Assembly (NCBI GenBank): GCA_009780675.1
Contig: WQZP01000021.1
Coordinates: forward strand, 1 to 36,873
DNA from: Spirochaetaceae bacterium
GTDB lineage: Bacteria > Spirochaetota > Spirochaetia > CADAEX01
DNA length: 36,873 bases
Reading direction: 5' to 3'
Program-made: the position numbers and the translations under genes
The notes under the pieces: model-generated
Database searches by the model: none
Seen by the model: the letters and a program-made list of their open reading frames with translations, nothing else
What the model was told of the DNA's origin: nothing
In this document: positions 1-36,873 of the stretch, piece by piece
Layout of the letters: every line of letters begins with the position of its first letter
How positions within the stretch are numbered: the first letter of the stretch is position 1

Positions 1-182
1 ATACCCATGATTGTGAATAAGTATGGATAAATGTTAATAAGTATTAATAATTATTCAGCAAATTATTTATTATAAGTAAAAGAATTACTTCTCTTTTACA
101 CATATTATATGTACTTATTATTACTATTATTAAAATTTATTAATATAATAATTATAAGAAAGATGAATATATGGAGAAAAAA
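1..182. other. AT-rich segment upstream of dnaN, candidate part of oriC
   Basis: No gene is visible. On the - strand reading, 12-20 is a perfect match to the DnaA box TTATNCACA (here TTATTCACA, seen on + as TGTGAATAA). It is followed at exact 10-bp intervals by near matches at 22-30 (TATGGATAA), 32-40 (TGTTAATAA) and 42-50 (TATTAATAA). A partial box in the other orientation lies at 51-59. The remainder to 170 is extremely A+T-rich, as in an unwinding element, and includes a run of TTA/CTA triplets at 112-132. The region between dnaA and dnaN is a common oriC site. dnaA itself is not in the window, so the assignment is inference. Confidence 0.5.
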
Positions 183-1283
183 ATGAAATTCAGATGCAAT
201 AAAAATTCCATTCTAAATGAAATATCAATCACACAAGATATTATTTCTTCAAAAAATACATTATCTATTCTTTCAAATGTTCTTCTTGAAGCAAATAATA
301 ATCTTCTTACAATAAAAGCAACAGATCTTAAAATAGGATTTGAAACGCAAATACCAGTATCTGTAGAAGAATCAGGAATAACTACTGTTTTTTGTGATAA
401 ATTGCTGGGAATTTTAAGAACAATGCCGGAAGGAGATATAAGCTTTTCTGTAGAAAAACAAAAACTTATTATAAGTTCGGAAAATAATAATATTATTTTT
501 CAGCTTAAAGTTATTGATGCTGAAAAATTTCCTTCTCTTAAAAGTATTTCTGATAATAATTATTTTACTGTTCCCCAGAAAGATTTTATTGAAATGATTA
601 CTCAAACAAGTTTTGCTGTCTCGGATGATGAAACAAGATACTTTATGAATGGAGTTTTTTTGGAAAAGAAAGAAAATAGCTTTGTAATGGTAGCAACAGA
701 TGGAAGAAGGCTTTCTTTTATAAAAAAAGAACTGGATTCTATTCCAGAAAACATGGAAAGTAGTATAATTCCTGTAAAAGTTCTTGGTCTTATAAAAAAG
801 CTTGCAGCAGGGGAAGGGGAATTTCTTGTAGCTATTTCCGATAAAACTTTTTTTATAAAATTTGATAACAATAAAATATATTCAAACCTTATTGAGGGGC
901 AATTTCCTAACTATCAACGGGTAATACCAGAAAAACAGGAACAAGTAGCAGTTATTTCCAAAGAAGAATTTCTTTCTGCTTTAAGAAGAGTTTCAGTTCT
1001 TGTTGAACAAAAGTCAAAAAGGGTCTTAATGAGATTTTATGATGGAAGCGCTGATATATATACAGAAGAAACAGAGATAGGAACAGCTAAGGAAACACTT
1101 TCATGCGAATATTCAGGCCCTGATTTTACGATGGTAATAAATTATGTTTACCTTCAAGAACCAATAAAAGTTATGGAAGAGGAAGATGTTTCTTTTAAAT
1201 TTACAGATCCCTCAAAAGCATTAACAATATCTTCTGTTCCTGAGCATGACTATTTTCATATTGTTATGCCAATGCAGGTTTAG
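183..1283 (+). CDS. dnaN: DNA polymerase III beta subunit (sliding clamp)
   Basis: This is the ring-shaped processivity clamp that tethers the replicative polymerase to DNA. The 366-residue length and three-domain architecture fit DnaN. Recognisable stretches are KNTLSILSNVLLEA near the N-terminus, VATDGRRLSF in the middle domain, EGQFPNYQRVIP, and the C-terminal HIVMPMQV that closes the protein-binding pocket. I chose ATG 183 because GGAG at 173-176 sits 6 nt upstream of it. The in-frame ATG at 171 would add MEKK and has no good ribosome binding site. The gene lies directly downstream of the putative origin and 24 nt ahead of recF, the usual replication-gene order. Confidence 0.97.
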   Translation: MKFRCNKNSILNEISITQDIISSKNTLSILSNVLLEANNNLLTIKATDLKIGFETQIPVSVEESGITTVFCDKLLGILRTMPEGDISFSVEKQKLIISSENNNIIFQLKVIDAEKFPSLKSISDNNYFTVPQKDFIEMITQTSFAVSDDETRYFMNGVFLEKKENSFVMVATDGRRLSFIKKELDSIPENMESSIIPVKVLGLIKKLAAGEGEFLVAISDKTFFIKFDNNKIYSNLIEGQFPNYQRVIPEKQEQVAVISKEEFLSALRRVSVLVEQKSKRVLMRFYDGSADIYTEETEIGTAKETLSCEYSGPDFTMVINYVYLQEPIKVMEEEDVSFKFTDPSKALTISSVPEHDYFHIVMPMQV

Positions 1284-1307
1284 GATAATTTAAAAGCAGG
1301 AAGTTTA

Positions 1308-2438
1308 TTGAGTTTTTTTTCTGTAAGTACATATAATTTTCGTAATCTGGAAAACACGCAGGTAAATACAAACGCGAAAAACATATTTCTCGTTGGAGAA
1401 AATGGGCACGGAAAGACAAATTTTCTTGAAGCAGTATATGTTTTATGTTTTGGTAATTCATTTAGGACAAAAATAGATTCTCTTTTTATAAAAGAAGAAG
1501 AAAAAGAGATGTCTGTAAAAGGTATCTATACTGAAAAAAAAGACAGCAACACTGATGTTACACCCAGCGCTAACCATGAATGGCAGCCAGAGCAGAATGG
1601 AATTAAAAACAGCATCCTGCTATCAATAGTTAAGGGAAAAAAAACAATTATCCTCAATGAAAAAAAAGTTAGGGATAGAAAAGAAATAATATATAATATC
1701 CCATGTGTTGTTTTTTCACATGATGACATCTATTTTGTAAACGGAACCCCGGAAAGAAGAAGGACATTTTTTAACCAGACAATAAGCCTTTTTGACTGTA
1801 ATTATCTTGATAATCTAAGACAATATGAAAGGATATTAAAAAACAGAAATGCTGTTCTAAAAAGTAATGATAAAGAAATAATATCAGTTTTAGACATACA
1901 ACTAGCAGAAAAAGGGATGGAGCTAATAAGAATAAGAGAAAAAATAACAGAAGAGTTTAATGAAACATTTTCCTCTGTTTTTTCAAAAGTATCAGCAATT
2001 GATTCAAAAATAAAAATACTATACAAACCATCCTGGGGTTTTGAATCAGATATTGAAAAAATAAAAAAAACACTTTCATCAAAAATAGAAGTAGAAACAG
2101 CGCTGGGAACAACCCTTTCAGGACCGCATAGAGACAGGTTTTATTATTATATGAATAAAAAAGATTTTATAAGGATCGCATCAACAGGTCAGACCAGATT
2201 GATATCTCTTGCATTAAAAGCAGCACAAGCAGAATTTTACAAAGAAAAAACCGGGAAAAAGCCTTTGATTCTTATGGATGATGCCCTTCTTGAGCTGGAT
2301 AATCCCAAAAAAATAAGATTTATAGAATCATTTCCTGAATATGAACAGGCATTTTTTACTTTTCTGCCAGGAGAGGAAAAAATTATTTCAGAAAAAGAAG
2401 GGTTATTTTATACAGTAAATAATGGCATTATTCGCTGA
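1308..2438 (+). CDS. recF: DNA replication and repair protein RecF
   Basis: SMC-like ATPase that acts with RecO/RecR to load RecA at gapped DNA and stalled forks. Walker A is GENGHGKTN at residues 30-38, the ABC-type signature LSGPHRDRF is near residue 270, and a Walker B-like LILMDDALLELD is near residue 320. At 376 residues it has normal length. The start is a TTG with AGGAAG at 1298-1303, 4 nt upstream. Residues about 72-100 (around DSNTDVTPSANHEWQPEQ) are polar and look like an insertion between two N-lobe strands that are normally joined by a short turn. The gene is probably cotranscribed with dnaN. Confidence 0.96.
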   Translation: MSFFSVSTYNFRNLENTQVNTNAKNIFLVGENGHGKTNFLEAVYVLCFGNSFRTKIDSLFIKEEEKEMSVKGIYTEKKDSNTDVTPSANHEWQPEQNGIKNSILLSIVKGKKTIILNEKKVRDRKEIIYNIPCVVFSHDDIYFVNGTPERRRTFFNQTISLFDCNYLDNLRQYERILKNRNAVLKSNDKEIISVLDIQLAEKGMELIRIREKITEEFNETFSSVFSKVSAIDSKIKILYKPSWGFESDIEKIKKTLSSKIEVETALGTTLSGPHRDRFYYYMNKKDFIRIASTGQTRLISLALKAAQAEFYKEKTGKKPLILMDDALLELDNPKKIRFIESFPEYEQAFFTFLPGEEKIISEKEGLFYTVNNGIIR

Positions 2439-2521
2439 CGAAGTGAGAGACGCGTGCAAGTTTGCTTGCGCATGACCGAACGAGGAGGTCGAACAAAGTG
2501 TATACACTTTGTTAGGGAAAG
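2439..2521. repeat. G+C-richer element with three successive inverted repeats
   Basis: This short spacer is clearly richer in G+C than its surroundings. It contains a stem of arms 2454-2460 and 2465-2471 (GTGCAAG/CTTGCGC, loop TTTG), a GACC/GGTC pair (2474-2477 and 2487-2490), and a perfect 22-bp palindrome at 2492-2513 with half-site AACAAAGTGTA. No T-run follows, so it does not look like an intrinsic terminator. A dispersed REP-like repeat or an RNA processing site is possible. I found no second copy in this window. Confidence 0.5.
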
Positions 2522-2806
2522 ATGAAAAAAGTAGGCGATTTTCTAAAAGATTTTCTTGATAATTTAGGAATACCATCAGAAAAAACAGAAACTATTTATT
2601 CCTGCTGGGGCGAAATAGCAGGGAAAGAGATAGCAGATAATTCAAGAGTTATTGATATAAAAAATGGGATAATTTTTGTGGAAACAGACCATTCAGGATG
2701 GATTCAGATAATAAATTTAAAAAAAGAACATATACTAAGAAAAATAAACGAGAAATTTCCAGAAAAAGAGATAAGAGAAATAAAAGTTATTCTAAAAAGA
2801 GTCTAA
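2522..2806 (+). CDS. dciA: DUF721 family protein, DciA-like helicase-loading factor
   Basis: This is a 94-residue DUF721 protein. The family pattern is visible: a W followed by AGKEIADNSRV (residues about 29-43), then IKNGIIFVETDHSGWIQ (about 46-62) and the leucine/lysine-rich helix LKKEHILRKINEKFP. DciA proteins of this family help load the DnaB helicase in bacteria lacking DnaC/DnaI, which suits its position beside dnaN and recF. GGGAAAG lies just upstream of the ATG. The C-terminal half is short compared with proteobacterial DciA, so the loader role rests on family and context. Confidence 0.8.
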   Translation: MKKVGDFLKDFLDNLGIPSEKTETIYSCWGEIAGKEIADNSRVIDIKNGIIFVETDHSGWIQIINLKKEHILRKINEKFPEKEIREIKVILKRV

Positions 2807-2966
2807 ATTAGCCTGCTTGCTGAATTGACACCATTTATATAATAAATTATTATAAATTTCTTAAAACCTCTTTTATATAGATTATAGTTCAATTTATAGA
2901 AAAGGATAAATTAATATAAAGATAAAACTCTAACTTAGGTTAGAAACAATATAAGGAGTTTCTTCA
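2807..2966 (+). promoter_or_regulatory. rpmH promoter and leader hairpin
   Basis: A sigma-70-type promoter is readable: TTGACA at 2825-2830, a 17-bp spacer, and TATTAT at 2848-2853. The leader then carries a 6-bp perfect hairpin with a 4-nt loop at 2929-2944 (TCTAAC-TTAG-GTTAGA), ending about 10 nt before the ribosome binding site AAGGAG at 2953-2958. The strong -35 fits a highly expressed ribosomal-protein operon. The function of the hairpin is unknown. Confidence 0.55.
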
Positions 2967-3122
2967 ATGAAAAGGACTTATCAGCCAAGCAAGGTAAAAA
3001 GAAACAGAAAATTCGGATTCAGAGCCAGAATGAAGACAGTTGGTGGAAGGCTTGTCTTAATGAGAAGAAGGCAAAAAGGAAGAAAGAAACTATCAATATC
3101 TGATGAGAAAAAACCTTACTAA
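2967..3122 (+). CDS. rpmH: 50S ribosomal protein L34
   Basis: A 51-residue, very basic protein starting [20 protein letters not shown], with the L34 hallmark [21 protein letters not shown]34 binds 23S rRNA in the large ribosomal subunit. It has a good ribosome binding site (AAGGAG, 8 nt before the ATG). Compared with many L34 proteins it has a slightly longer C-terminal tail (SISDEKKPY). That tail overlaps the start of rnpA by 20 nt, suggesting coupled translation. Confidence 0.97.
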
Positions 3123-3462
3123 AAAGGAAAGGATGAAAAAAAAGGATATTTCAAAAGTTTTTGAAGTATCGGAAAGTATAAAAATATCCTGTATAAGATT
3201 ATTGTATTATAAAAACAGGATTACCTGGAACAGAATAGCTGTTGTATTAAGGAAAGGGTACGGGAATTCTGTAGAGAGAAACTGGGCAAGAAGAGTTATA
3301 AAAGAAGTGTATAGGGAAGTAAAAAACAGTTTACCTTGTGGGTATGACTTTATATTTCTATTGACTGATAAAATAGCCGATTACAAGACTGCTAAAATGA
3401 TTATGGTTTCTCTTTTTAAGCGGGCAGGGCTTATGGATGTGGCTGAGAAATTTATTAAATAA
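3103..3462 (+). CDS. rnpA: Ribonuclease P protein component
   Basis: Protein subunit of RNase P, which helps the RNA subunit trim the 5' leader of pre-tRNAs. At 119 residues it is normal in length. The N-terminal [17 protein letters not shown] and the RNA-binding helix [17 protein letters not shown] (residues about 62-78, the RNR-like motif) are characteristic; a W replaces the usual second R of the RNR triplet. I keep ATG 3103 because the LTKKER segment is family-typical, although an internal ATG exists at 3133. The gene overlaps rpmH by 20 nt and yidD by 26 nt. Confidence 0.93.
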
Positions 3463-3664
3463 TATACTTATAGTTTTGGTTATTATATATAAAAAACTTA
3501 TCTCCCCATTACTCCCGCCTGCCTGTATTTATTATCCAAGTTGCTCAACATATGCAGTTGAGGCGCTGAAAAAACATGGCCCTCTTAAAGGCAGCTTCCT
3601 TTCCATAAAAAGAATTTTAAGGTGTCACCCTTTTTGCAATGGTGGGTATGACCCTGTCCCATAA
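3437..3664 (+). CDS. yidD: Membrane protein insertion efficiency factor YidD
   Basis: A 75-residue protein with an N-terminal hydrophobic or amphipathic helix (residues about 5-18) followed by the YidD/DUF37 signature: [27 protein letters not shown], and [14 protein letters not shown] at the C-terminus. The conserved cysteines are present. YidD is a small membrane-associated protein that supports YidC/Sec-dependent insertion. It lies between rnpA and yidC as in many bacteria. Two nearby ATGs exist (3433 and 3437), but only 3437 is in frame. Confidence 0.95.
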
Positions 3665-3679
3665 TGTGAGGAGATAAGT

Positions 3680-5434
3680 ATGTTGGATAGAAATACTATA
3701 TATGCGCTAATTTTGTCAGTTCTTGTTATTTCTGGAGGGTTTTATATTCAACAAAGACTCTTTCCATCACCTGAAAGAGCAGCCGCCGCAGGTATTGTAG
3801 ATGCTGGAAGAATAGAAATGGAACCAGCTGTTACACCAATGATTACACCATCAGAAGCTACTGACCCATTGTCTGCTATAACAGACAGAGCAGTAGATTT
3901 CGACTATTATAGAGAAATATTTTTTGAAACAGAAGTTTTTGACATAGTATTTTCCAATCGTGGTGGAACAATAAAATCAATAAGACTTAAAGAGCATTTA
4001 GATGGCGGTGAAATGCTTGAAATGCTTAATAAAAATACTGCGTCTTTAACAGCATTTAATCTCTATATGGGAGATTTTAATGCGCCTCCTTTAAATATAT
4101 ATTTTGATTCCAGAGTATTCAGCCAAGGTGACAGCAGGATTGTTGAATTCACAAAAGATGTAGATCTTCCTCCCAGAATGGGATTTGGCGAAACCACCCC
4201 GCTTACAATAACAAAAAGGTATGTTTTTAAACCATTTGATTATCTAATGGAATTGCAGGTACAGATAACAAACAGAAATAATTTTCCAATTCCACTGAAT
4301 AGTGATGGCTTTGCTTACACACTTGGTTTTGGTCCTCAAATAGGGCCTACATTCGAGAGACTGGACAGGCTCGGAGAATTTCGAAGATTTACTGTACTTG
4401 CGGATGGAAGAAGAAGAAATGTCAGAATGCCAAGAGGCAGGGGAGAAGTTGAACTTACTGAAAGGATAAGCTGGGCAGCTATTTCTGGAAGATATTTTAC
4501 ACTGATAGGAATCCCAGATGCCACATCATATACAACAGTTCTTTCAAACAGCTCTGTAGATGGCTTTGAAGAAGGCGCAAGACTTTTCTTTTCCCGACCA
4601 GTAATAGGAAGCTCTAATAGTTTAGATATTTTTAGATTTTATATTGGCCCTAAAAGTCCAGAGCATCTTAGAGCATATAATTATCCAGATAGAAATGGCT
4701 TTAGAATGGCAGGGCTAGATCTTGACCGGGCTCTTGATTCAAGATATATGCTTGGATGGCTTCAGGACATACTTAAAGCTTTATTAAACATTTTTTATGG
4801 TATGATCCCAAACTATGGAATAGCCATAATTCTGCTTACACTGGTTATAAGAATTTTACTAATTCCTCTTACCCATAAAAGTTATATAGCATCAACAAGA
4901 ATGGCAGGGCTTTCTCCTAAAATGAATGAAATCAGGGAGAAATATAAACACAATCCACAAAAAATGAATCAAGAAATGGGGGCTTTATATAAAAAATCAG
5001 GAGTAAACCCTTTAGGCGGATGTCTTCCTTTATTGCTTCAGATGCCTATTTTCTTTGCGCTGTATGGGCTTTTAAGTAGTCATTTTGAGTTGCGCGGCGC
5101 TGGCTTTATTAGCCCATGGATAACAGACCTTTCTGTAGCAGATTCTATTTTTAATTTTGCGCCAGGATCTGTTCCGATTTTCGGAAGCGATATAAGGTTG
5201 CTTCCTATTCTTATGGTTTTTTCACAAATTTTTTCAACAAAACTTATGCAAGCTCCGGGAGCAGCAAATAATCCTCAAATGAAGATGATGACATATATGT
5301 TGCCACTTATATTTCTTTTCTTCCTTTATGACGCGCCATCAGGACTTTTGCTTTACTGGACAGCGTCAAACGTGTTGGGTATTGCTCAACAAGTTATTGT
5401 AAATAGAATTATGAAAAAGAAAAAATCTGCATGA
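3680..5434 (+). CDS. yidC: Membrane protein insertase YidC/Oxa1
   Basis: Inner-membrane insertase that acts alone or with SecYEG. The protein has 584 residues: an N-terminal membrane anchor (about 7-24), a large periplasmic domain (about 40-345), and the C-terminal catalytic bundle. The bundle includes the TM segment containing the conserved arginine (VIRILLIPLTHKSY), the cytoplasmic loop LSPKMNEIREKYKHNPQKM, NPLGGCLPLLLQMPIFFALY, and a last TM ending LLLYWTASNVLGIAQQ. The long periplasmic domain shows the Gram-negative/spirochaete type rather than the short Gram-positive form. AGGAG lies about 7 nt upstream of the start. jag follows almost immediately. Confidence 0.97.
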   Translation: MLDRNTIYALILSVLVISGGFYIQQRLFPSPERAAAAGIVDAGRIEMEPAVTPMITPSEATDPLSAITDRAVDFDYYREIFFETEVFDIVFSNRGGTIKSIRLKEHLDGGEMLEMLNKNTASLTAFNLYMGDFNAPPLNIYFDSRVFSQGDSRIVEFTKDVDLPPRMGFGETTPLTITKRYVFKPFDYLMELQVQITNRNNFPIPLNSDGFAYTLGFGPQIGPTFERLDRLGEFRRFTVLADGRRRNVRMPRGRGEVELTERISWAAISGRYFTLIGIPDATSYTTVLSNSSVDGFEEGARLFFSRPVIGSSNSLDIFRFYIGPKSPEHLRAYNYPDRNGFRMAGLDLDRALDSRYMLGWLQDILKALLNIFYGMIPNYGIAIILLTLVIRILLIPLTHKSYIASTRMAGLSPKMNEIREKYKHNPQKMNQEMGALYKKSGVNPLGGCLPLLLQMPIFFALYGLLSSHFELRGAGFISPWITDLSVADSIFNFAPGSVPIFGSDIRLLPILMVFSQIFSTKLMQAPGAANNPQMKMMTYMLPLIFLFFLYDAPSGLLLYWTASNVLGIAQQVIVNRIMKKKKSA

Positions 5435-5453
5435 TATGCAAGGAGATATTAGT

Positions 5454-6119
5454 ATGGAAATGGAATTTGAAGGGAAAACAGAAAAAGAAGCTATAGAAAA
5501 AGCTAGAACAGAGCTGGGGCTGGAAAGAGATGAATTTGATGTTGAAATTATCGAGACATCAAAAAAAGGGATATTTTTTAAAAAGGGAAATGTAAGAATA
5601 AAAGTTCATCTTATTAACGAGAGTCAGCCAGGTGAAGCAAAAAGATATGAACCAGAAACAGAATGTGAAAAAGAGACAAAAAAGTTCCTTGAAATTCTTT
5701 TGGAAAAAATGGGGCTTCCTGGAAAAGTTTCTATTTCTTTCAGGGAAGATAACAAAATAGGTTTGACAATAGAATCTGAATATTCAGGTATTCTTATAGG
5801 CAAAAAAGGGAAAAACCTGGATGCAGTGCAACTTTTATTAAATGTTTTTGCCGGAAGGTTTGAGGGTTCTCCCAGAATCATTATAGATGCAGAGAATTAC
5901 AGAGTAAGAAAAGAAGAAAGCCTTGTAAGGCTTGCTATAAAATCCGCAGAGCAGGTTAGAAAAAACAGAAGATCAAAACTCCTTGAGCCAATGAACCCTT
6001 TTGAAAGAAGAGTTGTTCATACTGCTCTTAATGGCATGGAAGATATTGCAACAAAAAGCGATGGAGAAGGCCTTTTCAAGCAGGTTAGAATTATTTATAG
6101 GGAAAAATCAGGGCTGTAG
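5454..6119 (+). CDS. jag: Jag/KhpB family RNA-binding protein (Jag-N, KH, R3H)
   Basis: Three domains are visible in order: the Jag N-terminal domain (EFEGKTEKEAIEKARTELGL then EIIETSKKGIFF), a KH domain with the GILIGKKGKNLDAVQLLL core, and a C-terminal R3H domain (ERRVVHTALNG). Jag/KhpB binds RNA, often with KhpA, and is usually encoded beside yidC. I prefer ATG 5454 because AGGAGA (5441-5446) is 7 nt before it. The upstream ATG at 5436 would add MQGDIS and would have only yidC coding sequence as leader. Length is about 221 residues. Confidence 0.93.
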   Translation: MEMEFEGKTEKEAIEKARTELGLERDEFDVEIIETSKKGIFFKKGNVRIKVHLINESQPGEAKRYEPETECEKETKKFLEILLEKMGLPGKVSISFREDNKIGLTIESEYSGILIGKKGKNLDAVQLLLNVFAGRFEGSPRIIIDAENYRVRKEESLVRLAIKSAEQVRKNRRSKLLEPMNPFERRVVHTALNGMEDIATKSDGEGLFKQVRIIYREKSGL

Positions 6120-6175
6120 TCTACTTTGAGGCTGGTGTTTTTCATGAAATTAACAGGCTTTAGGGCAGGTATTGA

Positions 6176-7261
6176 TTAAAAAGAGGTCTTTTTTCTTGCT
6201 TTATTTTTGTAGTGTAAAACAAGAAAAAGAGAAGTAAAAACAGCCCAGGTAGTTATAAAAACCATAAAACCAGAATCAAGTTTTCTGTTTTCAAGAAAAG
6301 CGTATAAAAATCCTGTAAGCCCTGCAAAAATGGAAAAAAGATATATAACAAAAAGGATTTTTTTCTGGGATAATCCAAAATCAATAAGCTTGTGATGAAC
6401 ATGCTCCCTATCCGACGATGCTATTGAAAGCTTTCTCCGCCTTCTTCTTAAAATTGCGGCAATCATATCCAGTACAGGTATTATCAAAACAATAAGGGGC
6501 ATAAATATTGTCTGGGACGATCCACCCCCTATATTATTTATTAGCGGAATTACAGCAAGACAAAATCCAAGCAAAAGGCTTCCGGAATCTCCCATAAATA
6601 TTTTTGCAGGGGGAAAATTAAACACCAGAAAACCTAGAATAGTGCCAAAAAGAATAAAAGAGAGGCTTGCAGCTGTATAATTTTGTGTTATAAGGAAAAT
6701 TATGCCATAAAAAAAAGATGCTATTAATGCAATACCACCTGCAAGACCGTCCATCCCATCCATCAGATTAATGGCATTGCAGAGGCTTATTATCCAGAAA
6801 ACAGTTATAACATGAGAAAAAAGACCAAGCGGAATATCCTGAGCCAGAAAAGGAATGTAAAAAAATTCAAAGTTAAAACCGCCAAAAGAAACAATCAATG
6901 CAGCAGTAAGTTGTATAAGAAGTTTATGCCATGCTCTTATGCTGACGAAATCATCAGCAACGCCTAAGATGGTAATAATGAGAAATCCTGCTGCCAGAAA
7001 AAGATAATGATATCTTGATATAGTATTGAGATCGAAATCAGTAAATTTGCAGATTACGACAAATAAAAAAACAGTTAACAAAAACGAGATAAATATACCA
7101 ACCCCGCCAATTCTCGGCATATTGCCAGAATGAATTTTTCTGTCATTTGTGATGTCATACCATCTTTTTTTATGGGACAAAGATATTAAAAAAGGGGTTG
7201 CCACCAAATTTATAATTAAAGCAACTATGCATATTAATAATAGAAAAATAATATTGTTCAT
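6176..7261 (-). CDS. wecA: WecA/TagO-type undecaprenyl-phosphate sugar-1-phosphate transferase
   Basis: Polytopic membrane enzyme of the MraY/WecA family that moves a sugar-1-phosphate (often GlcNAc-1-P) from a UDP-sugar to the polyprenyl-phosphate carrier, starting lipid-linked glycan assembly. Visible motifs are MPRIGGVGI (48-56), LGVADDF with D103/D104, NAINLMDGMDGLAGG (162-176), KIFMGDSGSLLLGF and the C-terminal REHVHHKL. About ten TM segments fit the 361 residues. The HVHHKL form and the lack of MraY-specific sequence favour WecA/TagO over MraY. It is convergent with jag and divergent from ahcY, and could prime the glycan locus downstream. The exact sugar is not readable. Confidence 0.88.
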   Translation of the reverse strand: MNNIIFLLLICIVALIINLVATPFLISLSHKKRWYDITNDRKIHSGNMPRIGGVGIFISFLLTVFLFVVICKFTDFDLNTISRYHYLFLAAGFLIITILGVADDFVSIRAWHKLLIQLTAALIVSFGGFNFEFFYIPFLAQDIPLGLFSHVITVFWIISLCNAINLMDGMDGLAGGIALIASFFYGIIFLITQNYTAASLSFILFGTILGFLVFNFPPAKIFMGDSGSLLLGFCLAVIPLINNIGGGSSQTIFMPLIVLIIPVLDMIAAILRRRRRKLSIASSDREHVHHKLIDFGLSQKKILFVIYLFSIFAGLTGFLYAFLENRKLDSGFMVFITTWAVFTSLFLVLHYKNKARKKTSF

Positions 7262-7423
7262 GTTAGATTATTAATTTATCATCAAAATATTAAATAAGCA
7301 ACAACCTCACCCTAATAAGGAAAGGTAGGTGCTGGTCCCGATAAAAATGTATTGTATGCTGGTGTGCTACGCAAATCAGCAGGTAAAAAAAGAGCTTTTA
7401 AATAAATTCTTGGAGTGATAATT
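7262..7423 (+). promoter_or_regulatory. Divergent wecA/ahcY intergenic region with a possibly structured ahcY leader
   Basis: A weak promoter for ahcY may be TTGTTC (about 7256) with a 17-bp spacer and TATCAT. The leader then contains a stem ACCTCACC (7304-7311) with GGTAGGT (7324-7330), allowing one bulge. It also has two copies of TGCTGGT (7330-7336 and 7357-7363), either of which can pair with ATCAGCA (7375-7381). Mutually exclusive hairpins are therefore possible. GGAG at 7412-7415 is the ribosome binding site. I do not recognise a known SAM or SAH riboswitch consensus. Structure and function are inference. Confidence 0.35.
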
Positions 7424-8869
7424 GTGGAATATAAAATAAAAGATATTTCCCTGTATGATTGGGGAAGAAAAGAAATCGATATGGCGGAAAAAGAGATGCC
7501 AGGTCTTATGTCTATAAGAGAAAAATATTCTAAAGAGAAACCTCTTAAAGGGGTAAGAATAACAGGATCTCTTCATATGACTATCCAGACAGCAGTTTTG
7601 ATAGAAACACTGATAGAGCTTGGAGCAGATGTAAGATGGTCAAGCTGCAATATTTTTTCTACCCAGGACCATGCAGCTGCAGCAATTGTTGTAGGCAAAG
7701 GTGGCACTCCGGATAACCTTAAGGGGATACCAGTTTTTGCATGGAAAGGGGAAACCCTTGAGGAATACTGGCAGCTTCTCAACCTTTCTCTCTCTTTTCC
7801 GAATGAAAAAGGGCCAGAGCTTATTGTGGATGATGGCGGCGATGCAACAATGATGATACACATAGGTTGCGCAGGGGAAAAAGACCAGGCAATTTTTGAC
7901 AGAAAACCCGGAAGCACTGATGAAGCAGCTTTGTTGAAAGAACTTAAAACAACTTTTGGAAAAAGCAAAAATAAATGGCAAAAAATTGCCGCAGACTGGA
8001 AAGGGGTTTCGGAAGAAACAACAACAGGAGTTCACAGGCTGTATAAAATGGCAGAAAAAGGGGAACTTCTTGTGCCCGCAATCAATGTCAATGATTCTGT
8101 AACAAAAAGCAAATTCGATAATCTTTATGGGTGCAGGGAATCTCTTGTTGATGGGATAAAAAGGGCAACAGATGTAATGACAGCAGGAAAAGTAGCAGTA
8201 GTCTGCGGATACGGTGATGTTGGAAAAGGCTCTGCGCAATCATTACGGGGAATGGGCTCAAGAGTAATCATTACAGAAATAGATCCAATTTGCGCTTTGC
8301 AGGCAGCAATGGAAGGGTATGAAGTAAAAACAGTAGAAGAAACCCTTGGCACAGGAGACCTTTATGTAACTGCAACAGGAAACAAAGATGTTATTACAAT
8401 CGATCATATGAAAAAAATGAAAGATCAGGCAATTGTGTGCAATATAGGTCATTTTGATAATGAGATAGAAGTGCATAACCTTGATACTTTTCCAGGAATA
8501 AAAAGAATCAATATCAAACCTCAGGTTGATAAATATATTTTTCCTCCTACAAAAGAAAATCCAGAGGGGCATGCCATATATCTTCTTGCAGAAGGGCGGC
8601 TTGTAAATTTAGGGTGCGCAACAGGGCATCCTTCTTTTGTAATGTCCAATTCTTTTACAAATCAGGCATTGGCGCAGATAGATTTATGGAAAAATAAAGA
8701 AACTTTAAAACCTGGTGTTTACAGGCTTTCCAAACAACTTGACGAAGAAGTTGCCAGACTTCATCTGGAAAAAATCGGTGTAAGACTTACAAAACTTACA
8801 CAAGAGCAAGCAGATTATATTTCTGTGCCAGTAGAAGGGCCTTATAAAAGCGAACACTATAGATACTAA
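7424..8869 (+). CDS. ahcY: Adenosylhomocysteinase (S-adenosyl-L-homocysteine hydrolase)
   Basis: NAD-dependent enzyme that splits SAH into homocysteine and adenosine, relieving product inhibition of SAM-dependent methyltransferases. Recognisable parts are the AEKEMPGLM start, the [13 protein letters not shown] region, the Rossmann segment [29 protein letters not shown], the conserved [13 protein letters not shown] and the C-terminal KSEHYRY tail. The GTG at 7424 has GGAG 8 nt upstream; an earlier GTG at 7415 overlaps the GGAG itself and is less likely. metK follows after 9 nt, so the two genes form a SAM-cycle operon. Length is about 481 residues, normal for the longer bacterial type. Confidence 0.96.
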
Positions 8870-8878
8870 GGAAAAAAT

Positions 8879-10039
8879 ATGAAAAAAAATTATCTTTTTA
8901 CATCAGAATCTGTAAGCGAAGGGCATCCGGATAAAATATGTGACCAGATTTCCGATGCAGTACTCGATGCGTGTCTTACAGTAGATCCACATTCAAGGGT
9001 TGGTTGCGAAACATTTACATCAACCGGATTGGTTTTGGTTGGAGGAGAGATAACAACTAAAGCTTATGTTGATATGCAGGAAGTAGCGCGCGGAGTTGCA
9101 AAAAGAATTGGATATAACAGAGCAGAATATGGGCTTGATTTTGCATCCATGTCTGTTTTAAATGCAGTACACTCCCAGTCACCCGATATATCACAAGGAG
9201 TATCTGGAACAGGCCTTTTTAAAGGTGCGCAGGGAGCAGGAGACCAGGGAATGATGTTTGGTTTTGCATGCTCTGAGACAGAAGAACTTATGCCAGCGCC
9301 TATAATGCTTGCGCATAAAATTCTTTTACGTGCTGCCAGTGTAAGAAAAAATGGAGAAATTACATGGCTAAGACCAGATTCCAAAAGTCAGGTAACAGTA
9401 GAGTATGAGGGGCATACTCCAAAACGGGTAGATACAGTTGTTGTTTCCCATCAGCATGATGAAAGCGTCTCTTATGATGAGTTAAAAAAAGTGATAATTG
9501 AAAAAATCATTAAAAATGTTTTAGAGCCAACCGGGCTGCTTGATGAAAAGACAAAATATTTTATAAACCCAACCGGCAGGTTTGTTATTGGCGGCCCTCA
9601 TGGGGATGCTGGTCTTACTGGACGAAAAATCATAGTAGATACTTATGGTGGTATGGGCAGGCATGGCGGAGGCGCTTTTAGCGGCAAAGACCCAAGCAAA
9701 GTAGACAGGTCTGCGGCATATATGGCAAGATATGTTGCAAAAAATATAGTTGCAGCAGGATTTTGCGAGAGGTGTGAAGTTCAGCTTGCTTACGCGATAG
9801 GAGTACCATTTCCTGTTTCTGTAATGGTAGACACTTTTGGGACAGCAACAATAGATGAGCAAAAAATAGAAAAAGCAGTAAAAGAAATTTTTGATCTTAC
9901 TCCTGCAGGAATTATAAAAACATTGGATCTTCTAAAGCCTATTTATCTTAAAACAGCTGCATATGGGCATTTTGGGAGAGAGGAATTTTCCTGGGAAAAA
10001 ACCGATAAAGTCGAAGATTTAAAAAAGCTTGTTAATTAA
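8879..10039 (+). CDS. metK: S-adenosylmethionine synthase
   Basis: Makes SAM from methionine and ATP. The 386-residue protein has the canonical [20 protein letters not shown] with H16, D18 and K19, the [16 protein letters not shown] motif, [20 protein letters not shown], and the glycine-rich [21 protein letters not shown]-loop. AAGGAAAA precedes the ATG. It sits 9 nt after ahcY, so synthesis of SAM and removal of SAH are probably coregulated. Confidence 0.98.
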
Positions 10040-10046
10040 TTTTTGA

Positions 10047-10451
10047 ATGATTATTGATAGAATTTTTTTAAAATTTATCCTTGTCGGAGGAATTAACACT
10101 CTTTTTGGTTCGAGCTTGATGTTTATCATGTATAATATATTTGCTTTTGGTTATTGGACTTCTTCTTCTGCAAATTATATTGCCGGAAGTATTTTAAGTT
10201 TTTTTCTTAATAAATATTGGACCTTTAATGTAAGAAAGTGGTCTTTGTTTATAGTAATTGTATTTATAGCAAATATTGTTATTTCATATCTTGTTGCATA
10301 TAAATTAGCAAGAATAGCCCTATATTATATTCTTGCTGATTACTCTATTAACGTACGCGATAATGCTGCTATGGCGGTTGGGATTTGTCTTTTTACTGGA
10401 TTAAACTATATTGGCCAACGATATATAGTGTTCCGTAAAGAAACTAAATAA
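10047..10451 (+). CDS. GtrA-like membrane protein (putative lipid-linked sugar flippase)
   Basis: A 134-residue protein with four predicted TM helices and the GtrA family start FLKFILVGGINTLFGSSLMF, then ANYIAGSILSFFLNKYWTF. GtrA proteins are thought to flip polyprenyl-phosphate-linked sugars across the membrane, usually working with a GtrB transferase and a GT-C enzyme. The next gene is a GT-C enzyme, and a GtrB-like enzyme lies at 35123. It starts only 7 nt after metK without a strong ribosome binding site. Confidence 0.85.
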   Translation: MIIDRIFLKFILVGGINTLFGSSLMFIMYNIFAFGYWTSSSANYIAGSILSFFLNKYWTFNVRKWSLFIVIVFIANIVISYLVAYKLARIALYYILADYSINVRDNAAMAVGICLFTGLNYIGQRYIVFRKETK

Positions 10452-10505
10452 ATATTCATAAGAAAGATATTGCAAATTGAAAAATCTTTTTTGGAGATAA
10501 AAACA

Positions 10506-11882
10506 ATGAAAGAGCTACTTTTTAACAAAAAAGCCAAAATCATTACATTTATATTTATTAGTTTATTGTGGCTTGGGTTTTGCTTTTCTCTTATGCTCCC
10601 ACAGATTATTGCATTCTACATACCAATAGTAGAGAGCGTTATTGGTAAAGCTATTACTTTGGAAAGAGTTATGCAAAACAGTGCAAAAGTTGCCCAGGGA
10701 GGTTTTTTAGTTTATTTCTTTTTGATATTCCTGATAATTCTTGAAAAATACTTCATAAAGCAAGATAAAAAACTTAATCTTGAACTGATTTTTATTTTAA
10801 TAATATCATTATTGGCGATAGCTGTTAGAATTGCCGGATTTAACCATAAATCAGGTGATTTTATAGGCCATTTATCTGTTTGGCTTTCCCATTTAAGAGA
10901 AAATGGGCATTTTCTTGGATTAAGTAACTTTCCGGGAAATTATAATGCCATCTATATTTATATTTTATCGTTATTGTCATATCTACCACAGTCAATGGAT
11001 CTGTATTCTATAAAAATAATTTCAACTATATCTGATATACTATGCGCTATTTTTGCAATGAAAATAGTTGTTCATTTAACAAATAAAGAACATATCAAAT
11101 TAATAGCATATTCAGTAATATTATTCTCTCCAACAGTTTTCCTTAACAGTGGTATATGGGGACAATGTGACAGTATTTTAGCGTTATTTATGTTAATTAC
11201 ATTTTATTATCTTTTAAAGAAAAAATATATAATTTCCATGCTTTTTTTTGGTCTTGGTTTGTCTTTTAAACCCCAGGCAATATTTACACTGCCATTTGTT
11301 TTATTATTTTTTATATATTACAAGGTGTCTCTAAAGAATTTTATATATATATTTGTTGGCTTTTTTTCTATTTCCATACCAGCATGGATACTAGGGTGGC
11401 CTCTATTAAAATGGTTTTATAATTATTATTCGGGAACAACTTTTCCAGAGAGTTTTTTAGCCAATAATGCGCCAACAATTTTTACATGGGGCTATATTCC
11501 TGCTTTAATTCCGGTGATTTTTATTTTTACGTTATTGTTCTGTATTGGCTTTTTAATTGTAAGGAAACCTAACTTGCCGTCAAATAATACAGTTCTTCTT
11601 TTATTTTTATTCTGTAATTTTGTTATTCCTTTCTTTCTTCCCAATATGCATGAAAGATATTTTTATGTTGGAGAAATAGCTGTTCTTTTATATTCAATAA
11701 TAAACCCAAAACGGTTCTGGATTGCGCTGCTGGTAATTATGCCAGCTTTAGCAACTTATTCCGGTTATTTATGGGGAACAAACCCATTTCCTCTGGTGCA
11801 GTTATCTTTAGTTATGTTATTAGCTGTAATTTTCATAACAAAATGGCTGATTGAAAGTATCTACCATGATCAAAAGGCTTAA
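10506..11882 (+). CDS. GT-C fold polytopic glycosyltransferase
   Basis: A very hydrophobic protein of about 458 residues with roughly ten to twelve TM helices. GT-C hallmarks are an acidic first loop (SGDFIGHLSVWL), the GIWGQCDSILALF motif typical of mannosyl/arabinosyl-type enzymes, GLGLSFKPQA and the PNMHERYFYVGE segment. Such enzymes use polyprenyl-phosphate sugars on the outer face of the membrane, which suits the adjacent GtrA. I chose ATG 10506 because GGAGA at 10493-10497 is 8 nt upstream; a TTG at 10470 would extend it by 12 residues. The sugar is unknown. The stop is one base from the stop of the convergent kinase gene. Confidence 0.82.
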   Translation: MKELLFNKKAKIITFIFISLLWLGFCFSLMLPQIIAFYIPIVESVIGKAITLERVMQNSAKVAQGGFLVYFFLIFLIILEKYFIKQDKKLNLELIFILIISLLAIAVRIAGFNHKSGDFIGHLSVWLSHLRENGHFLGLSNFPGNYNAIYIYILSLLSYLPQSMDLYSIKIISTISDILCAIFAMKIVVHLTNKEHIKLIAYSVILFSPTVFLNSGIWGQCDSILALFMLITFYYLLKKKYIISMLFFGLGLSFKPQAIFTLPFVLLFFIYYKVSLKNFIYIFVGFFSISIPAWILGWPLLKWFYNYYSGTTFPESFLANNAPTIFTWGYIPALIPVIFIFTLLFCIGFLIVRKPNLPSNNTVLLLFLFCNFVIPFFLPNMHERYFYVGEIAVLLYSIINPKRFWIALLVIMPALATYSGYLWGTNPFPLVQLSLVMLLAVIFITKWLIESIYHDQKA

Positions 11883-11883
11883 A

Positions 11884-12882
11884 TTAGTAGTTCTGCAATT
11901 CTTTTTTTAAAGCAGTGCTTTCTTCTTCTGTAAATTGCGCGCCAATTTTTGAAACAATAGCAGAAGCAAGAAAAGAGGCGCTTTTTCCGGCTGTTTCGAG
12001 ATTTTTGCCTTTACAAAGAGCATAAAGAAAGCCTGCTGAATATGTATCTCCAGCGCCTGTTGTATCAACACAACCCTTGTCACCAAGTATTGGGATTTTT
12101 ATAAGACTATTTTTTGATTCTTTTATGACAGAGCCTTGCTTTCCACACTTTACTGCTCCGGTTTTTCCCATTTCTGAAATAATGGTTACAGCTTTTTCAG
12201 GGTCTGGTTCGTCAAAAAGAAAAGAAGCTTCTTCGTTGTTTGCAAAAACATAATCAGCATTTTTTTCAATAATCCTCAAAAAGTCGTTTTTATATCTTTG
12301 GACAGCAAAAGGGTCTGCAACATCAAAAGAAACTTTTATTTTTTTCTTTTTACATATATGAAGGGATTTTTCTATGGCAGCTTTTTGGTTTTCTGTATCC
12401 CACATGTAACCGGTAAAACAAAAAAAAGAGGAATCATTTAAAATCTTTTCATTTACATCTTTTTCGGAAAATTCCCTGTTTGCGCCCAGAAAGGTATTCA
12501 TTGTTCGCTCTGAGTCGGGCGTTATAAGAATTATGCTTGAGCCAGTTGGGAGGCTGCCTCCATGGGCAAGGGCTGAGGTGATGTTTGGGTGTTTTTTAAG
12601 CTGGGTTTCATAGATCGAGCCAAATTCATCTTCCCCGATTTTGCCGCCAAGAGCTGTTTTTACTCCCATTGCTGAAAGTGTTATCATTGTGTTTGGGCAA
12701 GAGCCACCACAAGAAAAAGTTTTTTCTTTGGAGGATATAAATTTTACTAAAATTTCTCTTTCCTCTTCAGAGACCAGGGACATTGTCCCTTTGCTTTTTT
12801 TCAATGCCAAAAGATCTTTTTCTTCTACTCTTACAATTATATCTATGAGCGGATTTCCTATACCATAAACAACGATTTTCAC
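11884..12882 (-). CDS. PfkB family kinase, adenosine-kinase type
   Basis: Ribokinase-like fold of 332 residues. The N-terminal YGIGNPLIDIIVRVEE, the FSCGGSCPNTM substrate segment, SERTMNTFLGANREF, TGYMWDTENQ and the C-terminal DTTGAGDTYSAGF (catalytic Asp near residue 276) match the bacterial adenosine-kinase branch more closely than fructokinases. The likely reaction is adenosine to AMP, which would remove the adenosine made by AhcY encoded 3 kb away. The start is GTG with AAGGAG 9 bases before it. ACTCTA/TAGAGT arms (12885-12890 and 12926-12931) in the leader bracket the ribosome binding site. Other PfkB substrates cannot be excluded. Confidence 0.8.
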   Translation of the reverse strand: MKIVVYGIGNPLIDIIVRVEEKDLLALKKSKGTMSLVSEEEREILVKFISSKEKTFSCGGSCPNTMITLSAMGVKTALGGKIGEDEFGSIYETQLKKHPNITSALAHGGSLPTGSSIILITPDSERTMNTFLGANREFSEKDVNEKILNDSSFFCFTGYMWDTENQKAAIEKSLHICKKKKIKVSFDVADPFAVQRYKNDFLRIIEKNADYVFANNEEASFLFDEPDPEKAVTIISEMGKTGAVKCGKQGSVIKESKNSLIKIPILGDKGCVDTTGAGDTYSAGFLYALCKGKNLETAGKSASFLASAIVSKIGAQFTEEESTALKKELQNY

Positions 12883-13179
12883 AAACTCTACTCCTTCGTA
12901 TCATGCTGGCTGATTATTATCCTGATAGAGTATAACAAAATTTAACATCTATATTATATTAAAACAATTAAAATTTATTAATAAAAATCTGTTGTAAAAG
13001 AGGTCATATTTGTTATAATGTTCGATAGTTGAACATTAAGTTATCTTTGAGGTAAAAATGTTCTGAGCAGTCAGTATGTTGCGGCAGCGGCTGTTTTTTA
13101 TAAAAATTTAACACTCTTTTTCAGAGGAATAGGTGAAGTTGACTTTATCTTTGTTCTTCAAGTTTAAGGGTGTCTCTTT
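12883..13179 (+). promoter_or_regulatory. Promoter/operator dyad and possible attenuator ahead of the glycan locus
   Basis: This 297-base spacer holds TTGTAA (12992-12997), a 16-bp gap and a perfect TATAAT (13014-13019). Overlapping the -10 is an 8-bp inverted repeat, TAATGTTC (13016-13023) and GAACATTA (13031-13038), with a 7-bp spacer, a typical repressor site. Downstream, AGCAGTC (13066-13072) can pair with GGCTGTT (13089-13095, some G-U pairs) just before a T6 run at 13094-13099, a possible weak terminator or attenuator. A short GTG ORF of 16 codons (13133-13183) with AGAGGA ahead of it overlaps the regulator start. The left part of the spacer is the leader of the divergent kinase gene. 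Confidence 0.5.
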
Positions 13180-13740
13180 TTGAAAATAATGAATCACAGC
13201 GAAGAAAAAGAATTATCAATTCTTGAAAAAATCCATAAAAGTAAAGACTCAATAAAACAGCGAGACCTGGCAAAAATCACAGGGCTTTCTCTTGGGATGA
13301 CAAATACAATACTCAAACGACTTGTTGAAAAAGGGTTAATAACCATAAAAAAAGTGAACAACAGAAATATTGTTTATGCTGTTTCTCCTCTGGGAATAGA
13401 AGAAATATCTGCAAAAAGTTATAATTTCTTTAAAAGAACAATTAAAAATGTTGTTGTTTATAAAGAAGCCATAGGTAGAATTATTAAAGAGATAAAAGAG
13501 AAAGGGTATAAAAAAATTTTTCTTGCAGGAAAAAGCGATATTGATTTTATTGTTGAGCATATGTGTAGCAAAAACCAGATGCAATATAGCAGCGGAGAAA
13601 CACCTAATCAGGAAGAGCAAGGGATTTTTATTATTTATAGCGAATCTATCAATAAAGATTCTGTTTTACAACGGAATAGCAGTGGTTCTGGCAATAAACG
13701 CGAGAAAAATAATTATTATCTTAAAGATATTATTGTATAG
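13180..13740 (+). CDS. MarR-like winged-helix regulator of the glycan locus
   Basis: Residues about 12-70 form a winged helix-turn-helix: KSKDSIKQRDLAKITGLSLG, then MTNTILKRLVEKGLI and a basic wing ending NIVYAVSPLG. The remaining 110 residues include a segment (GYKKIFLAGKSDIDFIVEH) resembling an alpha/beta domain, then a polar tail. It resembles regulators placed at the head of exopolysaccharide loci. The start is TTG 13180 with AAGGGTG 7 nt upstream; an in-frame ATG at 13189 lacks a site. The operator dyad 140 bp upstream suggests autoregulation. It reads into gmd 50 bp downstream. Confidence 0.72.
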   Translation: MKIMNHSEEKELSILEKIHKSKDSIKQRDLAKITGLSLGMTNTILKRLVEKGLITIKKVNNRNIVYAVSPLGIEEISAKSYNFFKRTIKNVVVYKEAIGRIIKEIKEKGYKKIFLAGKSDIDFIVEHMCSKNQMQYSSGETPNQEEQGIFIIYSESINKDSVLQRNSSGSGNKREKNNYYLKDIIV

Positions 13741-13790
13741 AGTCTGTCCGGTTAGGTGGCAGAGCATCACATAAAAATAAAAGGTGAAAA

Positions 13791-14879
13791 ATGAAAAAAA
13801 AAGCTCTTATAACAGGGATTACAGGTCAGGACGGCGCTTATCTTGCTGAACTGCTATTGTCAAAAAATTACGAGGTACATGGGATAAAAAGACGCAGTTC
13901 TCTGTTTAATACACACAGGATTGATCATCTTTACAAAGATCAGCATGAGAAAGGGGTTGATTTCAAACTTCATTTTGGAGATATGACAGACTCTACAAAT
14001 CTGATAAAAATTGTGCAGGATGTAAAGCCCGATGAGATTTATAACCTTGCAGCACAATCGCATGTAAAAGTTTCTTTTGAAACTCCTGAGTATACAGCAA
14101 ATGCTGATGGCGTTGGCACTTTGCGACTGCTTGAGGCAATACGTATTCTTGGGCTTGAGAAAAAGACAAAATTTTATCAGGCATCCACATCGGAACTTTA
14201 TGGGCTTGCCCAGGAAATTCCCCAGAAGGAGACGACTCCATTTTATCCAAGAAGCCCTTATGCTGCAGCAAAGCTTTACAGTTACTGGATAACTGTAAAT
14301 TACAGGGAAGCATATAATATGTTTGCGTGTAACGGAATTCTGTTTAATCACGAAAGCCCTATCCGCGGAGAAACATTTGTAACAAGAAAAATAACAAGAG
14401 CAGCCGCGCGCATATACTTGAGATTGCAGGAAAAACTTTTTCTGGGAAATCTTGATTCAAAGAGGGATTGGGGGCATGCAAAAGATTATGTAGTTGCCAT
14501 GTGGCTTATTCTTCAGCAGGAAAAACCAGAGGATTTTGTTATAGCAACAGGAGAAGCCTATACTGTAAGAGAATTTGTTGAACTTGCTTTCCGGGAAGTA
14601 TCTATAGAACTGGAGTGGAAAGGGAGTGGCGTTGATGAAAAGGGAATCAATAAAAAAACAGGAGAAGTTGTTATTGAAGTAGATCCAAGATATTTTAGGC
14701 CAACAGAAGTGGATATCCTTTTGGGCGACCCAACAAAAGCCCGCAAACAGCTTGGCTGGAAACATAAATATGAACTTTTGGATCTTGTTAAAGATATGGT
14801 TAAAAATGATATTCTGGAAGCAAAAAAAGACTCTATCCTTAAAGAGGAAGGGTTTAGGCTTTTTGATTTTAATGAATAG
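13791..14879 (+). CDS. gmd: GDP-mannose 4,6-dehydratase
   Basis: NADP-dependent short-chain dehydrogenase that converts GDP-mannose to GDP-4-keto-6-deoxymannose, the first step of GDP-L-fucose synthesis. The cofactor loop is [10 protein letters not shown] (9-18). Catalytic positions are visible as ASTSELYG and YAAAKLY (YxxxK), and substrate-binding signatures are [15 protein letters not shown] and DWGHAKDYV. At 362 residues it is normal. The usual double arginine of HESPRRGE is IR here, a mild change. AAAGGTG lies 6 nt before the ATG. fcl is the next gene. Confidence 0.97.
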
Positions 14880-14901
14880 ACTTTAAAAGCGAAGAATATT
14901 T

Positions 14902-15951
14902 ATGGATAAAAACAGTAAGATATATGTTGCAGGTCACAAAGGACTTGTGGGCTCTGCTCTTGTACGGCGACTTGAAAAAGCAGGTTATAATAATATTATT
15001 GCAAGAACTCTATTGGAGCTGGATCTTTTACAGCAAAGAGAAGTGGAAAAATTTTTTGAACAAGAAAGACCAGAATATGTTTTTCTTGCTGCTGCAAAAG
15101 TAGGTGGTATACACGCAAACAATACATATAAAGCAGATTTTATATATGAAAACATAATGATAGCAGCCAATGTAATAAATTCTTCGTATAAATATGGTGT
15201 TAAAAAACTCTTGAACCTTGGGTCTTCCTGCATATATCCCAGAGAAGCAAAACAGCCCATGAAAGAAGAATATCTTTTAACAGGAATTCTTGAGTCCACT
15301 AACGAACCATATGCTATAGCGAAAATTGCGGCAATAAAATTATGCCGATACTATAATGAACAGTATGGAACAAATTTTATTTCTGTAATGCCAACAAATC
15401 TTTACGGTCCGGAAGATAATTTTGATTTTGAAAATTCCCATGTTTTACCAGCTCTTGTAAGAAGGCTCTATCTTGGAAAGTTGTTAATGGAAAATAACTT
15501 TGGAGAGATAAGAAAAAATCTTGATTTTTATGGGCGAACAACAACTTATTCCAATGCAAGTGAAAAAGAAATTATAGAAAAGCTGGAAAAACATCTTATC
15601 CATAAAGACAAAGTTGTTATTTGGGGAACAGGTGCTCCTTACAGAGAATTTCTTTTTTCTGATGACCTGGCAGGCGCCTGTGTTTTTCTTATGGAAAAAT
15701 ATAATGCAAAAGATATTGGGGAAATTATCAATATTGGTACAGGCAAGGATCTTACAATAAAGGAACTGGCAGAACTTATAAAAAGCATAACCGGTTATAA
15801 CGGGGCAATTGTTTTTGATTCTTCAAAACCAGATGGAACTCCAAAAAAGCAACTGGATGTCTCCAGGCTGCAAAATCTTGGCTGGAAAGAGCAAGTAACT
15901 TTAGAAGAAGGAATAGGTCGGGTTGCGAAAGTTATGAGCAGGTCATTATGA
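14902..15951 (+). CDS. fcl: GDP-L-fucose synthase
   Basis: Epimerase/reductase that turns GDP-4-keto-6-deoxymannose into GDP-L-fucose, completing the pathway begun by Gmd. Visible parts: [16 protein letters not shown] cofactor loop, [33 protein letters not shown] with the catalytic serine/cysteine area, [12 protein letters not shown] (YxxxK), and [16 protein letters not shown]. At 349 residues it is longer than the usual 310-320; an extra segment of about 30 residues ([10 protein letters not shown] through IEKLEKHLI) sits before the GTGAP motif. Its stop overlaps the wzm start as ATGA. Confidence 0.96.
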
Positions 15952-16790
15952 GTGAAAAGCCCATTACCATTATTAAACCCCAAAACAACATTTTTGCCCT
16001 TGATCTGGGAACTTTATGGAAATACCGCGATCTTATACGGATGTTCGTAAAGCGGGATTTTGTCACATTTTATAAGCAAACAATATTGGGACCACTTTGG
16101 TTTCTTATACAACCGCTTTTTACATCAGCAATGTTCATGCTTATTTTTGGAAGGCTTGCGAACATATCTACCGATGAAACCCCTCAAATGTTGTTTTACA
16201 TGGCTGGGATAATAAACTGGACCTATTTTTCCGAGTGTTTCACTAAAACAAGCAATACATTTGCCAATAACAAGGGGCTTTTTGGAAAAATATATTTTCC
16301 ACGACTTGCTGTTCCTCTTGCGGATGTCATAACCAACATGATCAGATATGCAATACAATTTTCATTATTTCTGGTCTTTTTCTTCTATTTTCTTGCAATC
16401 GGCGCACCTGTTTCACCCAGTTGGCTTATTGTTTTTACACCCATAGTTGTTATGTATCTTGCTCTCTTAAGCCTTGGTTATGGTATGTGGATATCTGCAC
16501 TTACAGCAAAATATTGGGACCTAAGATTTGCGCTTGCGTTTGTAGTTCAACTTTGGATGTACGCGACTCCGGTAGTGTATCCATTGTCGCTTGTTCCTGA
16601 AAAGTACAGAATGTTGATGATATTAAATCCTGTAGCGCCAGCAATTGAATTTTTTAAAATAGCTTGGCTCGGCGCTGGAACTCTTGATCCTTTACACACT
16701 GGTTTGAGTATGCTTCTTGCCCTATTAATTCTTTTTGGCGGAATAATTATTTTTAACAGAACCGAAAAAACATTTGTGGATACAATATAA
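15948..16790 (+). CDS. wzm: Polysaccharide ABC exporter, membrane subunit (Wzm type)
   Basis: ABC-2 family permease of 280 residues with six TM helices. The N-terminal amphipathic segment ([23 protein letters not shown]) and [12 protein letters not shown] are typical for Wzm/TagG-type exporters, as is [18 protein letters not shown] near the C-terminus. It would form the channel that moves a lipid-linked glycan across the inner membrane with Wzt at 17494. Unusually, the two subunit genes are separated by a HEPN/nucleotidyltransferase pair. The start overlaps the fcl stop by 4 nt and the stop overlaps the HEPN start by 1 nt. Confidence 0.94.
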
Positions 16791-17203
16791 TGGATGATAT
16801 TAGATGGATCCAGCGATTTAACAATTATAAAAAAGCGCTTGCTGTACTGGGGAGATCTGTAACTGTTGCGCAGGAAAGAAATTTAAACGAAATGGAAGAA
16901 CAAGGTTTAGTTCAAGGATTTGAATTTACCTTTGAACTTTCATGGAAATTATTGAAAGACTATTTGGAATCAAAAGGGTTTAAAGATTTTCACGGTTCAA
17001 AAGATACATTTAAAATGGCTTTTCAGGAGGGACTGATCAGCGATGGCGAATTATGGATGGAAATGATTGAAAGCAGAAACCGATCTTCGCATACTTATGA
17101 AGAAACTATTGCAAGGCAAATAATATCTTTAGTCCTTTCAAAATATTATTTAAAATTTAAAGAACTGGCAGAAAAAATGAATTGTTACTTATCACAGGAA
17201 TAA
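16790..17203 (+). CDS. HEPN-domain protein, HI0074/HepT-like nucleotidyltransferase partner
   Basis: A 137-residue all-helical protein of the nucleotidyltransferase substrate-binding (HI0074) type. Typical segments are VQGFEFTFELSWKLLKDYLE (41-60), DTFKMAFQEGLI and EMIESRNRSSHTYEE. The last contains R96-x4-H101-x-Y103, the RX4HXY pattern described for HepT toxins, where the tyrosine is the target of AMPylation by the partner MntA. It is followed after 6 nt by the minimal nucleotidyltransferase gene. Position inside wzm-wzt and overlap with the wzm stop (TAATG) imply cotranslation with the exporter. Whether it is a toxin or a regulator is not readable. Confidence 0.88.
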   Translation: MDDIRWIQRFNNYKKALAVLGRSVTVAQERNLNEMEEQGLVQGFEFTFELSWKLLKDYLESKGFKDFHGSKDTFKMAFQEGLISDGELWMEMIESRNRSSHTYEETIARQIISLVLSKYYLKFKELAEKMNCYLSQE

Positions 17204-17209
17204 ACGTAA

Positions 17210-17497
17210 ATGTATGGTATTTCACAAAATGCTCTGGAAAAAATAAAAGCAATTTTATTTTCAGTGCAGGGAGTAGAGTCTGTTATTTTATATGGCTCTC
17301 GGGCAAAAGGCAACTACAAAGAAGGTTCGGATATCGATCTGACGGTAAAGGGAAATTTAACTTTTGAAGATTTAGTGAAAATGAGTGTTAGTTTGGAAGA
17401 TTTGAATCTACCTTGGAAAATTGATCTTTCTTTATATAGCCAAATAAAAAATGAGAACCTATTGGAACATATCGACAGAGTTGGGGTAGCAATATGA
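17210..17497 (+). CDS. Minimal nucleotidyltransferase (MNT, MntA/HI0073-like)
   Basis: A 95-residue polymerase-beta-type nucleotidyltransferase. The catalytic motif is GSRAKGNYKEGSDIDL, giving G29-S30-x10-D41-x-D43, with a third acidic residue in KIDLSLY (D72). All residues needed for metal binding and nucleotidyl transfer are present, so it looks active. In known HepT/MntA systems this partner AMPylates and neutralises the HEPN protein. Here the pair is ordered HEPN first, then MNT. Its stop overlaps the wzt start by 4 nt (ATGA), tying its translation to the exporter ATPase. Confidence 0.88.
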   Translation: MYGISQNALEKIKAILFSVQGVESVILYGSRAKGNYKEGSDIDLTVKGNLTFEDLVKMSVSLEDLNLPWKIDLSLYSQIKNENLLEHIDRVGVAI

Positions 17498-18804
17498 GCG
17501 AAACAGTAATTAAAGTTGAAAACCTTTACAAAGAATATAAGTTGGGCGTTATAAGCCATGGCACTCTCTATAAAGATATGCAGTCCTGGTGGGCAAAAAT
17601 CCGCGGGAAAGAAGATCCTAATTCGCTTATTTCAACACACCATGGGGAAGATGCAGAAAAGACGAGTTTTCTTGCTTTAAACGATGTTTCTTTTGAAATA
17701 AAAGCAGGAGACAGGGTTGGAATAATAGGTAAAAATGGCGCGGGCAAATCTACGCTTTTAAAAATTCTTTCACGAATCACATCTCCAACAAGAGGGAGTG
17801 TAACAATTCATGGAAAGGTAGGTTCTCTTCTCGAAGTTGGCACAGGATTTCACCAGGAGCTTACAGGCAGGGAAAATATTTTTCTTAATGGCTCGATACT
17901 TGGCATGAATAAGCGTGAGATTTCCCGCAAAATGGATGAGATTATTGATTTTGCGGGCATTGAAAAACACATTGATACGCCCGTTAAGCGCTATTCCAGC
18001 GGTATGATGGTGCGTCTTGGCTTTGCTGTTGCTGCTCATTTGGATACAGATATTCTTATTGCCGACGAAGTTCTGGCTGTAGGGGATGCGGAGTTTCAGA
18101 GAAAAGCTTTGGCCAAAATGGGCGACTTGAGCACAGGGGAAGGGCGAACAGTGTTGTTTGTGAGTCATAATATGGGAGCTGTGGAAAGATTATGTAATAT
18201 CGGTTTGATATTGCATAATGGAGTATTGATTGATAAATCAGATGATATAAAATATTCTATAAAAAAATATCTCAATGTTGGTCAAGAAGATACTACTAAA
18301 TTAAGTTATGAATGGATTAACAATGGGCAAGTACCAAATAATCAATGGTTTAAACCGATTAGTTTTTTTATAACAGATGACAATATGAATATTTTAAAAG
18401 ATACACACTCGAATGATAAAGATTTGTGGATTAATATTAAAGGCATAATTAAAGAAAATGATTCTGCTTTTTGTATTGGGTATGCCTTATATAGTGAAGA
18501 TAATGCTTTACTTTATTGGTCTTATCAAACCGATGTTCCTCAAGCCGAATGGCCTAAATTTAAACTAGGGGAATTTCATTTGCGAAGCAAAATACCAAAA
18601 CGGTTTCTTAATGAAGGTACATACAGAGTTGAATTTATATGCAGTCTGCACTGTCGGCAGTGGATATTAGATCCAGAAGTTAATGCGCCAGCAATTTTTT
18701 TTGAAATAAATGGAGGACTTAGTGATTCGCCATATCTTTTTAATAAAAGACCCGGTGTCTTAAGCCCCATTCATGCATGGGAGATAGTGTCTGAAGATCA
18801 ATAA
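17494..18804 (+). CDS. wzt: Polysaccharide ABC exporter ATPase with C-terminal glycan-binding domain (Wzt type)
   Basis: Residues about 1-235 are the nucleotide-binding domain: Walker A GIIGKNGAGKSTLL (77-90), signature RYSSGMMVRLGF, Walker B ILIADEVLAVGD and the H-loop LFVSHNMG. Residues about 280-430 form a beta-rich Wzt C-terminal domain (SFFITDDN, GYALYSEDNALLYWS, EGTYRVEFICSLH). In known systems that domain binds the modified chain end before export. This implies a chain whose length is set by a terminal modification. The 3' third (from about 18190) is visibly more A+T-rich than the ATPase part, suggesting the domain was exchanged to suit the local glycan. The start overlaps the MNT stop. 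Confidence 0.94.
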   Translation: MSETVIKVENLYKEYKLGVISHGTLYKDMQSWWAKIRGKEDPNSLISTHHGEDAEKTSFLALNDVSFEIKAGDRVGIIGKNGAGKSTLLKILSRITSPTRGSVTIHGKVGSLLEVGTGFHQELTGRENIFLNGSILGMNKREISRKMDEIIDFAGIEKHIDTPVKRYSSGMMVRLGFAVAAHLDTDILIADEVLAVGDAEFQRKALAKMGDLSTGEGRTVLFVSHNMGAVERLCNIGLILHNGVLIDKSDDIKYSIKKYLNVGQEDTTKLSYEWINNGQVPNNQWFKPISFFITDDNMNILKDTHSNDKDLWINIKGIIKENDSAFCIGYALYSEDNALLYWSYQTDVPQAEWPKFKLGEFHLRSKIPKRFLNEGTYRVEFICSLHCRQWILDPEVNAPAIFFEINGGLSDSPYLFNKRPGVLSPIHAWEIVSEDQ

Positions 18805-18805
18805 T

Positions 18806-19029
18806 ATGTCATTGATAGAATTAACTTATGAAAATCAAAACAATAAAAAATTTTTACCATTCTTTGTTGTTGAGTATTATGAGCATAGACGACTAAAAAA
18901 TTACAAAGAGCAGTAAGAGCTATTTTTAACAACCAATTTTTTAGCGGAAAGAAAGTAATTCTGAGACATTTTATTTACTGGGAGGGTGCAATTGATAATT
19001 GTTGGCTTAGAAGGTCGCTTGAGGAATAA
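18806..19029 (+). pseudogene. Small frameshifted gene of unknown function, interrupted at an A6 run
   Basis: Directly after wzt, ATG 18806 opens a 36-codon frame starting MSLIELTYENQNNKKF that stops at 18914. From the A6 tract at 18895-18900 the -1 frame continues without a stop for 42 codons to TAA 19027, just before the next start. Joined at the A-run, the product is about 74 residues: FFVVEYYEHRRL, then KKLQRAVRAIFNNQFF, then VILRHFIYWEGAIDN. Both halves look like real protein. One missing A, a sequencing error, or A-AAA-AAT slippage would all explain it. I do not recognise the family. Confidence 0.55.
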
Positions 19030-20868
19030 ATGAAACTATCAATTATAACAATCAACAAAAACAATTTTGAAGGGCTTGAAAAAACAATAGTTAGTGTTAT
19101 TGGACAAACATATTCTGATTTTGAATATATTATAATAGACGGTGCATCAACTGATGGAAGCATCGATATAATAAAAAAGTATTCAGATAAAATAAATTAT
19201 TGGGTTTCAGAAGCAGACCCCGGTATTTATAATGCAATGAATAAAGGTATTCGAATAGCAAAAGGAGAATTTTGTTTATTTTTGAATAGCGGTGATTCTT
19301 TAATATCATCTGACACTTTGATTAATGTATTTAATGAAATTAGCAGTCTCCCCACGTCTGATATTTACTATAGCGATAGAATAAATTCTGACGGGCAAAT
19401 ATTTAGATTTCCAAAATCATTGACTACTAGTTATTTAATAGAAGATGTTATTAGTCATCAAAATTCATTAATAAAGCGAGCCCTTTTTTATGAACATGAA
19501 TTTTATAATGAAAATTTAAAACTTGCTTCAGACAGAGAATTTTTTTTAAATGAAATGTGGAAATATAAAAGTAAATTTACATATATAAAAACAAATATTT
19601 CTATTTTTGATCCTTATGGACTAGGTTCTCAAGATACGCCATTGCGTAGAGTGGAAAATAAGATTTTTTTTAATAATGTTTTTGGAGAAATATCTGAATA
19701 TATTATTGAATTAAATAAAGAATTAAACAAGTATCGAGGGACTGTGTATGGAAATATAATAGAAAATTTTGGAAGTTCATTTTTTTTAACTTTTTTGTTA
19801 AGGCTATATCGCTTAATTATACGGCGAGTATTAAAATTAAATAATATTTTTAAAAAAATATTGTCGTGCTTCTTGCCGCAATGTCTTCTCCAGAATCTTT
19901 TTATTTATATAAAAGAATATTTTTTATCAATTTTTACAAAAAAAATTAGAATATGTTTTACGAATTTTGGAGATATTCCGTATGATTTTTTTACTGTTCC
20001 AATAAAAAAAACATTCGAAGTGCATAATCTATCTTATCGAATTGTAAATTACTATAAGCCACATATAAATTTCTTTTCTGTATTTGGAAGCAAAAAGAAG
20101 CTAAAAAGTTCTAAAGCGTTGTGTAAAATATTTTTTACTGGTGAAAATGTTAATCGTATTGATTATATACAGTATAAAGGAAACTGTATTGATAGTGTTG
20201 ATTTATCCATGGGATTTGATTATGTAGATTCAGGCAATTATTTGCGGTTTCCTCTTTGGTTATTATATTACTTTAAACCGTTCAATACCATAGATGATGT
20301 TAGCAATATATTGGCATTATTTAAAAATACTTATAGAAAAACAAAATTTTGTTCTTTAGTTGCGAGCCATGATAATAGTGGTATTAGAGCAAAAATGTTT
20401 AGTGATCTTTCTGCGATAGCACATATAGATTGCGCTGGTGTTTTATTACATAATGATACTTCTTTACATAATATATACGACAATAACAAATCCTTATATT
20501 TGCAACAATACAAATTTAATATTTGCCCTGAAAACTCAATAAGCCCTGGCTATGTTACAGAAAAACTTTTTCAATCTTTATATTCCGGATGTATTCCTAT
20601 ATACAATGGTTGGAGTAAAGATCCAGAACCTGATATTGTAAATCCAAATATTATTCTATGGTATGATGAATCCGATGAGCAGAATAACAAGTATGCGATG
20701 AATGAGGTTAGAAAATTACATGAAAACGATAAACTTTATCGTTCCTTTGTAGAACAACCATTTTTTTGCGATACTGCTGTTGATAAAATCTATACAATTT
20801 TGCAACAATATACAGACAAACTGCAATCAGTAATAAGTAACACATTAACACATCTAAAAAGAGTTTAA
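19030..20868 (+). CDS. Fusion protein: GT2 glycosyltransferase plus GT10 (alpha-1,3/4-fucosyltransferase type)
   Basis: A 612-residue protein with two glycosyltransferase units. Residues 1 to about 225 are a GT2 domain: SIITINKNNFEGLEKTI, IIIDGASTDGSIDII, GIYNAMNKGI, LNSGD and a late ASDREFF. A basic, hydrophobic linker follows (about 250-305). Residues about 310-595 are GT10-like, with FCSLVASH, then YKFNICPENSISPGYVTEKL and LYSGCIPIYNGW near residues 495-530, the GDP-fucose binding signature of bacterial FutA-type enzymes. The donor GDP-fucose is made by gmd/fcl upstream. The two domains may add consecutive sugars. Confidence 0.88.
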   Translation: MKLSIITINKNNFEGLEKTIVSVIGQTYSDFEYIIIDGASTDGSIDIIKKYSDKINYWVSEADPGIYNAMNKGIRIAKGEFCLFLNSGDSLISSDTLINVFNEISSLPTSDIYYSDRINSDGQIFRFPKSLTTSYLIEDVISHQNSLIKRALFYEHEFYNENLKLASDREFFLNEMWKYKSKFTYIKTNISIFDPYGLGSQDTPLRRVENKIFFNNVFGEISEYIIELNKELNKYRGTVYGNIIENFGSSFFLTFLLRLYRLIIRRVLKLNNIFKKILSCFLPQCLLQNLFIYIKEYFLSIFTKKIRICFTNFGDIPYDFFTVPIKKTFEVHNLSYRIVNYYKPHINFFSVFGSKKKLKSSKALCKIFFTGENVNRIDYIQYKGNCIDSVDLSMGFDYVDSGNYLRFPLWLLYYFKPFNTIDDVSNILALFKNTYRKTKFCSLVASHDNSGIRAKMFSDLSAIAHIDCAGVLLHNDTSLHNIYDNNKSLYLQQYKFNICPENSISPGYVTEKLFQSLYSGCIPIYNGWSKDPEPDIVNPNIILWYDESDEQNNKYAMNEVRKLHENDKLYRSFVEQPFFCDTAVDKIYTILQQYTDKLQSVISNTLTHLKRV

Positions 20869-20870
20869 TA

Positions 20871-21860
20871 ATGCCGAAATTTTCACTAATTATACCAGTA
20901 TATAACGTAGAAAAATACCTCGCGGATTGCCTTGACTCATGTATGAACCAAACATTTTCTGATATTGAAATTATCTGCATAAATGACTGTTCGCCAGATG
21001 GAAGTAGCAAAATCCTTGATGAATATGTAAAAAGAGATTCCCGAATTAAGGTAATTAATCATGAAAAGAATAAAGGGTTAGGAGGAGCCAGAAATACAGG
21101 GGTTGAAGCTGCAACCGGAGATTATTCCTGGTTTATTGATAGTGATGATATGATTGCGCTTGATGCATGTGAATTGCTGTCTTCTATTATAAATAATACA
21201 CAAGCTCAAATTATTAGATTTAATTCGCTTAGCTTTTATGATGATGCTACAAATAGATTGGGAAGGTACAACGGTATAGATAAATGTTACTGGCCATATA
21301 ATGAAATTATAACAAAGAATGCACACACAAGATTAAAAATTACCGAAGTTACCGCTTGGTCATATATTACGCATACTTCTCATCTAAAGAAATTTAAATT
21401 CAGAGAAAATGCTTTTCATGAAGATATTGATTTTACACAAATATTATTTTCAGAAGCAGAAAGCATCTATTGTATCAATAGCGCTTTGTATTTTAGAAGA
21501 TTGCATAATCAATCCATTACAGGTGGTGCTATATCTAAAAATAAGCTTTTAGTTGACAAGTTGCTTGCAGTAGATGCCTTATATAATTATATTGCTTCTA
21601 TAAAATTAGAAAGAACTCATTTTATTGTAAGAGGCTTACATAATGGTATTAAAGATTTAAAAAAAGAATACAATACATATCCTGAAATCCATAATGAAAA
21701 ATTTAAATTGCTTATATCAGATATAGAAAAAAGCAAGCCAGTTTTTTATGGTGATACTAATCTCTATAACGATATAATCAAAAATTACGGTAATACAAAA
21801 TTACTGGAATTCATTCTTAAGGTATATCGCTATTGGAATCGGCTGAAAAATGCTTTTTAA
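20871..21860 (+). CDS. GT2 family glycosyltransferase
   Basis: A 329-residue inverting GT-A enzyme. The N-terminal nucleotide-binding part reads FSLIIPVYNVEKYLADCLDS, followed by IICINDCSPDGSSKILDEY, GLGGARNTG and the DxD-like FIDSDDMI near residue 90. The middle holds ENAFHEDIDFTQIL, the typical acceptor-side ED motif. The C-terminal third is helical and specific to this protein. The substrate cannot be told from sequence. It begins 2 nt after the fusion gene and overlaps the next gene by 11 nt, so it belongs to the same operon. Confidence 0.9.
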   Translation: MPKFSLIIPVYNVEKYLADCLDSCMNQTFSDIEIICINDCSPDGSSKILDEYVKRDSRIKVINHEKNKGLGGARNTGVEAATGDYSWFIDSDDMIALDACELLSSIINNTQAQIIRFNSLSFYDDATNRLGRYNGIDKCYWPYNEIITKNAHTRLKITEVTAWSYITHTSHLKKFKFRENAFHEDIDFTQILFSEAESIYCINSALYFRRLHNQSITGGAISKNKLLVDKLLAVDALYNYIASIKLERTHFIVRGLHNGIKDLKKEYNTYPEIHNEKFKLLISDIEKSKPVFYGDTNLYNDIIKNYGNTKLLEFILKVYRYWNRLKNAF

Positions 21861-22935
21861 GAATATTGTAAAAAAATCGCTGAAACGTTTTATTCCAAAA
21901 CTATTTAATATAAATGACTCAATAAAATGGTATATTTTTAATCCAAAATATTTATTTAAAAAATTTTATAATATTATTTATGTATATATAAAAATGAGAA
22001 ATCGAGAAAAGAAATATTCTTATGGAAATGAAAATAAAGATAAAACATTTTATATTCTTGGGCGTGATTGGGATAACGGTGGACTAATGGCAATAGTTTT
22101 TTATAGCTTGGCGCACTTTATATATGCAGAAAAAAAGGGTTATTATGCAATAATGGATTTAAAAAACTATATATGCCAGTATACGCAAAAAGAAATATCT
22201 GAAATTGAAAATGCCTGGGAATATTATTTTAAGCAGCCATTTGGTTATTCATTAGAAGATATAAAGAACAGTAAAAATATATTAAAACAGGATTTTGTTT
22301 TTCCAAAAAAAAATTATTGTAACGACTGGAAATATATTTGGGAAATGGACAAAGAAAATAAAAATAAATATATGGATTATTTAAAAGAAAAATATAATAA
22401 ATATATAAGATTTAATACTAATACAAAGACTTATCTTGAAAATGAATATAATAATATTTTAAAAGATAAAGATAACGTTCTGGGGGTTTTGTGCAGGGGA
22501 ACAGACTACACCAAAAATAAACCGGCTGATCACCCTGTGCAGCCAGAGCCTATGGAAGCGATTGAAATAGTAAAAAAAATAATCGCTGAAAAGAAATGCT
22601 CATATATTTATCTTGCTACCGAAGATAATGAGATTTATGAAATGTTTAAAAATCATTTTGGCTCTATAATACTTTCTAACAATCAATTGCGTTATAAGAG
22701 CGATGATCTGATTGGAAAAAAATATTTAAATGAAATTCCAAAAGAGAGAAGGCAGCATGATGCATATACCAGTGGCCTTGAGTACCTATCCACTTTATAT
22801 CTTCTTTCAAAATGTTCATGTTTTTTTGCAGGTATTACAGGCGGAACAATCGCCGTATTATGTATGACAAGTAGCTTTGAATATGAATATTTATATTATA
22901 AAGGATTGTATCCGCCTAAAAATGAGTCGGAGTAG
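21850..22935 (+). CDS. Putative fucosyltransferase of the FUT8/NodZ-like superfamily
   Basis: A 361-residue protein without a strong family match by eye. A basic N-terminus (1-60) precedes YILGRDWDNGGLMA. In the C-terminal half, VLGVLCRGTDYTKNKPADHP resembles the donor-binding HxRRxD loop of alpha-1,6- and O-fucosyltransferases. SYIYLATEDNEIYEMFKNHF resembles the following VYLATDD strand, and LYLLSKCSCFFAGITGG resembles the last conserved segment. GDP-fucose is available from gmd/fcl. The fold assignment is moderate and the activity is inference. It overlaps the preceding gene by 11 nt. Confidence 0.55.
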   Translation: MLFKNIVKKSLKRFIPKLFNINDSIKWYIFNPKYLFKKFYNIIYVYIKMRNREKKYSYGNENKDKTFYILGRDWDNGGLMAIVFYSLAHFIYAEKKGYYAIMDLKNYICQYTQKEISEIENAWEYYFKQPFGYSLEDIKNSKNILKQDFVFPKKNYCNDWKYIWEMDKENKNKYMDYLKEKYNKYIRFNTNTKTYLENEYNNILKDKDNVLGVLCRGTDYTKNKPADHPVQPEPMEAIEIVKKIIAEKKCSYIYLATEDNEIYEMFKNHFGSIILSNNQLRYKSDDLIGKKYLNEIPKERRQHDAYTSGLEYLSTLYLLSKCSCFFAGITGGTIAVLCMTSSFEYEYLYYKGLYPPKNESE

Positions 22936-22941
22936 TGTGTC

Positions 22942-23916
22942 ATGGAATTTAGAAAAAATAAATTGTATTTTAATACTCCTATTCTCTTTCTTATATTCAA
23001 CCGTCTTGACACAACAAAACAAGTTTTTGAAAAGATTCGTTCTGTTACACCTTCAAAATTATATATTGCCTCTGATGGTCCGCGTGATAATCGCATAGGT
23101 GAAGATGAAAAAGTCAAAACGATTAGAGAATATGTTTTTAATTCAATAGATTGGAATTGTGAAGTTAAAACACTTTTTCGTGAAAAAAATCTTGGATGTG
23201 GAAAAGCTGTTTCACAGGCAATCACATGGTTTTTTGAAAACGAAGAAATGGGTATTATTCTTGAAGATGATTGTCTGCCTTCTTCAAGTTTTTTTCCATA
23301 TTGTGAAGAATTATTAAATAAATACAAAGATGATGCGCGAATATTTCATATTGCTGGTCATAATCCATTAACATATACAAAAATGAAATATAGTTATTAT
23401 TTTGCGCGGATACAGCATTGTTGGGGATGGGCATCGTGGAGACGAGCATGGGAAAAATATAGTTTTGATATTAACGATTTGAACAGTTTTATGAGACAAA
23501 AAAAGATTAATAAAATATTTGCAACAAAGGCTGATAGGATCTATTGGACAAATATTTTTATAGGCATGGCAGAACACAAAGTGGATACATGGGATTATCA
23601 GTGGACATACACTATTTTTAATAATAATGGAATCTGCATCAATCCATCAAAAAATTTAGTTACAAATATTGGTTTTGGACCAGATGCAACGCATACAACT
23701 AATGATGACCCCAGCCGTAACAATCAAGAAAGATATGAAATATCAAAGATTATTCATCCAAAAGAAATAAAAATAAATAAGCAGCTTATAAATTTAATAA
23801 ACAGAATTGTTTTTGGTATAAGTAACTCTACTTATGCGGGATTTAAAACGATTCTAAAAAACATTATAAAACGATTTTTTTCATTATTTATTTCGAAATA
23901 TAAAAAGCAGGTTTAA
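22942..23916 (+). CDS. HlpA-like GT-A glycosyltransferase, copy 1
   Basis: A 324-residue protein of the group often named hemolytic protein HlpA-like, which has a nucleotide-diphospho-sugar transferase fold. Characteristic parts are PILFLIFNRLDTTKQVFE (13-30), LYIASDGPRD, LFREKNLGCGKAVSQAI, and the acidic GIILEDDCLPS that serves as the DxD metal site, then HCWGWASWRRAWEKY. The acceptor is unknown. A close paralogue lies at 28434, and a 44-bp stretch is identical between the two (22988-23031 and 28462-28505), pointing to recent duplication or gene conversion. Confidence 0.82.
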   Translation: MEFRKNKLYFNTPILFLIFNRLDTTKQVFEKIRSVTPSKLYIASDGPRDNRIGEDEKVKTIREYVFNSIDWNCEVKTLFREKNLGCGKAVSQAITWFFENEEMGIILEDDCLPSSSFFPYCEELLNKYKDDARIFHIAGHNPLTYTKMKYSYYFARIQHCWGWASWRRAWEKYSFDINDLNSFMRQKKINKIFATKADRIYWTNIFIGMAEHKVDTWDYQWTYTIFNNNGICINPSKNLVTNIGFGPDATHTTNDDPSRNNQERYEISKIIHPKEIKINKQLINLINRIVFGISNSTYAGFKTILKNIIKRFFSLFISKYKKQV

Positions 23917-23974
23917 GAAATATATTTACGCTTTTATAATGGAATGACATGAAAAAATTCTGGAGCTTGATTAC

Positions 23975-25288
23975 ATGAAGATAATTATTGTAGGAACAGG
24001 TTATGTTGGATTGGTTACTGGTGTTTGCTTTGCAGAAATGGGCGTGTATGTAACCTGTGTTGATATTGATAAGAAAAAAATAGATAATCTTAGAGAAGGG
24101 ATAATTCCAATATATGAACCTAATTTAGATACGCTGCTAAATAGAAATATCAAAGCCAACCGCCTTAATTTTAGTACTGATCTGGCAGCAGTAATCAATG
24201 ATGCTGATGTAGTGTTCAGTGCTGTTGGTACGCCATCCGATGAAGACGGTAGCGCTGATCTGAAATATGTGCTTGATGTAGCCCGCACAGTAGGCAGGAA
24301 TATCAATAAATATATTTTGTTTGTTACAAAAAGTACTGTTCCTGTAGGAACCTCGGAATTGGTTCGAAAAGCAATTGCCGAAGAACTACAAAAGCGCAAT
24401 GTTGATGTGCAATTTGATATAGCTTCAAATCCGGAATTTTTAAAAGAAGGTGTTGCTATTGATGATTTTTTGCGTCCCGACCGCATTGTGGTAGGAGTAG
24501 AGAGTGACAAAGCACGCAGTCTGATGAATCAACTTTACCAGCCATTTATGCTTAACGGGCACCCAATTATTTTTATGGATATTGCATCAGCTGAAATGAC
24601 AAAGTATGCTGCCAATGCAATGCTTGCCACGCGTATCAGTTTTATAAATGAAATAGCAAATCTCTGTGATCTTTTGGGCGTCAATGTACATGAGGTGCGG
24701 AAAGGTATTGGCAGCGATCCACGCATCGGCAATAAATTCCTGTACCCGGGTTGTGGTTATGGTGGGTCGTGTTTTCCAAAAGATGTAAAGGCATTGATGA
24801 AAACCGCAGAAGAGAATGGTTATCCCATGCAAGTACTGCGGGCTGTGGAAGAAGTGAATAAAATACAAAAAGAAGTGCTGTTTCAAAAATTGAGCAAACA
24901 TTTCAATGCTAACCTAAAAGGCAAAACCATAGCTGTTTGGGGTTTATCTTTTAAACCACAAACCGATGATATGCGCGAAGCATCTTCTCTGGTAATTATT
25001 GAAAAACTGTTGGATGCTGGCTGTAATGTTTGTGCCTACGATCCAGTGGCTATTAATGAAGCCAAGCGCAGATTGGGCGATAAAATAACGTATGCCAAAG
25101 ATATCTACGAAACTGTGCAGGGTGCTGATGCAGTTCTGCTGCTAACTGAGTGGAGAGAGTTTCGATCGCCCGATTGGCCGCAAATAAAAAAAACAATGCG
25201 CACACCACTTTTGTTTGACGGTCGTAATCTTTACGAATCGGCAATGTTAAAAAATGAAGGTTTTACATATTACGGAATTGGGACGTGA
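23975..25288 (+). CDS. ugd: UDP-glucose 6-dehydrogenase
   Basis: NAD-dependent oxidation of UDP-glucose to UDP-glucuronate. The 437 residues contain the Rossmann start [56 protein letters not shown], the catalytic cysteine motif [18 protein letters not shown] and [15 protein letters not shown]. The gene is visibly richer in G+C than the flanking glycosyltransferase genes and its protein resembles the Bacteroidetes type (impression, not a search result). It is followed one base later by the UDP-glucuronate decarboxylase, making a UDP-xylose cassette. Confidence 0.97.
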
Positions 25289-25289
25289 C

Positions 25290-26231
25290 ATGAAAAGAAT
25301 ACTAGTTACCGGAGGCGCCGGGTTTATAGGGTCTCACTTATGCGAACGCTTGCTTAAAGAAGAGCATGATGTGATATGTTTGGACAACTATTTTACCGGT
25401 AGTAAAAACAATGTGATACACCTTATTGAGAATCCTCATTTTGAACTTATACGTCATGATGTGGTTGAGCCTTATATGGCTGAGGTGGACGAAATATATA
25501 ATCTTGCTTGCCCAGCTTCGCCTATACACTATCAGTATAACCCCATTAAGACAATAAAAACATCGGTAATGGGCGCCATCAATATGTTAGGGTTAGCCAA
25601 GCGTGTGAATGCGAAAATCCTTCAAGCCTCGACCAGTGAAGTATATGGCGATCCGCGGGAACATCCGCAGCCCGAGAGTTACTGGGGAAATGTGAATCCG
25701 ATTGGCATCCGCTCTTGCTATGATGAAGGAAAGCGTTGTGCAGAAACGATATTTATGGATTATTACCGTCAAAATAATGTTCACATAAAAATTGTACGCA
25801 TTTTTAACACCTATGGGCCGAGAATGCATCCCAACGATGGCAGAGTTGTGTCCAACTTTATTGTTCAGGCATTGGCAGGCAAAGATATTACAATCTACGG
25901 TACTGGCCAGCAAACACGCAGCTTTCAATATGTTGACGACTTGGTTGATGGCATGATGCGCATGATGTGTGCGCCTAGGGAATTCCTGGGACCTGTGAAC
26001 ATTGGGAATCCCAACGAGTTTACAATATTGCAATTAGCAGATTTGATAATTAAATTAACTGGTTCGAAATCAAGGCTTGTGTATCTTCCGTTGCCCGGAG
26101 ATGATCCGAAGCAGCGACAGCCAGATATTTCGCTGGCTAAAGAAAAATTGGATAATTGGTATCCCCATGTACAGCTGGAAGACGGTTTGAAGCGTACAAT
26201 TTCCTATTTTAAATCACAAAAATGTGTATGA
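25290..26231 (+). CDS. uxs: UDP-glucuronate decarboxylase (UDP-xylose synthase)
   Basis: Short-chain dehydrogenase/reductase that oxidises and decarboxylates UDP-glucuronate to UDP-xylose. Typical parts are [82 protein letters not shown] (YxxxK) and [19 protein letters not shown], all hallmarks of Uxs rather than of dTDP-glucose dehydratase. I chose ATG 25290, one base after the ugd stop, giving 313 residues; an earlier in-frame start inside ugd would add 12 non-homologous residues. It has the same elevated G+C as ugd. Confidence 0.95.
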
Positions 26232-26235
26232 CAAA

Positions 26236-26292
26236 ATGAAATTACAAATTATAACAATCATAAAATCAATATTAAAAAGATTTATTTTATGA
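26236..26292 (+). pseudogene. Remnant of a GT2 gene 5' end
   Basis: In the gap between uxs and the next glycosyltransferase, an 18-codon frame reads MKLQIITIIKSILKRFIL and stops inside the following ATG. Its first 30 bases closely resemble the starts of the two GT2 genes at 19030 and 27624, sharing the exact 14-mer AATTATAACAATCA at the same distance from the ATG. I read it as a scar of recombination at a GT2 start. It may still serve as a translational lead-in for the downstream gene, whose own ribosome binding site is weak. Confidence 0.45.
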
Positions 26293-27596
26293 AAATACTT
26301 TTACTTAATTACTCTGATACTGGTGCTGGGGCTGCAATCGCTGCAGAAAGACTTTTAATTGGTTTACGTCAAAATAATATAGATGTTGAGCTTGGTGTTG
26401 TTGAAAAAAAAACCATAAACCCTGCGGTTATTTCATTAGGTGCAAAATCATTTTATGATCGATGTAGATGTAAATGTTGCCGGGATTTTTGCCGTATAAT
26501 TGAAAGAGTATATAAAAGGATAAAATCCTATATAAAAAAAATTATAAGACTCGAGTTCCACACCACGAATACAATATTACATTCAGAAAATAAAAAATCG
26601 CGCATTGATATCAAATATATCAACAATTCAAAATATGATTTAATTCATCTCCATTGGATAAACCACGATATGATATCTATTGCAGATATTGCCAGAATTA
26701 AAAAACCCATAATATGGACAATGCATGACTGTTGGACTTTTAGCGGCGCTGAACATCATCCTAATGTTTTGGAAAATGACAATAGGTTTATGCAAGGTTA
26801 TACAAAAAAAAATAAACCAAAATCAACACATGGTTCTGACATTTGTAGAAAGACATGGGAGCGTAAGAAAAAATATTGGACGGACAGTAAATTCAATTTT
26901 ATTTCCCCAAGTAATTTTGAAAAAGATGCTTTTTATAAAAGCGCCCTTTTCCAAAATTCTCAAAGTAGTTGTACAGTAATACCTAATATTATTCCGGAAA
27001 ATATTTTCAAGCCAGTAAATAAACAAGTTGTAAAAGAATTGTATCAAATACCATCCAATAAAAAAGTTATTGGCTTTGGCGCAGCTTATGATATAACAAA
27101 TAAAAAATCCATAAAAGGCGGCCATCTACTCATTGAAGCACTTAAAAAAATTTCAAAAAAATCAAATTATTATTTTGTGATTTTTGGAAATGATAATCTC
27201 TCTTTTATCAATGAAATAGGGTTGTCAACTTTTGCAACAGGATTCATTTCTAATCCTTATATACTTTCAAGTATTTATAATCTCTGCGATGTTTTTGTTT
27301 GCCCTTCCCTGGTGGAAAATCTTCCTAATGTATGTTTAGAGTCCTTGTTTTGCGGCATTCCGGTTGCTGCATTCAACACCGGAGGTATTCCCGATATTGT
27401 GAAACATAAAAAAACAGGCTATTTGGCAAGTTGTTTTGATACCGAAGACTTATTTAATGGGATTATGTATTGTATTGATAATTATGATGAACTTTCCCGT
27501 AATGCATTAGCAAAAGCACAAACAGAATTTGATAATGAAATTATTTTAAAAAAACATATTGAATTATATGAATCAATTTTGAAAAAAAATAATTAA
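26289..27596 (+). CDS. GT4 family glycosyltransferase, copy 1
   Basis: A 435-residue GT-B enzyme. The N-terminal domain has ILLLNYSDTGAGAAIAAERL and DLIHLHWINHDMISIADIAR, then WTMHDCWTFSGAEHHP. The C-terminal domain has VIPNIIPENIFKP, IGFGAAYDI, then VFVCPSLVENLPNVCLESL with the EX7E-type motif, and CGIPVAAFNTGGIPDIV. It is related to the GT4 gene at 29393. The closest recognisable group is the WcaC/colanic-acid type of retaining transferases, but donor and acceptor are not readable. Confidence 0.88.
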   Translation: MKILLLNYSDTGAGAAIAAERLLIGLRQNNIDVELGVVEKKTINPAVISLGAKSFYDRCRCKCCRDFCRIIERVYKRIKSYIKKIIRLEFHTTNTILHSENKKSRIDIKYINNSKYDLIHLHWINHDMISIADIARIKKPIIWTMHDCWTFSGAEHHPNVLENDNRFMQGYTKKNKPKSTHGSDICRKTWERKKKYWTDSKFNFISPSNFEKDAFYKSALFQNSQSSCTVIPNIIPENIFKPVNKQVVKELYQIPSNKKVIGFGAAYDITNKKSIKGGHLLIEALKKISKKSNYYFVIFGNDNLSFINEIGLSTFATGFISNPYILSSIYNLCDVFVCPSLVENLPNVCLESLFCGIPVAAFNTGGIPDIVKHKKTGYLASCFDTEDLFNGIMYCIDNYDELSRNALAKAQTEFDNEIILKKHIELYESILKKNN

Positions 27597-27623
27597 ACAA
27601 ACAAGAGTACTGTAAAACAACAA

Positions 27624-28373
27624 ATGAAACTGTCAATTATAACAATCAATCGTAACAATTCTCATGGGCTGAAAAAAACATGTTTAAGTGTTGCTGCGCA
27701 GACATTTAAAGAGTTTGAGTGGATAATAATAGATGGCGCCTCTAAGGATAATAGTGTTGATATAATAAAGCAACATTCAAATAATCTAAGCTACTGGATA
27801 TCAGAACCAGATTCAGGCGCATATAATGCCATGAATAAAGGGATCAGAAAAGCAACAGGAGACTATTTATTATTTTTAAACAGTGGAGACTATCTTTTGT
27901 ATCCCTGGACTTTACAAGAAGTAATTGATGAAATAAAAATATCCAAAGAAGCAGATGTATATTTTTGCGATGCTGTTTTAAGTACATATCAGTTATTAAA
28001 ATATCCTCTTGATATTGACTTTAACTTTTTTAAAAAAGCAATGATAAATCATCAAAATTGTCTTATAAAACGAGAACTTTTTAAAGATCGGTTATATGAT
28101 GAAAACTATCGCATTTCGGCGGATTGGTATTTTTTTCTCAAAGAAAGTTTTGACAATAATATTATATTCCATCATATAAAAACAAATATAGCCATATACG
28201 ACATGAATGGTATCAGTATTAATAATAAGAAGGAAGCGCGCGCTGAACGGAAAAGTATTTTTAAAAAAATGAATATCGGTGAAAGAAAATATTTATTATG
28301 GAATATTCTCAAAATGGGTAAATATTTATTGCCCTATGGTCTTTATAAATTAATTCAATTGCTTAAAAAATAA
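27624..28373 (+). CDS. GT2 family glycosyltransferase, stand-alone relative of the fusion N-domain
   Basis: A 249-residue GT2 enzyme: SIITINRNNSHGLKKTC, then WIIIDGASKDNSVDII, GAYNAMNKGIRKATGDYLLF, LNSGD, INHQNCLIKRELF and ISADWYFFLKE. It is clearly paralogous to the first domain of the GT2-GT10 fusion at 19030 and shares almost the same 5' sequence. It shows that the GT2 unit also exists as a free enzyme in this locus. A late basic amphipathic stretch (LLWNILKMGKYLLPYGLYKL) may attach it to the membrane. Substrates are unknown. Confidence 0.9.
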   Translation: MKLSIITINRNNSHGLKKTCLSVAAQTFKEFEWIIIDGASKDNSVDIIKQHSNNLSYWISEPDSGAYNAMNKGIRKATGDYLLFLNSGDYLLYPWTLQEVIDEIKISKEADVYFCDAVLSTYQLLKYPLDIDFNFFKKAMINHQNCLIKRELFKDRLYDENYRISADWYFFLKESFDNNIIFHHIKTNIAIYDMNGISINNKKEARAERKSIFKKMNIGERKYLLWNILKMGKYLLPYGLYKLIQLLKK

Positions 28374-28433
28374 TAATGTATAAAAAACATTGACTGGTCA
28401 TGCAACAAAAAAGGATTGTTAAATAATATTTTT

Positions 28434-29378
28434 ATGGATAGCTTCAATATTCCCATTCTCCTTCTTATATTCAACCGTCTTGACACAACAAAACAAGTTT
28501 TTGAAGTAATTCGTAAAGTTTCACCCAAAAGATTATACGTTGCCTCTGATGGCCCGCGTGATAGTCGCGCAGGTGAAGACGAAAAAGTAAAAGCAATTAG
28601 AGAGTATATTCTTAATTCAATAGATTGGGATTGCGAAGTAAAAACGCTTTTCCGCGAAAAAAATCTTGGGTGTGGAAGGGCGCCTTCTCAGGCAATCACT
28701 TGGTTTTTTGAAAACGAAGAAATGGGTATTATCCTTGAAGATGATTGTGTACCTGCGTTAAGTTTTTTTTCTTATTGTGAAGAATTGTTGAATAAGTACA
28801 AAGATGATACGCGTATTTATCATATCGCAGGAAATAATCCATTGATATGCACAAAAATACCATACAGCTATTATTTTTCACGAATACAGCAATGTTGGGG
28901 ATGGGCAACATGGAGACGGGCATGGGAAAAATATAGTTTTTATATTAATGATCTGAATGATTTTATAAAACACAAAAAGATTAATGCCATATTTACCAGA
29001 AGTGTTGATAGATATTATTGGTTGCAAATGTTTAAGAATATGAAAAAAGAACAATATAGAAATGATATCTGGGATTCTCAGTGGACTTATGCTATACTTA
29101 ATAATGATGGGATGTGCATTAATCCTGCGAAAAATCTTATAACCAATATTGGTTTTGGTATTGATGCAACACACACTATTGCAGCTGATTCTAATTTCAA
29201 CAATCAACAACGATATGAAATATCAGATATTTTACATCCAGATAAAATTGCAATTGATAATAAAAATATTATTTTAATTAATAAATCTGCTTTTGGAATT
29301 AAATGGAATTATATTATAAAACAAATAATTCGCAAAGTTCTTGGGTTTATAAAAAAACTTGTTATAAAACAGATATAA
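28434..29378 (+). CDS. HlpA-like GT-A glycosyltransferase, copy 2
   Basis: Paralogue of the protein at 22942 with the same order of motifs: NIPILLLIFNRLDTTKQVFE, LYVASDGPRDSRAGEDEK, LFREKNLGCGRAPSQAI, GIILEDDCVPA and QCWGWATWRRAWEKY. The N-terminal 160 residues are highly similar, while the C-terminal part has diverged, so the acceptor may differ. I start at ATG 28434; an in-frame TTG at 28416 directly after AAGGA is an alternative. Together with the preceding GT2 gene it repeats a GT2 plus HlpA-like module seen earlier in the locus. Confidence 0.82.
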   Translation: MDSFNIPILLLIFNRLDTTKQVFEVIRKVSPKRLYVASDGPRDSRAGEDEKVKAIREYILNSIDWDCEVKTLFREKNLGCGRAPSQAITWFFENEEMGIILEDDCVPALSFFSYCEELLNKYKDDTRIYHIAGNNPLICTKIPYSYYFSRIQQCWGWATWRRAWEKYSFYINDLNDFIKHKKINAIFTRSVDRYYWLQMFKNMKKEQYRNDIWDSQWTYAILNNDGMCINPAKNLITNIGFGIDATHTIAADSNFNNQQRYEISDILHPDKIAIDNKNIILINKSAFGIKWNYIIKQIIRKVLGFIKKLVIKQI

Positions 29379-29392
29379 TTATTAAAGAAACA

Positions 29393-30667
29393 ATGGATAT
29401 GAAAATATTGATCATCAACACATACGATATTTCCGGTGGCGCTGCGCGAGCTGCATTTAGACTGCATGAAGCGTTATTACAGAATAACATTGATTCGCAA
29501 ATGCTTGTTGCAGACAAAAGAAGCGATATAAGCTCTGTTATTACTCCATATCAAAGCAAATTTGAAAAATTATTTTGGAAACTATGTTTCTTTCGCGACC
29601 AATTGTCTGCTAAAAAACACAAAAAAACAGAAGGCAAAAAATTTGGTCCGCTTTCAGTAGCAAAAATAAAAAATAAAAAATTGGTCAAGGCTATAAATTC
29701 AATCAACCCTGATATTGTTCATTTGCACTGGATTTGTCATGGTTTTTTGGCAATAGAAGATATTGCAAGAATAAATGCTCCGATAGTATGGAGTTTGCAC
29801 GATATGTGGGCTTTTACCGGTGGTTGCCACTATGTAGGTGGAGTTGATAAGGAGTGCGATAAATATACCAGAAGTTGCGGGAGCTGTGAGTTACTGGAAA
29901 GCAATAAAGCTAAAGATTTAAGTTTTAAGGTTTTACAGAGAAAAAAGAAAGCATATGCAAAAGTAAAATCAATGACCATTATAGGATTAAGCAAATGGCT
30001 GCAAAGTTGCACAAAAAGCAGTTCGTTATTTACAGATAAAAGAGTAATAAATCTGCCTAATCCAATAAATACCGGGCTTTTTAAGCCATTTGATATTCGA
30101 GCAGCGAGAAAGTTATTTAATTTACCGGAAGATAAAAAGCTGGTTTTATTTGGGGCAATGGATGCGACATCCACACCATATAAAGGTTTTACAGAATTAA
30201 TTAAAGCATTAAATAAAATAAAAACTGAAAATGTTGAGTTTGTTGTTTTTGGATCAAGCGAACCAAAAAATCCGCCGAGTTTGCCTTGCAAAGTTCATTA
30301 TTTGGGGCACTTGCACGATGATATAACTTTGGTTTTGTTATATAGCGCTTGTGATGTTATTATTGTTCCGAGCAAACGGGAAAACTTGTCGAACGTCATA
30401 ATGGAGTCACTGTCTTGTGGAACACCTGTTGTATGTTTTGACATTGGCGGTAATTCGGATATGGTGACCCATAAAGTAAGCGGCTATCTGGCACAACCAT
30501 TTGATACATCCGGCCTGGCAGAAGGTATTGATTGGGTGTTAAATAACGAAAACTGCGAAGAATTATCCAAAAACGCGCGGGAAAAAATTGTTAATGAATT
30601 TGATCACAGCATAGTTGTGAAAAAATATATTGATCTTTATAAAGAAGTTATTGCCTTAAATTTATAG
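29393..30667 (+). CDS. GT4 family glycosyltransferase, copy 2 (WcaC-like)
   Basis: A GT-B enzyme of about 424 residues. The start ILIINTYDISGGAARAAFRL, then DIVHLHWICHGFLAIEDIAR and WSLHDMWAFTGGCHYVGG match the GT4 copy at 26289. This copy has an extra cysteine cluster (C-x11-C-x6-C-x2-C) just after the HDMW segment, as in several WcaC-like enzymes. The C-terminal domain has NLPNPINTGLFKP, LFGAMDATSTPYKG and VPSKRENLSNVIMESLSCGT. I use ATG 29393 rather than the upstream ATG 29303, since the upstream stretch lies inside the previous gene and is not homologous to GT4. Confidence 0.88.
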   Translation: MDMKILIINTYDISGGAARAAFRLHEALLQNNIDSQMLVADKRSDISSVITPYQSKFEKLFWKLCFFRDQLSAKKHKKTEGKKFGPLSVAKIKNKKLVKAINSINPDIVHLHWICHGFLAIEDIARINAPIVWSLHDMWAFTGGCHYVGGVDKECDKYTRSCGSCELLESNKAKDLSFKVLQRKKKAYAKVKSMTIIGLSKWLQSCTKSSSLFTDKRVINLPNPINTGLFKPFDIRAARKLFNLPEDKKLVLFGAMDATSTPYKGFTELIKALNKIKTENVEFVVFGSSEPKNPPSLPCKVHYLGHLHDDITLVLLYSACDVIIVPSKRENLSNVIMESLSCGTPVVCFDIGGNSDMVTHKVSGYLAQPFDTSGLAEGIDWVLNNENCEELSKNAREKIVNEFDHSIVVKKYIDLYKEVIALNL

Positions 30668-30728
30668 AGTTTATTGGTTCAGATAAATATAGTGTATGAA
30701 GAATCAAAGATAAATTAGGAGTAAGAAA

Positions 30729-31595
30729 ATGGATAAAAATAATCAGATAGCAGTAATGCTATTGGTAAATAGTAATGAAAATCAAGTTAATAGACTCATA
30801 AGACATTTATCAGAAGATTTTGATATTTATGTACACATTGATAAAAGAAGTTCCATAAAAATTAATGAATTAAAAAATGTATATGTTTATAAAGAATATA
30901 AAACATACCATAGCTCATGCAATCAAACCGTAGCAACCCTTTTTTTATTGGAAAAGGCTTTTTTAAAAGGCTATAACCGATATTTACTAATTTCCGGGCA
31001 AGATTTACCAATAAAATCAAATAAAGAAATAAAATCTTTTTTTGAAAATAATAATAAAGAATATATTGATATTAATAAAATACCGAGATCAGACGGTTGG
31101 CCGGATAATATGAATGGATTAACGAAATACAATTTTTATAAAATATATATTGGAAATAATTCCAATATAGCAAAAAAATTATATGAAGTTATTCAAACAT
31201 GGTTTCGTAAATTTTCAAAAATAAAACCCAGAAAAATAGATTATGATTTTTATGGAGGATCAAATTGGACAAACTATACTCATACTTGTGTAAAAAAAAT
31301 ATTTGAATGGTTAGAAAATAATAAAAAATATATTGACCGTTTCAAATGGACAAATAGTTCTGATGAAATATTCTATCAAACAATAATTAATCAATTAGAT
31401 GGAATATTTATTGAAAATGACTGTTTGAGATATATTGATTGGCAAACTGGCCCTGAATTTCCAAGGACATTAAGGGTAGAAGATTATGAAAAAGTAATAA
31501 ATTCAAATTATTTATTTGCAAGAAAATTTGATGAAAAAGCAGATAATAGGATCATAGAAATGATATATAAGAAAATAGAAAATGAAAAATACTAA
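30729..31595 (+). CDS. GT14 family (Branch/xylosyltransferase-type) glycosyltransferase
   Basis: A 288-residue protein with the core-2/I-branching fold: IYVHIDKRSSIKINEL, a YLLISGQDLPIKSNKEI donor-side motif, NWTNYTHTC, SSDEIFYQTIINQ, RYIDWQTGPEFPRTLRVEDY and FARKFDEKADN at the C-terminus. Bacterial members are usually annotated as beta-1,6-N-acetylglucosaminyltransferases, but the same family includes the UDP-xylose-using peptide xylosyltransferases. With a UDP-xylose cassette 4 kb upstream, either donor is possible. GGAG is 7 nt before the ATG. It overlaps the next gene by 14 nt. Confidence 0.85.
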   Translation: MDKNNQIAVMLLVNSNENQVNRLIRHLSEDFDIYVHIDKRSSIKINELKNVYVYKEYKTYHSSCNQTVATLFLLEKAFLKGYNRYLLISGQDLPIKSNKEIKSFFENNNKEYIDINKIPRSDGWPDNMNGLTKYNFYKIYIGNNSNIAKKLYEVIQTWFRKFSKIKPRKIDYDFYGGSNWTNYTHTCVKKIFEWLENNKKYIDRFKWTNSSDEIFYQTIINQLDGIFIENDCLRYIDWQTGPEFPRTLRVEDYEKVINSNYLFARKFDEKADNRIIEMIYKKIENEKY

Positions 31596-32412
31596 GATCA
31601 TCCTATGCTCAGCTTATGGAAACCATAGCAATAGATTATTTCAAAGTATTCATTTTGAGGCATTTTGTAAAGAGCATAATGTAGATTTTACCAATCCTAC
31701 GTTTTCAGACATGCGAAAATATTATTTTCCGAACAGCAGTACTAATTGGCGATTTAATTTTATATTGCAAAAATTTCCTGTAATATTCAAAATTATGAAA
31801 AAATTAAATTTAGTAAAAGTTGTTTCATTTGACAGTGAAAACCAAAATAACATTACAGAATTGCTTGCATTATTATCTTCCCAACCACGTCGTCTTTTTG
31901 TTAGTGGTTGGGCTTTTAGGGTCCATGAACTAACTAAAAAATATCAAAATTATTTTATTTCTAAATATTCTTTGAGGGAAGAATATTTTAAGAATAATAT
32001 CTTATTAGATAAAATAAATAAATTAAAAGAAAGCGATAAAATAGTTGTTGGAGTTCACATCCGAAGGGGCGATTACAAATATTATATGGAAAGTAAATAT
32101 TACTTTGATGATAATGTTTATATAAAATATATGGAAAAAATAAAAAAAGAAATAGACGTAAAGTATAATAAGAAATATGGGTTTATTATATTTTCAAATG
32201 AAAATCTATCAATTTCTGAAAATGAATATACTTTCATATCAAATAATGAGTGGTATGTTGATCATATGCTGATGAGTAAATGTGATTTTCTGCTAGGTCC
32301 TCCAAGCACATTTACAATGTGGGCAAGTTATATTGGTAAAGTAAAATATTTTCATATTGAAAATGATAATGGCAATATTGATTTAGATAGTTTTACATAT
32401 TGTATAGGATAG
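31582..32412 (+). CDS. GT11-like alpha-1,2-fucosyltransferase
   Basis: A 276-residue protein with GT11 features: an N-terminal ILCSAYGNHSNRLFQSIHFE in place of the usual GGLGNQ segment, the donor-binding VGVHIRRGDYKYYM (HxRRxDY) in the middle, FIIFSNENLSISE, and a C-terminal DHMLMSKCDFLLGPPSTFTM that matches the last GT11 motif. The likely donor is GDP-L-fucose from gmd/fcl. The N-terminal loop is divergent, so the linkage is less certain than for the gene at 36156. Confidence 0.75.
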   Translation: MKNTKIILCSAYGNHSNRLFQSIHFEAFCKEHNVDFTNPTFSDMRKYYFPNSSTNWRFNFILQKFPVIFKIMKKLNLVKVVSFDSENQNNITELLALLSSQPRRLFVSGWAFRVHELTKKYQNYFISKYSLREEYFKNNILLDKINKLKESDKIVVGVHIRRGDYKYYMESKYYFDDNVYIKYMEKIKKEIDVKYNKKYGFIIFSNENLSISENEYTFISNNEWYVDHMLMSKCDFLLGPPSTFTMWASYIGKVKYFHIENDNGNIDLDSFTYCIG

Positions 32413-32424
32413 AGGATTAGATTC

Positions 32425-33201
32425 ATGATGGAGTTACCGAATGTTACTCTTGCTGCATTAAGCAGTGTTAAAATATGGGAAACAATACAAGCAATAAAAT
32501 ACAGTGCTAAAAAAATAAAATTTGGCGACTGTGTTTTTATATCACATAAAAAGCCTTTTTGGTTACCTCAATATATAAGGTTTGAGCAGACAACTGAACT
32601 AAAAAATATTGATGCTTTTAATTATAAGATGTTATTTGAATTATATAAATATATTAAAACCGACTTTGTATTATTGGTCCATTACGATGGTTTTGTAGTT
32701 AATCCTGATATGTGGCGTTCAGAGTTTCTTGACTATGACTACATTGGGTCTCCGTGGGCAGATAATTTTCAAAAGGATATTTACGGCAATACGATCAGGG
32801 TTGGTAATGGTGTTTCAATACGGTCGAAGAAGTTACTTGAATTGCCGGCAAAATTTAATATGCAATTTAATTTTGGAGAAGGATTCGCAAATCACGAAGA
32901 TACTTTTATATGTTGTAGATACAGACATTTCTTTCTTCAACATGGTATAAAATACGCGCCATTGGAAGTAGCAAAATATTTCGGACATGAAGCTATGATA
33001 CCGGAAATTGAAGGCATAAAACCCTTTCTTTTTCACCAATGGAATGGGAGCAATAGATATTACAAAAAATTTGGTGGAAAAGTATTGGAGCTTATAAGAC
33101 GGTTTGAAAGACGTGTAAAACAAGGTGGAACGATAAGTGCAATAGGGTATTATTTTAATAAATACATTAAAAAGAAAAAAAATACTGATGAAGCAAAATG
33201 A
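32425..33201 (+). CDS. DUF5672 family protein, putative glycosyltransferase
   Basis: A 258-residue protein with the DUF5672 pattern: LPNVTLAALSSVKIWETIQ, then DFVLLVHYDGFVVNPDMW, FLDYDYIGSPW, VGNGVSIRSKKLLELP, NHEDTFICCRYR and APLEVAKYFGHE. The YDGF segment may be the metal-binding part of a GT-A-like fold. DUF5672 proteins occur in surface-glycan loci, but I know of no defined substrate. The basic tail after residue 215 (RRFERRVKQGG, KKKK) may bind the membrane. Two ATGs in tandem (32425 and 32428) follow AGAGGA. Confidence 0.8.
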   Translation: MMELPNVTLAALSSVKIWETIQAIKYSAKKIKFGDCVFISHKKPFWLPQYIRFEQTTELKNIDAFNYKMLFELYKYIKTDFVLLVHYDGFVVNPDMWRSEFLDYDYIGSPWADNFQKDIYGNTIRVGNGVSIRSKKLLELPAKFNMQFNFGEGFANHEDTFICCRYRHFFLQHGIKYAPLEVAKYFGHEAMIPEIEGIKPFLFHQWNGSNRYYKKFGGKVLELIRRFERRVKQGGTISAIGYYFNKYIKKKKNTDEAK

Positions 33202-33251
33202 AAAGAATAATTCTTGTTGTATAGCAAAGGAAAAACATCCAGGAATATTGA

Positions 33252-34241
33252 ATGAATTATTATATAGATAGATCATTGTATGCGATAAGAAAAGTGTGCA
33301 TAGCAGTAACCCGGAAAAAAAATTTTTTTATAAAAGTTGATTCCAGTGCAATAGAAGGACAACAAGCAAGTGACTTGATATACGATGCTTTGTCAAAAGA
33401 TAAACCTTGTATGGTATGTCGCTTTGGCTCCGGGGAATTAACAACAGTATTGACTTATTTAACTATACGCGATAAATCAAAAAAATATTGCTCGAAAATT
33501 TTTGATTTTTTGTTGGGAAAAATGCCCCCGCCGTTTTGGTCTTTTCGGATTAAAAATAATCTTTGCAATAATGCAGGTTTTTTTTCTGTCGATGAAGTTT
33601 TGTCCGAGCAGCATCTGGAAAAATTTTGTGAATTATATCTTGACTGTATGCAAAATGTGGACATATTAGGCAGTTGGGTTTCTTATGAAGAACAAGTAAA
33701 AGAGAGAATGCCAAATACAAAATATGTTCCCTTAGGTCTGCTTGAACCGTATAACCATACACTTCCCTGGTCGAGAGTATTAAAAGGAAAAAAAGTATTA
33801 GTTATCCATCCCTTTTCTGACACTATCGAAGAACAATATAAAAAAAGAGAAAAACTTTTTAAAAATCCGGATGTATTGCCGGAATTTAAATTGGAAACAA
33901 TAAAAGCAGTACAATCTATAGCAGGAAATATTCCGGAAGGATATTCAAATTGGTTTGAAGCTCTTGATGGTATGAAGAAACAAATTTCTCAAAAAGATTT
34001 TGATATTGCTCTTATTGGTTGTGGAGCGTATGGCTTCCCATTGGCATCTTATGTAAAAGATATTGGGAAAAAAGCTGTGCATTTTGGCGGTGCATTACAA
34101 ATTCTTTTTGGGATAAAGGGAAGACGTTGGGAATTAGAATATGAGTACGATAAAGTATTTTATAATGACTTTTGGGTTTATCCGTCCGAAGCAGATAAGC
34201 CACAAAATTATAAAAAAATAGAAAGTGGCTGTTATTGGTAG
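33252..34241 (+). CDS. GT-D-like putative glycosyltransferase (tentative)
   Basis: A 329-residue protein I cannot place firmly. Visible blocks are PCMVCRFGSGELTTVLTYL near residue 55, a central VSYEEQVKERM, KGKKVLVIHPFSDTIEEQY, DIALIGCGAYGFPLASYVKD and HFGGALQILFGIKGRRWE near the C-terminus. The RFGSGE start and the late GCGAYG/GGALQ pattern recall the GT-D fold (DUF1792-type) transferases, in which RxGDGE binds the nucleotide. Position among glycosyltransferases supports this. An uncharacterised transferase family remains possible. CAGGAA precedes the ATG. The 3' end runs into the upstream region of the next gene. Confidence 0.5.
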   Translation: MNYYIDRSLYAIRKVCIAVTRKKNFFIKVDSSAIEGQQASDLIYDALSKDKPCMVCRFGSGELTTVLTYLTIRDKSKKYCSKIFDFLLGKMPPPFWSFRIKNNLCNNAGFFSVDEVLSEQHLEKFCELYLDCMQNVDILGSWVSYEEQVKERMPNTKYVPLGLLEPYNHTLPWSRVLKGKKVLVIHPFSDTIEEQYKKREKLFKNPDVLPEFKLETIKAVQSIAGNIPEGYSNWFEALDGMKKQISQKDFDIALIGCGAYGFPLASYVKDIGKKAVHFGGALQILFGIKGRRWELEYEYDKVFYNDFWVYPSEADKPQNYKKIESGCYW

Positions 34242-34272
34242 AATTTTTGTTTTAGCACAAAGGAGACTTGAA

Positions 34273-35118
34273 ATGCCAATACCTAAAAAAATACACTATT
34301 GTTGGCTAAGCGGCGAAAGAATGCCTAAAGAAATACTTTCTTCTATTAAGTCATGGGAGAAAGCAATGCCGGATTATGAACTTGTTTTATGGGATAAAAA
34401 CAGATTGGATATAAACTCTGTTCCATGGGTCGCGCAAGCCTGCAGTAAAAAAAAATGGGCGTTAGCTTCTGATTATATACGGGCGTATGCAGTTTATAAT
34501 GAAGGTGGTATTTATTTAGATTCAGATGTTTATGTAATTAAACCTATGGATGATTTATTGAACTATGATTTTTTTTCCTGCTTTGAATGGAGTAATTCAA
34601 CAAAAATATTTAAAGATGTTTATAATTCTGATTTGGATAACATACAAATTGTCGGTAGCATTCAAATTGAGCCTGCCATATTTGGCGGAATAAAAGGGCT
34701 TCCTTTTCTAAAAGATTGCATGGATTGGTATGAAAATCATGATTTTATTTTACCCGATGGCAGCTTATATTATCAAAGAGCATTTGCTCCTCATATATAC
34801 TCGGCAATATTACAGAAATATGGTTTTCGCTATATTGAAGAGGAGCAAAAATTAAATAACAATATGATAATATTTGGACATGGGGATAAATTTATTTCTC
34901 CTTCTCATAATAGTATCATTGATAACATTAATCCCGATATTTACGCTGTACATTGGCACGCTGCTGCATGGATATTTAATCATAATCCTGTAAAAAAAAT
35001 GTTGAATAAAATAAAGCAAAGTGATTGGATTAGAAAACTGTTTGGCAAAACCCCAGGTTACTCTGATTACAACAAAAAAAAGATTATGAATTTTTTTGAC
35101 TCGCAAAAAAGGAAGTAA
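34273..35118 (+). CDS. GT32-type glycosyltransferase (DXD sugar-binding region)
   Basis: A 281-residue protein beginning MPIPKKIHYCWLSGERMP, the typical start of the Gly_transf_sug/Och1-like group. The DXD region WALASDYIRAYAVYNEGG, then IYLDSDVYVIKPMDDLL, gives the metal-binding aspartates (DSD). NPDIYAVHWHAAAWIFN near the C-terminus is also typical. I chose ATG 34273 because AGGAGA at 34261-34266 precedes it at 6 nt; the longer frame from 34225 overlaps the previous gene and lacks homology. Such enzymes are common in capsule and O-antigen loci. Confidence 0.88.
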   Translation: MPIPKKIHYCWLSGERMPKEILSSIKSWEKAMPDYELVLWDKNRLDINSVPWVAQACSKKKWALASDYIRAYAVYNEGGIYLDSDVYVIKPMDDLLNYDFFSCFEWSNSTKIFKDVYNSDLDNIQIVGSIQIEPAIFGGIKGLPFLKDCMDWYENHDFILPDGSLYYQRAFAPHIYSAILQKYGFRYIEEEQKLNNNMIIFGHGDKFISPSHNSIIDNINPDIYAVHWHAAAWIFNHNPVKKMLNKIKQSDWIRKLFGKTPGYSDYNKKKIMNFFDSQKRK

Positions 35119-35122
35119 CGTT

Positions 35123-36094
35123 ATGATATTCGATAAGCCAACAATAGCGATTATTGTTCCTTGCTATAATGAAGAGGAAGTTTTGCCTGAAACCGCAAAA
35201 AGATTATCCAACAAAATACAGCAACTAATCAATGGACAGATTATTACTGAAAAATCTAAAATTGTTTTTGTTGATGATGGTTCAAGTGATAAAACCTGGA
35301 GTTTGATTGAAAAATTTCATATTGAAACCCCATTGATATTCAGTGGCATAAAACTATCTGGAAACAGGGGACATCAAAATGCTCTTTTATGCGGATTGCT
35401 TACGACTAAAAATCGCTTTGATGCAACAATTTCAATTGATGCTGATCTTCAGGATGACATTGACGTTATAGATAGAATGATAGAAAAATACCGGGCAGGG
35501 TATGAAATTGTGTATGGTGTCCGTTCAAATAGAAAAGCTGACAGTTTTTTTAAACGGTCAACAGCACAGGGTTTTTACAGGATTATGCGCTTTTTGGGTG
35601 TGAATGTTGTATATAATCATGCTGATTTTCGTCTTATGGGAAAAAATGCAATTTTAGCGCTTGCGGAATATGGTGAAGTTAATCTCTTTTTGCGTGGTAT
35701 TATTCCTCTCCTCGGATTTAAAACATGCACTGAATATTACACGCGGACCGAGCGTTTTGCGGGAACAACAAAATATCCATTGAGGAAAATGCTTAAATTT
35801 GCTATGGAAGGCATTACCTCATTTTCCATAAAGCCAATACGGATGATAACTTTGCTTGGTGTTTTACTATTCATGGCTAGTATCGGAATGATTGCATATT
35901 TCTTTGTAAGATATTTTACAGGCCATACGATAAGCGGCTGGGCAAGTATTGTCTGTTCACTATGGGGAATAGGTGGCCTAATTCTTTTTTCAATTGGCAT
36001 TGTTGGGGAGTATATTGGAAAAATATATCTTGAGACAAAACATCGTCCCAGGTTTCATGTAGAGCAGTTTTTGCTGAAAAAGGATAAAGCATGA
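35123..36094 (+). CDS. GtrB/DPM1-like polyprenyl-phosphate glycosyltransferase
   Basis: A GT2 enzyme of about 323 residues with two C-terminal TM helices. Motifs: IAIIVPCYNEEEVLPETA, IVFVDDGSSDKTWSLI, LSGNRGHQNALLCGL, the DxD ISIDADLQDD, HADFRLMGKNA and RTERFAGTTKYPLRKMLKFA before the TM pair. GtrB-type enzymes load a sugar onto polyprenyl phosphate at the inner face of the membrane, giving the donor for flipping by GtrA and use by GT-C enzymes. Both partners occur 24 kb away at 10047 and 10506. ATG 35123 has GGAAG 7 nt upstream; the in-frame ATG at 35096 overlaps the previous gene. Confidence 0.88.
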   Translation: MIFDKPTIAIIVPCYNEEEVLPETAKRLSNKIQQLINGQIITEKSKIVFVDDGSSDKTWSLIEKFHIETPLIFSGIKLSGNRGHQNALLCGLLTTKNRFDATISIDADLQDDIDVIDRMIEKYRAGYEIVYGVRSNRKADSFFKRSTAQGFYRIMRFLGVNVVYNHADFRLMGKNAILALAEYGEVNLFLRGIIPLLGFKTCTEYYTRTERFAGTTKYPLRKMLKFAMEGITSFSIKPIRMITLLGVLLFMASIGMIAYFFVRYFTGHTISGWASIVCSLWGIGGLILFSIGIVGEYIGKIYLETKHRPRFHVEQFLLKKDKA

Positions 36095-36155
36095 TTAAAA
36101 ATAGAATAACGAATGTAATTAAACCCATGCCACCTGCCATGATGAAGGACGTAAC

Positions 36156-36873
36156 GTGTTATTATTAAAAAAAGTATTGAGAAAAATTCGAAATGTTTTT
36201 TTATTAATACCTGGGTTTATTTCGTTCCTGCGGGAAAAAAAGATAATATTTATGATAAATGGCGGTTTAGGCAGCCAGATGTGGCAATATGCTGTTGGAC
36301 AGGCAATAGAGAAAAAAAGCAGAGTGCCTGTTTATTATGATACAGAATTTTATAAACATTGGGGAAAAGATTGTTCCGGGCAGTTTAATAGAAACTGGGA
36401 ACTGGATAGCGTGTTTTCAACAATAACAGTAAAAAAAGCAAGCGCTTGTGAAGTTTCTTTTTACAAAATGTTTCTTGGCAAAAGATATAGCGCTAATCGC
36501 ACAGTAACTACTTTTATCGAAGAAATTTTATTATCAAAACAGCCGCGTTATCTTGGCGAGTATTATAATCATATACAGTATGTTGACTTTATTGAGAAAG
36601 CGCTGCGTGATCAGTTTATTTTTGATACAATGAATTTTTCCAAAGATACTGTAGAAATGGCAAAAACCATAAAAAATACACCCTGCGCAGTTGCAGTACA
36701 GGTAAGGCGCGGTGATTTTGTTACTGTTGGCACAGATAAATTAAGTCCTTCTGAATACTTTTACAAAGCAATAGATAAAATAAAAAATTGTATGATTGAG
36801 CAAAATTCAGGGAAAATAGTTTTTTTTATATTTTCCAATGATATTCAATTCTGCCAAAATGTACTTTTTTCTG
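36156..36873 (+). CDS. GT11 alpha-1,2-fucosyltransferase, 3' end beyond the window
   Basis: Partial gene: 239 complete codons and no stop before the window ends. After a hydrophobic, basic start (KKVLRKIRNVFLLIPGFISF) comes the GT11 donor motif FMINGGLGSQMWQYAVGQAI. AVQVRRGDFVTVGTD follows near residue 190, then SEYFYKAIDKIKN and IVFFIFSND. These match bacterial alpha-1,2-fucosyltransferases. The start is GTG 36156 with AAGGA (36145-36149) 6 nt upstream. The N-terminal 30 residues are an extension relative to typical GT11 and may be a membrane anchor. About 60 to 80 residues are probably missing. Confidence 0.88.
   Translation, partial: MLLLKKVLRKIRNVFLLIPGFISFLREKKIIFMINGGLGSQMWQYAVGQAIEKKSRVPVYYDTEFYKHWGKDCSGQFNRNWELDSVFSTITVKKASACEVSFYKMFLGKRYSANRTVTTFIEEILLSKQPRYLGEYYNHIQYVDFIEKALRDQFIFDTMNFSKDTVEMAKTIKNTPCAVAVQVRRGDFVTVGTDKLSPSEYFYKAIDKIKNCMIEQNSGKIVFFIFSNDIQFCQNVLFS

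Follow-up and report, generated by a model that had tools for sequence, protein, structure and literature searches.

A GT2–GT10 glycosyltransferase fusion in a glycan locus of a spirochaete

Results

The window analysed here, a stretch of 36,873 nucleotides of spirochaete DNA (contig WQZP01000021.1), carries a glycan locus in which four genes lie just upstream of, and on the same strand as, a fused glycosyltransferase gene. They encode gmd, a GDP-mannose 4,6-dehydratase for GDP-fucose supply (13791..14879, +; TIGR01472, 616 bits against a cut-off of 415), an fcl-like GDP-L-fucose synthase (14902..15951, +; NF047922, E 5.8e-135, 450 bits, somewhat below the cut-off of 500), a Wzm-like ABC-2 glycan exporter permease (15948..16790, +; PF01061, E 5.2e-16) and the Wzt-like ATPase of the glycan exporter, which has a C-terminal extension (17494..18804, +; PF00005, E 1.9e-22; best NCBIfam match of the TagH/Wzt type). 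The locus is thus equipped both to supply GDP-fucose and to export glycans through an ABC transporter. Downstream of the fusion there are more GT2, GT4, GT11 and core-2-type transferases, including a second likely fucosyltransferase of the locus, of GT11 type (31582..32412, +; PF01531, E 2e-10), along with a UDP-glucose dehydrogenase-like protein and a protein of the nucleotide-sugar epimerase/dehydratase family.

Two further features of the window are recorded here. Between the Wzm and Wzt genes is a HepT-like gene (16790-17203; PF08780, E 2.8e-42), which together with a 95-aa nucleotidyltransferase-like ORF carrying GSRAKGNYKEGSDIDL (17210-17497) makes a pair of the HepT/MNT toxin-antitoxin type. 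The left part of the window (171-7261) holds dnaN, a recF-like gene, yidC and jag, then a WecA/MraY-type gene on the other strand, a cluster of replication-origin type that puts the glycan locus near the likely chromosome origin. FlaA of the PF04620 family marks spirochaetes; this flagellar sheath protein is present in the genome (E 7.4e-68), and none of 14 control genomes gave a match.

The fused gene (19030-20868, +) runs from ATG to stop in one frame of 612 aa, with zero internal stops. A first-pass annotation had described it as one chain with a complete GT2 and a complete GT10 domain joined by a basic linker, and each element of that description was borne out. Residues 1-198 (19030..19623, +) form a WcaE-like GT2 domain of GT-A fold (Pfam PF00535, TIGR04009, pLDDT mostly >85), and residues 199-303 (19624..19938, +) a helical linker that is basic and amphipathic around 250-276, as judged by charge and hydrophobic moment, with low pLDDT at 199-262. 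The FucT_N half of GT10, with a TGEN motif, follows at residues 304-420 (19939..20289, +; PF18025 and a phmmer alignment to 2nzw), and the GT10 C-terminal half, with GYVTEK and PIYNGW motifs, runs from residue 421 to residue 612 and the stop codon (20290..20868, +; PF00852 and alignment to 2nzw/5zoi). All three Pfam matches exceed their curated cut-offs: Glycos_transf_2 (PF00535) at residues 4-121 (E 2.7e-19, 70.2 bits against 23.3), FucT_N (PF18025) at 320-413 (E 1.3e-12, 48.4 bits against 27.2) and Glyco_transf_10 (PF00852) at 437-574 (E 2.9e-11, 43.8 bits against 23.9).

The C-terminal domain is a member of GT10 by family models, catalytic residues and its GT-B fold, and the similarity proposed for it was found by sequence as well as by structure. 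It resembles the alpha-1,3-fucosyltransferase of H. pylori in sequence (2nzw, phmmer E 3.5e-14), and the same enzyme is the best Foldseek match of the predicted structure in the PDB (2nzx, E 1.8e-12; 2nzw was also returned); the whole-query TM-score is low, at 0.33, as the query comprises two domains. In the alignment to 2nzw, TGEN falls on Glu95 of the H. pylori enzyme, its proposed base, and GYVTEK on Glu249, also a catalytic residue (PMC4202792). The fusion is the sole GT10 match in the whole 2.4-Mb genome.

The N-terminal domain is a member of GT2, with Glycos_transf_2 above its cut-off and a GT-A fold. Its NSGD and ASD motifs are conserved among close relatives; only by analogy might they be read as the DXD-like site and the base, respectively. 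The wcaE model TIGR04009 matches residues 1-197 with E 2.2e-22, but its 79.5 bits are far under the 369-bit cut-off, and the domain is therefore WcaE-like rather than a WcaE equivalog. Foldseek matches to GT2 structures in the PDB included WrtF, TarS, TarP and SpsA. Among the nearest solved relatives are the GlcNAc transferases TarS/TarP and the GDP-fucose enzyme WrtF, with near-equal scores, and chondroitin synthase is about as close.

The GT2 donor could itself be GDP-fucose, in which case both domains would be fucosyltransferases and two fucoses would be added. WrtF, deposited as a fucosyltransferase with GDP-fucose, tops the GT2 fold matches beside TarS and is also found by sequence (E 4.7e-8); the distant WcaE likeness points the same way, since the fucose-adding steps in colanic acid synthesis are attributed to wcaE and wcaI (PMC12075129), and Bacteroidetes have a GT2 family of fucosyltransferases (PMC8698959). 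However, TarS/TarP and chondroitin synthase score equally by sequence, the shortfall from the wcaE cut-off is large, and a donor is not predictable from GT2 sequence at such distance. We regard two fucose additions as quite unlikely.

The same fusion was sought in other genomes, as the first-pass annotation had proposed, and an orthologue was found in a second species of the genus (genome G001). Residues 2-610 align at 59% identity to this orthologue, an intact 626-aa frame; by region, identity is 0.69 for GT2 (1-200), 0.62 for FucT_N, 0.65 for the C-terminal half of GT10 and 0.23 for the linker (266-304). The domains have dN values of 0.22-0.31, against about 1.0 for the linker; dS is saturated, so dN/dS is a rough guide only. 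By this comparison both domains appear clearly constrained, and since they are conserved while the linker drifts, both look functional. The orthologue is flanked by a 375-aa glycosyltransferase and a 257-aa ORF, whereas the fusion in the window has Wzt upstream and a 329-aa GT2 downstream. The flanking genes thus appear to differ, and the fusion has probably been kept while its surroundings changed.

These data also bear on whether two genes were merged by an assembly or frame error. The two genomes concerned are drafts, of 82 and about 140 contigs, which would allow such an artefact. Against it, an independent genome holds an intact orthologous fusion, constraint extends across both domains, and the domain border has a few TTG/GTG codons but lacks an in-frame ATG. 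With the fusion present in another genome we reject an assembly error, which we consider extremely improbable.

An AlphaFold2 model of the fused chain (20-row alignment; mean pLDDT 84.3) has two confident folds, at residues 1-198 and about 300-611, joined by long helices of low pLDDT at 199-262. With a pTM of 0.57, the model does not define how the domains sit relative to each other or whether a channel links them. Linker windows starting at residues 250-265 have a net charge of +4 to +6 and a hydrophobic moment of 0.56-0.68, and those starting at 253-259 reach +5 to +6 and 0.63-0.68. This basic, amphipathic pattern is typical of a membrane-surface helix and suggests membrane binding. The stand-alone GT10 nearest to the fused GT10 (L123, 329-1201) starts with a similar basic stretch, and the linker may, rather speculatively, have descended from a GT10 membrane anchor. 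The gene in question seems to be split in its draft genome, with two overlapping frames near the 3' end (L123:329-1418), through decay or sequencing error.

A linker of this kind would also suit domains joined for co-expression or shared membrane anchoring, each acting on separate residues with no direct hand-over. It is long, poorly conserved and predicted to be flexible, and the basic N-terminal stretch of the stand-alone GT10 implies that it may simply be an old membrane anchor. On the other hand, two species retain the fusion in what appear to be different gene surroundings, which fits a joint-function unit. We consider fusion without hand-over rather unlikely and favour joint action of the two domains.

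Relatives of the two halves also occur apart. The window contains a stand-alone GT2 gene (27624..28373, +), the nearest in-window relative of the fused GT2, with 47% identity over residues 1-226; in a tree of 61 GT2 domains it is the sister of the fused GT2s of the window and its orthologue (support 99/96), so the relationship that had been proposed for it holds. Elsewhere, a WcaE-like GT2 gene lies directly before a GT10 gene in a Bacteroidota locus (L006), directly behind one, with overlapping ORFs, in a genome that, judging by group sizes, appears to be that of a treponeme-like spirochaete (L084), and one gene away from a GT10 gene in a further locus (L080). Across the survey loci, adjacency of WcaE-type GT2 to GT10 was not enriched (1/91 adjacent ORFs against 2/129 other ORFs), and such split neighbours therefore serve as illustration, not proof.

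GT2–GT10 fusions were also found outside this orthologous pair. On the same contig as the orthologue, about 17 kb from it, G001 carries a second, unrelated fusion of 667 aa (L048:12361-14364, -), and a genome from another family of the class (G586) carries one of 575 aa, in which Pfam finds GT2 and GT10. In the 667-aa chain Pfam finds GT2, and GT10 is marginal (22.9 bits against a cut-off of 23.9); the GT10 match passes in the genome search (24.8 bits) and reaches E 1e-52 with an iterated profile on the fetched loci. In all, 4 of 58 distinct GT10 places in the sampled Spirochaetota are GT2 fusions. The samples were two overlapping sets, of the class and of the phylum, of about 395 genomes each, with frame length as a screen and long frames alone fully inspected. 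One long candidate, a 495-aa frame in G404, resolved to shorter ORFs without a GT2 domain.

In a tree of 66 GT10 domains the fusions fall in three places, which needs three changes. The closest relatives of the fused GT10 are stand-alone spirochaete GT10 enzymes, in one clade with support 100/100. Forcing all four fusions into one clade was rejected (AU p 0.0018), and rejection was weaker for a clade of the window fusion, its orthologue and the G586 fusion (p 0.030); since the groups were defined with the tree already in view, both p values are indicative. The GT2 tree (61 domains) also places the three fusion types on separate branches, with the G586 GT2 on a long one. The simplest reading of these trees is three independent fusions, the alternative being an old fusion followed by loss or by swapping of domains. 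As the GT2 partners differ among the three, no single disaccharide is implied for all, and these differing partners also lend something to fusion without hand-over.

Beyond spirochaetes, 26 of the 27 GT10 frames in 395 Bacteroidota genomes (the phylum of L006) were short, at 285-364 aa. The remaining one is a Bacteroidota chain of 2450 aa (L122:1248-8600, -) in which GT10 occurs together with two GT2 domains, an FkbM methyltransferase, GT4 and TPRs. Among the matches listed for 347 genomes of the phylum of L008 (Arcobacter), the longest GT10 frame was 505 aa, with frames of 440-505 aa taken by length alone. Phage and plasmid records had no place covering 80% of the query, hence no full fusion, and viral contigs yielded no relative. 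A Prevotella candidate with a long match span (L005) is not the same fusion: its WcaE-like GT2 is followed by a different stretch, not GT10. This 513-aa protein (L005:6001-7542) joins the GT2 to a second glycosyltransferase-like stretch, so partners other than GT10 may also have been joined to the WcaE-like GT2 lineage.

Discussion

The fused frame, both folds, the GT10 catalytic residues, the constraint on the domains and the presence of GDP-fucose genes nearby are direct observations, from which we infer enzyme activities, donor, acceptor, order of transfer and membrane binding. The protein is probably a bifunctional transferase, giving two sugars to one and the same lipid-linked glycan before its export by Wzm/Wzt. 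It would act on the cytoplasmic face of the inner membrane, where the GT2 domain would add one sugar to the lipid-linked glycan and the GT10 domain would add L-fucose, taken from GDP-fucose that the gmd and fcl enzymes of the locus supply. By analogy with other GT10 enzymes, the fucose linkage would most likely be alpha-1,3 or alpha-1,4. The linker, probably membrane-bound, may act as a flexible tether through which the intermediate is passed on locally, and the neighbouring Wzm/Wzt exporter would then carry the finished glycan across the membrane. The recurrence of GT2–GT10 fusion, on the simplest reading at least three separate times, and the proven two-step action of PgtA (PMC6939170) speak for such a bifunctional enzyme.

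The first-pass annotation had read the fusion as suggesting that fucose is attached directly to the GT2 product, giving a fixed disaccharide branch. The true GT2–GT10 fusion stands, and the two domains probably serve the same glycan, yet fusion alone leaves the order of transfer unfixed; it supports joint action on one glycan, while a direct fucose acceptor, a branch and a fixed disaccharide are plausible steps beyond it. We lean slightly towards the GT2 sugar being transferred first and then receiving the fucose, because decoration of existing chains is usual for GT10 enzymes, a general expectation from Lewis antigen synthesis (PMC4202792), and because PgtA works so.

The GT10 domain might instead add fucose first, with GT2 building on it, or both sugars might be placed on the same acceptor residue; we consider such a reverse or branched order possible though unlikely. 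In its favour, the Gal-, Xyl- and Fuc-transferase domains of the chlorovirus protein A111/114R serve a core with hyperbranched fucose (PMC7826918), so fucose can itself be an acceptor, and domain order does not predict reaction order in the two PgtA forms (PMC6939170). The habit of GT10 enzymes of decorating an existing chain speaks against it, and the GT2 sugar first remains our preferred order.

Multi-domain transferases are already well known (PMC11231755, PMC7826918, PMC6939170). We found no description of a bacterial GT2–GT10 chain in the full-text literature, subscription journals and CAZy tables being beyond the scope of the search. The most interesting part is the repeated independent fusion. 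A tentative generalization, which we rate somewhat short of an even chance, is that spirochaetes repeatedly fused GT10 to unrelated GT2s and that in each fusion the two steps are coupled, so that an exported surface glycan receives a fixed disaccharide containing fucose. Such proteins would be bacterial counterparts of eukaryotic PgtA, with a fucosyltransferase from another family.

If the domains work in sequence, the fusion would be a ready means of attaching a fucosylated disaccharide with one gene, and would offer a first way into the fucosylated surface glycans of spirochaetes that have received little study. The three independent fusions would then also be a natural experiment on whether transferases, once fused, invariably act on adjacent sugars, a rule often assumed in gene annotation. 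If the domains do not work in sequence, the fusion would be a warning against inferring reaction order from fusions.

Among known systems, the alpha-1,3-fucosyltransferase of H. pylori (GT10; 2NZW, 2NZX, 5ZOI) is like the C-terminal domain in sequence, in fold and in its Glu95 and Glu249 equivalents. It differs in that heptad repeats and C-terminal amphipathic helices accompany its single domain (PMC4202792), whereas the spirochaete protein has GT2 and a basic linker first. The stand-alone spirochaete GT10 enzymes are the closest GT10 relatives and are without the GT2 fusion.

PgtA of Dictyostelium and Toxoplasma also has GT2 and fucosyltransferase domains in one cytoplasmic chain (PMC6939170). 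It is a beta-1,3-Gal/alpha-1,2-Fuc transferase of proven sequential action, in which the galactose added by GT2 accepts the fucose in either domain order (PMC6939170). Its fucosyltransferase is, however, GT74 and not GT10, and it acts on a protein-linked glycan (Skp1) in eukaryotes. As the fused domain here is GT10, the protein is not of PgtA type, and the comparison is one of working principle only.

The chlorovirus PBCV-1 protein A111/114R likewise has its fucosyltransferase as the C-terminal domain of a chain with several glycosyltransferases (PMC7826918), but it has three domains, is viral, and its donors are known from hydrolysis assays only; the names GT2 and GT10 are absent from PMC7826918. 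Klebsiella WbbB and the O4/O7 O-antigen polymerases of the ABC-transporter pathway share the arrangement of several glycosyltransferase modules per chain and a glycan exported by Wzm/Wzt (PMC11231755). These polymerases differ in pairing other glycosyltransferase families and in having proven polymerising activity, whereas the activity of the spirochaete fusion is predicted.
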